From the IMG/VR virus record IMGVR_UViG_3300033141_004852, positions 1-64,000 of that record: a DNA stretch of 64,000 nt. One strand, given 5' to 3'. The notes under the pieces are model-generated. The model had not been told where the DNA came from. It was given only the letters and a program-made list of their open reading frames with translations, and searched no databases. Shown one piece after another: positions 1 to 64,000 of this stretch. Both the position numbers and the translations under genes were made by a program. Every line of letters starts with the position of its first letter. Position 1 is the first letter of the stretch. This DNA comes from a virus.

Positions 1-55
1 TATATCCAGGAGGGGGTTCTCATATCAGTGTCAGGAGGTATCGGTAGCGGGGGAC
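1..55. other. Window edge downstream of the holin
   Basis: Minus-strand transcription continues off the left edge here. An ATG at position 23 (minus strand) opens a frame that runs out of the window, but no Shine-Dalgarno sequence precedes it, so I do not call it as a gene. In many phages the endolysin follows the holin, and it may lie just outside. Confidence 0.3.
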
Positions 56-562
56 TCAACGCCGTCGCGGGCGGAGATTCTCAATGTCAGGCAGACACGA
101 TTGGAAATCCTGCAATTTGGCGAACACGCGCTCGAACGGGAACGGGGTATCCGGGTAGTAGTATTCCCAGAGCGCGCGGGTATTCTCGCCGATAGATGCT
201 CCCTCACGAAGGACTGCCAGTCCCAATACAAAGAGGGAGAGAATGTACGACATGTGAAACAAGCGGTCCACGCAGGCACCGACGATGAATACAGCACCGT
301 AGAGCCCCACTTTGGTGAGCGTGCGCTGGACTCCCGCACTGGAGATACGGTGCTTGAATACCGCCATCGACGCCCATATTCCCAGCACGAAATCCAATAC
401 GAGGAACACCAGCAGAGTCTCCAGCAGATTTACCCACCCCGCGGGGGCGCCCAGAATGAAGTTGACACAGGCCGCGACAACAGCCGCGCCCGCGTACTTC
501 CACCAGGACCACGAGAACATCTTACCCGCGAAGCGAACTACGTCTTCCGGCGTACAGTCCAT
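56..562 (-). CDS. Holin (phage lysis holin, PF05105-like)
   Basis: This is probably the holin, which permeabilises the cytoplasmic membrane at lysis. The 168-residue protein has four hydrophobic segments (about residues 23-41, 43-66, 85-99 and 105-118), followed by REGASIGEN at 119-127. That matches the C-terminal glutamate/EN signature of the toxin-secretion/phage-lysis holin family. The start at 562 is preferred to an upstream ATG at 700 because AAAGGAGG lies directly before it. It is the last complete gene of the leftward late train, after the tail fibre and three small genes. No endolysin is adjacent inside the window. Confidence 0.82.
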   Translation of the reverse strand: MDCTPEDVVRFAGKMFSWSWWKYAGAAVVAACVNFILGAPAGWVNLLETLLVFLVLDFVLGIWASMAVFKHRISSAGVQRTLTKVGLYGAVFIVGACVDRLFHMSYILSLFVLGLAVLREGASIGENTRALWEYYYPDTPFPFERVFAKLQDFQSCLPDIENLRPRRR

Positions 563-575
563 ACGATACCTCCTT

Positions 576-959
576 TCAGTCCGAGTCAGGGGGAGCCTCC
601 ACCTCCGGTACGGGTGTAGATTCTCCTGTACCGAGCGCCTCCCATATCTGACCCAATACGATCCCGACGTACTGTAGAGCATTCTGCCTCGTGGCCACAC
701 GCAATAGATTGACCGCCGATTCCGTCGCGCGGAAGGGCCTTCCCGCCTTTTGTGCTCGACGAAGATGTTCGCAGAGGCGGTAGGCTAGGATCGCTTCACT
801 ACTACTTTGTGGGTGCATAGCACCCACTAAGCGTAGTAGCACATCCCCCAACGTGACTATTTGCTTACGGTCATCGATAAGTGGATCCCCTCCAAAGCCG
901 GTGATGGGGGTATCCAAGGCGATGACGCGCACTGTGTCCAGCAACATCTTCTCCTCCAT
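576..959 (-). CDS. Hypothetical protein in the fibre-holin interval
   Basis: I do not recognise this 127-residue soluble protein. It has a hydrophobic/acidic N-terminal half, a helical middle rich in Arg and Leu, and a Pro/Glu-rich C-terminus (about residues 112-127). GAAGGAGG overlaps the end of the gene upstream, 13 bases before the ATG. A second in-frame ATG four codons later is possible. Its position suggests a virion-associated or lysis-accessory role, but nothing in the sequence shows this. Confidence 0.7.
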   Translation of the reverse strand: MEEKMLLDTVRVIALDTPITGFGGDPLIDDRKQIVTLGDVLLRLVGAMHPQSSSEAILAYRLCEHLRRAQKAGRPFRATESAVNLLRVATRQNALQYVGIVLGQIWEALGTGESTPVPEVEAPPDSD

Positions 960-964
960 GATTT

Positions 965-1279
965 TCAGTCATCCTCCTTCTCTATATGTTCCGCATCGTG
1001 CTCCACGGTGATATGCCAGATACCCCCGGAGGGGGTTTCTATCCGAATACGGTGGCGGGAGCGGCCTCGGCGGGCTACCTCCTCCCCAGCATGGGTCCAC
1101 GCTTCCAAGAGGCGGTCCACGCGGTCTTGGGTCTTACGTACACGTACTGCTTCCAACACAGTCTGCAACCGCATGAGAGTGAATCGTAGTTGGCGGATGG
1201 TCGCCTGCCCAGTCGGACCAATTTGGCGAACAAAACGGTCGAAAGATGCTTCGATTTTTCGCAGATCAACGAATCGCAT
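965..1279 (-). CDS. Hypothetical helical protein
   Basis: This 104-residue protein is unrecognised. Residues 1-65 look alpha-helical and basic, with repeated Leu/Val heptad spacing. The C-terminal part ends in an acidic tail (EKEDD). The ribosome binding site is weak (GGGGGTAA), which is unusual for this operon and may indicate translational coupling to the gene upstream, which ends 25 bases away. It belongs to the fibre-to-holin group. Confidence 0.62.
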   Translation of the reverse strand: MRFVDLRKIEASFDRFVRQIGPTGQATIRQLRFTLMRLQTVLEAVRVRKTQDRVDRLLEAWTHAGEEVARRGRSRHRIRIETPSGGIWHITVEHDAEHIEKEDD

Positions 1280-1304
1280 TATCTTACCCCCAATTTCTTC
1301 TCGC

Positions 1305-1562
1305 TCACAGGGGCACCTCCTCTATCTCCGGCATCAACCGCGTTTCAAGTTTGCCTTCGGGCAACTCGGTCAAGGGCGGCGGCACTTCCGCCAACCGTTC
1401 CTCACGAATCGCCGATACCTTCGCGTCGAGCCGGTTCATCAGCCACGCGAAAGCCCGCGGGTATTCCTTCTGCATGTCGCGCAGAAGTGGGATTACCTGG
1501 CTGTCATTTCCCACAATTCTTCGTAGCGCATATAGCCGTGCGTGCATTCGGGTTTTGAACAA
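1305..1562 (-). CDS. Hypothetical small protein, TTG start
   Basis: This 85-residue unrecognised protein starts with TTG at 1562. An ideal AGGAGGTAG lies nine bases upstream, inside the last codons of the tail fibre gene, so the two genes overlap in their control sequences. The N-terminal two thirds look helical. The C-terminus is Pro/Glu-rich (PPPLTELPEG). Its placement directly after the fibre gene would suit a fibre assembly factor, which is inference only. Confidence 0.68.
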   Translation of the reverse strand: MFKTRMHARLYALRRIVGNDSQVIPLLRDMQKEYPRAFAWLMNRLDAKVSAIREERLAEVPPPLTELPEGKLETRLMPEIEEVPL

Positions 1563-1563
1563 T

Positions 1564-3765
1564 TCAGACTACCTCCTGTATTACGAAATCACGTAGTTGC
1601 GAATATGCCGTTCCGCCCACTGGCGACACATGCTCAACCGTGCACTGTATCGTCTGCGCCGCGGTAGTATCCACAGACTGATTCCCCGAAAAGACTTTCA
1701 TCTGAATGTCAGGAGCGTTGATGCCCGAAGTATCCACCAGGGACTTCTGCTCTCCACTTGTAGGGTCGCTAGTGTGGTAGCCAGGTTTCCACATCTTCCC
1801 CCAGGCCTGCATATTCCCACTCACGCCCGTTGCCCGACAGGTCGCCAAACCCTCCAGTTCCCACCCTTGGTATCGCGCGGTGCCGTTCGTCTCCACCGTC
1901 CAAGACATCCGCGCCACCTCGACGCCCGCGACCTTTAGACGAATGATAATATCACCGCCGGTTGCTGCCCCACAGGGGGCATAGGAGATGCCGCGCGCCA
2001 CTACACGGAACCTCTTGCCAACCGCCCACAAATCAGTCGGGATGCTCCAGGAACCGCTAGCGAATGCCACCTCCGCAAATGAACCGCCGCTCTTCGTGTC
2101 CTCAGTCTGAACACTAGTCTGTTGGTACAAGGTTCTGACGAAGTTGCCGTTGGTGCCCCCGATGTAGCCTTGGAAATTGTTGTCATCTGAGGCCATCCCC
2201 AAGTCGCCCTCGCTACTCGGCGCGTCCGTCCCCGGCGTGAGGTTGAGCAGGTCCTTGTCGCGGTACAACTTCATCACGATTGAACCCGCCTCGCTGTTGT
2301 TGTGCCGACGCCAGATGTATTGGTTCAATCCACCGTCATATCCGACGGTGAATCCGTAGTTATCACTGAGTTCCCGATGCTTTATCATCGAGTCTTGCGT
2401 GCCGGTCTGGGTCCGCAACCAGATAGTAACATCGGTCGCCGAGTAGGTGCCGAGTGTCAGCGTGTACCCGCTCAGGCGCATTCTCTCGGAGGGTGAGCCT
2501 CCAGTATCAGTGAACCACGCAATATCGCCATACGCGTTCTTCATGGCGAAGTCGTTTGCGCTAGCGTGGCTGGAACCGTAGACGATGAGGTATGCGGCCC
2601 GCGTTGCGTTGTCCGTGCCCAGGCTTAGAATGGCATCGCTGGTGGCTCCCGTGGTCTCCACCCGCGCTTCCCTTCGGCCTGTTCCGTAGATATGCAGGTT
2701 TGTCGCAGGGCTGTCCGTCCCGATTCCGAGCCGCTTGTTGGTGTTGTCCCAGTAGAGGTTGTCGTTATCCTCGGATAGAAGCCCGCCCGAACCTATGAAC
2801 GGTACGCTCCCCTGCGTGAGGCCGGTTACCGTAATATCCTGTGCGGTCAACCCATAGGCGCCAAGGTCTACATCGCTGACCGCATTCTCGTAGGGGACAA
2901 ACAAGTATCGCAGGACTTCACTCGACGCGGGAATCTCCCACCTGGAGTCATAGTCTCCCTCGTAATAGAGCGTGATGCTCGGAGCGTTACCCGAACCGCT
3001 TACCCGCGCCCGAATCTTGCCGACAACCCGGCTTCCTGTATCGGGGTAGTAGTCATCGGTCAGCACTATCGGCGGAGCAAACTTGGTGATGCTCCCCCCA
3101 ACCTCATCGGAGTCAGCTGAGGTAGCAATCAGCACCTCCGAATCATCCGACTTCCGTTCGTACAACTCCCAGTATATCTGAAGGGTCTTGGTGCCCCCAG
3201 TCTTCTGCGCGTACATCGTAAAGTCATACACACCAGCAAGGAGTACCGGCGGGGTTGTGTCGGCCTCCGAAATCCAACCCTGGATGTAGTCGCCATCCGA
3301 CAGGCTGGCCTTTGACACGCTCTGCGTGCCGCCGCTGGAGGGTATGAGTTCGCATCGTTTGTAGTCGGAGACGCCAGAGGCGTCGTTATATGCGAAGTAT
3401 GCCGCGCCGAGCGATGTAACCGCCCTGTCCACATATCCCTTGGTGGTAGCTTGGAGTTCATCAACAGGGTCTCCCCCTAGCCACACAGCCTCAAACCTGG
3501 GGGAGCCCGTTGTGAGGAGTTCCGCCAACTGAGCATCGGGGGACGTGAGGTATCCGTAAGTTTCCGCACTGAGATGGTAGTATTCATCGGTTGCCCCGCC
3601 TTGGAGATCAGGGAGGGTATTGTGCAACCCCAACTCCGAGATGGGGATGGTAGTCTCCTCCTGAGGAACAAAGCCCAACTGCCCGCCCGCGGCGATACTC
3701 GTGGTGGTGTCCTTACCGCCACCGAGTACATCACGAAGTGTTTTCGGGTAGAGTGTGCGCCTCAT
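1564..3765 (-). CDS. Tail fibre / receptor-binding protein
   Basis: This 733-residue protein is the likely distal tail fibre that contacts the host surface. It has a Gly/Ser/Thr-rich, beta-dominated sequence without catalytic motifs. Around residues 340-365 lies the motif LYWDNTNKRLGIGT, a segment typical of fibre shafts and heads in many phages and tail-like proteins. The C-terminal 170 residues form a separate beta-rich domain that could bind the receptor. It starts with an ATGA overlap on the tail-hub gene and follows tape measure, distal tail and hub genes in the standard order. Fibres are fast-evolving, so family assignment is uncertain, but the role is well supported by position. Confidence 0.8.
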   Translation of the reverse strand: MRRTLYPKTLRDVLGGGKDTTTSIAAGGQLGFVPQEETTIPISELGLHNTLPDLQGGATDEYYHLSAETYGYLTSPDAQLAELLTTGSPRFEAVWLGGDPVDELQATTKGYVDRAVTSLGAAYFAYNDASGVSDYKRCELIPSSGGTQSVSKASLSDGDYIQGWISEADTTPPVLLAGVYDFTMYAQKTGGTKTLQIYWELYERKSDDSEVLIATSADSDEVGGSITKFAPPIVLTDDYYPDTGSRVVGKIRARVSGSGNAPSITLYYEGDYDSRWEIPASSEVLRYLFVPYENAVSDVDLGAYGLTAQDITVTGLTQGSVPFIGSGGLLSEDNDNLYWDNTNKRLGIGTDSPATNLHIYGTGRREARVETTGATSDAILSLGTDNATRAAYLIVYGSSHASANDFAMKNAYGDIAWFTDTGGSPSERMRLSGYTLTLGTYSATDVTIWLRTQTGTQDSMIKHRELSDNYGFTVGYDGGLNQYIWRRHNNSEAGSIVMKLYRDKDLLNLTPGTDAPSSEGDLGMASDDNNFQGYIGGTNGNFVRTLYQQTSVQTEDTKSGGSFAEVAFASGSWSIPTDLWAVGKRFRVVARGISYAPCGAATGGDIIIRLKVAGVEVARMSWTVETNGTARYQGWELEGLATCRATGVSGNMQAWGKMWKPGYHTSDPTSGEQKSLVDTSGINAPDIQMKVFSGNQSVDTTAAQTIQCTVEHVSPVGGTAYSQLRDFVIQEVV

Positions 3766-6700
3766 GGTAGCAAAATGATCTCCACACGAATAGATTCCCC
3801 ACTTCCACCGTGCATGGCGATGTCGTTGACTAGGTAGTAGTTATAGTCTAGGCCGTACATGTTCTGCACGTGAGTGGGAAGATACACTGTCTGCCCCAAA
3901 TCCACATCCGGTCTCAGGTCGGTGACGTGTACTTTCGCCGATAGACGCAGGAACTCGTGGAGGACGGTGAGGGCGCGGTAGTCCACCATCTCCTGTGTTA
4001 TCGCAGTGAGATCCACTGGCGACAACCAACTTTTCCATCCTAGGCGGGCTTGTAATGCTTGGTATTCAGCACTGTCGTAGGGTGCCGTCTGCCCGAGGAC
4101 GGCTTTCCCCCATAATGTATCCCCCATCCAGACTTTGATCTCCGCTAGCGGTGCCGTTGTTATACCCGTAGCGGTCTTTCCCCAGGAAAGTAGTGTAAAC
4201 CGCAAGCGGTCAGCATAGAGTTCCTCCCCGAAGGCACTCTTATCTACAGACCACTTCGGGCGTCCGAAGGCTACTCCGTCTGTCTCGTCGCAGAGAATCC
4301 GCCACGTGGGGTCGTCCACGGTTGTGTACTCAATACGGAACCGCGCTGATACCTGCGAATCCTGAACTTGCGCGGTCGTCGTGTAGACATCAATCGCCGA
4401 CAACTCCAACCGCGGGTAGATCTTCGTCACGCGGAAGCGAATCTTCCCCACATTCGTCAACCCCAGCTCACCATAACGGCGGAGACCGAGGGGGCCCGGG
4501 CCCACGTATATCAGCGGCTCCCACGCAGTCCCTCCGTAAGCCTGCCACTCGATGAGCCCCTCCCCGTGCATCAGGCAATGCATGTAGATGTTATCAATCG
4601 ACTGCCCGGACGCGTAGGAGATTTCGAAGCCCTCCTGCACCTTCGTGAACGTCATCCCCGTCGTGTAGTCATCATCCCCTAAATCGGCGGGGTCTCCAGA
4701 ACCGCCGCTGGCGGTGAAGGTCCCCGCGGGCTCAGACTCACTGAGTTCGTAGAGATCCAGTTGATAAAGTCGACCACCGCTCTGTGGGTATGAGGTAGCC
4801 GGACTTGAGTTTCGGATCCGCAGCTTCTGTACTGTCAGGTTCAAATTGGTGAAGGAGATTGTCTGTGGTGTACTAGTGTAGTTTGTCCCAGTCGCGACAG
4901 CGGTCCACAGTAATTGATTAGCACTTGACTTTATCTCAACGACGAAATTGTAGACGAGATCTGACACGCGCACATCAATGCGGTTTACTTTCCTCGGCGT
5001 TGAAAACGATACGTAGTCACCCTGTTGCCAAGGATAGTGACCGTAATAATAGATATCCTCACTTGTGGAATCGGAACCATCGGTCACTGCGTTGCCGTAA
5101 TCGTCATCCGACCACGTTACCCCCGCTGTCCCCGGCGTAATCGTGATACCGTTGTATGCTAACTGTTGCTTCGGTTCAAACTCGTTGACGACACACCGCT
5201 GCCGACTACCTGTCAAATCGATGACGAACAGCTGCTTCGGCAGGGTCACCCCCGACGCCAGCACCGAACCAAGATCCCGCACTGTGGATGCGTCCCCGTC
5301 CCCCAACCACGCGTACGTCTGATTTTCTTCATCGGGGTCATCGAGGTTGAGGAAGGCACCGCCGTTCGCCGCCAACGCAGCGTTGAAACGACTCCGAGCC
5401 TGTCCCCGATACTGAATCAGGGTCTTGATGTCATCGTCGTGGGGGACGGTGGGCGTCACGGTCAACCGCGTTTCATCCGCGATAGTGAAATCAGGAAGTC
5501 CGACCTGGAGGATGTCGTGGCGGGCTTCCAGTGCGCCATCTGCTGTCGCCCGCCATCGATAATTGGGGGGCGTGATGGGGCGTACATGTTGCTCCAGTAC
5601 CTCCGCTGGAGTCTGGTCGTCAGCGCTACTGATTCTGATTGGGCCGCATTGGATAGGATGCCCGGGGAGAATGTGGGATGCAGTCAAGTCCGCTCCCGTG
5701 CCCGAGACGATCTCCACCCGCAACCAGTACGCTTCCGGCACCGTTGCCGTATAGCGTCCCCGCGCCCACGCTGAGAGATCCTGATCCATCCAGGACCAGA
5801 CCCCACTTTGATGGAGATCCTGCGTCCCATCAAAATCGGGGGTGATCTCCACCCAGGCGGCGCCATCCCAGTAGTAGACCTTCGCCGCCGTGGTCGTGGC
5901 TGCATGTTCGGACGGCGAAGATAGATACCAATGCAAAGCGGGGAAACGTCGCGTCCGCAACCCCACGTAGAGATAATCGCCCTCCCGGAGTTGGATCCCA
6001 CTACCCTGACCCGCAGCATCCGCGGTGCGGTCGGTGCCCCCGCCGTCAAATGCGAGATCGGCGGGTTCCGGGTGTGTAGCATCCTCGATATTGGGGGAGA
6101 TGTAGCAGATCTTGTTCGCGTCGCCGCCATCGTCGCTGCCGCGGAACCCCGCCCAGTAAGCCATGTCCAATATGATGTCCCGCGGAGTGTTCATACGTAG
6201 AGTCGGATCAGTCCACAGATCCTCCCACATTGCCCAGCGGTAGTATTGTACCTCCAGGTGGTTGTTCGTCCCCACCATGTCGTGGAACCACCGCTTTCCG
6301 ATGCGAACAATCCCGTCCCCGAAGAGGACGCGCATATTCTCATCGTCGGGGACGACGAACTTCGTCGGATCCTCCTTCACGCGGAAGAGCGGCTTCGGTA
6401 GCGTCGCCCAGTTGACAGTGTGGTCAACTGGGTCGGTCCCATCATAGAAATCATAGTAGTCTACACCCTGGGGGTCTACACGCACCAACTCCACCCATGC
6501 ACCCCCACCGGGCTCCTCTATCTTGTCCGGCTCCAAGTTGCCAAAGTAGCGGCGCCGTTGGAGGAGCTTCATCACATCACGACACTCCACCAACCACGTC
6601 CCGGGGGCAGCGGGGTCCTCATTGGGCTCCACTTTGTCAATCAGAAACGTGCCCAGTTGGAGGCTCTCCGACTCTCCCCCACCCGCGATGTCTACCCAGA

Positions 6701-6986
6701 CCTGAATCATATCGCTGATTTGGAAACTCCGTAGGGTGGCATCGTCCATGTCGGCACGGAGTGTCAGAGAGAGCGTAGCACAGAGCTGGCGGATGCGTTT
6801 CTCCACCCGCCAATCCTGGACGTAGGAGGTGATGTCCGTCTCCGCGCCCTTCGTCGGCTGCACATAGCTGGGGTGGTTCGCGAAGTTGGTATCCCACGTC
6901 AGCGATATGAGGCGGAACCGTACTAGATATTGCAGCTCCGGTTGCTGGAGTATTCGTCTAATTCGTTCCTGGGTAGCACTCGCCAT
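3762..6986 (-). CDS. Tail tip / minor tail protein with discoidin-like domain
   Basis: This 1074-residue protein is probably the tail-hub or tail-associated protein at the tip. The N-terminal 170 residues (with LQLGTFLIDKVEPNEDP and repeated beta strands) resemble tail-hub domains. A stretch around residues 625-750 looks like an F5/8 type C (discoidin) carbohydrate-binding fold, with the motif PRKVNRIDVRVSDL. This may help bind glycans on the host envelope. It starts behind GGAGGAGTAGAGC and lies between the distal tail protein and the fibre gene. No peptidase or muramidase motif was seen. Confidence 0.75.
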   Translation of the reverse strand: MASATQERIRRILQQPELQYLVRFRLISLTWDTNFANHPSYVQPTKGAETDITSYVQDWRVEKRIRQLCATLSLTLRADMDDATLRSFQISDMIQVWVDIAGGGESESLQLGTFLIDKVEPNEDPAAPGTWLVECRDVMKLLQRRRYFGNLEPDKIEEPGGGAWVELVRVDPQGVDYYDFYDGTDPVDHTVNWATLPKPLFRVKEDPTKFVVPDDENMRVLFGDGIVRIGKRWFHDMVGTNNHLEVQYYRWAMWEDLWTDPTLRMNTPRDIILDMAYWAGFRGSDDGGDANKICYISPNIEDATHPEPADLAFDGGGTDRTADAAGQGSGIQLREGDYLYVGLRTRRFPALHWYLSSPSEHAATTTAAKVYYWDGAAWVEITPDFDGTQDLHQSGVWSWMDQDLSAWARGRYTATVPEAYWLRVEIVSGTGADLTASHILPGHPIQCGPIRISSADDQTPAEVLEQHVRPITPPNYRWRATADGALEARHDILQVGLPDFTIADETRLTVTPTVPHDDDIKTLIQYRGQARSRFNAALAANGGAFLNLDDPDEENQTYAWLGDGDASTVRDLGSVLASGVTLPKQLFVIDLTGSRQRCVVNEFEPKQQLAYNGITITPGTAGVTWSDDDYGNAVTDGSDSTSEDIYYYGHYPWQQGDYVSFSTPRKVNRIDVRVSDLVYNFVVEIKSSANQLLWTAVATGTNYTSTPQTISFTNLNLTVQKLRIRNSSPATSYPQSGGRLYQLDLYELSESEPAGTFTASGGSGDPADLGDDDYTTGMTFTKVQEGFEISYASGQSIDNIYMHCLMHGEGLIEWQAYGGTAWEPLIYVGPGPLGLRRYGELGLTNVGKIRFRVTKIYPRLELSAIDVYTTTAQVQDSQVSARFRIEYTTVDDPTWRILCDETDGVAFGRPKWSVDKSAFGEELYADRLRFTLLSWGKTATGITTAPLAEIKVWMGDTLWGKAVLGQTAPYDSAEYQALQARLGWKSWLSPVDLTAITQEMVDYRALTVLHEFLRLSAKVHVTDLRPDVDLGQTVYLPTHVQNMYGLDYNYYLVNDIAMHGGSGESIRVEIILLP

Positions 6987-6989
6987 GCT

Positions 6990-8363
6990 CTACTCCTCCA
7001 ACAAGTACAACAGGTTCTCAAATTGTACCCAGAGAGCGTAGTTGCCCGCGGCGATGACATCTCCCTTCGTGTACTGTTCGTCCTTTTCCCCGCCAGCGAA
7101 GTTCAACGTCGCTGCACCGCTGTGATCGTACTTCCCCCACAACTCCACGACGATGCGGTCTCCCTCCTGGATATGGATGTCGTCTGCGAGCGCGGCCCCG
7201 TTCGCCTCCGCCCAGATGTACTCTGTGCCCGCGGAGTCCTGCGGGCTACCTTCGAGAAGCGTTGTGCTGTCATAATTCGCGGAGGAGAGAGTCGCTACCC
7301 GTCCCACACCCGGGCGCCAGATGTAAACGAAGGCACAGAGAGTCAAGCCCTGTGTCGCCAGCGCATCCTCGCAGCCACCCACGTCGCAGGTAGTACCACG
7401 GGGGAGAATCTGCTCCGCTAGAGGATAGCTAACGTAGGACCCCCAGGGGTCGTAGTGTGTGGAGCCGTCGCCGGTAACGCTCTGGCTGGGGATATACTGC
7501 CCGGGGAGTGTGCTCGTCAGACCCCCCAGCACCGGCGTAGTCTGCCCATAGGCAGTCTGCCCCGCCTCCGGCGAGGATGGGTCGATGTCAGCCGCGGTGA
7601 TACCAGTCGGCGCCGTTCCCCCCAGGTGAAGCCGGTAAGCGCGCGTGACCGTCGGAAACGCCACCTCCTGAATCGTCAACCGAGCGGGGAAGCGCGGGTG
7701 CTCCCCCCAGGGGAAGGGTTCCATCGGGAACTCCATCAGGCGACCGTAGATGAGATGCTCGTACTCCGCGTACACCTCCCCCAGCTCCGGTAGTGTGGAG
7801 GGGAAGTACACACGCCCCTCACTGGCGTCAACCGTCACATTGAAGGTATCCGTAGTCCCCGTCCGCCCACCATACTGGTAGATGACGGTGCCGTTGCGGT
7901 CATAGAGGACCAGCGATTGCTCCACGAAGGGCCACACAGCCGTGTAATAATAGCCGTTGCCGTCCGTCCACAACGGGTCGCGATCCCTCCTCCGCATTGA
8001 GCCCCCATAAGGCTCCGCCGAAGCGGGGGGGATGTAGATGCCGATGTTCTTCCCCTGGTCTTGGTAGAGACGCAGGCGTCGGACGAACTCCGCATCGAGT
8101 ACTTCGGGGAACTCAATGTCCCAGAGAATCCTCTGTATACGCCGCGCCGACCACGCGGTGGCCATGTAGAGATGACGTGCGGGGGTGATAAGTTTCCCGA
8201 ATCCACTTTGCATCTGTACGTACTCGGAGGTAGACTGCGCCGTCCCCGAAATCTGGCTTGGGTTGACAGGCAGGAGATAGCGGTCGCGGGTCAGCGAGGC
8301 GAAATCCGCGAAGCACGTGGGTGCAATTCTCCCCGGGTAGCGATTGGAACCCTTAGCCAACAT
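6990..8363 (-). CDS. Distal tail protein-like component
   Basis: This 457-residue protein lies directly after the tape measure gene, where siphoviruses place the distal tail (Dit-like) protein that joins the tube to the tip. It is beta-rich, and a central segment (about residues 190-240) with repeated FP motifs looks like the start of a second beta domain. I chose the ATG at 8363, with GGGGAGG ten bases upstream, over an ATG at 8393. The gene overlaps the tape measure gene by 11 bases. The assignment rests mainly on gene order. Confidence 0.62.
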   Translation of the reverse strand: MLAKGSNRYPGRIAPTCFADFASLTRDRYLLPVNPSQISGTAQSTSEYVQMQSGFGKLITPARHLYMATAWSARRIQRILWDIEFPEVLDAEFVRRLRLYQDQGKNIGIYIPPASAEPYGGSMRRRDRDPLWTDGNGYYYTAVWPFVEQSLVLYDRNGTVIYQYGGRTGTTDTFNVTVDASEGRVYFPSTLPELGEVYAEYEHLIYGRLMEFPMEPFPWGEHPRFPARLTIQEVAFPTVTRAYRLHLGGTAPTGITAADIDPSSPEAGQTAYGQTTPVLGGLTSTLPGQYIPSQSVTGDGSTHYDPWGSYVSYPLAEQILPRGTTCDVGGCEDALATQGLTLCAFVYIWRPGVGRVATLSSANYDSTTLLEGSPQDSAGTEYIWAEANGAALADDIHIQEGDRIVVELWGKYDHSGAATLNFAGGEKDEQYTKGDVIAAGNYALWVQFENLLYLLEE

Positions 8364-11300
8364 TGCCGATTTTCCTCCCCGAAGCCGTCTCAACTTCGAG
8401 ACGACGTGTCAATTCCCAATGTACCAGATTCGAGAGGCGGCGCGCATCCGTATGTGTGTACCCCGTCCCCTGGACGACGATGTTCAGACTCCCGATGACA
8501 GGTGCCGTCCGCCCCTCCCCAGAGAATCTATGCCAACGACTCATAGGCTGCCAAGTAGTCGTGGTCGGGGTGTATTCATAGGGGGTAATCTCCGCTCCAG
8601 CACCCCATGCAGGACCATAGGGGCCCCGTGCGAATCCAGCGTAGCCGAGAGCTCCGTAAAGAGGAGATACCGGCCACATGACATCCGGCGGCGTCCAGAT
8701 ACGCTCATACTGCTTCGGTGGCAACTGCTGGGTATCCTTCTTTTGCTTCTTCTTTCCAGCCAAACCCGCGAAAAAGCCTACAGCCGCACCAACAGGTCCC
8801 AAACTTGCTCCAGCGAGAGTCCCCAAGCTGTACCCAGCGAGGGCACCCGTCAGTGGATCCCCCGCTTGGTAGGCGCTGTAGACACCCAGGCCGGAAATGA
8901 CAGCCTTCCCCGCCTTCGTCTGGAAAAACCCCCGCTTTGAAGTCGCCGGAGCCCCCACAGCAGGGGCACCCTCCGCTGTAGCGGCGGTAGTTGCCTTCCG
9001 CGTCTCGGCAGTGTTCTGCACCGTCGCTATAGTATTCTCCGCCACCGCCCGCCCTAGGCGGGATATACTTTGTACCGCCAACCCCGCTAGGGGACCTACA
9101 ACAGTAGGTAGAGAAGTTATCTGCCCGCCTGCGGTCGCTGGAGGCGTGACCATGACGGCACCGCCGACTCCGGGGACAATACCTCCGCCGCTGAAAGTCG
9201 TGGCGGCGCTTTGGAATGCCTGCGTCAACGCCCCCAAAGCAGTGATGAGTTTCTCGCGCATGACCAACTCGCGCTCCCGCGAGGAGAGCTCGCGGCGTAT
9301 CTGAGTATCCATCATCGCAATACGAGGACCCAGGTCGGCCAAAGCCGCCTGCACGCGCTCGAATCCCGCGGCGATATTTGGCAACTTCTCCAACTGAGGA
9401 AGAGCGTACTGCCCAATACCAATCTGGGCAGCGAGTGCCTTCCCAGACTCGCGGCCGGCCGCGCGCTCCCGCGCCGCCATCAACTCCTCGAAGAAGGTCC
9501 CCATGTTCTCGCGGACAATGCGTTGCACCCACTCCTTGGTGATGTCGGCGAACATCTGGTGTACCGCCTGCCAGATGTCGCCCTCACCGCGGAATGCTTG
9601 TGTGATCGCGTCGGCGAAAGCGTCCGACATCCGCTCGATCCCCGCATACCACTCCTGGAGGAACCGCTCCGCATACCCTCGCAACTCATCGAAGTATTGG
9701 CGTCCGCGTTCGGTAGTTACCGGCCACTCCTGGAGCAGGCGCTGGAGTTCCTGCACGCGGTCGATAATGCGGTCGAACTCCGTGGGGAGATTCGCCCTCC
9801 GCATTTCTCCCGCTACCTTGAGTTGCCACTGCTCATAGTCCTGGCGGATTCTCGCCAAGGACTGCCATATTTGCAATTGTTCTGCAAGATTACCAGTTTC
9901 CTCGTAGCGTCGGCGGAGCTCCGCCGCCTGGGCTATAATGTCGTTCCCAGCGAAGTCAATCATAGCCATATTGTAGTCATGCTGGAGACGGAGAAGCTGC
10001 TCCCGGAGACTTACTTGCTCGCGGAGGACGGTCAACATCGCCCGCAGGTCCCCCACACGCTGTGCCTCCCGAAACTGCTCGTCGGCGATCTTCAGCATGG
10101 TCTGGTAGTCATCGACCTGGAGAGCATGAAACTCCCGATAATCGAGAACCAAATCACGTACCGTATCCCGAAATTGCTTGATAGCTTGTGTCGCTTGCAC
10201 CACGTTCTTCTGCGCGTCCAGGACTCGCATGGCGATGTCCCGCCAGTCATCTGACGACCCGCGGAGAGACTGGACGAGTTCCCACACAGTTTGTCCCCCA
10301 ACCCCGGGGATACTGCGGGCAATGTCCATCTCCGCACGGAGCCGTGCTTGGGCGGACTCCAGAGCCTGCTGGAGGAATCTGTATTGATCCATCGCGTACT
10401 TCCACCCAGCACCTGCCTGTGCCTGAGCAATCTGCTGCTCCAGCCGCATTTCCTCCTGGCGATAATCATGGAGTTTCTTCACATAATCTAGTTCGATCCG
10501 AAGAGTCTCCAGGATTTGGACCCGCGCCATGTACTCCACAGTCTGGGCGTCGGCGGTTTCCTTGCGGAGGCGCTCCATCTGCATCCGCAGGGCGTCGAGA
10601 CGCTGAGTCCGCTCTGCCTCGATAGCGGCGATACCACCCCGTGCCTGCTGCATAGCATAGAACCACTGGCGCCGGTAGGCGAGTGGGTAAGTTTCCTTGA
10701 AGAGGGTGCGCATCTGCTCCAAACGTGCGCGGGCATCGGCGAGCGCGGCCTTCGTCGCCGCGGAGATCCCCTTTGTCGCCATTGCGCGGTCGATTTCTTC
10801 CACAGCCTCCCGGCTGCGATCGGCCATGTCCTCCCAGCGTTGGGAAAACTGTTGAATGCGCGTGAACCACCGTCCGAGGACGGAGGCGTCTACTTGCTCC
10901 ATCGCCTGTCGGAGTTCGCGGGTGAGATTGAGGGCGCGTCGTACCAGGCGGTCGTAGGTTTGTACGCGCTTCCCCAGATTACCCAACGGGTCAGGCTCTG
11001 GTTCCGTCGGTTCGGGGATTCCCGCCTGCTCATGCTCCAGCTCGAGAATCAACAGGCGCGTCATCTCAATTTCAGCCTGGACTTGTTTTGTCTTCCCCGC
11101 GTACTCATCCAACTTTCCAAGTGCTTTCGCCAAATCTTGGGTGGCACCGTAGCTCTCTGCCCCAACCTTCTCCAAGGTATCTAGGAGATCTCGTGCCCCC
11201 CTCACCGTCTTCTCGATAGTATCCGGGAGTGGAGACTGACGTATACTCCATTCGGATTTCGGAGTGAAAGCACGTTTGACATCTTCAATTCGTTTGATTA

Positions 11301-13377
11301 CTGCTTTCTCCTGTGCCTCCACCGCGCGCTCTTGCTTTTGAAGGACACCCCGCAACTCCTGCTCTTTACCCTTGAGTGCCTGAATCTGCGCCTCGCGCAT
11401 CTTGTCCGTCATCTCCCCAATGCGAAGCACAGCCCGCGCTACTACCCGCTCGACTGCTTCCACCCCGGGGACGAAGGAATCCGTGAAAGCCAACGCGCTG
11501 TCCTTCGTGGCCTTCTGCAAGAGAATGAGAATCTGCCGTAGCTCCTCCTGCTTCTTCCCCGTCTTATCCGCGCCTTCCGAGACCTCCTTATACTGGTCGC
11601 GGAGTTCGTAGAGGAGATTTGCTCGACGGCGAAGACCCTCGATCTGAGTTGCGTACGCCTGCGCTTCCCTATCTTTGGCTGCTATCGTCGTCGCTTCAAT
11701 TTCCTGTACAGCCTTCGCCAACCGCTCGGCCTCATACGCAGCGCGATTGAACCAGCGGTCGGCAGTCTTCCAAACCGCCAACGCAATGGCTGCGGCTGCC
11801 AAAGCAACCCCAACTGGGCCCAGAGACAGGTATAGGCTGTGGAGTGCTGCTCGCACCCCCGTGATCGCTACGGTAGTCCCCGCCAAACTTACATTGAGTC
11901 TGGTAGCTACGACTTGCGCCCCTCCAATCGCGAGCATGGCAGCCCGCACGGCAACTGTGAGAGCCCTCGTACGGAACAACATAATCCCCAGAGGGACCGC
12001 CAACGCCGTAGCCTTCACCCCCACTACGTCGATTACCTGCACCAACTTGCGGAGAATCTCCAGCAGTCCCTTCAGGGTCGATTGCGTCTCGGAACTTACC
12101 GCCAACCCCTGCAATGCCGCCTTCAGGCGCCCGTAGCGCACCTGAATCGAATCCAGGAAGATGATGTTCTCCTTCAGCGCCGAGCCCTGACTCTCGTAGG
12201 CGATGGTCGTCGCCTCGATAATCGCCGGGAGGGAATCCAGCAGCGTGCGAAACTCCGTGACCCGACGGACACCGAATGCCTCCGCGATGGCCTGCTTCTG
12301 CACGTCGGTGAGCGTTACCCACTTCGCCGACAGCTGCGTCAGCACAGTCATCAGGTCGAGCATTTCCCCGTGCTGGCGGCGGATGAAAATCCCCACCTTC
12401 TCCAACTCGCGGATGTTCTTCTCCCGGAAGGTATAGGTGAAGAGAGTCCGCAGGGCGGTGCCGATCTGTGCCCCGGAGCGCTTCGTGCGCTCAATCAACA
12501 CCGTCACCATCGCACTGGCTTCCTGAATTGAGAGGCCGGCGTCAGCAGCCGTCCGCCCAAGACGAGCTACACCCTCGGCGATGTCGCGGGTCGTCGCAGC
12601 GTAGCGGTTCGACAACTCGTTCCAGGCATCAAGGGTTGCCATCGCTGTTGAAGCTTGGAGATCGAACTGGTTGAGCGCCGCAGTCAGATACCGAGTAGCA
12701 TCGACGGCGGACATCTCCGCGATGTTCTGCGCCAGGAGGGAGACGGTCGTGAGTTCCACGACCTCCTTAGCCCGATATCCCTGTCGTGCCCAGTCGCGCA
12801 TCCCATCGATCACGGCGGATATACTGGACCCATAGCGCTCGGCCATGTTCACCGCCGCGTCCGCCATCCCCTGAATGTCACCGACGTGGCCTTGATAGAC
12901 CTTCCGCAAACCAGTGAGAGCGAAGTCTACCTCGGTGATAGTCGTGACCGACTGCCGAAGCCCATTCAGCGCCCCATAGACGGCACCTGTAGCGATGGCC
13001 CACGTGGCGATCTTACCGATAGCGTGGTCGATGTCCTTACGGAGGCGTTGGTAGGCGGTAGCGGTGTCGTCGACAGATTTCCGATGTTTGTCCGCCGCAC
13101 GCTGTCCCCGCTCGGCTGCCCGGCGCTGCCGTTCGGCAGCACGCTCCCCCTGTACGGCAGCGCGTTGATACGCCTTCTCAATATCTTGGACTTGAAGCGG
13201 TGCCTGACGAGCCGCGGTCGCAGCCTGTGCTGCAATCCGCCCAGCAAGCCCGGCCGTAGTCTGCTGTACGCGGCGCGCAATTTGCCCCAGAGTCTGCTCC
13301 ACCCGTCGCAGATCCTGGGGACTGAAGCCGATACTCAGGACATAATCGTACTGACCTCCGCCAGCGCCTGCCGACAT
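8353..13377 (-). CDS. Tail tape measure protein
   Basis: The tape measure protein sets tail length and is probably ejected with the DNA. It is the largest gene in the window (1674 residues). Residues 20-120 form a charged coiled coil. A TP901-type tape measure core follows (about 130-400, including ITEVDFALTGLRKVY). Hydrophobic segments lie near 455-540. A very long coiled-coil region extends to about 1350, and a Gly/Ala/Thr-rich tail contains further hydrophobic stretches around 1545-1590. The start forms a TAATG overlap with the tail assembly chaperone frame. At about 1.5 angstrom per residue this length predicts a tail of roughly 250 nm. Confidence 0.95.
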   Translation of the reverse strand: MSAGAGGGQYDYVLSIGFSPQDLRRVEQTLGQIARRVQQTTAGLAGRIAAQAATAARQAPLQVQDIEKAYQRAAVQGERAAERQRRAAERGQRAADKHRKSVDDTATAYQRLRKDIDHAIGKIATWAIATGAVYGALNGLRQSVTTITEVDFALTGLRKVYQGHVGDIQGMADAAVNMAERYGSSISAVIDGMRDWARQGYRAKEVVELTTVSLLAQNIAEMSAVDATRYLTAALNQFDLQASTAMATLDAWNELSNRYAATTRDIAEGVARLGRTAADAGLSIQEASAMVTVLIERTKRSGAQIGTALRTLFTYTFREKNIRELEKVGIFIRRQHGEMLDLMTVLTQLSAKWVTLTDVQKQAIAEAFGVRRVTEFRTLLDSLPAIIEATTIAYESQGSALKENIIFLDSIQVRYGRLKAALQGLAVSSETQSTLKGLLEILRKLVQVIDVVGVKATALAVPLGIMLFRTRALTVAVRAAMLAIGGAQVVATRLNVSLAGTTVAITGVRAALHSLYLSLGPVGVALAAAAIALAVWKTADRWFNRAAYEAERLAKAVQEIEATTIAAKDREAQAYATQIEGLRRRANLLYELRDQYKEVSEGADKTGKKQEELRQILILLQKATKDSALAFTDSFVPGVEAVERVVARAVLRIGEMTDKMREAQIQALKGKEQELRGVLQKQERAVEAQEKAVIKRIEDVKRAFTPKSEWSIRQSPLPDTIEKTVRGARDLLDTLEKVGAESYGATQDLAKALGKLDEYAGKTKQVQAEIEMTRLLILELEHEQAGIPEPTEPEPDPLGNLGKRVQTYDRLVRRALNLTRELRQAMEQVDASVLGRWFTRIQQFSQRWEDMADRSREAVEEIDRAMATKGISAATKAALADARARLEQMRTLFKETYPLAYRRQWFYAMQQARGGIAAIEAERTQRLDALRMQMERLRKETADAQTVEYMARVQILETLRIELDYVKKLHDYRQEEMRLEQQIAQAQAGAGWKYAMDQYRFLQQALESAQARLRAEMDIARSIPGVGGQTVWELVQSLRGSSDDWRDIAMRVLDAQKNVVQATQAIKQFRDTVRDLVLDYREFHALQVDDYQTMLKIADEQFREAQRVGDLRAMLTVLREQVSLREQLLRLQHDYNMAMIDFAGNDIIAQAAELRRRYEETGNLAEQLQIWQSLARIRQDYEQWQLKVAGEMRRANLPTEFDRIIDRVQELQRLLQEWPVTTERGRQYFDELRGYAERFLQEWYAGIERMSDAFADAITQAFRGEGDIWQAVHQMFADITKEWVQRIVRENMGTFFEELMAARERAAGRESGKALAAQIGIGQYALPQLEKLPNIAAGFERVQAALADLGPRIAMMDTQIRRELSSRERELVMREKLITALGALTQAFQSAATTFSGGGIVPGVGGAVMVTPPATAGGQITSLPTVVGPLAGLAVQSISRLGRAVAENTIATVQNTAETRKATTAATAEGAPAVGAPATSKRGFFQTKAGKAVISGLGVYSAYQAGDPLTGALAGYSLGTLAGASLGPVGAAVGFFAGLAGKKKQKKDTQQLPPKQYERIWTPPDVMWPVSPLYGALGYAGFARGPYGPAWGAGAEITPYEYTPTTTTWQPMSRWHRFSGEGRTAPVIGSLNIVVQGTGYTHTDARRLSNLVHWELTRRLEVETASGRKIGNVG

Positions 13378-13802
13378 TAGGAGAGCTTCAGCCTCCTCTC
13401 TCGACGCCGGAGATACTCACTCATCCCCGGTACGTCATTGCGCATCAAACACTCACCATAGACTTGTTGTTCCACGCGGTCCCAGAGATCGAAGCGCGGC
13501 TGAATATCCAGCAACGCCGCCCATTCAATCTCATAATAGCCGCATTGTAGCCCTTTCTCCTCCTCGGCACCCTTACTGCGGTTTACCCACAGCATGTAGT
13601 CATTGAAGTAATTCTCGATCACCCATCGAGGTGGTCTTGGGAACTTCATCGATGTTGTCTGACGCAGTGTCTCCGCCACGTCGCTTAGGAACCACGCTCT
13701 CCTGACCAATGCCATCGTCCGCGCGGGCACCTCCGTCAGCGGGTACTGCTCCCACCCGGGGATTTTCCCCTGCTTCCTCGCCAGCGAACAGAGACTCTGC
13801 AC
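13377..13802 (-). CDS. Tail assembly chaperone, frameshift extension (T part)
   Basis: This frame overlaps the 3' end of the preceding chaperone gene by about 200 bases and ends against the tape measure start. It is open from about 13853. No ribosome binding site precedes its first possible start (GTG at 13802), so independent translation is unlikely. Its sequence (KIPGWEQYPLTE near the beginning) looks like the T half of lambda G-GT-type tail chaperones. Switching from the upstream frame needs a +1 shift, and the codon CCC at 13809-13807, followed by TTT, allows it: tRNA-Pro can re-pair on CCT. The fusion would be about 479 residues. Confidence 0.7.
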   Translation of the reverse strand: MQSLCSLARKQGKIPGWEQYPLTEVPARTMALVRRAWFLSDVAETLRQTTSMKFPRPPRWVIENYFNDYMLWVNRSKGAEEEKGLQCGYYEIEWAALLDIQPRFDLWDRVEQQVYGECLMRNDVPGMSEYLRRRERRLKLS

Positions 13803-14817
13803 GAAAGGGGTTTTCTGCCGCTTTCTGTACTCGATCTCGCATTTCCTGTGAGATCAACCCGGCGAAGCCCGCCACACTGCGGGCAACGCGAATCAGTAGC
13901 GCCTCGTCGCCGCGGAACTTCGCAAGCATGGCATCCCATGCCTTCTGTGGGTCGCGTAGAGCATCCACTACGTTGTGGATACCGGCGTCGCTCAAGTCGA
14001 AGAAGTAGCGGCTCCGGTCGTTGAGGTCGCGGGCTGCTGCATAGAGGATCAGCGCCAGAGCACGGTCGGACCCGATAGTGATAGCGGGTTCCATCGCCCC
14101 CGCGAAGCGGAGACGCTTCCACAGGAGCTCCTCATCGATTTCCCGCAACTGCAACCGCCGAGCGTTGAGTTCCCTGCGCATGACCTCCTCCGAGCGCTTC
14201 CGCAACGCTTCGGGGTCGAGTTCCTCCGCCGGTGTCGTCTGACCAATGTCCGCGATGAGCATCTGCTGCGCCGTCTCGCGAATCGCCTGCGTCTCCGTCT
14301 GCAAGAGCATCTCCACCAACAGGAGCCGCAGGATTTCCTTCCGCAAACGCTCGTCGGCCCAATCGTCCGGGTAGCCTTCCGGGAATGGTAGTTTCTCCGG
14401 CGCGTCCTCATTGTCATCCAGTACCTCGGGGGTAGCCAAGTGCCAGAGTCTCTCGAACGCGGTCTTTAGCTCCAACCGCGCATAGAGTTCATAAGACGCC
14501 TCTATCTCGCGGAAATCATCCTCCATCGGGATCCGGCGCCGCCCATCCTCCGCCTCCTGGAGGAACTGGGTACGGAGATTACGAATCAGGACTCTCCGCG
14601 TGGCATCGAGGGCGCTCGTTACCGTCTCCGGCAACGCGACCAGACGCAGGCGCAAAACCTGCTTCGGTCCCAGGGGGATCTCCTCGATGATGTCCGAGAA
14701 AGAGGGATCGAAAGCCTCGATAGTGGTCAAGGCTGTTGCCTGCGCCTCCGTAGCACCATTTGTGTATGGGGTGTTGGGGACCTTCCCCGCACGCGGGTCT
14801 TCTCCCTGAGTAGCCAT
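13600..14817 (-). CDS. Tail assembly chaperone (G part)
   Basis: This gene lies between the tail tube and tape measure genes, the conserved place of the tail assembly chaperone that recruits tail tube subunits around the tape measure. The 405-residue product is long for this role (about 100-200 residues is usual). It is strongly helical and rich in Arg and Glu. Its C-terminal tail after about residue 340 is low-complexity and would be replaced by frameshifting. The start at 14817 has AAGGAGG at good spacing. A second gene in another frame overlaps its end, as expected for G/GT pairs. Confidence 0.72.
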   Translation of the reverse strand: MATQGEDPRAGKVPNTPYTNGATEAQATALTTIEAFDPSFSDIIEEIPLGPKQVLRLRLVALPETVTSALDATRRVLIRNLRTQFLQEAEDGRRRIPMEDDFREIEASYELYARLELKTAFERLWHLATPEVLDDNEDAPEKLPFPEGYPDDWADERLRKEILRLLLVEMLLQTETQAIRETAQQMLIADIGQTTPAEELDPEALRKRSEEVMRRELNARRLQLREIDEELLWKRLRFAGAMEPAITIGSDRALALILYAAARDLNDRSRYFFDLSDAGIHNVVDALRDPQKAWDAMLAKFRGDEALLIRVARSVAGFAGLISQEMRDRVQKAAENPFRAESLFAGEEAGENPRVGAVPADGGARADDGIGQESVVPKRRGGDTASDNIDEVPKTTSMGDRELLQ

Positions 14818-14836
14818 TATGGGCCTCCTTCTTATG

Positions 14837-14874
14837 GGTCTAGGGGACAACACCGGAATGCTGCCCCCTAGACC
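14837..14874 (-). terminator. Hairpin between tail tube and chaperone genes
   Basis: A perfect 10 bp inverted repeat (GGTCTAGGGG and CCCCTAGACC) with an 18-base loop lies in the 83-base gap after the tail tube gene. There is no U-run. It could act as a partial terminator or an mRNA-stabilising 3' end, favouring tail tube production over downstream tail genes. Confidence 0.5.
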
Positions 14875-14900
14875 AAAATCTCAGTGTAGCCGGGGGAACT

Positions 14901-15713
14901 TTAGTCCGCCGGATAACGTGCGTCGTGAGTCTGCAAGCTGCTGGAATTGTGGGCGAAGATCACCCAGGCATCGACGGTGCCACTGAAGCCAGCATCCTGC
15001 ACGTCCTGATCTGCGATCGAGATCAGACCGCCGCTGCCCGATGACTGCACGTTGGTATCATCTACCTCCACCGCCGCCGTCTCGCGGTCGCGGCCGGTGC
15101 CGTTCTGAATCTCCAGGTAGACCGCGCGTACATCGGAGAGGTCGGCCAACGCCAACGGGACCGGATCGTCCCACGTGCCTTCCCAACGCCCAGTAGCGCC
15201 ATTGCTCGACAGAGATGCCACGCGCTTGGACATGAACTGCGCGCCCCTCAAACACTCCATCGGGACGTCAGCCTGTCCGGCGAGTGTTCGCACCGCCTCG
15301 GCCCCAGGATCGCCCTTGGCGCCGCTGAGCGTTGCCGCCCAGTAGCCCAAGTACGTACTCCCGTTTGCATACCCAGTCAATGCCGGGTTGAGTGTCTCCA
15401 CCACAGCGAACAGGTAGGGGACGGACGTGCCCGCTCGCGCGATGACGGGCGCCTCCGCATTACGGGTGGTGAACCCAGACAGCAGCTCGTTCACGAGCGA
15501 AATGTTCGGGTTCTCGATGATGTCCACCGACTGCGGGCCCGGTCCGTATGCAACGATCTGGACGCCGGATGGATCACCGTAGACCTCGCGGGTGACCTCC
15601 TTTCGAGTCGGCTCGAAATCCAAGCCTCCCGCAGCGTTGCCAACGAGGACGCCGTTCACCCACAGACGCTTCTGCTTGGTGAACATTCCCCCCGCTCTTG
15701 TTACCAGAGACAA
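14901..15713 (-). CDS. Major tail protein (tail tube)
   Basis: This 270-residue protein is the likely tail tube subunit. It is beta-rich with few charged helices, has a length usual for siphovirus tube proteins, and sits immediately before the chaperone and tape measure genes. It starts with TTG at 15713. GGAGG lies nine bases upstream, and an ATG at 15720 is out of frame. A strong hairpin follows the gene. The next gene upstream is a glycosyltransferase, so the tube or another tail protein may be a glycosylation target (inference). Confidence 0.78.
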   Translation of the reverse strand: MSLVTRAGGMFTKQKRLWVNGVLVGNAAGGLDFEPTRKEVTREVYGDPSGVQIVAYGPGPQSVDIIENPNISLVNELLSGFTTRNAEAPVIARAGTSVPYLFAVVETLNPALTGYANGSTYLGYWAATLSGAKGDPGAEAVRTLAGQADVPMECLRGAQFMSKRVASLSSNGATGRWEGTWDDPVPLALADLSDVRAVYLEIQNGTGRDRETAAVEVDDTNVQSSGSGGLISIADQDVQDAGFSGTVDAWVIFAHNSSSLQTHDARYPAD

Positions 15714-15737
15714 AAGACATCACCTCCTTTCAGTATA

Positions 15738-16487
15738 TTATTCCGTAGGTTGACGCAGCCGTGGTACATCCCGCAACGACAGCCTGGGGTCGTTGTAGGG
15801 GTGTTTCCAAGCGGCTGCTCGGATTTCCTCGGGGTGCCAGTGGGGCTGACACCCCCATTTGGTGATGTAAAACGACCGATTGGCCTGGAAAGCCTTGGGG
15901 GGCACTACCTGCTCCCGTCCCATATCGGCAGGTGGGTGGAACTGGGTCTGGCCTCCCAGGTGGTACATCGGCGCCGCTGTCGTCAGCAGCATCTCACCCC
16001 CGGAGAGCACCACGCGGGTGTAGTAGTCATTGTCCTCGAAGTACCCGGGGAAGAAGTTCTCGTCAAACTCCCCCACGAGCTCCCACGTGCGCTTAGGCAG
16101 GATGAAGAAGGACATATCAGGCTCGCGATCCCGTACCTCGTAGGGTGGGCGGATGTCGGAGCAGAGAAACGACGGGATCGAAATCCCTGTGTCGCGGACA
16201 TTGTACGCCGTCGCCACCAAGGGTCTGCGCTCACGCCAGAATGCCACGAGGCGGTCGATGGTCTCCTCGTGGCAGAGTACGTCATCATTGGCAACGATTA
16301 CCGCATCCACCCCCGCGGCGAACATCGCGCGGCATCCAAGATTCCAACTGGCGGCGATTGACCGCCGCGCCCGCGAGTTGTCGACAACGAAGATACGGAG
16401 GCGGTGGTGCTTACTCGTCCAGGTACTCAATGACTGCGCGAAGCCAGACCAATTGTTCAGCACGGGTACGACGATGCCGATGTTCAC
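15738..16487 (-). CDS. Glycosyltransferase family 2 (GT-A fold)
   Basis: This is a cytoplasmic sugar transferase using a nucleotide sugar. Residues 3-9 form the first beta strand (GIVVPVL). FVVDNS at 33-38 and ANDDV at 66-70 (the DxD-type metal site) are standard GT2 elements, and FEDND at 150-154 supplies the probable catalytic acid region. The start is GTG at 16487, with GAGGAG upstream and a 4-base overlap with the previous gene. It forms a cassette with a GT4 enzyme and a deoxyribosyltransferase-like protein inside the tail module. The target could be a virion protein or the host wall. Confidence 0.87.
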   Translation of the reverse strand: MNIGIVVPVLNNWSGFAQSLSTWTSKHHRLRIFVVDNSRARRSIAASWNLGCRAMFAAGVDAVIVANDDVLCHEETIDRLVAFWRERRPLVATAYNVRDTGISIPSFLCSDIRPPYEVRDREPDMSFFILPKRTWELVGEFDENFFPGYFEDNDYYTRVVLSGGEMLLTTAAPMYHLGGQTQFHPPADMGREQVVPPKAFQANRSFYITKWGCQPHWHPEEIRAAAWKHPYNDPRLSLRDVPRLRQPTE

Positions 16488-16906
16488 GATGGCTTCTCCT
16501 CTACAGGTTTTCGCTCGCGGAGCCACGCGACGAGGAAACTTAGTGCTGCATTGAAATCGGGGAGGACGGCGGCACAATGGGATGTTATCCAGCCTCCCGT
16601 GGGCGTTGTCTGCGTCACCCCCACGACGCCTTTCTCCAGAAAGTACCCCCACATCATGTGGGTCAGCGACTCAGCAGCTCCATTATCCAAGTCAACGAGG
16701 AGCACATCGCACTCCGCGATTTCCCGCTTGTCGAGCTGGACCGCCGCCGCTGGATGACGGGTGTAGAAATCACGACTGGGAAGATAGTCGGCGGATGTGA
16801 CGACGGTAGGGTCCACCCCGGCGGCGCGGAGGGCGCTCTCGACCCGCACCGCCACGGCGTCCTCCTCGGGGAATCCCGACAACAATACGCGAATAGGCTG
16901 ACTCAT
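16484..16906 (-). CDS. Nucleoside 2-deoxyribosyltransferase-like protein
   Basis: This 140-residue protein has a Rossmann-like layout. It has an N-terminal strand (RVLLSGF) and, at about residues 66-93, the pattern CDVLLVDLDNGAAES followed by a small-residue helix and GVVGV. This resembles the D-G/E motif and following strand of nucleoside 2-deoxyribosyltransferases. The family cleaves or exchanges bases on deoxyribonucleosides, but phage members also work on nucleotide sugars or are uncharacterised. It lies between two glycosyltransferases with coupled overlaps, so a role in making a sugar donor is possible. The start has GGGAGGAG upstream. Confidence 0.5.
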   Translation of the reverse strand: MSQPIRVLLSGFPEEDAVAVRVESALRAAGVDPTVVTSADYLPSRDFYTRHPAAAVQLDKREIAECDVLLVDLDNGAAESLTHMMWGYFLEKGVVGVTQTTPTGGWITSHCAAVLPDFNAALSFLVAWLRERKPVEEKPS

Positions 16907-17093
16907 CTATCTGCTCCTCCCTCTCTCGGTTACGCGGCGCATCGCGTCGAGCATCGCGGCGGCGTCTGGCAATTTGGTGAGTGCGACGTCGTTGTAGGGC
17001 CGAATCCTCGGAGCAATCTGTGCAGAGGAAGACTCCCCCGTGGAGCCGCCCAGCCCGCACTCTCCCACAGTCTTCGCATTCCCCGATTTGCAT
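16907..17093 (-). other. Nested zinc-ribbon reading frame in the GT4 3' end
   Basis: An out-of-frame ATG at 17093 follows AAAGGAGGAACG, one of the best ribosome binding sites in the area. It opens a frame beginning MQIGECEDC and continuing to CTDC about 26 residues later: two CxxC pairs, as in the many small zinc ribbons of this phage. After that the convincing coding sequence (KLPDAAAML) is in the GT4 frame, one base away. Removing one G near the second CxxC would join the two into a zinc-ribbon protein of about 61 residues ending at 16907. It may be a mutated or wrongly read gene. Confidence 0.45.
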
Positions 17094-18433
17094 CGTTCCT
17101 CCTTTGCTCGCGCGGCGGTAAGAATAAGATCAACCCAGTCGTCGGCGATGGTGTCCCAATCCCAATGTTTCCGCGCATACTGAACTCCACAACGACCTAA
17201 GCGGACACGCCACTCGGGATCCTGGTACAACCGCTCCAGCTTCTGGAGTAGTTGCCGCCGGTCTCCCCGAGGGCGCTCAATGCAATTTCGCACCCCCGTC
17301 ACGCCAAATTGCGGCCGGCACCGCAACCACGGGTGCGAGAAATAGTCGGTGATGCCCGCGTAGTCCACCGCGAGAGCGGGAATCCCCGCAGATTGCGCCT
17401 CCAGATGCGGGAGCCCACACCCCTCCCCATGATGCCAGAGTACGTGAACATCCAATGCCGCGTAGTAGTGATTGAGGATCTCGTGGGGGATCGTCTTCCC
17501 GGATTCCAAATCGGGGAAGCGGATCACGCGCTCGATTGGCATGTGAAGCGGCAGCAACCGCTCCAGATCCCACCCGTCCAACTTCCCGGGGTAGAAGCGC
17601 GTCCAGGGGAAGAAGTACACATCTTCGTGGCGACGCATAAACTCCCCCACCGCGCGGGCGATACCGGGCCAGTCCTTCCGCGATTGGTTCGTCGCCACCA
17701 TCCCGATGACGAACCCCTTCTGTACCTTCTCCGGGAAGCCAAAGGACTTCCGCGCATGTGCCTGCGGATATGGGTGGAAGACGCGGAAGTCCACGCCGTG
17801 GGGAATCACGCGGGTCCTCGCGAGGGCGTCATCCCGCACATCCTCGGGGAGACACCCTGCATAGAGGTCTCGCGCCCATTTCCCGTAGAGGACAGTCCAA
17901 TGCTGGCGGTACATCAACTCCTGCCAACTCAGGCGGTGGAGTTTCCCCTCCTCGTCCTTGATAATCTGGTGGGGGAGGGTGCCGTCTGCGACCATGCCGT
18001 CGATGGGTTGGTAGTAGATGAACTGCGGGCCCAGGCTATCCTGGAACGCACGGGAGCGCACGAGCCATGCCGTCATCCACAAGTCAGCGTTGGTAATCAC
18101 CACATCAAATTGGAACCGGCGAATCCAATCGTGGAGACAGTCTTGTCCCCAGGGGTCTTCGCCCACGACCTCGTAAGATGGGATACCCCCCGGGTGGCTG
18201 AAGTCGATGTCCCACGTGTGCTTTGCCACCGTGATCTCATTCAACCACCGAAGTTTCTCCGCGCTATCAGGCATCGTCGCCGCAGCCTGCACCGGATGGA
18301 AGCCGATAGCCAGCTGCCGGATCTCGAATCTACCCGTCCTCGCCAAACGAGAAAGAAGATTTCGTGCTACGGTGGCAAAACCCGTCCCGAGTGCGTACCA
18401 ATCTCCGACGTACCCTACGCGAATGGGTGTCAT
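16907..18433 (-). CDS. Glycosyltransferase family 4-like (GT-B fold)
   Basis: This 508-residue enzyme has the two-domain GT-B layout. VGYVGDW lies at the start, IPHGVDFRVF near residue 215 opens the second domain, and HGEGCGLPHLEAQ near 345 is the E-x7-E nucleotide-sugar site. The expected fold ends near residue 445. The last 60 residues are an unusual tail overlapping a second, nested reading frame with its own ribosome binding site (see 16907-17093). The start at 18433 has an ATGA overlap and GGAG upstream. It probably glycosylates a phage structural or host surface component together with the adjacent GT2. Confidence 0.86.
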   Translation of the reverse strand: MTPIRVGYVGDWYALGTGFATVARNLLSRLARTGRFEIRQLAIGFHPVQAAATMPDSAEKLRWLNEITVAKHTWDIDFSHPGGIPSYEVVGEDPWGQDCLHDWIRRFQFDVVITNADLWMTAWLVRSRAFQDSLGPQFIYYQPIDGMVADGTLPHQIIKDEEGKLHRLSWQELMYRQHWTVLYGKWARDLYAGCLPEDVRDDALARTRVIPHGVDFRVFHPYPQAHARKSFGFPEKVQKGFVIGMVATNQSRKDWPGIARAVGEFMRRHEDVYFFPWTRFYPGKLDGWDLERLLPLHMPIERVIRFPDLESGKTIPHEILNHYYAALDVHVLWHHGEGCGLPHLEAQSAGIPALAVDYAGITDYFSHPWLRCRPQFGVTGVRNCIERPRGDRRQLLQKLERLYQDPEWRVRLGRCGVQYARKHWDWDTIADDWVDLILTAARAKEERCKSGNAKTVGECGLGGSTGESSSAQIAPRIRPYNDVALTKLPDAAAMLDAMRRVTERGRSR

Positions 18434-19020
18434 GTTGACTTCTCCGCTTTCCAGGTTTCGAGGCTGAAGTTGACAACTATCCAATCTTCTGTCCCCCGCG
18501 CCGCTGATACCTCCACGTGGGGGACGACGATGACATCGCTAATGTATGCCTGTGCGATAACGTCCTCGCCGCGGCTCACCGGCGGGTCCCCGGACACAGA
18601 GTACCAGAAGTAGATGGGAAGCGCGCCCTTGGAGGTGAGAAACGCCGTCAACCAATCCTGAATACGTTGACGCGTGAGGAGATTCTGCTCCCCCATCTTG
18701 ACGTTGATCTCCCAGAAACTCTGCTCCTTCGTAGCACCGCCGTACAACGTGTCGACGGCTGGCATCGCCTGGCGGGGGAACCAAGTGAGATAGGGCACCT
18801 TCGTCGCATCGTCCCGCAAATCAATTGTGGGGAGCTCCCGCAGAGTAGTATACGCAGGCCGCACGAGGATGCCCGGCATTACCTCGTCGAGCGTCACATA
18901 CTCGATCTCTCCCGTCGTGCGGTTGTATACGGGGGCAGTCTCCGTCTGGAGAGCATAGCCCAGGCTCTGATTGATGTCCTCCGTGAGCCCCACATTGTCC
19001 TCGGCACCAGTAGCAGCCAT
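18430..19020 (-). CDS. Possible tail terminator / tail completion protein
   Basis: This 196-residue protein lies after the head-tail connector genes and before the tail module, where siphoviruses carry the tail terminator. The sequence alternates strands and helices and ends in a beta-rich half. I chose the ATG at 19020, with GGGAGG twelve bases upstream. The assignment comes only from gene order and size. The tail tube gene is not immediately next because three sugar-related genes intervene. Confidence 0.5.
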   Translation of the reverse strand: MAATGAEDNVGLTEDINQSLGYALQTETAPVYNRTTGEIEYVTLDEVMPGILVRPAYTTLRELPTIDLRDDATKVPYLTWFPRQAMPAVDTLYGGATKEQSFWEINVKMGEQNLLTRQRIQDWLTAFLTSKGALPIYFWYSVSGDPPVSRGEDVIAQAYISDVIVVPHVEVSAARGTEDWIVVNFSLETWKAEKST

Positions 19021-19021
19021 G

Positions 19022-19795
19022 CTAAGATAGACCTCCCACAATTTCGAGGGCTTGTCCGAACAACTCCGGCCCCAGTGTTTGCACCATCATCTGCGACCGC
19101 CGGAAGGGAGCGGCACCCCACGGCTCTACGGAGATAAGCCCCACGGTATTCATTCCCAGGAAACGGCGCCGACGCGGCCACATTCCCGCACTCACCGCCA
19201 GCCCCGGGTTCCTCCCCCCAACACGCTGAAGTGCCCCCTGATCGCGGAAGGCACCAGGGTGGCGGACACGCTGTGCAAATGTCAACTGGTAATCCTTACG
19301 GAACCACACAAAGCGCATCCACTGACGGTCCGGTCGGGGACCATACTCGTGAGGGGATGTTCCGTACTCTACCATTCTCCAGATAGGGGGACCGTCCTGG
19401 CGAATCAACTCATCTTGGTAGCGGGGGCTGTCGCTCCCCCACCCGCGGCGGTAGTACATCGGGAGCAGCCGATCCAGTACCGCGCGGTTACCATAGAGGG
19501 CACGCCAGACCCTACCTGTATTGGAAATCCGCCCCATCTCCGGGAGCATCAGCACGTCGGCAAAGTACATCCGGTCGCTTTCAGTCGGATGCCCCGTAGG
19601 CGGCCAGCGAAAACCTCCCGCTACTGACTTAGCGCGGGCAGCCGTCCAACATCCGGGGACACCTCGGCCAGGAGTTGGATCTCGGTACATCCCCAACGCC
19701 AAACTCGCCGCCGCCCGCGCTGCCACCCGCAGGCGGTCACGCACCCGATTGAAACGATCACGACCGTGGCGGGTAAATTGTACCAGCGGCGGCAT
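19022..19795 (-). CDS. Head-tail connection / neck protein, unassigned
   Basis: This 257-residue basic protein is rich in Arg and aromatic residues (MYFADVLMLPEMG, YYRRGWG). It occupies the neck region of the morphogenesis operon, next to a protein of the size of HK97 gp10-like tail completion proteins, and may itself be such a component. The start at 19795 is preceded by GGGAGGAATGATAG. I see no catalytic motif. Confidence 0.5.
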   Translation of the reverse strand: MPPLVQFTRHGRDRFNRVRDRLRVAARAAASLALGMYRDPTPGRGVPGCWTAARAKSVAGGFRWPPTGHPTESDRMYFADVLMLPEMGRISNTGRVWRALYGNRAVLDRLLPMYYRRGWGSDSPRYQDELIRQDGPPIWRMVEYGTSPHEYGPRPDRQWMRFVWFRKDYQLTFAQRVRHPGAFRDQGALQRVGGRNPGLAVSAGMWPRRRRFLGMNTVGLISVEPWGAAPFRRSQMMVQTLGPELFGQALEIVGGLS

Positions 19796-19798
19796 CTA

Positions 19799-20269
19799 TC
19801 ATTCCTCCCGAGACTCCGTTTGGAGGAGCAGCGGCAACAACGCCCGCAGATTCTCCGTCAGATGCTGCACATGCCGTGCCACAATAGCGCGGAGACGCTT
19901 CTCCACCAACTCCGCTACCGCCGCCTGGTACTCATTGGCATCGCGAGCCCATGTTGGATTCATGGCGCGGCGACGCACTGCCGCCCCCAGGACTCGGTAT
20001 GCCGAGCCTCGGAGCGGCTCCGTCAACGCCCCCGCTACCGTCTCCGCCGCCACCCGGGAAAGGCGCCTCTGCGGAGACTGTCGAGTTTCCCGCTGAAGCC
20101 ACGCGCGTACATCTGCCGCCACCCCGTTGATGAATCGCTGCTGTACCAACGTCACCACAAGTTGATCCGCTGCGAGTTCGCGCTCCAGGTCCGTGAGGAG
20201 CACCTTCATCAGGTACGTAGCATGATCCTCAATTTTCTCCTCGTACCGCTTCAGTAGATTCGCCTTCAT
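19799..20269 (-). CDS. Helical head-tail connector candidate
   Basis: This 156-residue protein is almost entirely helical and charged (for example EELVEKRLRAIVARHV-type stretches in the C-terminal half). It sits in the connector cluster. The start at 20269 (MKANLLKRY) has CAGGAG upstream. The longer frame from 20314 overlaps the previous gene without a binding site. No specific family was recognised. Confidence 0.5.
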   Translation of the reverse strand: MKANLLKRYEEKIEDHATYLMKVLLTDLERELAADQLVVTLVQQRFINGVAADVRAWLQRETRQSPQRRLSRVAAETVAGALTEPLRGSAYRVLGAAVRRRAMNPTWARDANEYQAAVAELVEKRLRAIVARHVQHLTENLRALLPLLLQTESREE

Positions 20270-20273
20270 CGTC

Positions 20274-20705
20274 TTACTCCTGTCTGGAAACATCCACGCT
20301 ACAGCGGACAGCAACCAGCCCCGAAGCGGGGCTCTTCAACACATCGATGACCCGGCACGTCATCTCCCGAACCCCCGTCTCCGTGTACTGCGGCACGAGG
20401 ACAATCTTCGCATCGCGCAGGATCTCGTAGTACATCTCGGGGATGTCCATGAGTGTCGCATCCACATCGATGAAGATATACCCACCTGCGCCATCCGGCC
20501 TCGTAAGTCGGTGGGTACGCCCACCCCAGACTATGCGAGCAGGGATCATCTGCGTAGTCGTCGTGCGCGTAACCCCCTGACCGAGGGGATCCGCCGCCGA
20601 GGGGGACCCGCTCACAGTGTACTGCTCTACCTTGAAATAGGTAGCTTCAGCCCCACCAGCGCGGGTGCGTTCTCGTTGCAGAGCAAGCTTGTCCACCGGC
20701 CTCAT
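20274..20705 (-). CDS. Head closure / head-tail connector candidate
   Basis: This 143-residue beta-rich protein begins with an ATGA overlap on the gene before it. Its size and strand-rich sequence suit a head closure (stopper) protein, which seals the connector after packaging. The C-terminal half (MTCRVIDVLKSP) is the best-formed beta segment. Evidence is positional only. Confidence 0.5.
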   Translation of the reverse strand: MRPVDKLALQRERTRAGGAEATYFKVEQYTVSGSPSAADPLGQGVTRTTTTQMIPARIVWGGRTHRLTRPDGAGGYIFIDVDATLMDIPEMYYEILRDAKIVLVPQYTETGVREMTCRVIDVLKSPASGLVAVRCSVDVSRQE

Positions 20706-21709
20706 ACGATGTTCCCCACATCCTCAGCCGCCCACACCTGACCCTCAAAATCTGAAGCATAATCGATGGCGGCAAAGCGAGGGAGTGTATACCCAGCATC
20801 CCGCACCAACAGCGACAACTTCGCTTGTAGCGTCCGCAACAATTGCTGCAAGTCCGCCGCCCGCCGTGTAGTATCCACCGCACCGAGACCGTCGGTCAAA
20901 CGCATCCCCTGCGCCGCCGCGTATGCTTGCTGGCCAGTCAGGACCTCCCGGGCAGCCATCAGCACCAGGATAGCACGGTCGATTCCCGTCGGCTCGGTAG
21001 CAAACGTCAACTCCGTACCGGACAGACTCACCGGGTACTTGTCCGCCCCCCAAACCCCGTAGAGGTGCCGCGCCGCCGCCCCAATCGCCCACTGGATGTA
21101 ACTGGTCCGGTAACGGTAGACGTTCCCCTCCAAATAGTGTCCCGATCCCGTAGCTGGTGCCGTCTCATACACCAGCAACCCCGTATCCACGTTGAGGGAA
21201 TACCCCGAGGTGATCTCGTTCCCGGTAGCATCAAAGAGTTTCGTTCCCCCGCCTAGCGGCATCAGCGACGACTGGAACCGCTTGTTCACACCGTCAATGA
21301 CTCCCCGGGGCACAATATGGGTTTGATACTCTCCCCAATCGCCGACCGCCTGGCGAACCTCCGTAACCAGGTTGCCCTCTACAGATGAGTCTGCCTGATT
21401 CACTGGATTGAGGAGGGGGTCATAGGAAACGATGGTGAAGGTGACATCCGCGGGGTCCGCTCCCGCTGATGTCGCGTGGAGAAGCAACGTCCCCAGGGTA
21501 TCTACATCCTCAGCAGTAGGATTCAATCGGTAGAGTCCGTAGCCGATTTCCTCCACGGATCCATCGGCACTTACCCACCCGGATGCGTCCTCCTTCCAGA
21601 GGAGAACCGTCGGGGAAAGTCCGGTCTTCCCCGTCCGATGGTCGGTGGAATCCACCATCAAGAACTCCAGCCCGACCGATGTATTCCCTTTTTGAATCAA
21701 TTGAGGCAC
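20702..21709 (-). CDS. Two-domain structural protein (adaptor-like)
   Basis: This 335-residue protein appears to have two domains. Residues 1-100 are an immunoglobulin-like or beta-sandwich module (LMVDSTDHRTGKTGL, then GYGLYRLNPTAEDVDTLG) of a type repeatedly found on phage virion proteins. Residues 230-335 are helical and could be the head-tail adaptor. The start is GTG at 21709, with GGGAGGAG upstream. It directly follows the major capsid gene, separated by a strong terminator. Confidence 0.58.
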   Translation of the reverse strand: MPQLIQKGNTSVGLEFLMVDSTDHRTGKTGLSPTVLLWKEDASGWVSADGSVEEIGYGLYRLNPTAEDVDTLGTLLLHATSAGADPADVTFTIVSYDPLLNPVNQADSSVEGNLVTEVRQAVGDWGEYQTHIVPRGVIDGVNKRFQSSLMPLGGGTKLFDATGNEITSGYSLNVDTGLLVYETAPATGSGHYLEGNVYRYRTSYIQWAIGAAARHLYGVWGADKYPVSLSGTELTFATEPTGIDRAILVLMAAREVLTGQQAYAAAQGMRLTDGLGAVDTTRRAADLQQLLRTLQAKLSLLVRDAGYTLPRFAAIDYASDFEGQVWAAEDVGNIV

Positions 21710-21748
21710 CGTTGTCTCCTCCCCCTATATTCCACAATCAACAAAGCC

Positions 21749-21778
21749 GGGGCCGGGCCGGTCGACCGGCCCGGCCCC
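21749..21778 (-). terminator. Rho-independent terminator after the major capsid gene
   Basis: This is a perfect 30-base palindrome: 13 bp arms (GGGGCCGGGCCGG) around the tetraloop TCGA. On the minus strand it is followed by the T-rich GGCTTTGTTGATTG. It lies between the capsid stop and the GTG of the next gene, so it probably ends most capsid transcripts and lowers expression of the neck genes. Confidence 0.8.
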
Positions 21779-21808
21779 GTAGGGAGCGGTCTGTCATCCG
21801 CCCAGTTG

Positions 21809-23047
21809 TCAGGATGCGTACTTGATACGCACCACGTTCGGCTGCTGGTAGGCAACGCTGGTGAAGAGAACGTTCTTCATCAGCACGAATACATCGTACA
21901 CTCGCGGCCCACGGGTCTCCGTCCGCAGGTACTGCAAGTTATCGACGACATACGCCTGACCAGACTGCCCGAGATCCTCCGGCGCCGGCCACGTGTAGAG
22001 CCACGCGGCACCGCGCGGTGCCAGCATCTTCGCAGGCGGGTCCAACAGCGCCCAAGCATACTTGGTGCTGCCGGTGTTGTCGATGGTGTTATTCGGCTTC
22101 GGGATCGGGAACTGAATACCGAACAACTGGAAGTACGCGTCTTCCCCATCGCGCAGAACCTGCGCGCGGAAGGACTCCGGCAGAGCCGGGAAGTTCGAGC
22201 CGGTCTCGACGGCATCCCACATCGTCATCAGCCCGTCGGGGTCGATGTCGATGCGAGCGATGCGCCGATTGAGCTTCAGTGCATGACCCCCCAACGTCTT
22301 GAAGAAGTTGAGGTCGATCTTGTCGTTGTCCGATGCGTCCAGATCATTTGTGTCGGGGACACTGGCGGACACCACCCGACTGGAGATCCAGTCGAAGGCG
22401 TTCGACCGCATTCCCGAAGCCACGACCTGGTTGGTCACCGCAGTCACCGCGTCGGCGTCGATCTGCTCGGACATCGCAATCGCGGCCACATCGGCCACGT
22501 AGGCGATGTCCTCCAGGTAGCGGTCGGGATACAGCGGGTCCCACCGCGGAATCCAGATCTCGGGGATCGTGTAGACGATAGGATCACCCAAGGTGAATAC
22601 GCCATCACGATTCCGATGGATCTCCACCCAGTTTCCACCGGGTTCCGCGAGCTTGTACACCTTCGGGAGCTTCACTCCCTGTACCCGGTATGCAAGCTGC
22701 TCGCCGTACCCGACCTCCTGCGCGTCGCAGTAGTCGAGTGCCCAACTCTGAGCCGTGATCCGCTGGTGAATGCGGTTGATGATCTGCTGGCGGATCCGCG
22801 AGGGGACGGGAGCCTGGTCCGGCAAGGCACCACGCCCCTGGGTCTGGAACTCGCCGAAGATTCGCTTGAGTTCCTCAATCCGCTGCTCTCGCGAGGCTTG
22901 GCTGTTGGGTGCCTCCAGGGCCTTCACCGCACGCTCGTACAAAGCCTGGTTACAGGCGAGTACGCGCCGCGGCGAACGCAGGAGGGACTGCACTTGGTCC
23001 CGACTTGAATGGGCCGGGATAATCGGAGCGGCTGAAATCGCAGGCAT
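21809..23047 (-). CDS. Major capsid protein
   Basis: This 412-residue protein is the likely major head protein. It follows protease, scaffold and decoration genes and precedes the connector cluster. It has helical charged N-terminal sequence followed by mixed alpha/beta sequence (IWIPRWDPLYPDRYLED near residue 160) and a beta-rich C-terminus, all usual for capsid shells of this size. The start at 23047 has AAGGAGG upstream. It is flanked by two hairpins, consistent with a highly expressed gene. It could be proteolytically trimmed, since a prohead protease gene is present. Confidence 0.82.
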   Translation of the reverse strand: MPAISAAPIIPAHSSRDQVQSLLRSPRRVLACNQALYERAVKALEAPNSQASREQRIEELKRIFGEFQTQGRGALPDQAPVPSRIRQQIINRIHQRITAQSWALDYCDAQEVGYGEQLAYRVQGVKLPKVYKLAEPGGNWVEIHRNRDGVFTLGDPIVYTIPEIWIPRWDPLYPDRYLEDIAYVADVAAIAMSEQIDADAVTAVTNQVVASGMRSNAFDWISSRVVSASVPDTNDLDASDNDKIDLNFFKTLGGHALKLNRRIARIDIDPDGLMTMWDAVETGSNFPALPESFRAQVLRDGEDAYFQLFGIQFPIPKPNNTIDNTGSTKYAWALLDPPAKMLAPRGAAWLYTWPAPEDLGQSGQAYVVDNLQYLRTETRGPRVYDVFVLMKNVLFTSVAYQQPNVVRIKYAS

Positions 23048-23078
23048 CTTATCCCAACACCTCCTTTCCTCAAACAAT

Positions 23079-23097
23079 CGACTTGGTAGCCAAGTCG
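23079..23097 (-). terminator. Hairpin between decoration and capsid genes
   Basis: An 8 bp perfect stem (CGACTTGG/CCAAGTCG) with a 3-base loop is followed on the minus strand by ATTGTTTGAGG. It resembles a short terminator and lies just upstream of the capsid ribosome binding site, so it may also tune capsid translation. Confidence 0.55.
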
Positions 23098-23119
23098 TTA
23101 CGACTTACCCAGCAGGCTC

Positions 23120-23632
23120 TCAGGAACCCACGTGGGTGATGTGGACGATGACGAACCCATCGTCGCCCAGACGGTTCTCCTTCAGGCGGGCGATCTCCAC
23201 CGAGCCGTCGCCGGAGTCCTGCTTCACGACGATCTCCCCATCAATGACGGAGAGAGCAGTCTCCAGAGCAGTACCGGAACTCAGGGCGCCGGTCCCACTG
23301 GTAGCGACCACCGAGGTCTCGATCTCCATCCCCGGCTTCAGGTTGATCTGCGCCACCGGGCGACCCGACTTCTTCACACTCTTGTGGACTTGGAGTAGCC
23401 GGTCTTGGAAAGAGGGGCCGTCGGCAGTCACCCGCTCCAGAAGCAACGCCTCCACTGGGGTGGAACCCGCAGTTGCCTTCTTCAGCTTGTCGAGAGTCTC
23501 CGAGTAGTCTACGTAAACGAACGATCCTTCATAAACCGTTCCATTCGTAGACAGAGAGAAGACACTCAACTGATCCGCCGCGGGGTTCACACCCTTCAGC
23601 CGACCAAGCTTTACTTCATAAGTAGTGGCCAA
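23120..23632 (-). CDS. Capsid decoration / head-stabilising protein candidate
   Basis: This 170-residue, beta-rich, acidic protein lies between scaffold and major capsid genes, as many decoration proteins do. It has no helix-rich scaffold features. It starts with TTG at 23632, with AAGGAGGTGATACGTT upstream, the same leader pattern as the tail tube and protease genes. A decoration role is inferred from location and composition. Confidence 0.58.
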   Translation of the reverse strand: MATTYEVKLGRLKGVNPAADQLSVFSLSTNGTVYEGSFVYVDYSETLDKLKKATAGSTPVEALLLERVTADGPSFQDRLLQVHKSVKKSGRPVAQINLKPGMEIETSVVATSGTGALSSGTALETALSVIDGEIVVKQDSGDGSVEIARLKENRLGDDGFVIVHITHVGS

Positions 23633-23668
23633 AACGTATCACCTCCTTATAATCAGATTCGCTGCGGG

Positions 23669-24205
23669 TTAGCCGACGAGCAACGGCACCGGCTCTCCCG
23701 ACCCCTTATTGGGATCGTCCGCATTCGTCGCAGGCTCCTCACCCCCATCCTCGGAGGTGTGAGTCCCGCTGGTAGCGGGAGTCCAGGCTGCCTGTGCAGT
23801 CTTCTTCTTTCCGGCCTCCTGGTCCTGATCCGCACCTTGAGCCGCAGCCTTCTCCTCCAGGACCGCCTTTTCCCGGCGAAGGGTTTCCTTCTCCAGGTCG
23901 AACTCGCCAGCGGCCATCTGCTCCCGGAAAGCCTTCCGCTCCTCATCCGTGAGCGGCTTGATGGCGTCCAGGCTCGCCAAAGCAGCGGCTTCCTCTTCCA
24001 GGCGCTTCCGCTCCTCAGCACGAGCTTCCGCCAGCAACTTCGGAAGCTCCTTCTCCTTCCAGTCCTCCAGGATCGCCTCGCGGAACTCGGGGTCCTGACG
24101 AAGCTGCTCTTGGACGGTCGCCGACGCGGTCTTGCGAGCCTCATCCAACAAGGCCGCGACTTCCGCCGCCGTATACGACCGATCCTCCAGGTCTCTCATT
24201 GGCAT
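23669..24205 (-). CDS. Capsid scaffolding protein
   Basis: This 178-residue protein is almost wholly helical and very rich in Glu, Ala and Lys (LEEEAAALASLDAIK, EKETLRREKAVLEEK). Its C-terminus after about residue 130 is disordered and Thr/Gly/Pro-rich. This is the typical composition of a scaffolding protein that shapes the procapsid and is then removed, here probably by the adjacent protease. The start is at 24205, with GAGGAGGTG upstream. A second ATG two codons later is equally possible. Confidence 0.8.
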   Translation of the reverse strand: MPMRDLEDRSYTAAEVAALLDEARKTASATVQEQLRQDPEFREAILEDWKEKELPKLLAEARAEERKRLEEEAAALASLDAIKPLTDEERKAFREQMAAGEFDLEKETLRREKAVLEEKAAAQGADQDQEAGKKKTAQAAWTPATSGTHTSEDGGEEPATNADDPNKGSGEPVPLLVG

Positions 24206-25884
24206 ACTTCACCTCCTCTCCTGATCTTTTGCAGACCAGCAAGGCCTGCACAGACACCCACCCAGGAAGTGGGTTCTACCTTCATTTGACACTTCCAGGC
24301 CGCTGCCACCAAACGCTTCGCAATGAAGACGAGTTCCGGCCGCGTGTAGGGCGACTGCCCGCTTGCCACCGCGACGTTGAACTCCGCAAGCGACCCACTT
24401 ATTTGTTCCGCATCTCGTAGGGGGAAGCGTTTATTTGTGGGGTCCCCGTAGAACTCCTCTGACGCCGTATCCGCACTTGCGGTCCCAACCAACTGTCGAG
24501 GCCGCATCCCCTCGCCATACAACACCTCGATGAAGGGGGCACAAGCAACCCAGTCCAATTTGGCGCTGGATGTACCTGTCTTGACGCCAGCATATTTGCC
24601 CACGAGGCTCTTCGGGTTGACGGAGATGCCGAATCGTGCCGCGGCGCGCACGATCTTCTTCGCCATATACGTCAACTCCGCTTTCGAGTAATGGAGGCCC
24701 CGGCGACCCCTCACAGCATAGCGGAAGTAGCTGATTGCAGCGCGTACATGCTCCTCCGTATCCAGGGGATACATGTAGTTGGCGCCGTCAGCGTATTTCG
24801 ACCGCTCTTTCGGGTATCCGGCAGGCGGGGATTTATGCCCGCCGGACTTGGCCTTCGGTGCGGCACCCTCACCGTAGAGGATGTCCGTGAAATCGAGGAT
24901 CGCCGCCTCCGCACCCACGGGCATCGCGGGGTCCTCATCCACCATGTTCGCCAACGCTGCACGAGCATTCTCGCTCTTTTCGAGATACTGCTCGTCAACT
25001 TCCACGGGCGTCTTGTCCCCCAAAGTAATCTCGCCGTTATCACCTACTTCGATGCTGCATTTGTAGGTATTCACGCGCATTACATCGGGGGCCTCCACGA
25101 TCTCCGACAACTGGAAGACAACAGCGTCGGCGTAGGTAGCCACTACCCACGGACGCTCCCAGTAGCCATCGAAGGTCCGCCAACTGAACTTCTGCCGGAG
25201 TGCCAAGAGTACCCGGGTCAGAAACGCCTCCAGCGAATCCGAGAATTGGAGAGGCTTACCATCCGCAGCCGAAGCGGCGAGAACCGCCGCCGACGGGAAT
25301 GCAGGGCGAGAAGTCGTCAGGGGAACGAGCGCGATATCACCGAACTGCACGCCTCCCGGGTAGATCGTCGCGTCTGCAGAAGCGGCGATAATCTCCGTCC
25401 CACCACTGGGGATGGTATTCAGCGCCAGTAGCTCCCGCTCCGCAGCCTCCTCCATCGTCAACTTCTCGCCGTTGTGTTCCACGTAGGTCTGGTCGACCTG
25501 GTAGGTCCACTCACTGGAGACGCTGAAATCCGTAGTCAGACGTGCGGGGTCGATGTTCTCCGCCTGCAACTTCGCGCGGCTAAGTGCCAACGCCGCGTAG
25601 ATGGCACCGTCGGCTTGAGCGACTGCACGAATCGAGCCGTACAACTCCCCCGGCTGGTGCCCCATATTTACGAAGCTGCCAGCCATCGATTTCCACCCTT
25701 CACCAAGCTGCTCGGGAGTGAGCACCCAACCCTTACTCGCACGCTCACCCAACTTCGCTACATGGACATGGACGCCGACAACAGTAGGACTCTCCTCAAG
25801 AGGAGGCAGCCCCGTAGTCGCTCCCTGAGCAACTACAGTCACCGGCAAGGCCAGCGTTGCTCGTGTTGGCAGTTTGACCGGCAA
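24196..25884 (-). CDS. Prohead protease with tandem C-terminal repeats
   Basis: This 562-residue protein sits between portal and scaffold and is the likely head maturation protease. NMGHQPGELYGSI near residue 73 offers a catalytic His and TTDFSVSSEW near 117 a Ser. The segment FGDIALVPLTTSRPAFPSAAV-type near 180-200 is the usual end of the phage protease domain. The C-terminal third contains two related units, starting near YADGANYMYPLDTEEHV (about 365) and YGDPTNKRFPLRDAEQ (about 497), like the DUF6582 repeats attached to other phage proteases. It starts with TTG at 25884, with GAGGAGGTGATG upstream. Confidence 0.72.
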   Translation of the reverse strand: MPVKLPTRATLALPVTVVAQGATTGLPPLEESPTVVGVHVHVAKLGERASKGWVLTPEQLGEGWKSMAGSFVNMGHQPGELYGSIRAVAQADGAIYAALALSRAKLQAENIDPARLTTDFSVSSEWTYQVDQTYVEHNGEKLTMEEAAERELLALNTIPSGGTEIIAASADATIYPGGVQFGDIALVPLTTSRPAFPSAAVLAASAADGKPLQFSDSLEAFLTRVLLALRQKFSWRTFDGYWERPWVVATYADAVVFQLSEIVEAPDVMRVNTYKCSIEVGDNGEITLGDKTPVEVDEQYLEKSENARAALANMVDEDPAMPVGAEAAILDFTDILYGEGAAPKAKSGGHKSPPAGYPKERSKYADGANYMYPLDTEEHVRAAISYFRYAVRGRRGLHYSKAELTYMAKKIVRAAARFGISVNPKSLVGKYAGVKTGTSSAKLDWVACAPFIEVLYGEGMRPRQLVGTASADTASEEFYGDPTNKRFPLRDAEQISGSLAEFNVAVASGQSPYTRPELVFIAKRLVAAAWKCQMKVEPTSWVGVCAGLAGLQKIRRGGEVCQ

Positions 25885-25898
25885 TTGACATCACCTCC

Positions 25899-27941
25899 TC
25901 ACTTTTTGTGCTCTTTCAACCACTTACGGGCTTCCTTCAACGTCCACTTCGGCCGCTTGAAAAGCACCGTCGCTACTTCACTCTTTCCATCCTCGCGTAT
26001 GCCGTAGAGGAACTTGATCCCCCCTGCTCGCGTTTTTCCATACCGATAGGACTTATAAGGCCCCTTCCCCACAGGAATGTGAATCCAATCCTTAGTCTGT
26101 TCTACAGCATGGACTTGTATAATCGGCCCCAACGCCGCCTCCACCAATACAGCGTCCACCTCCGCCGCGGGGTCTACCCACTCGTCCAACTCACGGATTC
26201 CCGCGTCGAAGAAATCGCGGGAGACATCCGCATCCACTAATTCTCCACTGAGCGAGGATGTAGACGGCTTCGGTTGCACAGAATCATCGTCGTCAACCGG
26301 CTTGTCACTCGTACGCGGGCGCCCAGGATCCCCAGCGGGCGACTGACCACTGCTGGGGGCGAAGTAGGGCATGATGAGGAGCGGGTTCTTCTCCATCAAC
26401 CGCAGCTCCTCCTGCCGCCGCACCAGTTCCGCATCGTAGTTTCTACCGAGAGCATCCGCCGCTGTACGATTGCTGATAATTCCCTGCTTGGCGGCAAACA
26501 TCACCTCGGCCAGCACGGTGCGGCTCTCCTTCAATACGTTCGGATCGTACTCAACTTCCACCCGAGACGGTTTCTTCTGTTCACCCGAAACCCCAATACC
26601 GTTGATGTAGCAGAGCATCCAGAAGAATCGCTCAATTACCCGCTGGATCATCCGCCGCCGCGCCAGCACCGCCTGAGCAAACGGCTGCGTGGCAATGTAG
26701 CTCGATGCAAACGCCATGTTCCGAGCCGAATCCTCCTGCCCATGAGCAAGCGGGTAGAAGATCGAGGGGATGTCGAGGAGATCCATCACCCGCCCCAATG
26801 CCGCCCGATACTTCTCCGGTGAGAAGAGCTCCTTCGGTGGCACAACCCACTCCACAGTGAAATCGTTGCCGACGAAAATGTCCTGGTGCAACGCCGCCAA
26901 ACTCTGGCGAATCCGCTCCTCCAATGCCTTGAGGACAGGCTCATTCGGCGCCGGGGTATCAGGGCGTGGCTCCTTCGGACCGACTTTCCAGAGGACGATC
27001 CCCGCGCGGAGGCGATGAATCGCGGAGTAGTCAATATCCTGACAGAGAAGCAGGTATTCAATATCCGACAACACCGCGTAGAGCGTCGGAACCGGCCACT
27101 TCTGCCAGTCATCCTTCCCCCAGTGGGACATCACCGTGTATCCCATAATGTTCCTATTCTCGTCGGAGTTCAGCCTCTCCAGGGGGTAGATAGCCTCAGC
27201 ACCGCGGGCACTCGCCGCCTTCACCAAGTCGCGGGGGAATTGTCGCAGATACGCCGTCTCCTCCGAACTCAGGTTCCGCTTCCGCGCCAAGGATGCCAAC
27301 GGCTCCAACATGTTGGCCTTCACCGCCACCGCCCCCGTATTCGTGAAGGTGATAACCGTGGGGGGTATCTGCTCAATCCACTTCGGGACCAGCGTGCCAT
27401 TCTGGGGGGCGAGGGGATCCCGCTTTTCCCCCGCATCATAGTACCGCCACCAGAGCACACACTGCTCCGCCAGTGCCAGCGTCTTATGGAGTCGGTAGCT
27501 CACGGCGTCGAAGTTGAGCGCCGCCGCTATCTGATTACAGAACTCCTGCTGCTCCTCATTAGCACAGGTCAGCTCGAACCCCGCGGAGCCGAAATCCGCC
27601 ATACGCCGCTCCCAGAGCTTGATCAACCCGATATCACGAGCGTATGCGTAAATCCGCTGAAGGATACGGTTCCGGTCAGTCGGGGGCGGGAGAAGCAATT
27701 CGCGCAGAGAGGGAGTCAACCCCTTCAGACTCTGAATCGTATGCCCCACCCGACCAGCTTGTCCCCCCAGAGTCGGCATCCAAAAAGGTTGCTCACTCTG
27801 AATCACCGCCCCTAGATGGCGGAGCGGTTTGCCCGTATGCACCCGCGCAACATCCCCGCCTCCTGGAATGGTGACGAGCGCCATACCCAAGGGCGCGTTC
27901 TGCGGGGAGCGCCGTTGTCGTCGTCCTCGTCGTCGAGCCAT
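25899..27941 (-). CDS. Portal protein
   Basis: The portal forms the dodecameric DNA channel at the capsid vertex. This 680-residue protein follows the terminase. It has portal-type features such as YSAIHRLRAGIVLWKV near residue 310, FVGNDFTVEWVVPPKE near 360, and a long helical C-terminal stem. After about residue 560 comes a disordered Pro/Asp/Ser linker and then a separate small domain ending WTLKEARKWLKEH, a motif also seen at the start of some phage protease-like proteins. I prefer the ATG at 27941 (CGGAG upstream). An extended start at 28085 would overlap the terminase and lacks a binding site. Confidence 0.88.
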   Translation of the reverse strand: MARRRGRRQRRSPQNAPLGMALVTIPGGGDVARVHTGKPLRHLGAVIQSEQPFWMPTLGGQAGRVGHTIQSLKGLTPSLRELLLPPPTDRNRILQRIYAYARDIGLIKLWERRMADFGSAGFELTCANEEQQEFCNQIAAALNFDAVSYRLHKTLALAEQCVLWWRYYDAGEKRDPLAPQNGTLVPKWIEQIPPTVITFTNTGAVAVKANMLEPLASLARKRNLSSEETAYLRQFPRDLVKAASARGAEAIYPLERLNSDENRNIMGYTVMSHWGKDDWQKWPVPTLYAVLSDIEYLLLCQDIDYSAIHRLRAGIVLWKVGPKEPRPDTPAPNEPVLKALEERIRQSLAALHQDIFVGNDFTVEWVVPPKELFSPEKYRAALGRVMDLLDIPSIFYPLAHGQEDSARNMAFASSYIATQPFAQAVLARRRMIQRVIERFFWMLCYINGIGVSGEQKKPSRVEVEYDPNVLKESRTVLAEVMFAAKQGIISNRTAADALGRNYDAELVRRQEELRLMEKNPLLIMPYFAPSSGQSPAGDPGRPRTSDKPVDDDDSVQPKPSTSSLSGELVDADVSRDFFDAGIRELDEWVDPAAEVDAVLVEAALGPIIQVHAVEQTKDWIHIPVGKGPYKSYRYGKTRAGGIKFLYGIREDGKSEVATVLFKRPKWTLKEARKWLKEHKK

Positions 27942-28026
27942 AGAAGTCTCCGCGGTCTCTATTCCATAGAAAACCGCCACCTGCGACAACACAGGCGGCG
28001 GCTCGACGACATAATTTCTCGGACGA

Positions 28027-29829
28027 TTACGCCTCAGGAGTGAGTGAGGGGAGAATGTTTGTCCCCCGAGGAAGCATCCCCGCATACCCTACCTGCCCCC
28101 CACGAATCGGAGGAATATCCAACAACTCCGCGTAGTGAATCATGGCCGCGAAGACTTTGAATGTGGAGACAATATGTGGGTGTGGAGGCTCGAAACGCTT
28201 CCCACCTGTCAGAGTCTCGCGATAGCTCGTCACCTCCGCGAATAGAGCCCGGTCTTGTCCCTGACTAGGAAGCAGAAGCCGGGGGTTATCCTCCGTCATC
28301 AGCATCTGCAACACCCGCACAGTGAAGATGTCCGTGTTCTCCATCTCCGGCTCCGGGCCGACGAACATGCTCGGCATGGTCCCCGCGAAATCTACGGGAA
28401 TGACTACCTGCCCCTCCCAACCCTTTGTGCGAGCGATTTCCTCCGCGATCTCATCCCCCTTCGTCAACCCACGCAATTGCAACCGCCGCCGGCCATGAAA
28501 CGCGAAGAGATCCTTATTCATCAACCAATCCGCTACATAAACCGACTGACTGGTACTATCCGCCCCAATCCACTCCGCCTCCCAGAATCCCGCTACCCGA
28601 TCTACTAACACCGTCAACAACGTCGTGTCCATCAACTCCACGAAGTCCAAACGTTGGAGGAGATACCATTCCGCAGTATGATGGGGGTGTTTCTTCGCGA
28701 GCTTACCCCACACCGTCACCGCGCAGAAAGCAGGACCAGGGTCAACAGCGACGAATACTCGCTCTACCGGATACGCTAACGTCGGGCGTGACGATTGCTG
28801 CATCAACAACTGAAGCAACAAATCCTCCGCGGGGATACCCGTCTGCGCCACCACTTGCGGGTTGAGTTCCACAACTGAGTAATCTGAAATCTCAGGCTCT
28901 ACCGTACACGCTTCATACACTCGCAGGGGGAAACATGCTGCCACCGGGTCCCCCCATTGCCCGAGAGTGTTCCGCTTCCCATCATTGGAATACTGAGTGA
29001 CGACAATCCGCCCCGACTTCGTGCGGTAATATGTACACCCGTTTTCTTCCAACACGCCCAAGAACGATTCCTGGGTTACCTTCGCGGAGAGGAAGGACGG
29101 AATACGACGCTTCCATCGATACCAACGCCCTGCTTTGTTGTGGCACATTTCCGCGTATTTCGTCGTCCGATTACCATCGGGGACCCCGTAGTATTGCCAA
29201 CACGCATCCCGATCCTTGGGATCGAAGGGGATAATCAGATCGACGAGGAACGTCCACCCCTTATCGGGGATGTCCTGCACCTCGTCCCCCCGAGCCCTCC
29301 GAGGATGCTCCCCCTTGTACCCAATACCGCCCCGCCCGGGGATCAACGCCCGCAACCCCCAGCCGTTCTTCGCCTTGATCTCCCGCTTAGATTGTCGAAC
29401 CCCGGGCTTGCGCGGGTCCTCCTGCATCCACCACTTGAAGAAGGGGTGATCCAGGAGAAGAGCCACGACCTCATTGTATACCCGCATAGCGTGCTGATCC
29501 GTCGGGCCGAGAACCCCCGTCTCCTGGTTAGGGTAGTTGATCATATCGAAGGCGGTCGCCCCCTGCAACCCCACAGTCGTCTTCCCAATCGCACGCCCCG
29601 CTTCGCAGAGGACCATCGGCCACAAGAGGAAGTAATACTGGTAGTACCAGACATCACGGGCGTGCTCGTCATCGTTCCAGATATAGTCCGCCAACGGTGC
29701 CGTCGACGCCGGGTCGGGGAGGAGGAACATCTGGAAAAGTACCGGATCCGTGAGGATCTCCCACAATGCTAGATCCTCATAATCAGGGGTTCGCTCTACC
29801 TGCCCAACTGCATCGCTAATCACCGTCAT
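28027..29829 (-). CDS. terL: Terminase large subunit
   Basis: This is the DNA packaging motor and genome-cutting nuclease, about 600 residues. The ATPase half has a P-loop-type GRAIGKTT at residues 78-85 and RGDEVQD near 180 as candidate Walker B. The nuclease half has VFVAVDPGP at 358-366 and IGADSTS at 421-427, the acidic positions of the RNase H-like fold. The start is uncertain: ATG at 29829 lacks a good binding site and probably depends on coupling to the overlapping small-subunit gene. GTG at 29853 is an alternative. Confidence 0.93.
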   Translation of the reverse strand: MTVISDAVGQVERTPDYEDLALWEILTDPVLFQMFLLPDPASTAPLADYIWNDDEHARDVWYYQYYFLLWPMVLCEAGRAIGKTTVGLQGATAFDMINYPNQETGVLGPTDQHAMRVYNEVVALLLDHPFFKWWMQEDPRKPGVRQSKREIKAKNGWGLRALIPGRGGIGYKGEHPRRARGDEVQDIPDKGWTFLVDLIIPFDPKDRDACWQYYGVPDGNRTTKYAEMCHNKAGRWYRWKRRIPSFLSAKVTQESFLGVLEENGCTYYRTKSGRIVVTQYSNDGKRNTLGQWGDPVAACFPLRVYEACTVEPEISDYSVVELNPQVVAQTGIPAEDLLLQLLMQQSSRPTLAYPVERVFVAVDPGPAFCAVTVWGKLAKKHPHHTAEWYLLQRLDFVELMDTTLLTVLVDRVAGFWEAEWIGADSTSQSVYVADWLMNKDLFAFHGRRRLQLRGLTKGDEIAEEIARTKGWEGQVVIPVDFAGTMPSMFVGPEPEMENTDIFTVRVLQMLMTEDNPRLLLPSQGQDRALFAEVTSYRETLTGGKRFEPPHPHIVSTFKVFAAMIHYAELLDIPPIRGGQVGYAGMLPRGTNILPSLTPEA

Positions 29830-30727
29830 CACCAAACACTTGTGCCGCGCCACCCTCCACTCCCGCGGGCGCATCATCCTCCGGCACCGGCGACAGCCCA
29901 TCTGCCTGCCGCCACGCCTGCCACATTTGATCCACCCCGGGCACGGATGTCTTGAGGATACGGGCCGCATCCTCCAAAGTCAACTTCGGGCGCCCACACT
30001 CGCACTTCTCCTCCAACATCTCCCGCACAGCCGTGCTCCAAATCGGGAAAGTCGGGTGGTTGAGGAAAGCATGAGACCACGGCGTGTGGACGATCTTCCA
30101 CTCGGCGGGGATACCATTCCCCTTCAAGGCGGCTATCACCGTCTCCGCCAACACGGTGTCGATCCCACGCCGCTCTAGAATCTGCTGAAACTGCGTCCAG
30201 TCCGGTCGGTACTCCACGCTCATCAAAGCGTAAACCATCTGAATATGCCCACACGCTCGGCATGCATACGCCCGCTCCAAGCCGTGCTTTTCCATGAAGC
30301 GCCCCACCCGCTTCCGCAACGCTTCCACATAGCGCATCGGATCCTCGCGGTCCGCGGAGGATCCAACGATGCCCATCTTCACGTACATATCCAGGAGATC
30401 CCGGCGGAGTCGGCGCGCCTCAGAGCGGAATCCCGAACTCACCTTCAAGTTCGGTACGGGCTTCGCATCCTCCATGCGCGCCTTCGCATCCAGGCGCAGT
30501 ACATCCAACTGCATCTGCAACAACATCCGCAACAAATGAGCGTTTGATACCTGCTGGAAGCTCTGGTAGCCCTCAAGAAGATTACGGAGAGCACTCGCCA
30601 TCTCCGCCCGAAACTCCGCAGGGCAGTCAAGACTCGAACCATCGGGGAGACGCAGATCATCCTCCGAGACTATGGGAGCCGTCGGATCAACCTTCCCCGT
30701 GAGAGTGGCTTTGGAACTCCGCCGCAT
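29816..30727 (-). CDS. Terminase small subunit candidate
   Basis: This 303-residue protein overlaps the large terminase gene, the usual place of the small subunit that recognises the packaging site. It is helical and contains two cysteine pairs, CRACGH near 157 and CECGRP near 242, which could form a zinc site. The region after the second pair (LEDAARILKTS) looks like a helix-turn-helix. It has a good AGGAGGTGCCGG before the ATG at 30727. At 303 residues it is longer than many small subunits. Confidence 0.6.
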   Translation of the reverse strand: MRRSSKATLTGKVDPTAPIVSEDDLRLPDGSSLDCPAEFRAEMASALRNLLEGYQSFQQVSNAHLLRMLLQMQLDVLRLDAKARMEDAKPVPNLKVSSGFRSEARRLRRDLLDMYVKMGIVGSSADREDPMRYVEALRKRVGRFMEKHGLERAYACRACGHIQMVYALMSVEYRPDWTQFQQILERRGIDTVLAETVIAALKGNGIPAEWKIVHTPWSHAFLNHPTFPIWSTAVREMLEEKCECGRPKLTLEDAARILKTSVPGVDQMWQAWRQADGLSPVPEDDAPAGVEGGAAQVFGDDGD

Positions 30728-31154
30728 CCGGCACCTCCTCTACTCGGTAGTAAATCTGCTTCAACCTCGCTTGTGCTACCACCTGTTCAATTCGACATCC
30801 CTTGGAATCACCCCACCCGGGAAGAAACAACACAGCATCGGAACGATACAGCCACGCAATATCTGCCGGAAGCACGCGGTCGTAATCCGCCCACCACTCC
30901 AACTCCGCCCCGTACAGGGCCGTTACGTGCGGACAGTACACCGCCCAACCCTTACGAGATACCTCGAAGAAAGCAGCCACAGCCGCCGCAACGTTCCGTT
31001 CGAGAATCGCCCGCCGACACGCTGCATCCGCAGGCGGGCTAATCGGCCCCGCCAAGTACAATGTAGGTATCTCCAGAGCCTGCTTACCGTACATCTCCGC
31101 GAGATCCCAAATATGATCGTCCGTGCCCTTGGGAACTACGATGTTATCACTCAT
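30687..31154 (-). CDS. DUF4406 / nucleoside deoxyribosyltransferase-like protein
   Basis: This 155-residue protein has YLAGPIS at residues 33-39, the typical first strand and loop of the DUF4406 and deoxyribosyltransferase superfamily. GDSKGCRIEQVVA about 85 residues later matches the second motif (SKG...E). Members act on, or are predicted to act on, nucleosides or nucleotides. It lies with dCMP-deaminase-like and DUF1599-like genes just upstream of the terminase, which supports a role in nucleotide metabolism. The start at 31154 has GGAGG upstream and overlaps the previous gene by eight bases. Confidence 0.7.
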   Translation of the reverse strand: MSDNIVVPKGTDDHIWDLAEMYGKQALEIPTLYLAGPISPPADAACRRAILERNVAAAVAAFFEVSRKGWAVYCPHVTALYGAELEWWADYDRVLPADIAWLYRSDAVLFLPGWGDSKGCRIEQVVAQARLKQIYYRVEEVPDAAEFQSHSHGEG

Positions 31155-31926
31155 CAGCACGCGGCCTCCAATCCCGAATCCGCCGCCACACCCCGCCAGG
31201 ACAAGCATCCCACGACCAGAAGTTCGCTCCCAACAGCTTGGTATCATCGCACGCTTGGAGAAACACCTCGAACTTCTTGATCGCCTCCGATTGTTTATCC
31301 TCCGTCGGAGCACCCATCCCCGCCCAATATGCCGCGCCTGTGGGAATCAGAGGAATGTCGTCCCAGAAACCAACGTCTCGATACTGGCGGATACTCTCCG
31401 CCAATGCCCACTTAGGATCATGTGAGTACCAATACACCTGCGGCATCACGAAGTCTACTTGGCGAGCGAACTCCCGCCAGGGAACACTCGCGTGCCGATG
31501 CGGGAGATAATACGATGAGAGGCCGATTCGCGTCTTCGCCCGCGCTCCCGACAACAACCGACATCGTAAGTGGCGGAGAAACTTCCGCACATCCTCGGGG
31601 TGGTTCTCCACCTCAACTTCCGCATCCACAACATACCAATCCACGTGATAATCATGGATGACCGACGCCGCCAACTCCGCTTCGAGAACATCCATTTCAC
31701 AAGTGTGATACCCCCACAGCATAGGGATAATATCCGCTTCACGGAGTGCCCAAACTAGGTCCCCCAATTGCTGAGAATTGTAGCGATGTAGCCCCCGCGT
31801 CGTCGCCACCGCCTTGATCAGCACATACGACAACCCCGCGCGCTGCGCCTTCGCCACAATCTCCCCCACATCTCCCTCACATGCTTGGGAGATCTTCCAA
31901 ATCCACATTCCCTTGCCAGTCAACAT
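31147..31926 (-). CDS. GH25-like glycoside hydrolase, possible endolysin
   Basis: This 259-residue protein resembles a TIM-barrel glycosidase. KGMWIWKIS opens the barrel, WYVVDAEVEVE near residue 98 gives a DxE pair as in GH25 muramidases, and FVMPQVYWYSHDP near 160 and NFWSWDAC near the end are further barrel strands. If active on peptidoglycan it would be the only lysin-type enzyme in the window, though far from the holin. No signal peptide or wall-binding repeat is visible. GAGGAGTAAGG precedes the ATG. Confidence 0.55.
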   Translation of the reverse strand: MLTGKGMWIWKISQACEGDVGEIVAKAQRAGLSYVLIKAVATTRGLHRYNSQQLGDLVWALREADIIPMLWGYHTCEMDVLEAELAASVIHDYHVDWYVVDAEVEVENHPEDVRKFLRHLRCRLLSGARAKTRIGLSSYYLPHRHASVPWREFARQVDFVMPQVYWYSHDPKWALAESIRQYRDVGFWDDIPLIPTGAAYWAGMGAPTEDKQSEAIKKFEVFLQACDDTKLLGANFWSWDACPGGVWRRIRDWRPRADE

Positions 31927-31930
31927 AGCC

Positions 31931-32506
31931 TTACTCCTCGTCGGCAGTCACTCGCCGCAACGCCCCATCATCCTGAATCTGATAGACACGCAAGGCGCCG
32001 CAGCGAACGAACTCCCGGGACAGGTCGTCGTACCACAACCCCACACCCAGCGTCTCCTGGACAATAATGTCCCTAACGCCGACCTCCACCAAAAAGGCAC
32101 AGCACTTCCCACACGGCACCCCACAGTCACAAACAAGCACCGACCTCGCCAAGGTCTCTGGGGACACCCCCACATCCAGTGCTTTCCACACGGTACGCAC
32201 CTCCGCATGTATGGCGGGGCAACCAGAGAGATCACTGCGGAAGGCGCGTCGGTTGAGAGGCCAGCGACAACCCATAGCGCACAAACCACTCGCCGCCGCA
32301 GGCGGTCCGTTCCAGCCCTCAGCAATAAGTGCCGCTTTCCGCGTTACCAGCACGCACCCAATCAGGCGGGAGTAGCATGTTCCAGTCCACACACCTACTT
32401 GGTGTGCCCGCCGAAACAAAGACGGTAGCCGCTCCACTAACTCACGATGATTGCTCAGATCGTCTTCTAGCTCGGCGTCGCTCAGCCTTTCGTCGGTTGT
32501 ACTCAC
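31931..32506 (-). CDS. dCMP/cytidine deaminase-like protein
   Basis: The sequence carries the zinc site of the deaminase superfamily: HAE at residues 100-102 (CPAIHAEVRTV) and PCGKC at 131-135. These ligate zinc and the attacking water in enzymes that convert dCMP to dUMP. The 191-residue length and the N-terminal helix before the core fit deoxycytidylate deaminases, although substrate cannot be told. The start is GTG at 32506 with GGAGAGG upstream, inside the end of the previous gene. It probably adjusts the pyrimidine pool or helps make modified DNA. Confidence 0.75.
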   Translation of the reverse strand: MSTTDERLSDAELEDDLSNHRELVERLPSLFRRAHQVGVWTGTCYSRLIGCVLVTRKAALIAEGWNGPPAAASGLCAMGCRWPLNRRAFRSDLSGCPAIHAEVRTVWKALDVGVSPETLARSVLVCDCGVPCGKCCAFLVEVGVRDIIVQETLGVGLWYDDLSREFVRCGALRVYQIQDDGALRRVTADEE

Positions 32507-32873
32507 GAATCCTCTCCTTCCGACACTTCTCACAGAGTTTCTTCCCCTTCTCACGCGGGCGGTTACAGGAGATACACCGCCAAATACCAAGTTGGCGGCG
32601 AAGTTCCCGCAGATGGCTCACCGAATACCCGGTAGCCCGCGCCACCTCGTCAAGCGTCAACCCCGAACGAAGGAGCCGGCGCGCCATCTTAGCATAGTCG
32701 GGGAGTCCCAGAGTCTTTCTCCCACCCGCGCGACTAACTACCTGCTGCACGTAGGAACGGCTGACGCCTACCTTACGCGCCACCGCAGCGTAGCGACCGC
32801 GGTACATGGGGTCCAGGCCCGTCAGAAGTTCGAGGACCTGATCCTTCTTCGATTTACCAGTAGTGGGAGCCAT
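32442..32873 (-). CDS. HTH DNA-binding protein with zinc ribbon
   Basis: This 143-residue basic protein has two helix-turn-helix-like segments. One is YAAVARKVGVSRSYVQQVV near residue 30, and the second is SGLTLDEVARATGYSVSHL near 70. A CISC...CEKC zinc ribbon at about 100-117 and a very basic C-terminus (RRKAERRRARRR) follow. This looks like a DNA-binding regulator or a relic of a homing-endonuclease recognition domain. GAGGTGCGTA precedes the ATG at 32873. It lies at the boundary between regulatory and structural genes. Confidence 0.65.
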   Translation of the reverse strand: MAPTTGKSKKDQVLELLTGLDPMYRGRYAAVARKVGVSRSYVQQVVSRAGGRKTLGLPDYAKMARRLLRSGLTLDEVARATGYSVSHLRELRRQLGIWRCISCNRPREKGKKLCEKCRKERIREYNRRKAERRRARRRSEQSS

Positions 32874-33024
32874 TACGCACCTCATCATGCCAATGCGGAC
32901 GTTGTGTAAAGTCCGTGTTCTGTTGTCGTCGTTGCGAACTCGGCAGGTTGTATCGCTTCGATTGCTCGTTGAGGATGTGGAATACCACCCAAACGAGAAA
33001 GCCCAGGATCACGATGCCCCACAT
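32854..33024 (-). CDS. Small single-span membrane protein
   Basis: This 56-residue gene has its ATG directly after the stop codon of the DUF1599-like gene and uses GAGGTGGTGAT within that gene as ribosome binding site. Residues 1-18 (WGIVILGFLVWVVFHIL) form one transmembrane helix. The rest is polar and rich in Gln and Arg, ending His/Trp-rich. It overlaps the start of the next gene by 20 bases. Function unknown. Possibilities include a spanin-like or superinfection factor, but no signature supports either. Confidence 0.65.
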   Translation of the reverse strand: MWGIVILGFLVWVVFHILNEQSKRYNLPSSQRRQQNTDFTQRPHWHDEVRNGSHYW

Positions 33025-33510
33025 CTAGATCACCACCTCGTCGGTGCCGTATGCCTTCCCCACCTTCTGGCGAACAGCCTCCGCCACAGTCGTCTGCGAC
33101 TCACGTAGCCGCATCGCCACCACAATCGCCGCCAACCAGAGAATGTCCTGCAACGACTCCACCCAATCCTCGTTGGCGGGCGAGACCTCGCCCTTCCCAA
33201 GAATCCGCGAGCGAGTATCTTGTCCGATTAGATTGAGGAGGCGGATTGCCTTCTCCCCCAACCGCCGCGCCGGGGCGTGCCAAGGAGGACTCCCCTCACT
33301 CCGCGCCTGTGCAGTGTAATTCCAGAAGGTGTCCCCATCCGTGCCGTAGTCCTGCCCCTTCCGCACCGCCAACCCCGACACCACATCCAACATCGCCGCC
33401 ACCGCGAGCACGCGGTCGGGGGGCATCTGCTGCAACTGCGCCAGTAGTTCATCGAAGTCGATGGTGAAGGGCCCGGCTACCAACGTTCGGTCTCGAATCT
33501 GCGCCGTCAT
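33025..33510 (-). CDS. DUF1599-like nucleotide-modification-associated protein
   Basis: The 161-residue protein contains KGQDYGTDGDTFWNYT near residue 51 and RRLGEKAIRLLNL near 82, followed by an acidic helix with LQDILWLAAIVVAM. This arrangement resembles the DUF1599 / nucleotide modification associated domain 1 family, a helical group related to MazG-type pyrophosphatases. It probably binds a nucleotide. The neighbours (deaminase-like, deoxyribosyltransferase-like) support a nucleotide role. GGAGGTTTGCG precedes the ATG. Confidence 0.6.
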   Translation of the reverse strand: MTAQIRDRTLVAGPFTIDFDELLAQLQQMPPDRVLAVAAMLDVVSGLAVRKGQDYGTDGDTFWNYTAQARSEGSPPWHAPARRLGEKAIRLLNLIGQDTRSRILGKGEVSPANEDWVESLQDILWLAAIVVAMRLRESQTTVAEAVRQKVGKAYGTDEVVI

Positions 33511-33537
33511 CGCAAACCTCCTCCAGGAGATGTGTGA

Positions 33538-33561
33538 GGGCCCGCCAGAAACGACGGGCCC
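33538..33561 (-). terminator. GC hairpin after the secreted-protein gene
   Basis: A perfect 7 bp inverted repeat (GGGCCCG/CGGGCCC) with a 10-base loop lies between two genes of the leftward train. It has no T-run, so it may be an mRNA 3' stabiliser or a weak terminator rather than a full stop. Confidence 0.45.
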
Positions 33562-33576
33562 CCGGCCAAGTGTGCA

Positions 33577-34062
33577 TCAGAACCGCACGGAAACCCCTGC
33601 GGCTACAGCCACGGCCCAGTTCGGCAGGCCGATCGGATCAAGGGTGTAAGAGCTGAGTTCATCGGGGACGAACTCCACGTAGATATTCAGCGAAGCACCC
33701 CGAACGCTTCCTGCTTTAGTGCCCACTCCCATGCCGAGACGCCCCTTCGCCGGTTCCTTGGTCAGGACCCCGATGTTTCCCAAGAAAGGGGCGCCGTCGT
33801 AGCTACCGAAGCCGGCCTGCACGCCGGATAACACATTCGTGTCTCGGTCACCAGTTACGTACAGTAGATTCCCTGCATCAGGGGATTTGACCGCATCGGC
33901 GAGGAAACTCGCCCCCTCGGCCACCGCACCAGTCGCCACGACACCCGTATCCAGGGTATCGAGCAGGAACTCCGACAGCACGCTCGCCGTCGCCGGAGTC
34001 GTAGTCATGCTCACCATGCAAACGAGCAGGACCGTCAGCAACAACCATCGCATGAGTCGCAT
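33577..34062 (-). CDS. Secreted protein with signal peptide
   Basis: This 161-residue protein begins MRLMRWLLLTVLLVCMV, a clear signal peptide with an AxA-type cleavage site (ATAS near residue 27). The mature part is Gly/Ala/Val-rich with alternating hydrophobic residues and ends in VRF, as many beta-barrel or surface proteins do. AAGGAGGTCGCT precedes the ATG at 34062. It is coupled to a patatin-like lipase gene just upstream, so the pair could act at the host envelope. I do not recognise a family. Confidence 0.7.
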   Translation of the reverse strand: MRLMRWLLLTVLLVCMVSMTTTPATASVLSEFLLDTLDTGVVATGAVAEGASFLADAVKSPDAGNLLYVTGDRDTNVLSGVQAGFGSYDGAPFLGNIGVLTKEPAKGRLGMGVGTKAGSVRGASLNIYVEFVPDELSSYTLDPIGLPNWAVAVAAGVSVRF

Positions 34063-34082
34063 AGCGACCTCCTTCCGCCCCA

Positions 34083-35093
34083 TCATGTATGGGACACGTA
34101 GTCTAGTACGCGGTCCACGAACCGCGGCACGTCCTCACACGCAAAATCATAAGCCGGTGGAATCGTACCCCCGGGATCACTCATACTCGCCCCGTGCCGT
34201 ACCGAGTACACGAACAACTGCGCCCGGTTCTCAGCGGCGCGGGAGAGAGCCCATCGCATCGCCCAGTGATTCCCGACATCCACCACGTACTCCACCGCCC
34301 GCTCCAGAAGTTCCACCGCCCCGAGATCATCGATACTCACCCACGGCTGCCGCTGCGGTGGCTTCGTCACATCCGCCGCATCGAGGGCAATCACCACATC
34401 GGCATAGACACTATCCCGCGAGCCGTCAGCGGGACGCGGGTGTGGATTATCATGCAACAACGACAACAACGGGAGCGCGCACCCAACCCCACCGTCCCAG
34501 TACCCACATGGTCGCCGAACTCCCGCCTGTGCCCCCACAATAGTCTCATGCCGGAAACCAAAGGGAATCGCCGTACTCGCGCGCACCGCCTGCGCCACCT
34601 CCACCGGCTCGGGAGTCAACTGCGGGCCCATCATCGTCGTGACTCCGCAGTTGATGTTCCAAGCGGGAATGTACAATGCCGTCGACAAATCCTCAAAAGT
34701 GACACGCCCTATATGCCTACGCACCCACTCACGGATCTTGCCCCCCTCCAAGATTCCCGTAAACCCGGGGAGGAACTTCCGCTTCCACAAACTACGAAAG
34801 AGAGCGGTGTACACTCGACGACGGTTCCAATCCTCCCACACCGCACGAGAAGTAATGCCCAACAACGCCCGCTCCATATCCGCCGCAGGAAGACCCCGTG
34901 CGGCCAATGCCGCCCACGGCGCCGAACCACTCGACCCCGCATACGCCACCACGCGCCGCCGAAGCCCACGCCGCTCGAACTCGCGTACCAACGCCACGTA
35001 CGCAGCAGCGGGCTTCAAACCACCGATAGAGCCTGTAATCGCAAAGGTATGCTTAGTCACCGAGCGCTCACCCACGTTTTCCCTTTCCCGCAT
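34083..35093 (-). CDS. Patatin-like phospholipase
   Basis: The 336-residue protein shows the patatin Ser/Asp dyad. It has a Gly-rich loop after the first strand (ITGSIGGLKP at 19-28), GSSGS at 53-57 (nucleophile Ser55), AVRASTAIPF at 169-178, and DGG at 200-202 (catalytic Asp). Patatin-family enzymes hydrolyse acyl esters of phospholipids. There is no signal peptide, so it would act from the cytoplasm on the membrane. The start is uncertain: ATG at 35093 has GGGAGA upstream, and GTG codons at 35075 and 35060 are alternatives. A role in lysis, exclusion or counter-defence is possible. Confidence 0.8.
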   Translation of the reverse strand: MRERENVGERSVTKHTFAITGSIGGLKPAAAYVALVREFERRGLRRRVVAYAGSSGSAPWAALAARGLPAADMERALLGITSRAVWEDWNRRRVYTALFRSLWKRKFLPGFTGILEGGKIREWVRRHIGRVTFEDLSTALYIPAWNINCGVTTMMGPQLTPEPVEVAQAVRASTAIPFGFRHETIVGAQAGVRRPCGYWDGGVGCALPLLSLLHDNPHPRPADGSRDSVYADVVIALDAADVTKPPQRQPWVSIDDLGAVELLERAVEYVVDVGNHWAMRWALSRAAENRAQLFVYSVRHGASMSDPGGTIPPAYDFACEDVPRFVDRVLDYVSHT

Positions 35094-35475
35094 TCTCCCG
35101 TTCCCACTTCTTCATCGCACTCCGCACAGCCGTCTGTTCGTGCTGCGCCTGCAACTGCTCGATCACTTCACCCTTCGACATTCTCTGCCAATCCGCCGTG
35201 CGTGAGCGAACTCCGCAGATCCCACACGTCAGATACTTCGGCAAAGGATCCGCAAACCGACGGATTCCCCGCTCACAACGAGGACAACGAAGCCCGAACG
35301 GGGGCGCTGGCGCATCATCGGTTACCATGATCTTCTGCTCCTTTGAGAACGAAGGTAGTAGGTGATACCACTGTGGTCCGGTATCTTCGAGTCCTACCCG
35401 CCACACCTTGGGCATATCGACCCCGCACAGAAGCGCTCGAAGTCGCGTCTGGTTCCCGTAGGGGAACTTTGGCAC
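35068..35475 (-). CDS. Zinc-ribbon protein, start uncertain
   Basis: The C-terminal part has CPRC and CGIC pairs near residues 64-67 and 84-87, forming a zinc ribbon, then a charged helical tail rich in Lys and Glu. Two starts are possible. ATG at 35328 has an excellent AAAGGAGCAG and gives 86 residues. The open frame continues upstream to a GTG at 35475 with plausible coding sequence (MPKVWRVGLEDTGPQW). AGGAGG lies about 20 bases before that GTG, which is far. I give the longer frame. The shorter one is at least as likely to be translated. Confidence 0.6.
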   Translation of the reverse strand: MPKFPYGNQTRLRALLCGVDMPKVWRVGLEDTGPQWYHLLPSFSKEQKIMVTDDAPAPPFGLRCPRCERGIRRFADPLPKYLTCGICGVRSRTADWQRMSKGEVIEQLQAQHEQTAVRSAMKKWERENAGKGKRG

Positions 35476-35514
35476 GAGGTCTCAGCGCGGCCTGCCTCCT
35501 CTCACCCACTACTT

Positions 35515-36045
35515 TCAAAATACTGTACCATCCAACGTCTGCAATACCATTCGCGCCGCTTTCCGCGCACGGCACAAACGCACCCGCTCCTTCCCGCGCA
35601 GACTCTCACCCACCAGAGCCCTCTGAAGAATCTCCTGATAGTGCCGTGGCAACTGCGAGCAAACAGCGCCGAACAAACAACGCGCCACAGCATCGGCCTC
35701 CACATTTACTCCCGCACTCACCGCCCCCCGTTCTCCCGTCGGCAACATCCGTATCTCCGCATCCTCATCCGGCAACTCCATAACGGGATGGACACTCATC
35801 GCCCGCACCCAATTACTCGCCGCGCCCCGCAGCGACGCCCACACGTAGCCCCATTGTTCCCGAAGTGAGCGTGTACTATCAACCCGCGGAAGAATCAACG
35901 CATACAACGCCTCGATCAACGCCTCCTCCAGATCCTGATACTCAACTTCATCCTGCACCGGCAACCATTTCCGACTAAGCCTCCCCACAACTACCAACCA
36001 CGTCTCCCCCGATACATCCTTCGGTGCTACCTCTTCCAGAAACAT
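35515..36045 (-). CDS. Possible sigma-like transcription factor
   Basis: The 176-residue protein resembles a degenerate sigma-70-type factor. YQDLEEALIEALYAL near residue 36 looks like region 2, and SQLPRHYQEILQRALVGESL near 135, followed by a basic helix, looks like region 4. The middle is unlike known factors. It has AGGAGGCCAGA before the ATG. It is the last of the regulator-type genes before the structural genes, so it could drive late transcription. Similarity is weak, and it could instead be another helical DNA-binding protein. Confidence 0.45.
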   Translation of the reverse strand: MFLEEVAPKDVSGETWLVVVGRLSRKWLPVQDEVEYQDLEEALIEALYALILPRVDSTRSLREQWGYVWASLRGAASNWVRAMSVHPVMELPDEDAEIRMLPTGERGAVSAGVNVEADAVARCLFGAVCSQLPRHYQEILQRALVGESLRGKERVRLCRARKAARMVLQTLDGTVF

Positions 36046-36054
36046 TCTGGCCTC

Positions 36055-36387
36055 CTAAGCCGCCCACTGCAATCGCTTCGCACCACAGAGTGGGCACCGT
36101 TTATCCATCAACATCGCATCGGGTTTCAACAACACCCGCGACGTTCGTCCACACGCACGACACAACACCTCCGGCAACTCCTGGAGGAATTGCCGCACCC
36201 GCTCCGTCCGCAAGTACACCACCGAGGGTCCGCGTGTACCTCCGCTGAATAGCACTTCCGCCGTCAACCCCCGGACCAACAGGGTCCGCTTCCCGCTGGC
36301 AGCCCGTCCGAGTATCACCGTGAAACCGGGGCTACCTACGCGCTCCGCGTCTCGACATCTCCTTTCCAAGTCCACTAGACTCACCAT
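36055..36387 (-). CDS. Zinc-ribbon protein, possibly leaderless
   Basis: The 110-residue protein has CRACG near residue 76 and CPLCG near 98, a zinc ribbon at the C-terminus. GRAASGKRTLLV near 27 superficially looks like a P-loop, but the protein is too short for a P-loop ATPase. The ATG at 36387 lies within a few bases of the -10 of a strong promoter (36390-36418), so the mRNA would have almost no leader. A later start is possible, but no internal ATG has a good binding site. Function unknown. Confidence 0.55.
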   Translation of the reverse strand: MVSLVDLERRCRDAERVGSPGFTVILGRAASGKRTLLVRGLTAEVLFSGGTRGPSVVYLRTERVRQFLQELPEVLCRACGRTSRVLLKPDAMLMDKRCPLCGAKRLQWAA

Positions 36388-36389
36388 TA

Positions 36390-36418
36390 TCTATACCACA
36401 TTTAGCCTGAAATGTCAA
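36390..36418 (-). promoter_or_regulatory. Promoter, TTGACA-N17-TATAGA
   Basis: On the minus strand TTGACA is followed after exactly 17 bases by TATAGA, with TGG directly before the -10. The spacer begins TTTCAGG, close to the early-promoter family seen on the other strand. It lies just after the stop of the upstream gene and feeds the second possible sigma-like gene and the structural train. Confidence 0.8.
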
Positions 36419-36779
36419 GTGCTAATTTCACCCGCTGGAGAGACCGTACCCGCTCAATAGGTACTTCCAGAAGTCGCGACGCCGACTCGTGGTCCCAGGG
36501 CATCAACGCCTGACACTTTGCCTCCGCCGCACGGTAGTTCGTCCGCACAGCACCCTGAAGCCACCGTAGGGCGTCCTGCGCCAACACCACCGAAGTCCTC
36601 GCCCCACTCAGATAGCGCCGGTACAAATTAGCGCGCACCAAATCGGCAGTCCACGGCCACACCCAAGACCAACGGCGGTCCACCAACCCTAGCGGAAACG
36701 CGTCGTCAAAAAGCCCCGATACACCATACTCGATCAGGAGATCTCTGCCATCGGCGTCGAGGAATTGGTAGCTATGCAC
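36402..36779 (-). CDS. Hypothetical protein, GTG start
   Basis: This 125-residue protein is unrecognised. It is rich in Trp, Leu and Arg (SWVWPWTADLVRANLYRRYL) and looks helical after residue 40. The start is GTG at 36779, with GGGAG upstream, inside the 3' end of the HIRAN gene (46-base overlap). The promoter 36390-36418 overlaps its last codons. Confidence 0.6.
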   Translation of the reverse strand: MHSYQFLDADGRDLLIEYGVSGLFDDAFPLGLVDRRWSWVWPWTADLVRANLYRRYLSGARTSVVLAQDALRWLQGAVRTNYRAAEAKCQALMPWDHESASRLLEVPIERVRSLQRVKLALDISG

Positions 36780-37222
36780 GGCGCATGTTCTCCCTGTCGC
36801 GGAACCACGCGAATATACACATACAACCCCACTTGCTCGTCCTTATCGGGGTAGAATTGCCACACTTCCGCCTGCACACATACTCGCGGATATTGAAGCC
36901 ACTCAGACACCTGAGTCGCCACCCCCCGCTCCCACTGATCCCGCGCATCCTCCCCACAGTTCGGACAATGAGAATACTCGTAATCGGGGAATGTCTGCTC
37001 GCAAACATGACACAGCGCGCGGTTCGGAAGGTAGCCGACAAACTGCCACCCATCACCTACCCAAGCATGGACTTGCACTGCATGGGAATCATGGGAGTTT
37101 TCCGGTTCGGGGACCAACTGCAACACATGCGGCCACATCCGCCGAAATCTCCCGAGGGCCCCCTGTACCTCCGGGCGGCGAGTCCCAACCAAGTGAGTAT
37201 ACCAGAAACGGAGGATTTTCAT
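36734..37222 (-). CDS. HIRAN-domain protein with inserted zinc ribbon
   Basis: Residues 8-70 match a HIRAN domain: VGTRRPEVQGAL, then LQLVPEPENSHDSHAVQV at 35-51 and QFVGYLPN at 60-67. HIRAN modules bind DNA ends or stalled structures. Here a zinc ribbon (C71, C74, C86, C89) is inserted right after the GYLPN segment, and the remaining 70 residues form a beta-rich extension. The ATG overlaps the stop of the sigma factor gene. A role in recognising damaged or replicating DNA is inferred from the domain alone. Confidence 0.7.
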   Translation of the reverse strand: MKILRFWYTHLVGTRRPEVQGALGRFRRMWPHVLQLVPEPENSHDSHAVQVHAWVGDGWQFVGYLPNRALCHVCEQTFPDYEYSHCPNCGEDARDQWERGVATQVSEWLQYPRVCVQAEVWQFYPDKDEQVGLYVYIRVVPRQGEHAPCIATNSSTPMAEIS

Positions 37223-37998
37223 GGCGACGCTCCCGCTACTGCATACTTCGTCTGATCATCGTCACCCATACACCAACGCCGCACCCGCTCCACCGACCGG
37301 CGTATCCGCGCAGCAACCGTAGAAGCCGGGAGTCGATACCCAATAGCCAACTCCCGATACGACTGCTCATCCACATAGTATCCCCACACCAACTCACGAT
37401 CAAGTGGTGGGAGGCGTTGCAGTCCATCCATCACCGCCACGCGACGAAGAATCCGATCCTCGAAACGCTCCCCCGTCTCCGAAGTCACCACATCCTGCAA
37501 GGTAGCGGGGGTTCCACTCTCACCACTATCCAGTGGTAAGTCAAGGCTCGTGACATTGGTGCAGATGTACCAGATCTGCGAGAGGCGCTCCACCATCTCC
37601 CCCGTAATTTGCTTCCCCAATACGGTGGCCTGCACATCTACCGCAATTTCCTCCGGGGTGGGTTGTCGGCGGAGCTGATCCGCCAACCGCTCCTGTGAGC
37701 GGTGAATCTTTGACATGATCTCCTGAATCCACGCAGGGCGCCGGATAAGGCGTCCCCGATCCCGGAGGTAATGCTGCATCCCACTGCGGCCGCGGTTCAC
37801 CAACCAGGTCACGATAGACGACTTACTCGGGTCGAACCACGCCATCCCACTAAGTGCCGACACCCACCCGGCCTGCACAAGATCTGCCCACTCATCCCGC
37901 GGCGCGCCCCACTTCCTCGCCAGATACCAAAGCGACTGCGTCACCTGGGCGATAACCAGAGGATTCAGATCCGACAGCGGAGAATCATCGGTAGCCAT
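37219..37998 (-). CDS. RNA polymerase sigma factor (sigma-70 family)
   Basis: This 259-residue protein has the regions of a group-3-type sigma factor. Region 2 spans about residues 25-95 (EWADLVQAGWVSAL for promoter melting and core binding, then a basic RDRGRLIRRP). Region 3 is near 105-120 (LRRQPTPEEIA). Region 4 is near 195-245 (LPPLDRELVWGYYVDEQSYREL, then a recognition helix with TVAARIRRSVERVRR). It would redirect host RNA polymerase to phage promoters. ATG at 37998 is taken over a GTG at 38010. AAGGGG lies 13 bases upstream. Confidence 0.88.
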   Translation of the reverse strand: MATDDSPLSDLNPLVIAQVTQSLWYLARKWGAPRDEWADLVQAGWVSALSGMAWFDPSKSSIVTWLVNRGRSGMQHYLRDRGRLIRRPAWIQEIMSKIHRSQERLADQLRRQPTPEEIAVDVQATVLGKQITGEMVERLSQIWYICTNVTSLDLPLDSGESGTPATLQDVVTSETGERFEDRILRRVAVMDGLQRLPPLDRELVWGYYVDEQSYRELAIGYRLPASTVAARIRRSVERVRRWCMGDDDQTKYAVAGASP

Positions 37999-38003
37999 GC
38001 TAC

Positions 38004-38366
38004 TCAACACCCCTTACCATGTCGCAAAGGTCTGCACTCGTTGACACCCATTTTCCGCTCCACCGCCGCGCCCATATCCATCCCAACCGCTGCCGTGAGA
38101 TCGAGGAGGCGAATCAACGTGTCGGCGAGTTCCTCCTCGATAGCATGGCGCGCAGCCTCATCTCGACGAGGCAGCCAGAGTCGGTAGGCTTCCATCGCCT
38201 CCCCCAATTCCGTGACAATCAACATGAGTTTCTCGGGGAAGTTATGCCAGCCGGTAGTGAATCCCTTCCTCTGCCGCCAGTCGGTGATATATTCCGAAAG
38301 CGAGCGTAATGCTCGCCGCACCCGTCGCCAGTCAGCCTGTGTCAACCTCGTACCATTCTCCATCAT
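38004..38366 (-). CDS. MazG-like nucleotide pyrophosphohydrolase
   Basis: The 120-residue protein has the MazG metal-binding pattern: TELGEAMEAYR near residues 52-62 gives ExxE, and EEELADTLIRLLDL at 77-90 gives ExxD. Enzymes of this group hydrolyse NTPs or dNTPs, sometimes modified ones, to monophosphates. In phages they are linked to control of (p)ppGpp or of nucleotide pools. CACGGAGTGATAC precedes the double ATG. It is coupled to the HExxH gene upstream and to the sigma factor downstream. Confidence 0.82.
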   Translation of the reverse strand: MMENGTRLTQADWRRVRRALRSLSEYITDWRQRKGFTTGWHNFPEKLMLIVTELGEAMEAYRLWLPRRDEAARHAIEEELADTLIRLLDLTAAVGMDMGAAVERKMGVNECRPLRHGKGC

Positions 38367-38369
38367 GTA

Positions 38370-38843
38370 TCACTCCGTGACCACCAAACGCTCGTCATCC
38401 CCCTCCCGCATATCCATCTCCGGCATCCCCGCGGCGCTGTGGTCATCCGTATAATACGCCGCCAAGAAAGCTCGCGTCAGCACCTCGACAACACGCTCCT
38501 CCACATCCTGCACCCAGGCAATCCCGACGCGCAACGACGCGTCAATCCCCTTTCCCAGAATCCGCTCCGCGACGCTCACCCCCGCCCACGTCAGATCCGC
38601 CACCAGGATATGAACGACCTCGTGGCAAGCAACTCGCCGACTGGGCTCCGCGCCGCGGGGGATCGTCACCGTCGCCATCCGGTAGTTGACCCACTCAGTG
38701 TCAGTCTCCGCGTCCACTTTCGCTGGTAAGTCATCCCCCCACCGGACACGAATCATCCAACCCGGGTCGCGTAGCAACCGAGTGGCCCAAACCCGGATCA
38801 GTTTCTCCCACACTGCTAGTTTATCGACTTCGGCGTCCGCCAT
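38370..38843 (-). CDS. HExxH metallopeptidase-like protein
   Basis: The 157-residue protein contains CHEVVHILV near residue 73, an HExxH zinc motif. A second acidic helix (DVEERVVEVLTRAF near 114) could supply the third ligand, as in small zincins such as ImmA/IrrE-type peptidases. Residues 1-60 are a charged helical and beta segment. It might cleave a host or phage regulator, but no substrate is evident. The start at 38843 has GAGGTGACT upstream. Confidence 0.6.
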   Translation of the reverse strand: MADAEVDKLAVWEKLIRVWATRLLRDPGWMIRVRWGDDLPAKVDAETDTEWVNYRMATVTIPRGAEPSRRVACHEVVHILVADLTWAGVSVAERILGKGIDASLRVGIAWVQDVEERVVEVLTRAFLAAYYTDDHSAAGMPEMDMREGDDERLVVTE

Positions 38844-38850
38844 AGTCACC

Positions 38851-39426
38851 TCACTTCATCTCGTGTACGGTAATCTCCACCACACACCCCTCACAATACC
38901 ACAGAATCTCAGTTACTGCATCCCGCCGTGCAGGGAGACTGAAAGTCCGCCCCCGCCAATGCTCCCCTAGGGGACAAATATGAGCAACGTGGTTCTGATA
39001 GGAAACCAGATACTCCAGTTGCCGCCCACTATCCACCTGGCTCGTTGAGGGTCCCATTGTCATCACAATACGCTGGTCAGCAGGCTCCGGGCCCAACACG
39101 ATCCCAGCTCCCACCTGATTCGCTCGAAAACGAGCGTACCGTAGCGGCCACACCTGCGCGGTCTCACGCGTCGCCCACCAGAAATCCGCCCACTTACGAC
39201 GCGGAAGCCAGCAAGCAACGCGCTCAACCCGCACCCGCAAGTGGGAACCACTCCAGCGCAATGCCGCAATCGCCGAGCCGATCCCATCCCACTTCCCCAC
39301 ACGAACCTCATCCTGCGACCGCGGAGCCGCCAACTCCCATCGAGAATCACCGAGATAGGTCAGGCCTCGGTTATGTTCGGGTTTACCATCCCGACCCCAA
39401 AGGGGAAATACGCGGAGTGTGGACAT
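38851..39426 (-). CDS. Hypothetical protein with CEGC motif
   Basis: This 191-residue protein is unrecognised. It has a Trp/Arg-rich middle (RRKWADFWWATRE) and a C-terminal CEGC that, with CPLG upstream, might bind a metal. It is beta-rich overall. The ATG at 39426 has GGAGG upstream, overlapping the stop of the MmcB-like gene. It belongs to the cluster of DNA-metabolism genes. Confidence 0.6.
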   Translation of the reverse strand: MSTLRVFPLWGRDGKPEHNRGLTYLGDSRWELAAPRSQDEVRVGKWDGIGSAIAALRWSGSHLRVRVERVACWLPRRKWADFWWATRETAQVWPLRYARFRANQVGAGIVLGPEPADQRIVMTMGPSTSQVDSGRQLEYLVSYQNHVAHICPLGEHWRGRTFSLPARRDAVTEILWYCEGCVVEITVHEMK

Positions 39427-39427
39427 T

Positions 39428-40270
39428 CTACTCAGCCTCCATCCGCCGAATCTTCGCCACCAACTCCTCCAACGATTCCCGAGACCACAACGTCCCCTCA
39501 CCCTCTACATAGGTACGCACCGCCCGCAAGGCTTCCAGTGCCAACTCCCTTCGCTTCACAAACGTTGTCAAGGACCGGAGCAGTGTCTCCACCTGCGAGA
39601 CATACACGTCCGGGCCCAGAAGTTCCCGAGCGGCGTCCATAATCCGCCGGGCATCTCGCTCATCTTCCCCCTCCACCTGCGCGAGCCTCCGCGCAATATC
39701 AACCCCCAACTTACGAGCCCGTTCCGCTAAGCTCGCGTTTTCCTCCTCAATCAGACGATCACGAAGCACCCGCACCGCACTCCGACGCTCATCTATCGCG
39801 AAGAGGAGCGACTGCCATTCCCACTGATCAAGTGAACACTCCCGCCGCTGCGCACTCTTCCGCACCGTCCACGTACCCTTCGCGGGATTGTAGAGAATCA
39901 CCCCACACTCGACCGGGACTTCCTCCAAACGGACCAATCCTGTAGGGAACGCGAAGAAGAGGCGATTACACAACGGCAGATAACGGCGGTACTTTCCCTG
40001 ATGAACATCCCCGCGGAAATCCGCAGCGGAAACCTTCACTTCGTACGCTGTAAGGTCGGGGCGAGTATAACTCCGCCGCATCGTGAAGACATCGGGAACG
40101 GGAATCCGCCCCCGGGCCAACCACCGGCTGCCGATGCCTACCCCCTGCCACACCAGCATGTTGTTCATAGACTCACAATGTTGGACAAGCAGATCGCAGA
40201 GGTCGCCGTGGGAACCAGACCAAGTAGAAGACCGTTGTGCTGACAACACCCTACCAGTCAAGTGAGGCAT
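39428..40270 (-). CDS. MmcB-like PD-(D/E)XK nuclease
   Basis: The first half matches the MmcB DNA-repair nuclease family: PDVFTMRRSYTRPDLTAYEVK (residues near 58-78, split here as PDV, then EVK) carries the PD...ExK catalytic residues. KYRRYLPLCNRLFFAFP follows about 20 residues later. The C-terminal 130 residues form a charged coiled coil absent from short family members. The protein begins MPHLTGRVLSAQ, nearly the same as the start of the neighbouring RuvC-like enzyme. The start at 40270 is a TGATG overlap. Confidence 0.72.
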   Translation of the reverse strand: MPHLTGRVLSAQRSSTWSGSHGDLCDLLVQHCESMNNMLVWQGVGIGSRWLARGRIPVPDVFTMRRSYTRPDLTAYEVKVSAADFRGDVHQGKYRRYLPLCNRLFFAFPTGLVRLEEVPVECGVILYNPAKGTWTVRKSAQRRECSLDQWEWQSLLFAIDERRSAVRVLRDRLIEEENASLAERARKLGVDIARRLAQVEGEDERDARRIMDAARELLGPDVYVSQVETLLRSLTTFVKRRELALEALRAVRTYVEGEGTLWSRESLEELVAKIRRMEAE

Positions 40271-40773
40271 CAGCGCTCCCCCCTCGGCATCCCCTGCTGA
40301 TACCACCAGAGGATCCCCAAGGCGTCGGCCTCGTTATCATCGGCGATCTCCCTCCCATAATGCTCCGACACCGCCGCCATCATTTCCGCCTTACCAGCAT
40401 TCCCCCTTCCCGTCACCGCCTTCTTCAGGGTGCCCGACGGAACACTATCATGGTCTGCCCCGCGCTCCGCCGCCCACTCTATCACGCGCGTGACCATCCC
40501 CACACATACAGCAGTGGCGGCGCCACCACGATGGTGCGCCGCCTCGAAAAGCACGAGATCCCCCGGACCGATGGGGAAAGTCTTCCGCAACCATTGATTG
40601 AATCGCCAGAAACGCATTCCCGGCGACTCGTCCCGCCCTACAGCGAAACTCTGTACCCCTGATTCAATCACCTCACCATCCCAAACCGCCCACCCGGTAT
40701 GGGTGGCCACGTCCAAGCACACAACCAACGGATGTGACCGCGCCGGTATCACCCTGCCGGTCAATTCCGGCAT
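40270..40773 (-). CDS. RuvC-like Holliday junction resolvase
   Basis: The 167-residue protein has the RuvC acidic residues. D21 is in VVCLDVATHTGWAV, E77 in DLVLFEAAH, and the C-terminal pair lies in IADDNEADAL (145-151). Between them lies PSGTLKKAVTGRGNAGK, typical of phage and bacterial RuvC-type enzymes. It would cleave branched DNA before packaging or in recombination. GGAGGGG precedes the ATG at 40773. Its first twelve residues (MPELTGRVIPAR) parallel those of the adjacent MmcB-like nuclease. Confidence 0.85.
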   Translation of the reverse strand: MPELTGRVIPARSHPLVVCLDVATHTGWAVWDGEVIESGVQSFAVGRDESPGMRFWRFNQWLRKTFPIGPGDLVLFEAAHHRGGAATAVCVGMVTRVIEWAAERGADHDSVPSGTLKKAVTGRGNAGKAEMMAAVSEHYGREIADDNEADALGILWWYQQGMPRGER

Positions 40774-41060
40774 CAATCAAACCCCTCCACACACCCATAG
40801 CAATAGGGTGCCAGATCCGCTTCGAAGGCCTCCGGCGCTCGCAACCAAGTCAGAATCCGCCGTATTTCCTCAGCGAACTCCCGATTTCCCGCTTTCTCCA
40901 CCGCATCCGCATACGCCCGCATCGCCTCCCGAGCGCAGGGGTCCTCGTCCAACCGGAGCACGAAGTAGATGGCACGCGGATCTACTGCCGAACCGTCAGC
41001 GTGAGTAATGATGTACTTCCCCTTCTTCCACCCACCATCCAAATAATCGTGATCAGCCAT
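40773..41060 (-). CDS. Conserved small phage protein
   Basis: The 95-residue protein has the pattern KYIITHADGSAVDPRAIYFVLR, then a helix with REAMRAYADAVE. It resembles a small protein family seen in many phage genomes without known function, and ends CYGC. CAGGAGGTGTCTC precedes the ATG. It is coupled to the RuvC-like gene by a TGATG overlap, so it may belong to the same complex. Confidence 0.68.
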   Translation of the reverse strand: MADHDYLDGGWKKGKYIITHADGSAVDPRAIYFVLRLDEDPCAREAMRAYADAVEKAGNREFAEEIRRILTWLRAPEAFEADLAPYCYGCVEGFD

Positions 41061-41277
41061 GAGACACCTCCTGTACTCGCGGAATACGTACCACCGTCAC
41101 GACCACCCGCACCACTCCCAACCACACCGACAGCGACCACACACCATTCCACCGCACGGCGCCGCAACCGAACTCCATCGTCCAGCAACGCCACCCCCGC
41201 CACAAACCAGATCCGAAACAGATAATGTCGCCCCACTTACCCAAAGTCAGGCGCCGCCACCACAATCGGTGCTCCAT
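41053..41277 (-). CDS. Trp-rich small membrane-associated protein
   Basis: This 74-residue protein is unusually rich in Trp (10 or so) and ends in a hydrophobic segment (SLSVWLGVVRVVVTVVRI) that could be one membrane helix. The ATG at 41277 is preferred because AAGGAG lies seven bases upstream. Its last codons encode the ribosome binding site of the next gene. No family was recognised. Confidence 0.5.
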   Translation of the reverse strand: MEHRLWWRRLTLGKWGDIICFGSGLWRGWRCWTMEFGCGAVRWNGVWSLSVWLGVVRVVVTVVRIPRVQEVSHG

Positions 41278-41491
41278 GCTCATACTCCTTCATTCCACGG
41301 GAAAATCGCGGGAGACGACCAGTACGGCGAAACTCCTTACGTTCTCGTTGAGAGCGATCCTCCGCTTCCTCGGCAGTTTCCACCTCCTCCGCCCCACATT
41401 TGGAGCACCCCCACCGAATCCGCTGGGTGGAAGTAGTGGCGATATAGTACATATACTCCCCACAATGTCGAGGAGAATGTAGACTAGCCAC
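41237..41491 (-). CDS. Small zinc-binding protein, GTG start
   Basis: The 84-residue protein has CGEY and, about 18 residues later, CSKCGAEE, a possible single zinc knuckle, followed by an acidic-basic helix. GGGAGGTATCG precedes the GTG at 41491. It overlaps the next gene by about 40 bases. Function unknown. Confidence 0.55.
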   Translation of the reverse strand: MASLHSPRHCGEYMYYIATTSTQRIRWGCSKCGAEEVETAEEAEDRSQRERKEFRRTGRLPRFSRGMKEYEHGAPIVVAAPDFG

Positions 41492-41545
41492 CGATACCTC
41501 CCTTGTAGAAACTCTCCGCGGAGAAGGCGTGTAAGGTGCTGGAGA

Positions 41546-41644
41546 TCAAGCAAACAGCTGCACAAGCGAGAGCAGCACAAGATTCGCAAGCAGAGCACCC
41601 ATGCGTACCTTCTCCGCGGAAAGGTCGACAACCTCGGTTGCCAA
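41546..41644 (-). CDS. Possible 32-residue membrane peptide, TTG start
   Basis: A short frame starting with TTG at 41644 (GGAG five bases upstream) encodes an amphipathic N-terminus (VVDLSAEKVR) and a hydrophobic C-terminal helix (ALLANLVLLSLVQLFA). The codons look like the neighbouring genes, and the frame is open about 50 bases further upstream without a start codon. It fills an otherwise non-coding stretch. It could be a small membrane protein or a remnant. Confidence 0.35.
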   Translation of the reverse strand: MATEVVDLSAEKVRMGALLANLVLLSLVQLFA

Positions 41645-41845
41645 CTCATCTCCACTTATACACTTGTCAAACTTCGGGGGAGGACAATCCCACCCACAGG
41701 CTTATCCTCCCCCCGGACTGCATCCCGGAGCGGATGCACTCACCTCAGCACTCGTTTCCCCTGTGGGGGAGTATCACGACCAGCAGTGCATCGGGTACTC
41801 CCCCACATCGGGGACCGCGGGGGACGGCCAGGCGCGCGGGAAATC
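41645..41845 (-). promoter_or_regulatory. Structured non-coding leader with two inverted repeats
   Basis: This 200-base gap after the coiled-coil gene contains a perfect 12 bp inverted repeat (41762-41773 with 41796-41807, arm TGTGGGGGAGTA, 22-base loop) and a 7 bp hairpin at 41719-41738 (TGCATCC/GGATGCA, 6-base loop). On the minus strand the second is followed by GGGGGGAGG. It may be an operator, an attenuator or an mRNA processing signal. No clear -10/-35 pair was found inside. Confidence 0.45.
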
Positions 41846-42151
41846 TCAACGCACATCACCCGCACCCACCACCGTGATATTGCGCTGCTTGATTGCCGAC
41901 CCCACACGGCATTGCCCATCCTCGCCGATCTCCAGAATCCCCAAGCGTGCCAGGGTAGTAAGGAGTCTCTCGATCTCCTGCCCCACCCCCTGACGCTGCT
42001 GTTCAAGCGCCTTCATCACCGCTTGGTGGAGTTGCTGCATATCCGCCACGGCAGCCTGCACCTGCGCCCGCAACTCAGCCAAATCCTTGCCGATTTGATA
42101 GGGGTCCGTCACCAACCGAACTTCCGAGATCTTCTGGTCGTTATCAGCCAC
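41846..42151 (-). CDS. Coiled-coil hypothetical protein
   Basis: This 101-residue protein has a long heptad-like helix (about residues 22-60, DLAELRAQVQAAVADMQQ) and a short beta C-terminus. It starts with GTG at 42151, with AAAGG upstream, directly downstream of the promoter at 42178-42206. It could be a small regulatory or scaffolding factor. No family was recognised. Confidence 0.6.
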   Translation of the reverse strand: MADNDQKISEVRLVTDPYQIGKDLAELRAQVQAAVADMQQLHQAVMKALEQQRQGVGQEIERLLTTLARLGILEIGEDGQCRVGSAIKQRNITVVGAGDVR

Positions 42152-42177
42152 GATGAATCCTTTCCTTTCTCACACCC

Positions 42178-42206
42178 TATATACCGACGACTCGCTGAAA
42201 TGTTAC
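42178..42206 (-). promoter_or_regulatory. Promoter, GTAACA-N17-TATATA
   Basis: On the minus strand GTAACA is followed after exactly 17 bases by TATATA. The spacer starts TTTCAGCG and ends CGG, close to the TTTCAGG...TGG of the promoter at 36390. The -35 is degenerate. It precedes the coiled-coil gene at 41846-42151. Confidence 0.6.
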
Positions 42207-42243
42207 ATCCACTCGTAGCCGCAACAACCCCACCAACAGTACC

Positions 42244-42558
42244 TCATCCAGCATCCCCCAGCGCCTCCCCCACCTTGTCGGGAAGCAACCATCGCCCATC
42301 ATGCTCCTGAAGCCATCCGCCAAGACGCTGACGTGAGGAGAAAGGTTTCTCAGGAGGAACCACTCCAGCAGGGAGAAGAACTACGGCATCTAGGTGACCG
42401 GAAGCGTCGCAACGATCCACCCAAAACGCCCCCGACTTATCATTCACCAGGCGCAGATAGTATTCACACGGTTGGCGGGTTTCCGAGTTCCCCGGACTCC
42501 AGATCACCACTCCGAACTCCCATTGACGATACAATTCCCGCTGTCCTTCCAATGGCAT
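42244..42558 (-). CDS. Hypothetical protein
   Basis: This 104-residue protein is unrecognised. It has a beta-rich first half (EFGVVIWSPGNSE, YYLRLVNDKSG) and a helical C-terminus. The start at 42558 is preferred over one at 42588 because AAAGGAGG lies ten bases before it. It lies between two other unassigned genes downstream of the methyltransferase. Confidence 0.58.
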   Translation of the reverse strand: MPLEGQRELYRQWEFGVVIWSPGNSETRQPCEYYLRLVNDKSGAFWVDRCDASGHLDAVVLLPAGVVPPEKPFSSRQRLGGWLQEHDGRWLLPDKVGEALGDAG

Positions 42559-42563
42559 AAATC

Positions 42564-42827
42564 TCAGCCTCCTTTTTCGCACCCACAAGCCCTACCACTA
42601 GGCGCCTCATCCAGTTCTGCCAACGCCGCCTCGACTGCCTCCGCCAAGCCCTTATCCGTTACCAGCGGAGTAATCACGCAATATTCACCTTTGGGGCATC
42701 GATAGACCATCCCCACCTTCGATGAATCCGCTGCCCATTGTATCTCCAACACCGAGACCTTGCCATCTGGAGTCGGAGGGCCAGCAACGGGGATACATTT
42801 GAAATCAGAAGCGGCATGATGCATCAT
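42564..42827 (-). CDS. Small Cys-containing hypothetical protein
   Basis: This 87-residue protein has a beta-rich core (VSVLEIQWAADSSKVG, YCVITPLVTD), one helix, and ends with CGCEKGG. The few cysteines (FKC, YRC, YC, CGC) could bind zinc. GGAGGTAGTT precedes two adjacent ATG codons at 42827 and 42824. Function unknown. Confidence 0.6.
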   Translation of the reverse strand: MMHHAASDFKCIPVAGPPTPDGKVSVLEIQWAADSSKVGMVYRCPKGEYCVITPLVTDKGLAEAVEAALAELDEAPSGRACGCEKGG

Positions 42828-42882
42828 AACTACCTCCAGAAATACCTACACTACCAACATGTACCGATTGCCAACTAGAAAG

Positions 42883-43086
42883 TTACACTCCCGACCTCCT
42901 ACGCAACCGTCGTATTCGAGAGGCTAGAAGCCGCGCACATGTCCGCGCACCCCGCAACACATCCAATGAGGCAGTATTCGGATTCCCAGCCTCAATCACC
43001 AACTCCAACTCCGCCGCTATGTAATCGGGGTCATGGCGGCGCATCCGCGCAATTTGTTTATCGTAGCGTTCCTTGAGACTACTCAC
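42883..43086 (-). CDS. Small helical basic protein, GTG start
   Basis: This 67-residue protein is almost entirely helical with an Arg-rich C-terminus (ASRIRRLRRRSGV). It starts with GTG at 43086, with GAGAAGG upstream, and overlaps the methyltransferase by eight bases. It could bind nucleic acid or assist the methyltransferase, but there is no direct evidence. Confidence 0.58.
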   Translation of the reverse strand: MSSLKERYDKQIARMRRHDPDYIAAELELVIEAGNPNTASLDVLRGARTCARLLASRIRRLRRRSGV

Positions 43087-43987
43087 GGTGTGTCGCCTTC
43101 TCCCTCAACCCAAGGCTGCGACAAACACCCCCCACCTCATGTAACCGACGACGAGCCACACCCAACCACTCTTGGCATATCTCTATACCTATACACTTAC
43201 GCCCCGTCAACTGTGCCGCGACCGCGGTAGTGCCGGAACCAAGAAAGGGATCCAAAACTATCTGCCCGGGGCATGTAAACAACTCGATCAAGTGCGCGAG
43301 CAACCGCACCGGCTTGACGGTTAGATGTGTATTGTAAGCCTCTTTCGTCGGCTTCTCAACGTACATCAAAGTTGTGGGAGACGAACCATCGAGGGTCTTT
43401 GTACTGTCTATCAGACCTACACGGTATCTGAGCCAGTTCTCGATAAATGACCCCTCCCGCGGTTTCATAGCCAACATGATAGTCTCGAACTGAGGACGAA
43501 GTTGAGGTGTCTTCCTACCCCGTAAGTCTGCAAGTATCTCCTCTTTCTTCTTCTCAGACAGGTCCATCTTCCTGACAAAGTGGGTCATCGAGAACGCTTT
43601 GAACTGCGCACGCTTCTTATAGTGCCAGGCAAGCAGATCTCGTATCTCAAACCCAGTGTTTTCGGCTGCCACTGCTAAACGATGATAGAGGCGAGGCTGG
43701 CTAAAACAAAGGAAATATCCACCCGGGACCAACACCCGAAATAACTGCGAAGCAATAGGCTCCATAAACTCCTGAAACGCCACAGCCTGCTTGCGGTCAA
43801 ACTTCATACCAACCGGCAAACCTCCGACCACCCCCGTTGCCCGCGGTGCAGCCCTACCACCCTTGCGCCATCGCGCGTCCAACCCATCAAGGAAATACGG
43901 TGGATCAGTTAGCACCAACTGAATCGAAGAATCGGGTATCTTTTTTAGCCGATCCCTGCAATCACCGAGCCACAATTGACTAGTCAT
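43079..43987 (-). CDS. DNA methyltransferase (N6-adenine/N4-cytosine, beta type)
   Basis: The enzyme transfers methyl groups from S-adenosylmethionine to exocyclic amino groups in DNA. The catalytic TDPPY is near the N-terminus (residues 27-31) and the SAM-binding DPFLGSGTT near the C-terminus (246-254), with the target-recognition region between: the beta arrangement. It is a solitary enzyme with no restriction gene beside it, so it may protect phage DNA. Codon use looks less GC-rich than the neighbours, which may indicate recent acquisition. Start: ATG at 43987 or TTG at 44014 (AAAGG six bases upstream). Confidence 0.88.
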   Translation of the reverse strand: MTSQLWLGDCRDRLKKIPDSSIQLVLTDPPYFLDGLDARWRKGGRAAPRATGVVGGLPVGMKFDRKQAVAFQEFMEPIASQLFRVLVPGGYFLCFSQPRLYHRLAVAAENTGFEIRDLLAWHYKKRAQFKAFSMTHFVRKMDLSEKKKEEILADLRGRKTPQLRPQFETIMLAMKPREGSFIENWLRYRVGLIDSTKTLDGSSPTTLMYVEKPTKEAYNTHLTVKPVRLLAHLIELFTCPGQIVLDPFLGSGTTAVAAQLTGRKCIGIEICQEWLGVARRRLHEVGGVCRSLGLREKATHRE

Positions 43988-44067
43988 AAAGGTCTTCTTT
44001 TCACGTAGGTTCAAGTTGTGCCTTTATCACCACACCGAAGACCAACCACCCTCCGCTTCATTTCCCC

Positions 44068-44556
44068 TCATCCCCCAACTACCCGCAAATGAGTCGCCAC
44101 CACATAAGCCGCCTGGAAACACACAACCACGTCCTCGAAAACCACCCTGAGTTCCCGCTCCTCTCGCGGGCTAGTATGCCAGTAGATCATCTGCACCCCG
44201 CGCGAACCCGCCTCATACACCGTCGGCACCAACACATCCGGCGCCCGCCCTTGGGGATGATTATCCTGGACATAAACATCCATCACCACCGCCCGCACAA
44301 TCTCTCCACCTGTTACCTTCTCCATCGTTGACTCCTTCTGAGCAAGCAACCGCCAGTAAAGTTCCTCGCCTTTACTCACCGAAAGTAAAGGTATTTGCGA
44401 ACGCGCCCCACAACTACTAAGGCATCTAGTACAAAGCGGCATCCGAGGACGACGGGGGAGAAGCGTCACGCGGATATACTCAGGACCATCATCCTCCGAA
44501 CCCATCTCCCAAAAACTCCAACACATCTTCGCCCACGCGCCATATTTTACCGCCAT
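44068..44556 (-). CDS. Hypothetical zinc-knuckle protein
   Basis: This 162-residue protein has CTRCLSSCG near residue 42, a possible zinc knuckle, in an otherwise beta-rich chain. The region GSEDDGPEYIRVTLLP before the cysteines resembles the segment before the cysteines in the zinc-ribbon gene near 35.3 kb, hinting at common ancestry. The start at 44556 has GAGG thirteen bases upstream. Confidence 0.58.
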   Translation of the reverse strand: MAVKYGAWAKMCWSFWEMGSEDDGPEYIRVTLLPRRPRMPLCTRCLSSCGARSQIPLLSVSKGEELYWRLLAQKESTMEKVTGGEIVRAVVMDVYVQDNHPQGRAPDVLVPTVYEAGSRGVQMIYWHTSPREERELRVVFEDVVVCFQAAYVVATHLRVVGG

Positions 44557-44571
44557 GACGCAATTCAATCC

Positions 44572-44859
44572 TCATAGCACGTCGTCCTCATCCACGATCT
44601 CGTAGTCTTCCCCCACGCACTCCACCCCCAACGATTCCGTCAATTCGGGGTCCCGCAACATAGCGTCCACATGCCAGGGCCAATCCGGCGACTTCGCAGG
44701 ATGATCATCCGGTAGCCGGACCATATCCCCACTCGTCCCCTCGAAGTCCTCCAGCGGCGGATGGTGGACACCCCATTTGATCCCATAGCCGGTAAGACCG
44801 TGGAACACCACCGTCCCCACACGCCTATCCAGTAGTCGTACAAGCGTACCGATCTCCAT
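44572..44859 (-). CDS. Small acidic protein, SH3/KOW-like start
   Basis: This 95-residue protein begins with a small beta-barrel-like segment (IGTLVRLLDRRVGTVVF, then GYGIKWGVHH) and ends in a strongly acidic tail (EDYEIVDEDDVL). Such N-terminal patterns occur in small phage proteins of unknown role. It starts in a TAATG overlap with the TOPRIM gene, with GAGGAGG upstream. Confidence 0.6.
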   Translation of the reverse strand: MEIGTLVRLLDRRVGTVVFHGLTGYGIKWGVHHPPLEDFEGTSGDMVRLPDDHPAKSPDWPWHVDAMLRDPELTESLGVECVGEDYEIVDEDDVL

Positions 44860-45677
44860 TATCCACTTTCCTCCTCAGCAATCTCCACCAAGCGTTGGCG
44901 GTCCCTGCACTCCTGCTCCTGGGCTTCCTCCCAAGCACCCTCATCGGTGATATGCTCACGCACTGAATCCTCAATCAATTTCTCCAACACATCCGGTGGC
45001 AGAGCATCCAACTCCACCGTGTCCTCACCGTGCGCCGCGAGGAAGCCCGCTGTCCGACTATCAGTATCCTTCGGCGGCGTCGGAGGAAGTTGATGACGCT
45101 CAATCTGCTCGGGGAGCAGCGCTACCCGCTTCAGCGATACCCGCCATCCCCACGTTACCCGCAATTCCTCCTCGATAGAGCGGTTGATGTCAACTCCCGA
45201 GGGGTCCCAATCCCCGAAGTAGAGGATATTCCGCACCCGCCGATCCTTCGCCGCCACCAAGGTGCTCACCGAAGGATAGCCTCGACAAATCTGCAACGTC
45301 ACTTGGAGGCGGTCTACCACCGGCAGGAACACTGTCGCCAGCGCCTGCTTCTCCAACCATACCTCTGGAGGTGAGTCCTGCTCCGCCCAATAATCGCGGC
45401 GGTAGCCATTCACCAACCCTCGCAAGAAATCACCCAAATCCGACCAACCACCGTGGTGCTGGGGCATCCGCGTCAAATCGGTGAAGGCATGAGGGGAAAG
45501 TTTCCCGTTTTTCCGCCACCGGGTCAGATGCGCGACGAGACGCTTGTACGAGCGCAGCGAGTTCGGAATGACTAGCCCTGCCACAAGTCGATAATAAAGT
45601 TGTCGGACGGTAATCGCCGAACCGTATTCGGCCAATACACACCGACACGCTCGCAAGAGATCGTCAGTCTTACTCAT
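44859..45677 (-). CDS. TOPRIM-domain protein (TopoVI-A/Spo11-like fold)
   Basis: The 272-residue protein has a winged-helix-like N-terminus (SAITVRQLYYRLV near 20) followed by a TOPRIM core: EVWLEKQALA near 105 (catalytic Glu109) and YFGDWDPSGVDI near 153 (metal-binding Asp156 and Asp158). GYPSVSTL lies between. The same layout is found in phage and mobile-element relatives of the topoisomerase VI A subunit. No catalytic Tyr is obvious besides the YY near 27. It may nick or process DNA. GGAGTGG precedes the ATG at 45677. Confidence 0.72.
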   Translation of the reverse strand: MSKTDDLLRACRCVLAEYGSAITVRQLYYRLVAGLVIPNSLRSYKRLVAHLTRWRKNGKLSPHAFTDLTRMPQHHGGWSDLGDFLRGLVNGYRRDYWAEQDSPPEVWLEKQALATVFLPVVDRLQVTLQICRGYPSVSTLVAAKDRRVRNILYFGDWDPSGVDINRSIEEELRVTWGWRVSLKRVALLPEQIERHQLPPTPPKDTDSRTAGFLAAHGEDTVELDALPPDVLEKLIEDSVREHITDEGAWEEAQEQECRDRQRLVEIAEEESG

Positions 45678-46021
45678 TCTACCACTCCATCCTGTGCCAA
45701 ATCTGCCTCGGCATCCACGTCCCCCGGATAATAATCCGGGAGAAGAAAGACAGTACCCCACCACTCCCCATTATGCACCCGACAATCCCCGCATTGTCGC
45801 GGATGGGCACACTCAACCCCACACTCCCCCGACCCCTCCTTCCAAGTGAAGAGGTACATGTTAGCCGTGAAGAAAACGGTGCTACAACACCGCTCACACC
45901 ACGCCCATCGTACCTCATACGATAACGAATAACTCCTGACAACGCCTTGCTTCCGCGGGTGACCAAATAGGCGACACAACAACCTACCCCATGCCAACGA
46001 CAACCGCTGCCAGAATCTCAT
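45674..46021 (-). CDS. Cys-rich zinc-binding protein
   Basis: This 115-residue protein has CERCC near residue 42 and CGVECAHPRQCGDC near 67-80, enough for two zinc sites, in a Trp-rich chain. An amphipathic helix (WQRLSLAWGRLLCRLFG) opens the protein and might touch a membrane or partner. AAGGAGTTGAG precedes the ATG. Function unknown. Confidence 0.62.
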   Translation of the reverse strand: MRFWQRLSLAWGRLLCRLFGHPRKQGVVRSYSLSYEVRWAWCERCCSTVFFTANMYLFTWKEGSGECGVECAHPRQCGDCRVHNGEWWGTVFLLPDYYPGDVDAEADLAQDGVVE

Positions 46022-46542
46022 CAACTCAACTCCTTCATCAGACGACGTAGCACGGGCCTCAGCAGCCGCCAACTCGTTACATGGAAAATCAACGGAGCAG
46101 GCTCTCCCAGACGCTCCTGCACCGCCTCCGCGATCTCAAGTTGGTCTTCCAAATACAGACACGGCAATCGGCTAGATACCCTGGGGATCACAGTCAGACA
46201 AGATACCTTGTGCTCCACAGCGTCTAACCACGGAGGGCGCATACACAAATCACCATATGGAACATCATGCTCGCGCAACCACTCGACAGTCAGGTGCATA
46301 AAACGGGCTTCCCGAGCCGTCACCAAGCGAATATACCACCCTGCCTCGTGAAACTCCCGCAACAACGCGAGCGCATCCGGGTCCGGCAGTGCTCGCCGGA
46401 GTAGCCGCTCCGCCAACCGCGTCGCGACGAGGAACTTCCACACCGCGTCTCCGAGGCGCCGGTGTCCACGTAGGAACGACAACTCCTGCCTCGTCAGCGT
46501 ACCATCGATGTCGCAGACCACCACCGGCCGCGTATCAGTCAT
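46021..46542 (-). CDS. HAD-superfamily phosphatase/kinase-type protein
   Basis: VVVCDIDGTLT at residues 7-17 is the HAD motif I (nucleophile D11, D13). LVTAREARF near 73 is motif II, and LEDQLEIAEAV near 130 fits motif IV. Length (173) and layout fit a small nucleotidase or the phosphatase half of polynucleotide kinase-type proteins. It may act on nucleotides or DNA ends. AAAGGAGCCCGTTG precedes the ATG at 46542. It is coupled to the DUF5131-like gene. Confidence 0.78.
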   Translation of the reverse strand: MTDTRPVVVCDIDGTLTRQELSFLRGHRRLGDAVWKFLVATRLAERLLRRALPDPDALALLREFHEAGWYIRLVTAREARFMHLTVEWLREHDVPYGDLCMRPPWLDAVEHKVSCLTVIPRVSSRLPCLYLEDQLEIAEAVQERLGEPAPLIFHVTSWRLLRPVLRRLMKELS

Positions 46543-47179
46543 CAACGGGCTCCTTTCTTCGAGTAGATGGTATCCACGCTAACTCGCCAGGCTCCGGCGG
46601 GAAGTCGATCACTCGCGGCTCCCCATCCTCTCCCGAGACCCGCCTTACGTAGCAGGGAACGCCTGCCTCGCGGCATTGCTCCTGAATAGAGCGGAACCAC
46701 GCGCACTTCGCTCCACCATCGTCCCCACACCCCGCCACCACCTGTCGGAGATCCCGAAGATAAGGAGTAAGATCCACTTCCTCCCATAGAGGTTCCAATA
46801 CCACGCCTCGATTACCGTGAGCGATCTCCAGCAACTCAGGTACACGCTCGTTCACATCCGCCTGCGTCGAACAACGCACGAGAAACCACACGTTCTCCCA
46901 CGCGGGGACTTGGCCATCACTGCGGTGGATGAAACTCGCGAGGGACCACGACTCCAACTCCCGCCGCAACTCCACCACGTGAGTAGTCACGACCAGGAAG
47001 GTATGCTGAGGGTGTCGCAGCATCTGCCCAAACACGCGGTCGCGAGTATCGCCATCCACGCCACCACCCAGGAGATCCATGCCCACGAGTACAACCAGCG
47101 GTGCATAGATGTCCGGGAACGTCGGCTCCGCCCGCGGGTTCCAGATTCGAGACCAAAATGCTAGTCCTGTACCGATCAT
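46535..47179 (-). CDS. DUF5131 (phage Gp37/Gp68)-like protein, cysteines lost
   Basis: The 214-residue protein follows the Gp37/Gp68 pattern. IWNP appears near the N-terminus, ENVWFLVRCSTQADVNERVPEL near 105, VVLEPLWEEVDL near 137, and WFRSIQEQCREAGVPCYVR near 172. Full-length members open with a Cys-rich, radical-SAM-like cluster site (WNP..GC..C..CYA). Here the NP is kept but those cysteines are absent, so any iron-sulfur activity is probably lost. Role unknown. GGAGG precedes the ATG at 47179. Confidence 0.62.
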   Translation of the reverse strand: MIGTGLAFWSRIWNPRAEPTFPDIYAPLVVLVGMDLLGGGVDGDTRDRVFGQMLRHPQHTFLVVTTHVVELRRELESWSLASFIHRSDGQVPAWENVWFLVRCSTQADVNERVPELLEIAHGNRGVVLEPLWEEVDLTPYLRDLRQVVAGCGDDGGAKCAWFRSIQEQCREAGVPCYVRRVSGEDGEPRVIDFPPEPGELAWIPSTRRKEPVDD

Positions 47180-47538
47180 TCTAAGTCCTCCAGATCCTCC
47201 CATCGTCTCCACCCCTCACCTGAGCGCCGCTCCCACACCTGCAAGACCGCGACAGTCTTGACGACTCGGAAATCATCCCCTTCACCAGAGCACTCATGCC
47301 ACGGCGGCGGCCCATACTCGGGAATAGGAAGCAGCGGGCCGCCCCAACGTACCTGCACCCGCATCTTCCTCCCACAATGAGGGCACTTCACCGCCAGGAG
47401 TGCCACCTGATAGTAGTAAGGCGCCGGACACACGTCGGGGTGGAACTCACCGTACCGGGGCGTGCCGTTGAAGTCCCACCACGATGGTGGCTCCGCTATC
47501 CGCGACAGAATATCCTCGTACCGTTGGTGCATCATCAT
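47176..47538 (-). CDS. Zinc-ribbon hypothetical protein
   Basis: This 120-residue protein has CPAPYYYQ, then CPHCGRKM near 52 and HEC near 81, enough for one zinc ribbon. Trp- and Pro-rich segments surround it. GGAGACCG lies before three consecutive ATG codons (47538, 47535, 47532), so the exact start is open. It is coupled to the DUF5131-like gene by an ATGA overlap. Confidence 0.58.
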   Translation of the reverse strand: MMMHQRYEDILSRIAEPPSWWDFNGTPRYGEFHPDVCPAPYYYQVALLAVKCPHCGRKMRVQVRWGGPLLPIPEYGPPPWHECSGEGDDFRVVKTVAVLQVWERRSGEGWRRWEDLEDLE

Positions 47539-47935
47539 TCGGTCTCCACTCCCTCAAGGACACGGCGAACTTCCCGCTCCCTAGCACACACACAGCGCCT
47601 ACGTCGCAAATGTTCTCCCGCGGGCAGTCATCCAGCAAGTCGTAGTGGTGACACTCACAGCGGAGACTCCTTTTCAACGCCGCCCGTCGTGCCTTGTCGA
47701 TTCGGTCGCGTAGTTGATCCCGCTCGGCGACAAGATGCTCCAGGGCCTGCCCCATATCGAATATCCAACTCGTTATGACATCTGCATGACGCGCCGCGGC
47801 ACTCGTCAAACCCAATGCCGTACATGCCGCCCCATGCTTCGGACACTCATACTGCTGAGTCGCCGCATCCCCATCACCCTCGAAATCTTCGGCACCCTTC
47901 ACTACGAGTTCTTCACCACACCAACAACTAGGCAT
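47535..47935 (-). CDS. Zinc-binding protein with apparent -1 frameshift
   Basis: The frame starts at 47935 (MPSCWCGEE, GGAGG upstream) and codes convincingly through a coiled coil to CECHHYDLLDDCP. From there the uninterrupted frame runs on to 47447, deep into the next gene. One base back, the sequence instead continues AGEHLRRRRCVCARE and stops at 47535 in an ATGA overlap with the next gene, as expected in this operon. The shift point is the CCC at 47622-47624. Four C instead of three would restore one frame of about 133 residues. It could be a base-calling error, a real mutation, or -1 slippage. Confidence 0.55.
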
Positions 47936-48200
47936 CGCTATCATCCTCCTTCGGGTACTTCTCGCAGAGGGATTCGTGGGCGAGGAGGGATGTGCAACGC
48001 GGACAGGAACACTCGCGAAGCGGCACGTCCCAAGACCGACGAGTAGAGACGCGCAATGCCTCCGCCAACCTCTCCGCGTCTGCTCGCCAGGCGTCGCGCT
48101 CGTCCTCTAGGCGGCGATAGCATTCTCTGCTGACGGGCATCATGGCCGCGAGTTCCTCTGGGCCCCATGTGCCTCCTTCCACGTCCGTATTCTCTTTCAT
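47928..48200 (-). CDS. Small helical protein with Cys motif
   Basis: This 90-residue protein has a charged helix (YRRLEDERDAWRADAERLAEAL) and a C-terminal CSCPRC that may hold zinc with a later Cys. GAAGGAGGA precedes two adjacent ATG codons. The second, at 48200, has the better spacing. It overlaps the next gene by eight bases. Function unknown. Confidence 0.58.
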   Translation of the reverse strand: MKENTDVEGGTWGPEELAAMMPVSRECYRRLEDERDAWRADAERLAEALRVSTRRSWDVPLRECSCPRCTSLLAHESLCEKYPKEDDSDA

Positions 48201-48210
48201 CATTCCTCCT

Positions 48211-48465
48211 TCATTGCGGAATATCAGGGGCCGCCTTGGCGTCAATACCACGAAGTACGCGTGCCAATTCATTCCTCGCCGTTGCCCGTCTGCTGGAACT
48301 GACGTTTACTTCTATAGTGGTAAGTCGCCCATCAACCCACGTTCTCCGATAAGCAGATTCCTCGCATAGAGTGAAGGAGTTCCACTGAGTATGACGCGGG
48401 GTACAATACACCCACCCCATCTCCCTAATAGTTTGCTCAAAATCTCTTATGCCCTTTCCCTTCAT
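48211..48465 (-). CDS. Hypothetical protein, faint HicA-like start
   Basis: This 84-residue protein begins GIRDFEQTIREMGWVYC and then has TPRHTQWNSFTL. Spacing of GW and the following His is reminiscent of HicA-type RNA-binding folds, but the His is not in the usual context, so this is weak. No antitoxin-like partner is obvious. GGAAGGAGAGCG precedes the ATG at 48465. Confidence 0.5.
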   Translation of the reverse strand: MKGKGIRDFEQTIREMGWVYCTPRHTQWNSFTLCEESAYRRTWVDGRLTTIEVNVSSSRRATARNELARVLRGIDAKAAPDIPQ

Positions 48466-48764
48466 TCGCTCTCCTTCCCGCCGAGGGCGCGGGGTGCTTC
48501 CTCTACACATTTCATCATTTGGGTATGTGTGGAGTGAACACTTAGTGCTTGCAACCTTTCCCGCGCCTTCCTCACGCACCCTTCCTCCGGCTCACCCTCG
48601 AAGCCGTAGAACTTGTTGGCCGCGCGGGCAAGCACGCCATATCTCATGCGTATCGGTTCGGGTGCAGTCTTCCAATCACGCTCGGCATCCTCAAACTCTG
48701 CGCCTCGGTATGCTTGACAGAAATCTGCGTGGTGTATTGCCTTCGCCATCTCCTCAAGGCTCAT
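48462..48764 (-). CDS. Small protein, paralogue of the gene at 49.8-50.2 kb
   Basis: This 100-residue protein contains GVLARAANKFYGFEGEPEE near residue 45. The gene at 49792-50208 has ALARAASKFYGIEGDPEAGCV at a similar place, so the two are paralogues that share a core of about 25 residues. GGAGGAGCATGAG precedes the ATG. It lacks the zinc ribbon of its longer relative. Function unknown. Confidence 0.62.
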   Translation of the reverse strand: MSLEEMAKAIHHADFCQAYRGAEFEDAERDWKTAPEPIRMRYGVLARAANKFYGFEGEPEEGCVRKARERLQALSVHSTHTQMMKCVEEAPRALGGKESE

Positions 48765-48778
48765 CTCATGCTCCTCCA

Positions 48779-48970
48779 CTACCGGAGAATAGCCCACAAC
48801 GCCAACACCACGACTCCCAGAACGAAGCACGCCGCCGAATTGCGACGATCTCTATCCCCAAGCGGCCGGTAATGCACCCAGAAAACAAGGGGGACCAGCA
48901 CCCCCAGGCACGCGAGAGTTCCCCCCAGAGCCAGCAACACGCGGAGAACCAGGGCGTGGAGGTCAGACAT
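48779..48970 (-). CDS. Two-span small membrane protein
   Basis: This 63-residue protein has two hydrophobic helices (about residues 7-30, VLRVLLALGGTLACLGVLV, and 46-62, ACFVLGVVVLALWAIL) joined by a charged loop with GDRDRR. GGAGG precedes the ATG. It overlaps the next gene upstream by eight bases. Such proteins can be immunity, exclusion or holin-like factors, but nothing distinguishes them here. Confidence 0.65.
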   Translation of the reverse strand: MSDLHALVLRVLLALGGTLACLGVLVPLVFWVHYRPLGDRDRRNSAACFVLGVVVLALWAILR

Positions 48971-49310
48971 TCAGGGCCTCCAGATCATCCAACACCCGCC
49001 GCAGGGCGTCGAGCGCCGATTCCGCCGTGATACGACCGCACACGACATACCGCGCGATCATGTAGGGTTCCACATCCACCAACTCCCCCGACGGAGCATC
49101 GCAGACGTAGTCGCGCTCGCACAACTCCGTCGCCGGACACGTCGCATGGCAATCTCCCGACTCCACTAACCCGGGACCGGCAACCTTACAGAAGGGACAC
49201 TGCTCCCCGTTCGTGAGGGCCTCCGCGCGCTCCCACTGCCCCCGCTCCGCCGCCTTCACCGCGGCGCGGTACGCCCGAAGAGATTTCCGGTAAGCCTGCT
49301 TGTAGGTCAT
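48963..49310 (-). CDS. Zinc-ribbon hypothetical protein
   Basis: This 115-residue protein has a basic N-terminal helix (YKQAYRKSLRAYRAAVKAAE), then CPFC near 38 and a CHATC / C pattern near 56-65 for one or two zinc ions. A C-terminal acidic helix follows. GAGGAAGAGGG precedes the ATG at 49310. Function unknown. Confidence 0.6.
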   Translation of the reverse strand: MTYKQAYRKSLRAYRAAVKAAERGQWERAEALTNGEQCPFCKVAGPGLVESGDCHATCPATELCERDYVCDAPSGELVDVEPYMIARYVVCGRITAESALDALRRVLDDLEALNV

Positions 49311-49323
49311 TTTCCCTCTTCCT

Positions 49324-49539
49324 CTAGCAAGCAAGGCGGAGACTAACCAACTCCGCACTCTCATCTATTTCGAGACGCTCTTCATCAAACCACTGCCCTT
49401 TACCAGGCGCGCCCTCGATAACGACACGAGGCGTCACCTCCACACGCACGTTAGCAAACAGATACTCCGTGCGTCCTGTTACCACACCGGAGAATCCGCT
49501 GATACGATCCTTCACCGTCTGACCCAACCGCGTTGTCAT
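49324..49539 (-). CDS. Conserved small phage protein, KOW/SH3-like
   Basis: This 71-residue protein follows a recurrent small-phage-protein pattern: LGQTVKDRISGFSGVVTGR, then a beta segment (NVRVEVTPRV) and QWFDEERLEI. It looks like a small beta barrel. GGGAGGATCTCG precedes the ATG. Homologues are common in phages but remain without function. Confidence 0.68.
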   Translation of the reverse strand: MTTRLGQTVKDRISGFSGVVTGRTEYLFANVRVEVTPRVVIEGAPGKGQWFDEERLEIDESAELVSLRLAC

Positions 49540-49805
49540 CGAGATCCTCCCGAATGTCTTCTCCTCGGCTTTCGACTATAGGCACCGGCCAACCCCGCCA
49601 GTCGACGAGCAAGGTATCCCGTAGCGCTAGCGGCTTCGCGTAAGTCAGCCACCAACTCAGCGTCGCTTTGTCGCGTAGCGCCATTCTCTACCCACTCATG
49701 TACAGCCCCCTGTGCCGCAGCCGCCATGACAACGAGTAGGGACGGCACCTCCCTGCCCAATGCCTCCAAACGCGACGCTAACTTATCCCGGTCAATGGGC
49801 TTCAT
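49536..49805 (-). CDS. Helical hypothetical protein
   Basis: This 89-residue protein is entirely helical with Ala-rich middle (LLVVMAAAAQGAVHEWV) and a basic C-terminus. The ATG at 49805 has GGAG five bases upstream. It is coupled by ATGA to the KOW-like gene. Function unknown. Confidence 0.58.
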   Translation of the reverse strand: MKPIDRDKLASRLEALGREVPSLLVVMAAAAQGAVHEWVENGATRQSDAELVADLREAASATGYLARRLAGLAGAYSRKPRRRHSGGSR

Positions 49806-50208
49806 CAGATCTCCGACCGCCTTCCCCGCCGAGGGTGTGGAGTGCATCGCTGACAAACTCGGACGCGTCTCTCAGCGCGCAGCCGAGTATCTCACGTGGG
49901 TGCTCCCGACAATTTGGATACGGCCCCGCACCGCAGCTCTTACAGTTGTTTCGATGAATCACCAGCAGACTGTGCTTTGCCTGTCGCAGGAGCTCGCGGA
50001 CATGCTGCACACAACCCGCCTCGGGATCACCCTCGATACCGTAGAACTTACTCGCCGCGCGGGCGAGGGCATAACTACGGTCCCGGGCGTGCTGAGACGC
50101 TTCCGCCCACGGGATGGGAACGTGCTCCGACCACGCGTCCTCCCCAGACTGCTCATAACGATACTCCGGGGCCGCCTCGTATAGTGCCTTCGCCAGGTCC
50201 TCCCTCAT
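49792..50208 (-). CDS. Zinc-binding protein, paralogue of the gene at 48.5 kb
   Basis: This 138-residue protein shares the ALARAASKFYGIEGDPE core with the shorter gene at 48462-48764. It adds a C-terminal half with CKSCG and a further Cys pair (NC, GC) that may bind zinc. It starts with an ATGA overlap on the gene upstream, behind GGGGGA. Probably a duplicated and diverged early or middle gene. Confidence 0.62.
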   Translation of the reverse strand: MREDLAKALYEAAPEYRYEQSGEDAWSEHVPIPWAEASQHARDRSYALARAASKFYGIEGDPEAGCVQHVRELLRQAKHSLLVIHRNNCKSCGAGPYPNCREHPREILGCALRDASEFVSDALHTLGGEGGRRSDEAH

Positions 50209-50372
50209 TCCCCCATCCTCCCCACTCGCGCCGCCTCCTCCACACGTACCAGCACCTTCCGCAACTCGGCAATTTCATCGCGGATAGCGCACAATCGCTC
50301 ATACAGCACCAACCCCCAGCTGATCACGGACCCGAGGATGCCCGTGCAAACCAGGAGAATAAGATACAGCAT
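50205..50372 (-). CDS. Single-span membrane protein
   Basis: The 55-residue form starting at 50372 (MLYLILLVCTGILG, GAGG five bases upstream) has one N-terminal membrane helix and a charged coiled-coil tail (RDEIAELRKVLVRVEEAA). Upstream ATGs at 50387 and 50408 are alternatives, giving 60 and 67 residues. It is coupled to the next gene. Spanin-like small subunits have this shape, but no lipobox is present. Confidence 0.55.
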   Translation of the reverse strand: MLYLILLVCTGILGSVISWGLVLYERLCAIRDEIAELRKVLVRVEEAARVGRMGE

Positions 50373-50379
50373 ACGTTCC

Positions 50380-50613
50380 TCAAACATCGTCTTCACCATC
50401 CTCTCCATCCCCGCTACCTACCGCGGGAAGTCCCAGCACCTCCCCGAAGTCGGCCCCGCAATTCCAGCACCTATTCGCACCCGGGGGACAGAGACCCCCG
50501 CAGCCGCCGTCGCGGGGATTACAGAGCAGCCTCTCCCGCCACGAGTCCGCCCGAATATCCCCACTGGACTCCACCACCGTCCCCAAGTTTACCGGATGTA
50601 CCACCTTCTTCAT
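50380..50613 (-). CDS. Zinc-ribbon protein, first gene of the leftward train
   Basis: This 77-residue protein has CNPRDGGCGGLC and CWNCG (about residues 32-60), a zinc ribbon, then an acidic tail (GSGDGEDGEDDV). The ATG at 50613 is preferred, with GAGGAGGG about ten bases upstream. A GTG at 50700 in the same frame would add 29 residues but sits too close to its AGGAG. It is the promoter-proximal gene of the leftward transcript. Confidence 0.58.
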   Translation of the reverse strand: MKKVVHPVNLGTVVESSGDIRADSWRERLLCNPRDGGCGGLCPPGANRCWNCGADFGEVLGLPAVGSGDGEDGEDDV

Positions 50614-50630
50614 ACGGAAGCCGCCCTCCT

Positions 50631-50684
50631 CTACCTCCGGTGACAATCGAGGTAATAGATGTTGTTGGGCTCGATTTTCATCAT
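50631..50684 (-). other. 17-residue leader-like reading frame
   Basis: Behind a strong AGGAGGTGAG lies ATG ATG and an 17-codon frame ending TAG just before the next ribosome binding site. The peptide (KIEPNNIYYLDCHRR) resembles the first residues of many phage DNA methyltransferases (N.IY..DC). It may be a leader peptide controlling the zinc-ribbon gene, or the stump of a lost methyltransferase gene. Confidence 0.3.
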
Positions 50685-50780
50685 AATTGTCAACGCTCAC
50701 CTCCTATATACACCCCCGCACCCGAAATTGTTTCATCGAGACGGTGAAACTACCCCCCGAGGATAGTATTCCCATGTAGT

Positions 50781-50794
50781 GGGGGGGGGGGGGG
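50781..50794. repeat. Homopolymer run of 14 G
   Basis: A G14 tract in the control region, far longer than any other run in the window. On the minus strand it would encode prolines in a 60-codon frame (50704-50886) of doubtful coding status. Confidence 0.9.
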
Positions 50795-50874
50795 AGCGTG
50801 GGGAATCTACCACCTACTACAACAGGAGATCCGGGGGGAACCCGCTGTAAAAAGACTAAGTACCCTAGTACCGC

Positions 50875-50920
50875 CATTTTCGTCATATTTATACCAAATG
50901 GGACCCGTTTCAGAGGAGGA
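50875..50920. repeat. Operator-like repeat, copy 1
   Basis: CATTTTCGTCATAT, then 9 bases, then ATGGGACCCGT. The half-site is partly degraded compared with copies 2 and 3. On the minus strand it overlaps a TGGTATAAAT sequence, so a bound protein could block leftward transcription. Confidence 0.5.
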
Positions 50921-51147
50921 GCTTATTTCATCGCCGGGGGGAACTCCCGGTTGAAAATGATAGTCCCGTGCAGTTGGTAGCAGATCCCGCAACCTACGGC
51001 GATTTTCTATCACTGAAAAATGACTGAGGGGGGATTGTAGGCGAACTTGCGACAACAACTTACGTCGAGGGGGATCCTACGAGGGGATACCAATTTGGTG
51101 CCCATTGTGAATCTCGAAGTACCTATCTCCCTGTTCCCATCACATTG

Positions 51148-51190
51148 GGGATAGTATGGGACCCATTCTAGAGGTCGAAATTAGGGAGGG
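51148..51190. repeat. Operator-like repeat, copy 2
   Basis: GGATAGTATGGGACCCATTCTA, read as arms TAGTATGGG and CCCATTCTA around a central A, followed by GAAATTAGGGAGGG. Its centre lies 258 bases from copy 1. Confidence 0.55.
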
Positions 51191-51260
51191 AGAATACAAT
51201 ATAGATCAGGATGTGCACGCGGGGACAAGGAACAGACTGGGAAGATTACCTTGGCACTCT

Positions 51261-51319
51261 CATTTTCGTCATATCTAGATAGTATGGGACCCATGCTAAG
51301 ATGTTGAAATTGGGGAGGG
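51261..51319. repeat. Operator-like repeat, copy 3
   Basis: CATTTTCGTCATAT as in copy 1, then TAGTATGGG-A-CCCATGCTA (one mismatch in an otherwise perfect 19-base palindrome), then GAAATTGGGGAGGG as in copy 2. Its centre lies 128 bases from copy 2. Confidence 0.6.
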
Positions 51320-51634
51320 TGTGCGTAGGAGGTGTCGATAATTGGTATGAGAATAGCCCACCCCTTGCTACCTCGGCAGGCGGAAACATGGGGGTGTACT
51401 GCATAGGCCGGAGGGATAACGGGCCTTATCAACCTGGCCGCGCGGCCGCATGATCCGCCGTTAGCGGCCGGGAAGAGGGGCATTTTCGCCAATTCGGACA
51501 GGGGCAGATTCGGGCATGCTGAACACGCCGAAACGGTCCGCCGAATGGCGCGGCACACCCGAAGGTGTCTCCCCCTCTCCCCCTCACCACTACCCCCTTG
51601 GTGATCTTTTATCCCGGATCGCCACAATTCCCTG

Positions 51635-51663
51635 TTGACAGTTACGGCGATATATGGTATATA
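51635..51663 (+). promoter_or_regulatory. Promoter of the rightward train, TTGACA-N17-TATATA
   Basis: Perfect -35, 17-base spacer ending TGG, then TATATAAGG. It is preceded by ACAATTCCCTG, the same bases that precede the promoter at 54021. The first rightward gene starts 32 bases after the -10. Confidence 0.9.
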
Positions 51664-51694
51664 AGGATAGTAGATCAGGAGGTAGAGCACAACA

Positions 51695-51919
51695 ATGACT
51701 ACTAGCAAAGCGCAGGCAATCGTGAACTACTACCGCGAACACCCTCGGCATGGTATCCGGGTATGGTTAGAGGAGGCAGATGTAGACGGACTCTACGCCG
51801 CGATCATTGTCGAATCCGATGCGCGTGATTGGCGCCGGTCTATTCGGCGACTAGCACGGCGCCACCACCTGCGGGTTGAATCCTGGTATCAACCCCTACA
51901 CCAGGGGACGCTAGTCTAA
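51695..51919 (+). CDS. First rightward gene, unknown
   Basis: This 74-residue basic protein is unrecognised. It has two likely helices around a strand (YAAIIVESDARDWRRSIRRL) and an Arg/His-rich centre, so it may bind nucleic acid. AGGAGGTAGAG precedes the ATG. As the first gene behind a consensus promoter it is probably among the earliest phage products, where host-takeover or counter-defence proteins are common. Confidence 0.68.
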   Translation: MTTSKAQAIVNYYREHPRHGIRVWLEEADVDGLYAAIIVESDARDWRRSIRRLARRHHLRVESWYQPLHQGTLV

Positions 51920-51963
51920 ACCGGGATAGGTGTCCCGGAATCACTCTATGGAGGTAGAGGAAG

Positions 51964-52122
51964 ATGGTAGCAAGACACACCTATCATGTGGCGGTATCAA
52001 TCCGCTATGCCCGCCAGGTGCTGGACAGCATGGAGCAGGAAGGACGCGAGGTGATTCCCCCGTGTGAGAATGTGGACCGGGCAGGCAGATGCCGCGGCCA
52101 CCAAGTAAAGGAGGGAGAATAA
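51964..52122 (+). CDS. Small early protein
   Basis: This 52-residue gene has GGAGGTAGAGGAAG before the ATG and ends in a TAATG overlap with the next gene. The peptide (TYHVAVSIRYARQVLDSMEQ) is a short strand followed by a helix, with two Cys near the end. Its leader (GGAGGTAGAGGNAGATGGTAGCA) is nearly the same as that of the gene at 52943. Unrecognised. Confidence 0.6.
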   Translation: MVARHTYHVAVSIRYARQVLDSMEQEGREVIPPCENVDRAGRCRGHQVKEGE

Positions 52123-52319
52123 TGGTGGGCGACAACACAATCCACCTGCATACAATCAGATGCTACTGCGATCCCGGCCGCGTGTGGATTGTCGCCACAC
52201 GCGGCACACAATCGCGAATTATAAACCCCTGGCCTGCTACACCGCAGGAGGCGGCCAGGCAGATACAACGCCTACGGGAGAAACTGGAGGCGGAGGGAAC
52301 ATGCATACAATCCAGGTGA
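52122..52319 (+). CDS. Small early protein
   Basis: This 65-residue protein has a beta-rich first half (IHLHTIRCYCDPGRVWIVAT) and a C-terminal helix (EAARQIQRLREKLEAE). AAAGGAGGGAG precedes the ATG at 52122. It overlaps the next gene by 19 bases. Unrecognised. Confidence 0.6.
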   Translation: MVGDNTIHLHTIRCYCDPGRVWIVATRGTQSRIINPWPATPQEAARQIQRLREKLEAEGTCIQSR

Positions 52320-52708
52320 TATTACGGGATTGTACCACGCAAGAGGACCATGTAGCCCTGCCGGAGGCAGGTAGCCGCGATCTGCGGGAGATGCTGGAGA
52401 GCAAGGGGGACTATGTGCTACAGCGCCTGGCCGCGGCGTTGTCGCCCGTTGTAGCGGCAGAGGAGGCGGAGGCGCGGGCGCGCGCCGCGCGCACCCTCAC
52501 TCCTGCCGAACAGGGGATACTACAACGGGCCATACGCGCCGAAGGTTGGACAGTAGAGGCGATCACGCATGAAGGGCGCGTGATGCTGAAGATCAAGAAC
52601 CCTCCCGAATCCGCCACCTGGCGGGCCGATGCCTATAGGGTGGCCAGGGCATTCGGGCTTCGCGTCCTGGAGTTTCTCCCGGAAAGGAGCGCGATCCTGT
52701 CCCGTTGA
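52301..52708 (+). CDS. Early hypothetical protein
   Basis: This 135-residue protein starts at 52301 behind GGAGGGAAC. It is helical in the middle (AAEEAEARARAARTL) with a C-terminal alpha/beta part (MLKIKNPPESATWRADAYRV). No family was recognised. A set of strong hairpins follows its stop codon. Confidence 0.6.
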   Translation: MHTIQVILRDCTTQEDHVALPEAGSRDLREMLESKGDYVLQRLAAALSPVVAAEEAEARARAARTLTPAEQGILQRAIRAEGWTVEAITHEGRVMLKIKNPPESATWRADAYRVARAFGLRVLEFLPERSAILSR

Positions 52709-52942
52709 TATGCCGGGCGCGCGGGTGTCCCCGCGCGCTCTTCCCTCTCTGCCTCCGGGAGGGGACAGAGAGGGAAGAGGTAGCACCTTGACAACGGAAT
52801 ACGCGCCTCTACTCTACCTCCGGGAGGGGAGGGACTAGGATCACCAATCCCCTCCTCTCCTGCTAGGGAATTAGCGATCCTAGTCCCCTAGCAGGAGGGC
52901 GCGACGCGCCCTCCCGAATCTAATCTACGGAGGTAGAGGCAG
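52709..52942 (+). promoter_or_regulatory. Structured intergenic region with five long inverted repeats
   Basis: The gap contains a 9 bp hairpin (52717-52738, GCGCGCGGG), a 14 bp inverted repeat (52738-52751 with 52766-52779), an interleaved pair of 11 bp repeats (52832-52842 with 52876-52886; 52858-52868 with 52886-52896) and a 9 bp hairpin with a 3-base loop (52894-52914). The interleaved pair cannot form two simple hairpins at once. A TTGACA lies at 52788, but its -10 is poor. Terminator plus conditional attenuator is the likely role. Confidence 0.65.
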
Positions 52943-53503
52943 ATGGTAGCAGGACAGCAACAGATAGTGGGTATGGACGTCCCGGCCCGGAACCTGCTGG
53001 ACTTGGACGCGGACGCCGTGCGCGAGGAACTGAATCGCGCGCAGATGGTGCTGGAGGACGGAAACATTATCCAATCCGTGTACCTCGGCCAATGTTGGGT
53101 GTTGTGTCCCGACGAGGCCGAACTGCGCGAACTGTTCCCTGCCAACGCCGACGCGACACGCGGTGAACTCGAAGATTATTGGTGGCAGGAGGCGGAGGCG
53201 TGGATCACGGAGAACATGCCAGGAGTGTTCCTGCAGCAGGAGGCGGGAGAAACATACCTCCAGCAGGTGGCCCAGGAACTCCACGAATGCTTGCAGGTAG
53301 ACGAATGCCAAGGAACCCTCTCCTATGGCGGCCGCGTGGTATACCGTCTACCAGATGCCGCGCGGGAACACGTGGAGTGTGTGTTTGATGCCCTCCTGCG
53401 CGCCGCGACCAGGTGGTGTAGACGCAAAGGGTTTTGGCCATGGGTTGTGTCCGTAAATCCCTCCGGCGAAGTGTTCACGCACATCCCGCCCGTCAACGCG
53501 TAG
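52943..53503 (+). CDS. Early hypothetical protein
   Basis: This 186-residue acidic protein (many Glu/Asp, pI clearly low) is unrecognised. It has several helices (EDYWWQEAEAWITENM) and a Trp-rich C-terminus (RWCRRKGFWPWVVSVNP). ACGGAGGTAGAGGCAG precedes the ATG. Acidic small early proteins often mimic DNA or bind host enzymes, which is speculation here. Confidence 0.6.
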   Translation: MVAGQQQIVGMDVPARNLLDLDADAVREELNRAQMVLEDGNIIQSVYLGQCWVLCPDEAELRELFPANADATRGELEDYWWQEAEAWITENMPGVFLQQEAGETYLQQVAQELHECLQVDECQGTLSYGGRVVYRLPDAAREHVECVFDALLRAATRWCRRKGFWPWVVSVNPSGEVFTHIPPVNA

Positions 53504-53811
53504 AGGATCGGGCCGGCAACCTTGCCGGCCCCTCCCGGAAGGTGATCGCCACCAATCACCTTCCGGGAGGGATAGAGTAGAGGTGTAGATTCACACATTC
53601 GCAGGTGATCCGCTGATCCTGCGAAGTGTCTAAATTGTCCTGCCCGCGCGCCTTGCCGCGAAGCAAGCAAGTGCTAGGTTGGTATGATCGCAGAAGCAGG
53701 CAAGCACCTGGCCCCCTGGACACCTGCGGCAGGAGGCCGGGGGAGGTCGCGGGCAGGGGAGGTAACAGGGAGGTAACAGCACCTCGCGTAACACAACAGG
53801 AGGCCAGGTAA
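53504..53811 (+). terminator. Hairpin cluster, no gene
   Basis: Directly after the stop codon come a 10 bp hairpin (53510-53531, GGGCCGGCAA) and a 16 bp perfect hairpin with an 8-base loop (53531-53570, arm CCTCCCGGAAGGTGAT), which share one base. An 8 bp repeat with a 12-base gap (53598-53625, TTCGCAGG) follows. No T-run follows any of them. The rest holds repeats of AGGTAACAG and no convincing gene. Probably a transcription terminator and RNA-stability block. Confidence 0.6.
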
Positions 53812-54024
53812 ATGGACTACGTAGATGGTGGTAACGGGAATATCATTGTAACGCACGCAGGGAAACCTGTAGCGGTGATCCTCTCCGAGGGTGAACACCT
53901 CTGTGAAAACTGCTACAGGCGGCCCGCGGAACATACCCTCTATATTCCCGATGAACCCGACGGCGAGAACAGGCCATTCTCCACAGGAAACACCAAAAGG
54001 GGGTGTAACACAATTCCCTGTTGA
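53812..54024 (+). CDS. Small zinc-knuckle early protein
   Basis: This 70-residue protein has a beta-rich start (GNIIVTHAGKPVAVIL) and CENC near residue 30, possibly joined by Cys near the end as zinc ligands. CAGGAGGCCAGG precedes the ATG. The stop codon overlaps the next promoter by four bases. Unrecognised. Confidence 0.6.
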   Translation: MDYVDGGNGNIIVTHAGKPVAVILSEGEHLCENCYRRPAEHTLYIPDEPDGENRPFSTGNTKRGCNTIPC

Positions 54025-54049
54025 CAATTCGGGGGAATTGTGGTATAGG
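54011..54049 (+). promoter_or_regulatory. Promoter with overlapping inverted-repeat operator
   Basis: TTGACA (54021-54026), 17 bases, TATAGG (54044-54049). A perfect 10 bp inverted repeat, CACAATTCCC and GGGAATTGTG with a 14-base gap, straddles the -35. ACAATTC also recurs just after the -35, so the right arm could pair with either copy. This looks like a repressor site. Confidence 0.82.
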
Positions 54050-54076
54050 TAGAATACCAACAGGAGGTAGGACACT

Positions 54077-54283
54077 ATGGCGAGGTTATACGCAAGGCTG
54101 AATGCCGACGCAAGCAAGCACGAGGTAACCCGCCGCGGCCACCGCCGAATCACCGCCCGCCTAGAGACGTGGGGTGGGGCGGTGGAGGTAACGCTATGCG
54201 CAAACGGTTCCTTCACTGTCACGAAGGGGCCGAAACATAACCCGCAGGAGGTGATCGCCGTCGGAAGCCTCCCCCTGGAGTAA
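54077..54283 (+). CDS. Small early protein
   Basis: This 68-residue basic, beta-rich protein (RITARLETWGGAVEVTLCANG) has no recognised family. AACAGGAGGTAGG precedes the ATG, 27 bases after the promoter -10. A 10 bp inverted repeat (54300-54341, CCCCTCTCCC) follows the stop codon. Confidence 0.6.
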   Translation: MARLYARLNADASKHEVTRRGHRRITARLETWGGAVEVTLCANGSFTVTKGPKHNPQEVIAVGSLPLE

Positions 54284-54372
54284 CACCCCCGGCCACCCTC
54301 CCCTCTCCCGGTCGCGCTGATCTACACGGCAGGGAGAGGGGATGGGAGAACACATAATAGGAGGCAGGACAG

Positions 54373-54906
54373 ATGCCGCCGTCACCGTATGAACCCGCCC
54401 CGGTAACTATCGGGGAGAAGTGGGCGCACGGACGCCCCTGCCCGGCAACAGATAGGTTTTCGCGGGCGCTCCTGTATCTGCGACAATTAGACAAAGATGC
54501 CGCGGACCGCGTAGAACACCACGCCGCGGCGTATGTAACAGTGCTCCACCAAAACCCCGACGACGTACAGGCCGATGAGAGAGTGTGGGAATACCTGCAA
54601 GAGGTATATACGCTGATAGAAGAGCACGCAGAGGCCTATACGTACTTCGGCGCGTGTCGCGAGGGAGGCCCCGGTGTCGGGTGTTGGCCGGATTGGGATA
54701 GAGTACAGGACGCCCTCGCGAATGGTGATCTGCTAACCGCAGATACGGTCCTTGCAGAGGATTCTCACACTATCAATAGCCCGCGTGATCTGCGCGAAGG
54801 CGCGCTGATATTCGCGGGCGACGCCGCGCAAAACACGGGAACCCTCTGGCAGGTGGTGGAGGTCGCGGGCGACCGCGTAACCCTGCGGAGGTGTTGGGAA
54901 GAGTAA
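54373..54906 (+). CDS. Early hypothetical protein
   Basis: This 177-residue acidic protein is helical in the first two thirds (LYLRQLDKDAADRVEHHAAA) with a beta-rich end (TLWQVVEVAGDRVTLRR) that could be a small barrel. AGGAGGCAGGACAG precedes the ATG. A 13 bp perfect inverted repeat (54913-54952, CCTCCCTCCTGCG) follows directly. Unrecognised. Confidence 0.6.
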   Translation: MPPSPYEPAPVTIGEKWAHGRPCPATDRFSRALLYLRQLDKDAADRVEHHAAAYVTVLHQNPDDVQADERVWEYLQEVYTLIEEHAEAYTYFGACREGGPGVGCWPDWDRVQDALANGDLLTADTVLAEDSHTINSPRDLREGALIFAGDAAQNTGTLWQVVEVAGDRVTLRRCWEE

Positions 54907-54912
54907 CAGGAA

Positions 54913-54952
54913 CCTCCCTCCTGCGACTAGTGATCTGGCCGCAGGAGGGAGG
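54913..54952 (+). terminator. 13 bp hairpin after an early gene
   Basis: Arms CCTCCCTCCTGCG and CGCAGGAGGGAGG are perfect, with a 14-base loop. No T-run follows. The right arm contains a Shine-Dalgarno-like GGAGG that the hairpin would hide. Confidence 0.6.
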
Positions 54953-54981
54953 GGACAAACACAGAAGGGAGGTAGGTAACA

Positions 54982-55325
54982 ATGGTAACAGCGTATGAAA
55001 AGGCCGTAGAACGGGGCGGTGAAGGTCTCGAAGGCTACACCCCGGTATCGGGGCGAACTGCCCGACGTGTTGCCGCAGGTGGGGCGTGGACGCTGAGGAC
55101 GCCGCCGCGGTCGCCAGGTTCAGCGACCGTATCAGTGGGGGGGAGGTAGAAGAGGATGGTGGGTTTTCCTGGGCCGCCTGTGATCTGTGCGGAAGCACGT
55201 TGGGCGGGGATAGATTCGCGGCCCACGGATTCACCCCGGAAGGCAAACTGATCCACCTGGATATATGCATGGACTGTTTGCAGTACCTCGCCAACGGAAC
55301 AATCCCGGAAGAGTGGGAGGGATAA
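54982..55325 (+). CDS. Zinc-ribbon protein with apparent -1 frameshift
   Basis: The frame starting at 54982 (GGGAGGTAGG upstream) codes for about 24 residues up to YTPVSG. The convincing continuation (ANCPTCCRRWG, later CDLCGSTLGG and CMDCLQYLANG) is one base back and ends at 55325. The continuation is clearly related to the gene at 58129-58821 (PNCPTCLRLYG, CDLCG, CADC). The switch falls on GGGG at about 55042-55045. A fifth G would give one 114-residue protein. Either slippage on the G run, a mutation or a base-calling error explains this. Confidence 0.6.
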
Positions 55326-55329
55326 CACT

Positions 55330-55659
55330 ATGGACAGGTTTGAGAAGTACGCCCCTTATCACCCTTGGGGGGACGTTGCGCGGTATGCCGCGCGGTTGTA
55401 CCCCAATGCCCACGAGATGCAAGCGTGGACACAAGCCACCGCGGCCGCCTGCGGCCGCGCGTACTTGGAGAATCGTGCGCTCCTGCGGCTTTATGCGCGT
55501 GATTTGGCGAAGAAGGCCGTCACCCTTCTCCGAGGCGAGGTGACTGTAACGGAGGTGATCCCCGACTACCTCCGGGACGCGCCGAATGCCCCGCGGACTA
55601 TCCCGGAAGCACTGGCGATCCTCGCCCAAGAGTCTATTTGGGCAGCAGCAGGACTATAG
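55330..55659 (+). CDS. Helical early protein
   Basis: This 109-residue, almost entirely helical protein (CGRAYLENRALLRLYARDLAKKAV) is unrecognised. GGGAGGGATAACACT precedes the ATG, overlapping the end of the zinc-ribbon gene. It could be a small adaptor. Function unknown. Confidence 0.6.
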   Translation: MDRFEKYAPYHPWGDVARYAARLYPNAHEMQAWTQATAAACGRAYLENRALLRLYARDLAKKAVTLLRGEVTVTEVIPDYLRDAPNAPRTIPEALAILAQESIWAAAGL

Positions 55660-55687
55660 ACAATCAAGAAGAAGGAGGTAGGACACT

Positions 55688-56086
55688 ATGCGCGTAACAA
55701 TTGAGTGGGGCCACCCCGACGCGGGGCAGAACTACGTGGAGCGGATTCGCTTGTGTCCCGCGTATCGGGACTACGTGAAGGACCCGCGGGAGGTGGTGCT
55801 GGAGGCCGACGGCGGCGACCTCGGCATGATTCGCAACGGCGGGCGCGGGTGGGTTTGCGTCCTCTATCCCGACGGTAACTGCCCACACACAGAACCCCGT
55901 AACGGAGAATGTGCGGCATGTAAACTGACCTGCGCAGTCCCCGTGTTCGCCCTGGACGGGACACCCGTAGACGGGGAGGCCGCGGAGGTATGTACCCCCC
56001 AGGAGGCCGCCGCACAAGCGGAGGCGGCAATCCGCGAGGTAGTAGACGAATGGATTATTGACCTCGTGGAGGCCGCAGAGGAATAA
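55688..56086 (+). CDS. Early protein with zinc ribbon
   Basis: This 132-residue acidic protein has CPHTEPRNGECAACKLTC near residues 65-82, a zinc-ribbon-like cluster. Beta-rich sequence precedes it (GWVCVLYPDG), and an acidic helix follows. GAAGGAGGTAGG precedes the ATG. A promoter starts six bases after the stop codon. Unrecognised. Confidence 0.62.
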   Translation: MRVTIEWGHPDAGQNYVERIRLCPAYRDYVKDPREVVLEADGGDLGMIRNGGRGWVCVLYPDGNCPHTEPRNGECAACKLTCAVPVFALDGTPVDGEAAEVCTPQEAAAQAEAAIREVVDEWIIDLVEAAEE

Positions 56087-56091
56087 CCCTG

Positions 56092-56120
56092 TTGACAATT
56101 CGGGAGAATCATGGTATATA
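56092..56120 (+). promoter_or_regulatory. Promoter, TTGACA-N17-TATATA
   Basis: Consensus -35, 17-base spacer ATTCGGGAGAATCATGG, TATATA. Same family as those at 51635 and 54021. The next gene starts 23 bases after the -10. Confidence 0.88.
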
Positions 56121-56142
56121 CTACCGGGAGGTAGGAAAAACA

Positions 56143-56391
56143 ATGGCGAAACGCGTAACTGCCGGAAAGTGGTATCGCTACACCGCCGCGCACTTGATGG
56201 ATCGGGTGATTCACCCGCCCGACAACCTGCAACCGGGCGACCTCGTGCAGGTCAAGAACCTGACCGGGTGTCCCCCCTGTAACACAATGGGCATGGCGCA
56301 CGTGGTACACCCCGACGGCACCCTTGGAGGACTGGTATACACGGCAAGCCTAGAACCTGCCCGCGCCCCCCAGAAGGAGAATGCCGCATGA
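56143..56391 (+). CDS. Small early protein, beta-barrel-like
   Basis: This 82-residue protein has GKWYRYTAAHLMD, then PGDLVQVKNLTGCPPC and MAHVVHPDG, resembling a small SH3/KOW-type barrel with one Cys pair. GGGAGGTAGG precedes the ATG. It is coupled by ATGA to the next gene. Unrecognised. Confidence 0.6.
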   Translation: MAKRVTAGKWYRYTAAHLMDRVIHPPDNLQPGDLVQVKNLTGCPPCNTMGMAHVVHPDGTLGGLVYTASLEPARAPQKENAA

Positions 56392-56657
56392 CTACTACCC
56401 ACCAGGTAACAGGTTGGACTTCTGAGGAATGGCAACAAGCAAGCGTGATCGGTTACGGGGATTACCGCAACAGTATTCCCGGAATCACGTATGCCTTGAC
56501 CGCGAATGGGGATGTACTGGTAGCCCGAAACGCAGGTGCTGATCTGCGCCTCCGCTACAACGTTCCCCCGGCTACCCCGGACTTCGGCCCCGCGGAGAGG
56601 GCGGCACTCGCTCGCCGTCGCCTGCGCGCCGACGGCTGGCCCCTGCGAGGGAGGTAA
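56388..56657 (+). CDS. Early hypothetical protein
   Basis: This 89-residue protein has a Trp/aromatic start (GWTSEEWQQASVIGYGDYR), a short hairpin (ADLRLRYNVP) and a basic helix at the end (ALARRRLRADGW). AAGGAG precedes the ATG. Unrecognised. Confidence 0.58.
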   Translation: MTTTHQVTGWTSEEWQQASVIGYGDYRNSIPGITYALTANGDVLVARNAGADLRLRYNVPPATPDFGPAERAALARRRLRADGWPLRGR

Positions 56658-56659
56658 CA

Positions 56660-56854
56660 ATGAGAATGAGAACACCTCCCCACCAAGTGACAACGGAACC
56701 CGTGGACTGCACCTGCGCGAAGTGCGGTGGCCCCGCGGTTATCTACCCCGTCCCGCGACCGCGGGGAACCTGTATCTGCAAACGGTGTTCCCCACCGTGG
56801 GCCGCCGACTTCGTAAACTTTCTCCTGCAACAGGAGCAAGAAGGGGGCAAGTAA
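56660..56854 (+). CDS. Small zinc-ribbon protein
   Basis: This 64-residue protein has CTCAKCGG and CICKRC (about residues 17-43), a zinc ribbon of the same type as several others here, followed by a short helix. GGGAGGTAACA precedes the ATG. It could bind nucleic acid or host RNA polymerase, but no partner is known. Confidence 0.65.
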   Translation: MRMRTPPHQVTTEPVDCTCAKCGGPAVIYPVPRPRGTCICKRCSPPWAADFVNFLLQQEQEGGK

Positions 56855-56855
56855 C

Positions 56856-57278
56856 ATGCGAATGATCTTCGCCCTCCAATACGCCGAGGGCTACCCGACG
56901 GCATACCACGTTCCCGCGGAACGGTGGCAGGAGGCGTCCCGCCATACTCGCTACCCCGACGCGCTGATAGCGCAGAGGAAGCACAACCTGCGAACCGGGG
57001 GTAAATGTGTCTACCGCGTAGTGCCCCTCCGGGATACCTTCGCGACGTTTACCTTCCTCTGCCAGGGGGCGCGGGCAACGGACTATCGCTGCCCACACAA
57101 CGCTCACGAGCGTGTAACAGTCCCCTGGCCCGCGGGGACACCGTACCCCCTACGTCCAACCCTACCAAGGTGGGCCGCCAGCAACCTCTGCATGGCATGC
57201 GCCAACGCGGCAGAGGTCGCCGACACACACAAGAAAGGTGAGGAAGAACATGCTCTTGACCGCAGAACTTTGGTATGA
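56856..57278 (+). CDS. Early Cys-containing protein
   Basis: This 140-residue protein has scattered Cys (KCVYRV, FLCQG, YRCPH, LCMACA), of which the last two pairs may bind zinc. It ends in a polar tail that overlaps the next gene. GGGGGCAAGTAAC precedes the ATG, a weaker site than usual. Unrecognised. Confidence 0.58.
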   Translation: MRMIFALQYAEGYPTAYHVPAERWQEASRHTRYPDALIAQRKHNLRTGGKCVYRVVPLRDTFATFTFLCQGARATDYRCPHNAHERVTVPWPAGTPYPLRPTLPRWAASNLCMACANAAEVADTHKKGEEEHALDRRTLV

Positions 57279-57495
57279 ATCTCACCGCGGGAGTGGGCGC
57301 GTGATCTGCCGATCTGCCGCAGAATTGAAGCGCGCCCTAGCACGAACCCGCCCGGACTATGCTAGCCTCACCGTCGCCCGGAGGGGTGCACCTGCCACCT
57401 CGTGGGATTCTGCCCACAATGCAAGGCAGAACTACACGCTGATCTGCGGGGGGGTGTATGATCTACCGCCCGCCAATTATGACGGGGATTTTTGA
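57250..57495 (+). CDS. Early hypothetical protein
   Basis: This 81-residue protein starts at 57250 with GTGAGGAAGAAC upstream, inside the end of the previous gene. It is alpha/beta with a basic helix (AELKRALARTRPDYASLTV). Unrecognised. Confidence 0.58.
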   Translation: MLLTAELWYESHRGSGRVICRSAAELKRALARTRPDYASLTVARRGAPATSWDSAHNARQNYTLICGGVYDLPPANYDGDF

Positions 57496-57518
57496 TCTAC
57501 TACAGGAGGTAGGACCCT

Positions 57519-57809
57519 ATGCTAGAGGAAGAGTGCAAGATTCGCACCACGTTTGAACTGTGCCGCCGGGGTGTAACAGTCACAGATGCCCTGCGCTTGT
57601 TCCGCACGGCACGGAGGCTACGCCGCCTCTGCCTGCACTATGCCGAACGCCCACTCACGCCCGGCGAACTCAGAAGACTAGTGGAGGCGAAGGCCGTCCT
57701 AGAAGCAGCGGACGGCGTGAGCACGCAGCGCGACCCGCGCTACACCGTCGCCTATCTAACGGTGGAGGGCGCAACGGGAGAGGAAGTCAAACTCCCCCTA
57801 GACTGCTGA
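57519..57809 (+). CDS. Helical early protein
   Basis: This 96-residue protein is helical and basic (DALRLFRTARRLRRLCLHYAER) with a beta end (TVAYLTVEGATGEEVKL). CAGGAGGTAGGAC precedes the ATG. Possibly nucleic-acid binding. Unrecognised. Confidence 0.6.
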   Translation: MLEEECKIRTTFELCRRGVTVTDALRLFRTARRLRRLCLHYAERPLTPGELRRLVEAKAVLEAADGVSTQRDPRYTVAYLTVEGATGEEVKLPLDC

Positions 57810-57827
57810 TCTGTGAGGAAGGCTACC

Positions 57828-58112
57828 ATGCCCACAGCGAATGATAGCGACGTAGCACTCACCCCGACGGTGCAAGTGGGGCCGGGGGGAATCACTTGGC
57901 GGGAGGCGTTAGCACAAGCACCGCCCGGAGGGCATTATCGGGCGATTCCCTATCCACAGGTTCCGGGCCTGCTTGTACAAGTAATCGTGGGGGCACGCGT
58001 GGTATTCTCCGGGATGGTAGTATGCCGCCGCTCCCGATCTGATCTGGCGCGGTGGACGCGTGAGGTGAGGAAACTCCACGGATGGATTGTTCTGCCAAGT
58101 CAAACACCGTAA
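57828..58112 (+). CDS. Early hypothetical protein
   Basis: This 94-residue protein begins with a polar segment, then an alpha/beta core (YRAIPYPQVPGLLVQVIVGAR, ARWTREVRKLHGW). The ATG at 57828 has GAGGAAGGC upstream. A GTG at 57813 in the same frame is less likely. Unrecognised. Confidence 0.57.
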   Translation: MPTANDSDVALTPTVQVGPGGITWREALAQAPPGGHYRAIPYPQVPGLLVQVIVGARVVFSGMVVCRRSRSDLARWTREVRKLHGWIVLPSQTP

Positions 58113-58128
58113 CAGGAGGTAGGAGAGA

Positions 58129-58821
58129 ATGACACTAGGACTATACCAATACCTGCGCGACCTTGCCCCGAAAACCCGAACCTACGCGGGTAACGGGAAC
58201 AACAAGGTCGTACCGGGAGCGGCACCAAACTGTCCGACCTGCCTGCGCCTCTACGGACTGACCAGCCCACAAGCCTTCGCTGATCTGCTAGAGGTAGAGG
58301 GTGAGCCGGACCCCTTCACAGGTGGGGACCCCTGCGATCTCTGCGGGGCACCGCCGGGCCTGCGTGTAACAGCGCACGCTGAGGACCGCGAAACAGGAAG
58401 GCTAGTACACCTCGTGATCTGTGCCGACTGTGCCGCCTACTTCGCTAACGGCACCCCTCCGACCGACGTTGACCTCACGTTTGAGCGGTGTTGGACAGCG
58501 CCCATAAACCCCGATGCCTGGGGCGTATGGTGGGAGGGCAAACGCTTTCCCGACGGGCGCGGAATCCTCTTCGTGGAGGTCGCCCGTAGTCCAGCACCAC
58601 CCGACCCGGCACTCGTGCAGGACGTGCTGAATAACGCGGGTGGCGATCCCGTGGAGAAAGTCCGGCATGGCGACGCCTGGATTCTGAAAACTTGGCATGA
58701 CTCCCCGGAGCGAAAAGCGCTAATCGCTGCCCGCGTGATCCGACGCTGGCGACAAGGGTGGCGCCGCGGAGTGAATAGCATGTATAAGCACCACCCCGAA
58801 TTAGCGACAATCACTACTTGA
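58129..58821 (+). CDS. Early protein with two zinc knuckles
   Basis: This 230-residue protein has NCPTCLRLYG near 34, CDLCGAPPG near 69 and CADCAAYFANG near 97, a pattern shared with the frameshifted gene at 54982-55325. The last 100 residues are helical and basic (RVIRRWRQGWRRGVNS). CAGGAGGTAGG precedes the ATG. The stop codon overlaps the next promoter. Unrecognised, though clearly part of a duplicated zinc-ribbon family. Confidence 0.65.
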   Translation: MTLGLYQYLRDLAPKTRTYAGNGNNKVVPGAAPNCPTCLRLYGLTSPQAFADLLEVEGEPDPFTGGDPCDLCGAPPGLRVTAHAEDRETGRLVHLVICADCAAYFANGTPPTDVDLTFERCWTAPINPDAWGVWWEGKRFPDGRGILFVEVARSPAPPDPALVQDVLNNAGGDPVEKVRHGDAWILKTWHDSPERKALIAARVIRRWRQGWRRGVNSMYKHHPELATITT

Positions 58822-58846
58822 CAATTCGGGCGAAACATGGTATGCT
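58818..58846 (+). promoter_or_regulatory. Promoter, TTGACA-N17-TATGCT
   Basis: Consensus -35, spacer ATTCGGGCGAAACATGG (17), TATGCT. Same family, with a slightly weaker -10. It lies across the end of the preceding gene. Confidence 0.82.
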
Positions 58847-58868
58847 GAGTAACAGGAGGTAGGAAAAC

Positions 58869-59351
58869 ATGTACTTGATCTTACAAGAGGAAAACGTCGG
58901 CGGGTGCGTTGTCCGTTTCGGCACAGATTGTCACGGAATGTATGAACTCACTATGCACCTGTCCAACGAATCCCCGCCTAACGCACCTTCGTTAGCGAAC
59001 TTGATAGAGAGGTGGGGCCTGTGTCCCCTCACTTCTGACACCCCCGAAGAAAACGCGACACGAATCCCCGTAGCCCCACGAGTCAGCGCGCAGGAGGTAC
59101 TGTCCCGAATCCCGGAGGCACAAACACTCGCGGACCGGATGCCGGGGGGTAGTAGTATTATACTGTTGCTCGGCAAACAGCGATATGACGTAGTCCCCAC
59201 CGTCCAATTCGCTCTCCCAAACTGGGCCGACCGCTATGCCGCGGTGGAGGTAGCATTCTGTGATGACTCCACCCGCGAATACGACCCCGAACTACGTCTA
59301 GGGCTACTCCAAACGCGCTGCGCAGAGTGCGGCCTAGTCCTTGACGACTGA
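58869..59351 (+). CDS. Early hypothetical protein
   Basis: This 160-residue protein is alpha/beta (RYDVVPTVQFALPNWADR) and ends with CAECG, a single Cys pair. AACAGGAGGTAGG precedes the ATG, 23 bases after the -10. Unrecognised. Confidence 0.6.
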   Translation: MYLILQEENVGGCVVRFGTDCHGMYELTMHLSNESPPNAPSLANLIERWGLCPLTSDTPEENATRIPVAPRVSAQEVLSRIPEAQTLADRMPGGSSIILLLGKQRYDVVPTVQFALPNWADRYAAVEVAFCDDSTREYDPELRLGLLQTRCAECGLVLDD

Positions 59352-59385
59352 TCCAAAACACCATTAGGAGGCAGGAGGCGTAACA

Positions 59386-60015
59386 ATGCAAGAAGTGTCA
59401 GAGGTATTGGAGTTTGCGGACGGTGCAACGCTAAGAATCATGCCGGACCCCAACCCTCCGAATCCCCGCGAATCGGATAACTTGGGGAAGATGATATGCT
59501 GGCATTCACGGTACAACCTCGGCGACCGCCACGACTTCGCGACCCCGCAGGACTTTCACGAGTGGGAGGCAAGCCCGGCCGGAGAGGGTGCGGAGGTTCT
59601 ACCCCTCTACCTGCTAGACCACAGCGGTATCACCATGAGCACCAAACCCTTCTCCTGCCGGTGGGATAGCGGCTGCGTCGGATTCATCTCCGTAACAAAG
59701 ACCCGGATTCTCCAAGAGTACGGAGAAGATACCAAAGAGGTACGCGCTCGCGTCCGCGAGGTACTACGGAACGAGGTGGCCACTTATGACAAGTGGCTCC
59801 GGGGGGACACTTGGGGGTACGCCCTATTCGGGCCTCCGGTCACCTGCGACAAGTGCGGACACACGGAGACCCCGCTCCTGGACTCTTGCTATGGGTTCTT
59901 CGGATCGGACCACGAAGCGTCCGGCATGTTCGACAACCTCCCCGATCCCTACGGCAAGTGGGCAAAAGAAGGTAACTACACTGAGAAAGAGGACCGGACC
60001 CCATGCAGAGTATAA
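59386..60015 (+). CDS. Conserved phage/plasmid early protein
   Basis: This 209-residue protein follows a widespread pattern of unknown function: DNLGKMICWHSRYNLGD, then LPLYLLDHSGITMST, PFSCRWDSGCVGFISVT, YDKWLRGDTWGYALFG, and a final DSCYGFFG. The many conserved aromatic and His residues suggest a defined fold, perhaps an enzyme or inhibitor. AGGAGGCAGGAGG precedes the ATG. Homologues occur in phages and mobile elements. Confidence 0.75.
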   Translation: MQEVSEVLEFADGATLRIMPDPNPPNPRESDNLGKMICWHSRYNLGDRHDFATPQDFHEWEASPAGEGAEVLPLYLLDHSGITMSTKPFSCRWDSGCVGFISVTKTRILQEYGEDTKEVRARVREVLRNEVATYDKWLRGDTWGYALFGPPVTCDKCGHTETPLLDSCYGFFGSDHEASGMFDNLPDPYGKWAKEGNYTEKEDRTPCRV

Positions 60016-60164
60016 CCGCCATGATCTGCCGATTCGTGGACGTTGTCACAGACTGCATGGACGCGGCGACGCCCTACGTACCCTACGCTGGAGCGGCGAT
60101 CCTCACGTACATAGCCTGGCGTATGTACGTTGGGATAGAGCACACTCTCGGACCCATACCCTAG
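60003..60164 (+). CDS. Small single-span membrane protein
   Basis: This 53-residue gene overlaps the end of the conserved early gene by 13 bases, with AGAGGAC upstream. Residues 26-46 (YVPYAGAAILTYIAWRMYVG) form one membrane helix. A strong hairpin follows the stop codon. Unrecognised. Confidence 0.62.
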   Translation: MQSITAMICRFVDVVTDCMDAATPYVPYAGAAILTYIAWRMYVGIEHTLGPIP

Positions 60165-60493
60165 CCGATCCCCCGCCCACCCCTGGGGGAATCGGTAGCG
60201 AAGGGAGGCGGAGACAATGTAATACTGATCCCCGATAATCGCGTGCTAATAGGTTGAACGGGGAGGGTTCCCCCGGTCGGGGGGACTCTCCCCCAAGGAA
60301 GCGGGAGCACCGTATCCTTGGGGGAGGGGCTAGAGAAACCTTGACAACCTGGCAGGGTGAGTAACTTGTCCCCACGGGGGCACGGGAGGCATTCCTACCT
60401 CCGGGGACACCCTCGCGGTGCGGGGGTGTCCCTCCCTCCCGTGACGGTCCACGGGGATCGCCACGGGAGGGCAAACTACTAGGAGGTAGTATC
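60165..60493 (+). promoter_or_regulatory. Intergenic hairpin cluster with a start-stop site
   Basis: No gene is present in these 329 bases. Hairpins: 60165-60195 (CCGATCCCCC, one bulge), about 60261-60291 (GGGAGGGT with ACTCTCCC, imperfect), 60288-60326 (12 bp perfect, CTCCCCCAAGGA) and a 9 bp pair near the right end (CCTCCCGTG/CACGGGAGG). At 60203-60222 lies GGGAGG followed by ATG immediately followed by TAA, a start-stop site. A TTGACA at 60341 has no good -10. The cluster probably terminates or attenuates transcription. Confidence 0.6.
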
Positions 60494-60703
60494 ATGTACC
60501 GAGTGACGTTGGAGTCCGAAGAATATGGGGTAGAGGAGTTTCGCTACCCCACGCTAAGGGATGCGCGGGAAGCAGTAGCCCGCCTCAGTGAGGAATGTGT
60601 AAATGCTCACAAGCGGGACGGGGTAGAACGTAGGATTGTCCTGCATATCCCCGCACGAAGTGCCGACCCCGCCGCCGCCAAAGAGGAGGCGGAATCATGC
60701 TGA
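60494..60703 (+). CDS. Early hypothetical protein
   Basis: This 69-residue protein starts with a beta hairpin (YRVTLESEEYGVEEFRYP), followed by a long charged helix. TAGGAGGTAGTATC precedes the ATG. It overlaps the next gene by seven bases. Unrecognised. Confidence 0.62.
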   Translation: MYRVTLESEEYGVEEFRYPTLRDAREAVARLSEECVNAHKRDGVERRIVLHIPARSADPAAAKEEAESC

Positions 60704-60879
60704 AGTGCCTTCGCCGCCACCTTCTGTATCTGGAGTGGTGGTGCTACAAGACTGCCGCCGACGCCTTCGTGGCGCTGGCGCGGAGCGCGGGGGACGCGCT
60801 CCTGCAAATCCACGGATACCCGGCTGAGGAAGACGCTATCCACCGGGCCGCGACTCCCCCACACGCCCGCCCGAAGTAA
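60697..60879 (+). CDS. Small early protein
   Basis: This 60-residue protein has a basic, Leu/Trp-rich amphipathic helix (LKCLRRHLLYLEWWCYKTAA). GAGGAGGCGG precedes the ATG, inside the end of the previous gene. A promoter starts two bases after the stop. Unrecognised. Confidence 0.58.
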   Translation: MLKCLRRHLLYLEWWCYKTAADAFVALARSAGDALLQIHGYPAEEDAIHRAATPPHARPK

Positions 60880-60880
60880 C

Positions 60881-60909
60881 TTGACACCGCGGGCGAAACA
60901 TGGTAACAT
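60881..60909 (+). promoter_or_regulatory. Promoter, TTGACA-N17-TAACAT
   Basis: Consensus -35, spacer CCGCGGGCGAAACATGG (17), TAACAT. Same family with a weaker -10. The sigma-type -35/spacer core GGGCGAAACATGG is identical to that at 58818. Confidence 0.78.
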
Positions 60910-60940
60910 GCGCGAGGTAACAAACAGGAGGTAGCACAGA

Positions 60941-61804
60941 ATGTATACCGCCGAAGACTTGAGTATCATCGCCGTTGGCTTCCGCCCCGAAGACCGGGAC
61001 TTCACGGTTGACGACTCCCGGTACTGGGTATGCACCACCATGCTCACGACCGAGCAAGAGCACCGCTACGGACTTCCCCTGTACCCACAGACCCCCACTT
61101 GGTGGCCGCTCGACTACGGTAGCGCCACCCCCACACCAGAGGAGAGGGCGGCAAAGCACTTGGGGGACGTGATCCTCAACAACCTCTCCACAGTCCTGCT
61201 TGTCCATGATCGGGAACAAGACGCGTACGGTATCTGCTACCGCGAAGAGAGGACGGCTCCAGAAGAGGTGATCGCCGCCTATCTGATCTGCGGACTCCTG
61301 CCACCAGTCTCCCTCGTGGAGCACTTCAGTACCCGCCTCGACCCCCGCGGGAACCTCCCGACCTCCACTTATCAAGCGGTACTGGAGGCGTGTCACCTCA
61401 CCACGCGGGAGGCACGGCGAGGCGATACCGCGCAGAAGGTCGCCAACCTCTGGACCGGGTGGGTTCCGCCCTCGGAGATTGGCGGGGCTATAGAGCGGTG
61501 GACAGAAACACTCCCCGTCGGCCCGCTCCAGGAACGGTTGGGGTTCTGGATTGATCTGAAAGACAGTCCCGACACAGACGAAGAGACGGGGGAGCCGCTC
61601 CTACGACTGGCCGTCTGCACCGAAGCCGGGAACGTCCTCACCAGCACGGGGACGGGCGTCCCCGCCACCGCGACACCGGAAGAGCGCGCACAGGCGCTCG
61701 CCAACGCCGCCGCAGCCGTCCACCGCGCCTTCGAGAAGGCTGCCGAGAAGATTGTCGCCCGCCTCTCCGGGAACGACTTCCGAGAGGGAGTGCCCGATGC
61801 CTAG
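60941..61804 (+). CDS. Early hypothetical protein, 287 residues
   Basis: The longest complete rightward gene. The product is acidic. Residues 1-60 contain a beta segment (DSRYWVCTTM) and a Trp/Pro-rich patch. A long helical C-terminus follows (ERAQALANAAAAVHRAFEKAAEKIVA). No catalytic motif was recognised. AACAGGAGGTAGC precedes the ATG, 31 bases after the -10. It overlaps the next gene by eight bases. Confidence 0.62.
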   Translation: MYTAEDLSIIAVGFRPEDRDFTVDDSRYWVCTTMLTTEQEHRYGLPLYPQTPTWWPLDYGSATPTPEERAAKHLGDVILNNLSTVLLVHDREQDAYGICYREERTAPEEVIAAYLICGLLPPVSLVEHFSTRLDPRGNLPTSTYQAVLEACHLTTREARRGDTAQKVANLWTGWVPPSEIGGAIERWTETLPVGPLQERLGFWIDLKDSPDTDEETGEPLLRLAVCTEAGNVLTSTGTGVPATATPEERAQALANAAAAVHRAFEKAAEKIVARLSGNDFREGVPDA

Positions 61805-62294
61805 ACCGCACCAGGGAGCACGGTATACTTGGCCGAAGAAAGATGAGGAGTACCGCCTCTACCGACTACACCTGCGCGAAGACGGCGAATCCTGGACTGA
61901 GTACATGCTCGTGTTGCAAGGGGATGATCACAAGGATACCAGAGGCCGCCCGGATGCCCTGGTTTGTGGTGTCCGCGGTGACCCCAACAGCCTCTACTTC
62001 GGCTCCGTAGACGTACAACACATACTAGGTTCATGCTCGCACAAGCGGGTAACATGGGATGAACTTCCCCCCGAATGGCAGGACGCCTATCTACGCTGGG
62101 GGGTAGACGCTTCAGCACGGGGCCTCCACCTCACCACGGAGCCGGATACTCCCGTCCACAAGGTCGCTGATCTGCTTTGGAGAATCCGACGCCTGGCGGT
62201 GGACTGCGACCCCGCGGAAGAAGACCCACTGGCGGTGATCAATAACTTAGCGAAGGAAGCCCTCGCTACGCTACAGTCTGTCTCTACCTCCTAG
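61797..62294 (+). CDS. Early hypothetical protein
   Basis: This 165-residue protein starts at 61797 with GAGAGGGAG upstream. It is alpha/beta (YRLYRLHLREDGESWTEYM) with a central LGSCSHKRVTWDELP segment and helical end. Unrecognised. The gap after it contains GC-rich repeats with CCCGG cores and no gene. Confidence 0.58.
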   Translation: MPRPHQGARYTWPKKDEEYRLYRLHLREDGESWTEYMLVLQGDDHKDTRGRPDALVCGVRGDPNSLYFGSVDVQHILGSCSHKRVTWDELPPEWQDAYLRWGVDASARGLHLTTEPDTPVHKVADLLWRIRRLAVDCDPAEEDPLAVINNLAKEALATLQSVSTS

Positions 62295-62400
62295 CGACCC
62301 CCCGGTCGCGCCCGGTCTCTGGGCCGGGCCGTGCTCACCCCCACAGCGGGTACGGCCGGGCCTGGAGAAACCCAGGTAACACATACAGGAGGTAGCGAAG

Positions 62401-63084
62401 ATGACGTGTAGTATCTGCGAACGTACAGCGCCACTCACTCCATGCAAACTCTGCGACAGGATGATCTGCCACCAATGCTCCGTTCGCGTTGGGGAGCACA
62501 CCTACTGCGGACCCTGCCTTGTGCGGGAGCAACCGCCGTTCAATCCCCAGCGCGGACACGTCCCCCAAGTGGACCAGCGAGTAGTGGTAACGGACCCACC
62601 CGCTGATCTTCGACACCGCGCCCAGCAGGTCGGCGCCGTCCAGGCGATCACGTGGGAGTGGGAACCGGACGAGAATCTCGAAAACAAAGGGTACTGGGAT
62701 GCCATAACGGGGGTAGTTTTCCGCGATGGTAAGGTCGAAACAATCCCCTGCCGCTCCCTCACCCCGATCCACCAAGCACTTCGGGTAGTCCGCCGACTCG
62801 TCTGCCCGAAGGAGGCAACACACTTGCCGGATACGTACAATGACGACGTGTATATCGTCAATCCGCCGATCGGGGCAGGCAAGGACGGCGACTTGATCTA
62901 CCACGAGGTTGGCGTCTTACTGCAGGCAGACGGGACCTGCACGAATCGCTGGGCGGACGGCACCGTCGGCGTCCCCTCCAAACTGGCGGAATTGGTGGAG
63001 GAACTCGCCGCCGATATTGACGGCGCAAACTGCGCCCACTGCGGGGAGATCGCCGAATGGCGCGACGTGGATGTGCCACTATGA
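62401..63084 (+). CDS. Multi-zinc-finger protein
   Basis: The first 40 residues carry a dense Cys/His array: CSICERTAPLTPCKLC, CHQC and CGPC (six cysteines plus His), like a B-box or double zinc ribbon. Another CAHCG lies at the C-terminus. The 150-residue middle is beta-rich. Such arrays often mediate protein contacts. CAGGAGGTAGC precedes the ATG. The gene lies two genes before the sliding clamp, so a replication-accessory role is possible but unproven. Confidence 0.66.
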   Translation: MTCSICERTAPLTPCKLCDRMICHQCSVRVGEHTYCGPCLVREQPPFNPQRGHVPQVDQRVVVTDPPADLRHRAQQVGAVQAITWEWEPDENLENKGYWDAITGVVFRDGKVETIPCRSLTPIHQALRVVRRLVCPKEATHLPDTYNDDVYIVNPPIGAGKDGDLIYHEVGVLLQADGTCTNRWADGTVGVPSKLAELVEELAADIDGANCAHCGEIAEWRDVDVPL

Positions 63085-63278
63085 AACAGGGAGCCTGCAC
63101 GATCTGCCACTCTTTCCCCGTTCCTACCCGCACCTGCCCCGGCTGCGGCAGGATAGTGGGGCAGGAATGCTTCGCCGACGCGGAGCGATGCCGACTCTGT
63201 GACGAATGCTCAGAGCACCAAGAGGAGGTAACAAACAATGGCGAAACCCGCCCTGGACTGCACCGTAACCTACGCTGA
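63081..63278 (+). CDS. Small zinc-finger protein
   Basis: This 65-residue protein has CTICHSFPVPTRTCPGCG, then CFADAERCRLCDEC: eight Cys, enough for two zinc ions. It starts in an ATGA overlap with the preceding zinc-finger gene and no separate binding site, so it is probably translated by coupling. It overlaps the clamp gene start by about 40 bases. Confidence 0.65.
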   Translation: MKQGACTICHSFPVPTRTCPGCGRIVGQECFADAERCRLCDECSEHQEEVTNNGETRPGLHRNLR

Positions 63279-64000
63279 TCTGAACAACGGCGCCGCCGTA
63301 TCGCGCGTGATCGGTCGCGGTCGCTACGCCCTGCCGATCTGTGAAAATGTGGCGATCCGAACAGAAGGGCAGAAAATCCGGTGTTGGGCGTACCCCGCCG
63401 GACCCGCTGCTGCTTGGGACTTCAACGCGCGGGTAGCAGTCAGTGGGGGAATCACCGTCCCCGCCCGGACCCTCAAACGCGTGCTCAAAGCACTGAAAAC
63501 GAAGGCGCGGGAACCCCTGCGGCTCCAAGCACCGGACCCCTCTCACTTGACTATCACCGCGGGTAACACCCAAGTCAGCCTCCAGGGGCTCCCGATAGAA
63601 GAATACCCGCCCCTCCCCCACATCAAAGACCCCTCCACCTACCAAGTCACGGTGGGGATTCTCCGTGAGGCATCCACCCGCCTACTCCCCCTCGCCAAAG
63701 CGGCGGTGGAGGAGAAGTGGCAGGGGATTCACGTCATCCCCACCGACACAGACGCCGTGGGCTTCTGGGCCACAGACAGATTCCGAGTAACGCACATACC
63801 ACTCACCCCCACCGCGCAGACGGGGATGCAGCATATTCTAATCCCTACCGAGGCCCTAGAACACTTCCTCGCCCTCAGCCGCCGACTCGACGGCGAGGAA
63901 CCCGCATACATCCACGCAGGACAGAGTGCAGAGAGAGACGATCCCGCACCGCGGGTAACACTCACCTGTGGCCCCCTAACTGTTACTGCAGGCTCCTTCA
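63238..64000 (+). CDS. dnaN: DNA polymerase III beta subunit (sliding clamp), partial
   Basis: The first 254 codons of a beta-clamp protein, cut by the window edge. The clamp encircles DNA and tethers the replicative polymerase. Visible features: QGLPIEEYPPLP near residue 117-128 at the end of the first domain, and the clamp hallmark FWATDRFRVTHIPL near 182. The clamp normally has three domains (about 370 residues), so roughly the last third is missing. AGAGGAGGTAACAA precedes the ATG. It marks the start of a replication module and implies phage control of its own replisome. Confidence 0.9.
   Translation, partial: MAKPALDCTVTYADLNNGAAVSRVIGRGRYALPICENVAIRTEGQKIRCWAYPAGPAAAWDFNARVAVSGGITVPARTLKRVLKALKTKAREPLRLQAPDPSHLTITAGNTQVSLQGLPIEEYPPLPHIKDPSTYQVTVGILREASTRLLPLAKAAVEEKWQGIHVIPTDTDAVGFWATDRFRVTHIPLTPTAQTGMQHILIPTEALEHFLALSRRLDGEEPAYIHAGQSAERDDPAPRVTLTCGPLTVTAGSF

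Follow-up and report, generated by a model that had tools for sequence, protein, structure and literature searches.

A GT4–GT2 glycosyltransferase cassette in the structural operon of a phage, with a probable role in virion glycosylation

The structural operon of a phage represented by a 92,603-base (92.6-kb) virus record contains a compact, translationally coupled cassette that encodes a GT4 glycosyltransferase, a small middle protein without a recognised family and a GT2-type glycosyltransferase. We consider it probable that this cassette is a late-expressed module for glycosylating the virion, working with sugar donors of the host and acting most likely on the tail tube or the capsid protein. 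Its placement in the structural operon, the coupling of its genes, the predicted solubility of its enzymes, the recurrence of the arrangement in unrelated phages and the precedent set by mycobacteriophages all support this reading. Genes can lie in a late operon without acting on the products of adjoining genes, and several alternative roles are weighed below. Our analysis centers on bases 1-64000 of the record, referred to here as the window; the features discussed are collected in Table 1.

Table 1. Cassette genes, their surroundings and related features (window positions unless marked as record positions)
Feature	Position	Strand	Basis or context
GT4 (GT-B fold) glycosyltransferase, 508 aa	18433..16907	-	ATG start; PF00534, phrog_2170, 3oy2 profile match, codon statistics
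Middle protein, 140 aa	16906..16484	-	without recognised family, predicted alpha/beta; coding by codon statistics
GT2-type (GT-A) glycosyltransferase, 249 aa	16487..15738	-	GTG start; phrog_29879; relatives directly 3' of GT4 in many phage loci
Possible small zinc-ribbon ORF, 107 aa, CxxC-x14-CxxC	17093..16770	-	ATG 17093 within GT4 3' end, different frame
Putative tail terminator	18430..19041	-	gene order only
Putative tail tube protein	14901..15713	-	gene order only; directly before chaperone pair and tape measure
Putative tail assembly chaperone pair, two ORFs	13377..14853	-	ORF layout; 203-nt overlap, different frames
Tape measure protein	8353..13377	-	phrog_4211, 2.6e-76
Putative major capsid protein	21809..23077	-	gene order only
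DUF4406 protein	30747-31061	-	upstream of terminase gene
Second glycan operon, eight overlapping genes	record 84171-91074 (84.2-91.1 kb)		outside the window

An earlier note on this DNA had described three genes here and had claimed that all of them are translationally coupled. Both statements hold. The genes lie on the minus strand within the structural operon, are transcribed in the order GT4, middle protein, GT2, and are joined at every boundary. At the start of the cassette, the TGA of the preceding gene overlaps the GT4 start codon in an ATGA; the GT4 stop codon, a TAG, is followed without a gap by the ATG of the middle gene, whose own stop codon overlaps the GTG of the GT2 gene in a GTGA. 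A gap of 24 nt that contains a strong ribosome-binding site separates the GT2 gene from the putative tube gene. Codon statistics trained on the other minus-strand genes support all three reading frames, and base composition shows no shift across the cassette.

Profile searches bear out the GT4 identity that the same note had given and lend support to the GT2 one. The GT4 protein matches PF00534 at 4.8e-6, with a score of 26.6 bits above the Pfam family cut-off of 26.4, and its match to phrog_2170 (2.7e-22) spans residues 34-454. A profile built from three phage GT4s recovers solved GT-B enzymes, the best of which is the chlorovirus enzyme B736L (3oy2, E 2.5e-13). Like the window GT4, B736L is a GT-B enzyme encoded by a virus, though by one that infects algae, and its acceptor is described as unresolved (PMC9614988). 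The GT2-type protein matches phrog_29879 clearly (8.7e-13), and its match to PF00535 (0.0034, 17.8 bits) falls below the cut-off of 23.3. Among nine proteins tested, none contains a segment hydrophobic enough to span a membrane (19-residue windows, mean hydropathy >1.6). The GT4 and the GT2 of the cassette are predicted to be soluble cytoplasmic enzymes.

The middle protein did not live up to the label 'deoxyribosyltransferase-like' that it had been given. It has no match in Pfam or NCBIfam and none at a meaningful E-value in the PDB, and its marginal PHROG match (E 0.044) is to a family of unknown function. A scan of the whole record with PF05014, the nucleoside 2-deoxyribosyltransferase family, gave no match at E 10. 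The structure prediction that the earlier note had called for, run on the single sequence, shows an alpha/beta pattern at low confidence (pLDDT 56.5); nothing in the PDB passed E <= 0.001 in a fold search with this model, and the matches listed include no deoxyribosyltransferase. Upstream of the terminase gene, the window encodes a DUF4406 protein, which we take to be the fold class meant by the label, and this protein has no detectable similarity to the middle protein. The deoxyribosyltransferase label is therefore unsupported, although a distant kinship in fold may exist, and the suggestion that this protein prepares an unusual sugar donor finds no backing in the sequence-profile or fold searches.

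A fourth cassette gene is possible. The homologous core of the GT4 stops near position 17096, and a Shine-Dalgarno sequence, AAAGGAGG, lies just 5' of the start codon of an overlapping zinc-ribbon ORF at position 17093. Exact AAGGAGG-ATG sites are rare, with 10 in the whole window including this one, and no other start codon that we tested in the structural region has both a site of this kind and paired CxxC motifs. Codon statistics for the overlap are ambiguous: the GT4 frame looks coding-like in its second half, and neither frame does in its first half. We found no counterpart of this ORF adjoining other related GT4 genes.

The cassette was said to interrupt the path from tail terminator to tail tube, and this position follows, as an inference, from gene order. 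The genes are arranged as is usual in long-tailed phages. The tape measure is identified by a strong profile match, the two overlapping ORFs that resemble a chaperone pair lie where expected, and so does a weak Neck1/tail-completion match (E 0.26) in the gene two upstream of GT4. The proteins that flank the cassette are named by order only: the putative terminator and tube match no relative in sequence, nor does the putative major capsid protein, and a structure model of the putative tube was unsuccessful (pLDDT 34). Compared with isolate phages, the terminase, capsid, tube and terminator gave no match. Profile-profile comparison of the window's structural proteins with alignments of tubes, terminators, capsids, portals, proteases and adaptors from the survey described below yielded nothing above threshold, save a partial terminase signal. 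The frame relation of the two chaperone-like ORFs suits a +1 or -2 shift, not the common -1.

No close relatives of the phage turned up in IMG/VR, where the GT4, the middle protein and the capsid, tube and tape measure proteins served as queries, or in GTDB genomes, where the tape measure and the middle protein did. Similar tape measures occur in Bacillus, Lysinibacillus and Mammaliicoccus phages, which makes a host from the Bacillota plausible.

Our survey covered 84 phage loci that encode a related GT4, of which 80 came from IMG/VR through a three-sequence GT4 alignment query and four from isolate phages; structural genes and glycosyltransferases were assigned with iterated profiles. The nearest upstream structural gene is the major capsid protein in 33 of the 84 loci and the tail terminator in 18, in a sample that is not neutral because it was picked by similarity to a query with two capsid-adjacent GT4s. 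Recognised structural genes are absent nearby in 16 of the 84. PHROG independently named most of the survey terminators tested, all of the tubes tested and many of the capsid proteins upstream of GT4s. All ten terminator-type loci in which both flanks are present carry the GT4 and a second glycosyltransferase between terminator and tube. This second enzyme is GT2 in two loci and GT34-like in eight, all eight from environmental phages (L014, L017, L021, L022, L043, L049, L054 and L073). Some survey loci carry nucleotide-sugar epimerases, methyltransferases or heptose-pathway enzymes downstream. Inspected for acceptor signatures, the C-termini of capsid and tube proteins show no clear difference between capsid-type and terminator-type loci. 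As judged from these loci, a glycosyltransferase cassette at the terminator-tube junction is not unique to the window phage.

A maximum-likelihood tree built from 83 GT4s places the 18 terminator-position enzymes in a single clade with support 100/100, and the terminator-position label requires one change on the tree, against a mean of 15 when labels are shuffled. The window GT4 falls outside this clade, nearest to the lineage of S-CBS4 and S-EIVl, on a long branch (2.7) that makes its placement unsure. In gene order, with flanks named by order only, the window would fit the environmental terminator-GT4-GT-tube cassettes; its GT4 lies outside their clade. If the names of the window terminator and tube are correct, two unrelated GT4 lineages occupy the same junction, and the window lineage appears to have reached it independently.

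Close parallels exist in isolate phages. Synechococcus phage S-CBS4, Microcystis phage Mae-JY09 and Pontimonas phage phiPsal1 encode a GT4-GT2 pair in the same order and likewise in the structural operon. Their pairs share about 24-31% identity with the window enzymes and are found downstream of portal or capsid genes; in phiPsal1 and S-CBS4 a methyltransferase accompanies the pair, and none of the three has a counterpart of the middle protein. The search for the same gene order that the earlier note had proposed thus succeeded in part: a GT4 with a second glycosyltransferase recurs beside capsid and tube genes, but the three-gene order with the middle protein does not recur in these three phages.

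The functional precedent comes from mycobacteriophages. Where PMC12363180 and PMC12619734 cite Freeman 2023, it is for glycans on the capsid and tail tube of Che8, Corndog and Myrna. Corndog encodes an O-methyltransferase and three glycosyltransferases between portal and protease (PMC4351075). Its gp35-gp38 resemble the window cassette as adjacent glycosyltransferase genes in the structural operon. The Che8 genes gp108-gp110 are also adjacent, but they lie at the right genome end, outside the structural operon, and encode GT2-like or other glycosyltransferases without a GT4; gp108 appears, from its sequence, to have a methyltransferase-like half. Che8 gp108-110 show no detectable homology to the window GT4, and the GT4 profile does not match them; the GT2 profile hits gp108/gp109 at 1e-9 to 1e-10, which amounts to similarity with the window GT2 at the level of the superfamily only. 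In cluster J, as in the window, several predicted glycosyltransferases break the structural gene order (PMC3706429); there, a glycosyltransferase-rich insert of 8-10 genes follows the capsid gene and precedes the connector genes, in contrast to the compact cassette at the putative terminator-tube junction of the window. Virion glycosylation itself is known from the mycobacteriophages, and what looks new here, on comparison of the genes, is the pairing of enzymes, the junction, the added unknown protein and the second operon.

These observations suggest the following model. The GT4 and the GT2 would share a transcript with the head-tail proteins and would act in the cytoplasm, one after the other, during virion assembly. 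Drawing on nucleotide-sugar donors of the host, they would place sugars sequentially on a virion protein, for which the tail tube and the capsid are the likeliest candidates. We infer the virion-protein acceptor and its identity, as well as the sugars and the biological benefit. The earlier proposal that a virion structural protein is modified is accordingly carried by placement, coupling, soluble enzymes, recurrence beside capsid and tube genes and the mycobacteriophage precedent; its acceptor, and the masking or adsorption role that the note had suggested, are conjectural. No PF01370-type nucleotide-sugar epimerase was found in the record, and the donors therefore probably come from the host.

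The phage has more glycan-related genes beyond the window. The second operon encodes, in order, a GT2, a methyltransferase, a PF13524 GT-B enzyme, a weak GT4-like protein, a GT4, a sulfatase-fold enzyme, a GT2 and a methyltransferase, that is, two GT2s, three GT-B or GT4-like proteins, two methyltransferases and one sulfatase-fold enzyme. Together with the cassette, the phage thus encodes about seven glycosyltransferase-like proteins. The second operon may extend or methylate the glycan, or may serve another acceptor. Elsewhere in the record (75103-77727), a DNA polymerase A protein carries a fused N-terminal uracil-DNA glycosylase domain.

Phage glycosyltransferases are well known from serotype conversion, and the enzymes might instead modify an envelope or wall polysaccharide of the host, blocking superinfection or changing the surface type, with the operon location just providing late expression. 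A second glycosyltransferase operon with methyltransferases and a sulfatase-fold enzyme would suit such a role, as would lysogeny, which is possible given an integrase at record 65658-66233 (PF00589, 3.9e-18) that suggests a temperate phage. Serotype-conversion (gtr) systems, however, combine a membrane-associated glycosyltransferase with a flippase, whereas the nine proteins tested lack any segment of membrane strength and we saw no flippase. The recurrence of the arrangement beside capsid and tube genes also speaks against a role at the host surface. In lysogens, late structural operons are as a rule not expressed; because of this and the lack of membrane segments in the tested proteins, we regard modification of the host surface as distinctly unlikely, despite the integrase.

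Improbable, too, is that the cassette is moron-like cargo without a functional tie to the structural genes, and that the terminator-tube junction is merely a site where insertions are tolerated. In line with this idea, unrelated, long-branch GT4s hold the same junction, the partner glycosyltransferase varies between GT2 and GT34-like, and the glycosyltransferase genes of cluster J have been described among the non-structural interruptions of the structural arm (PMC3706429). Against it stand an unshifted base composition, translational coupling that runs through the cassette, and terminator-position GT4s that form one long-kept clade, not scattered insertions. Very improbable is that the enzymes add sugars to modified bases in the phage DNA as a shield against host nucleases. 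Some viruses do encode glycosyltransferases that decorate DNA (Pyle 2024, cited in PMC12619734), and the phage encodes DNA methylases and a deaminase-like protein. The cassette, however, sits in the structural operon, not in the replication region, and such a role is less likely because the record, possibly an incomplete one, yielded no thymidylate-synthase-type enzyme (PF00303 or PF02511) to make a hydroxymethylated base.

Glycosylation of a virion protein by the cassette thus remains our preferred reading. A bolder version of it, which we offer as speculation and think unlikely as a whole, is that the terminator-tube junction is a dedicated niche for tube glycosylation that has been filled at least twice independently, that the second operon helps to build a multi-sugar, methylated glycan on the tube, and that the middle and zinc-ribbon proteins are accessory factors.

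Direct experimental support for virion glycosylation in phages comes from few phages, mainly mycobacteriophages. That a GT4 and a partner glycosyltransferase lie by capsid genes, and separately by tube genes, in dozens of uncultured phages suggests that virion glycosylation is far commoner. The arrangement also makes a testable prediction, namely that one can read from the cassette's position which virion protein carries the modification. This would, if true, have consequences for how phages encounter antibodies, for their adsorption and for their persistence.
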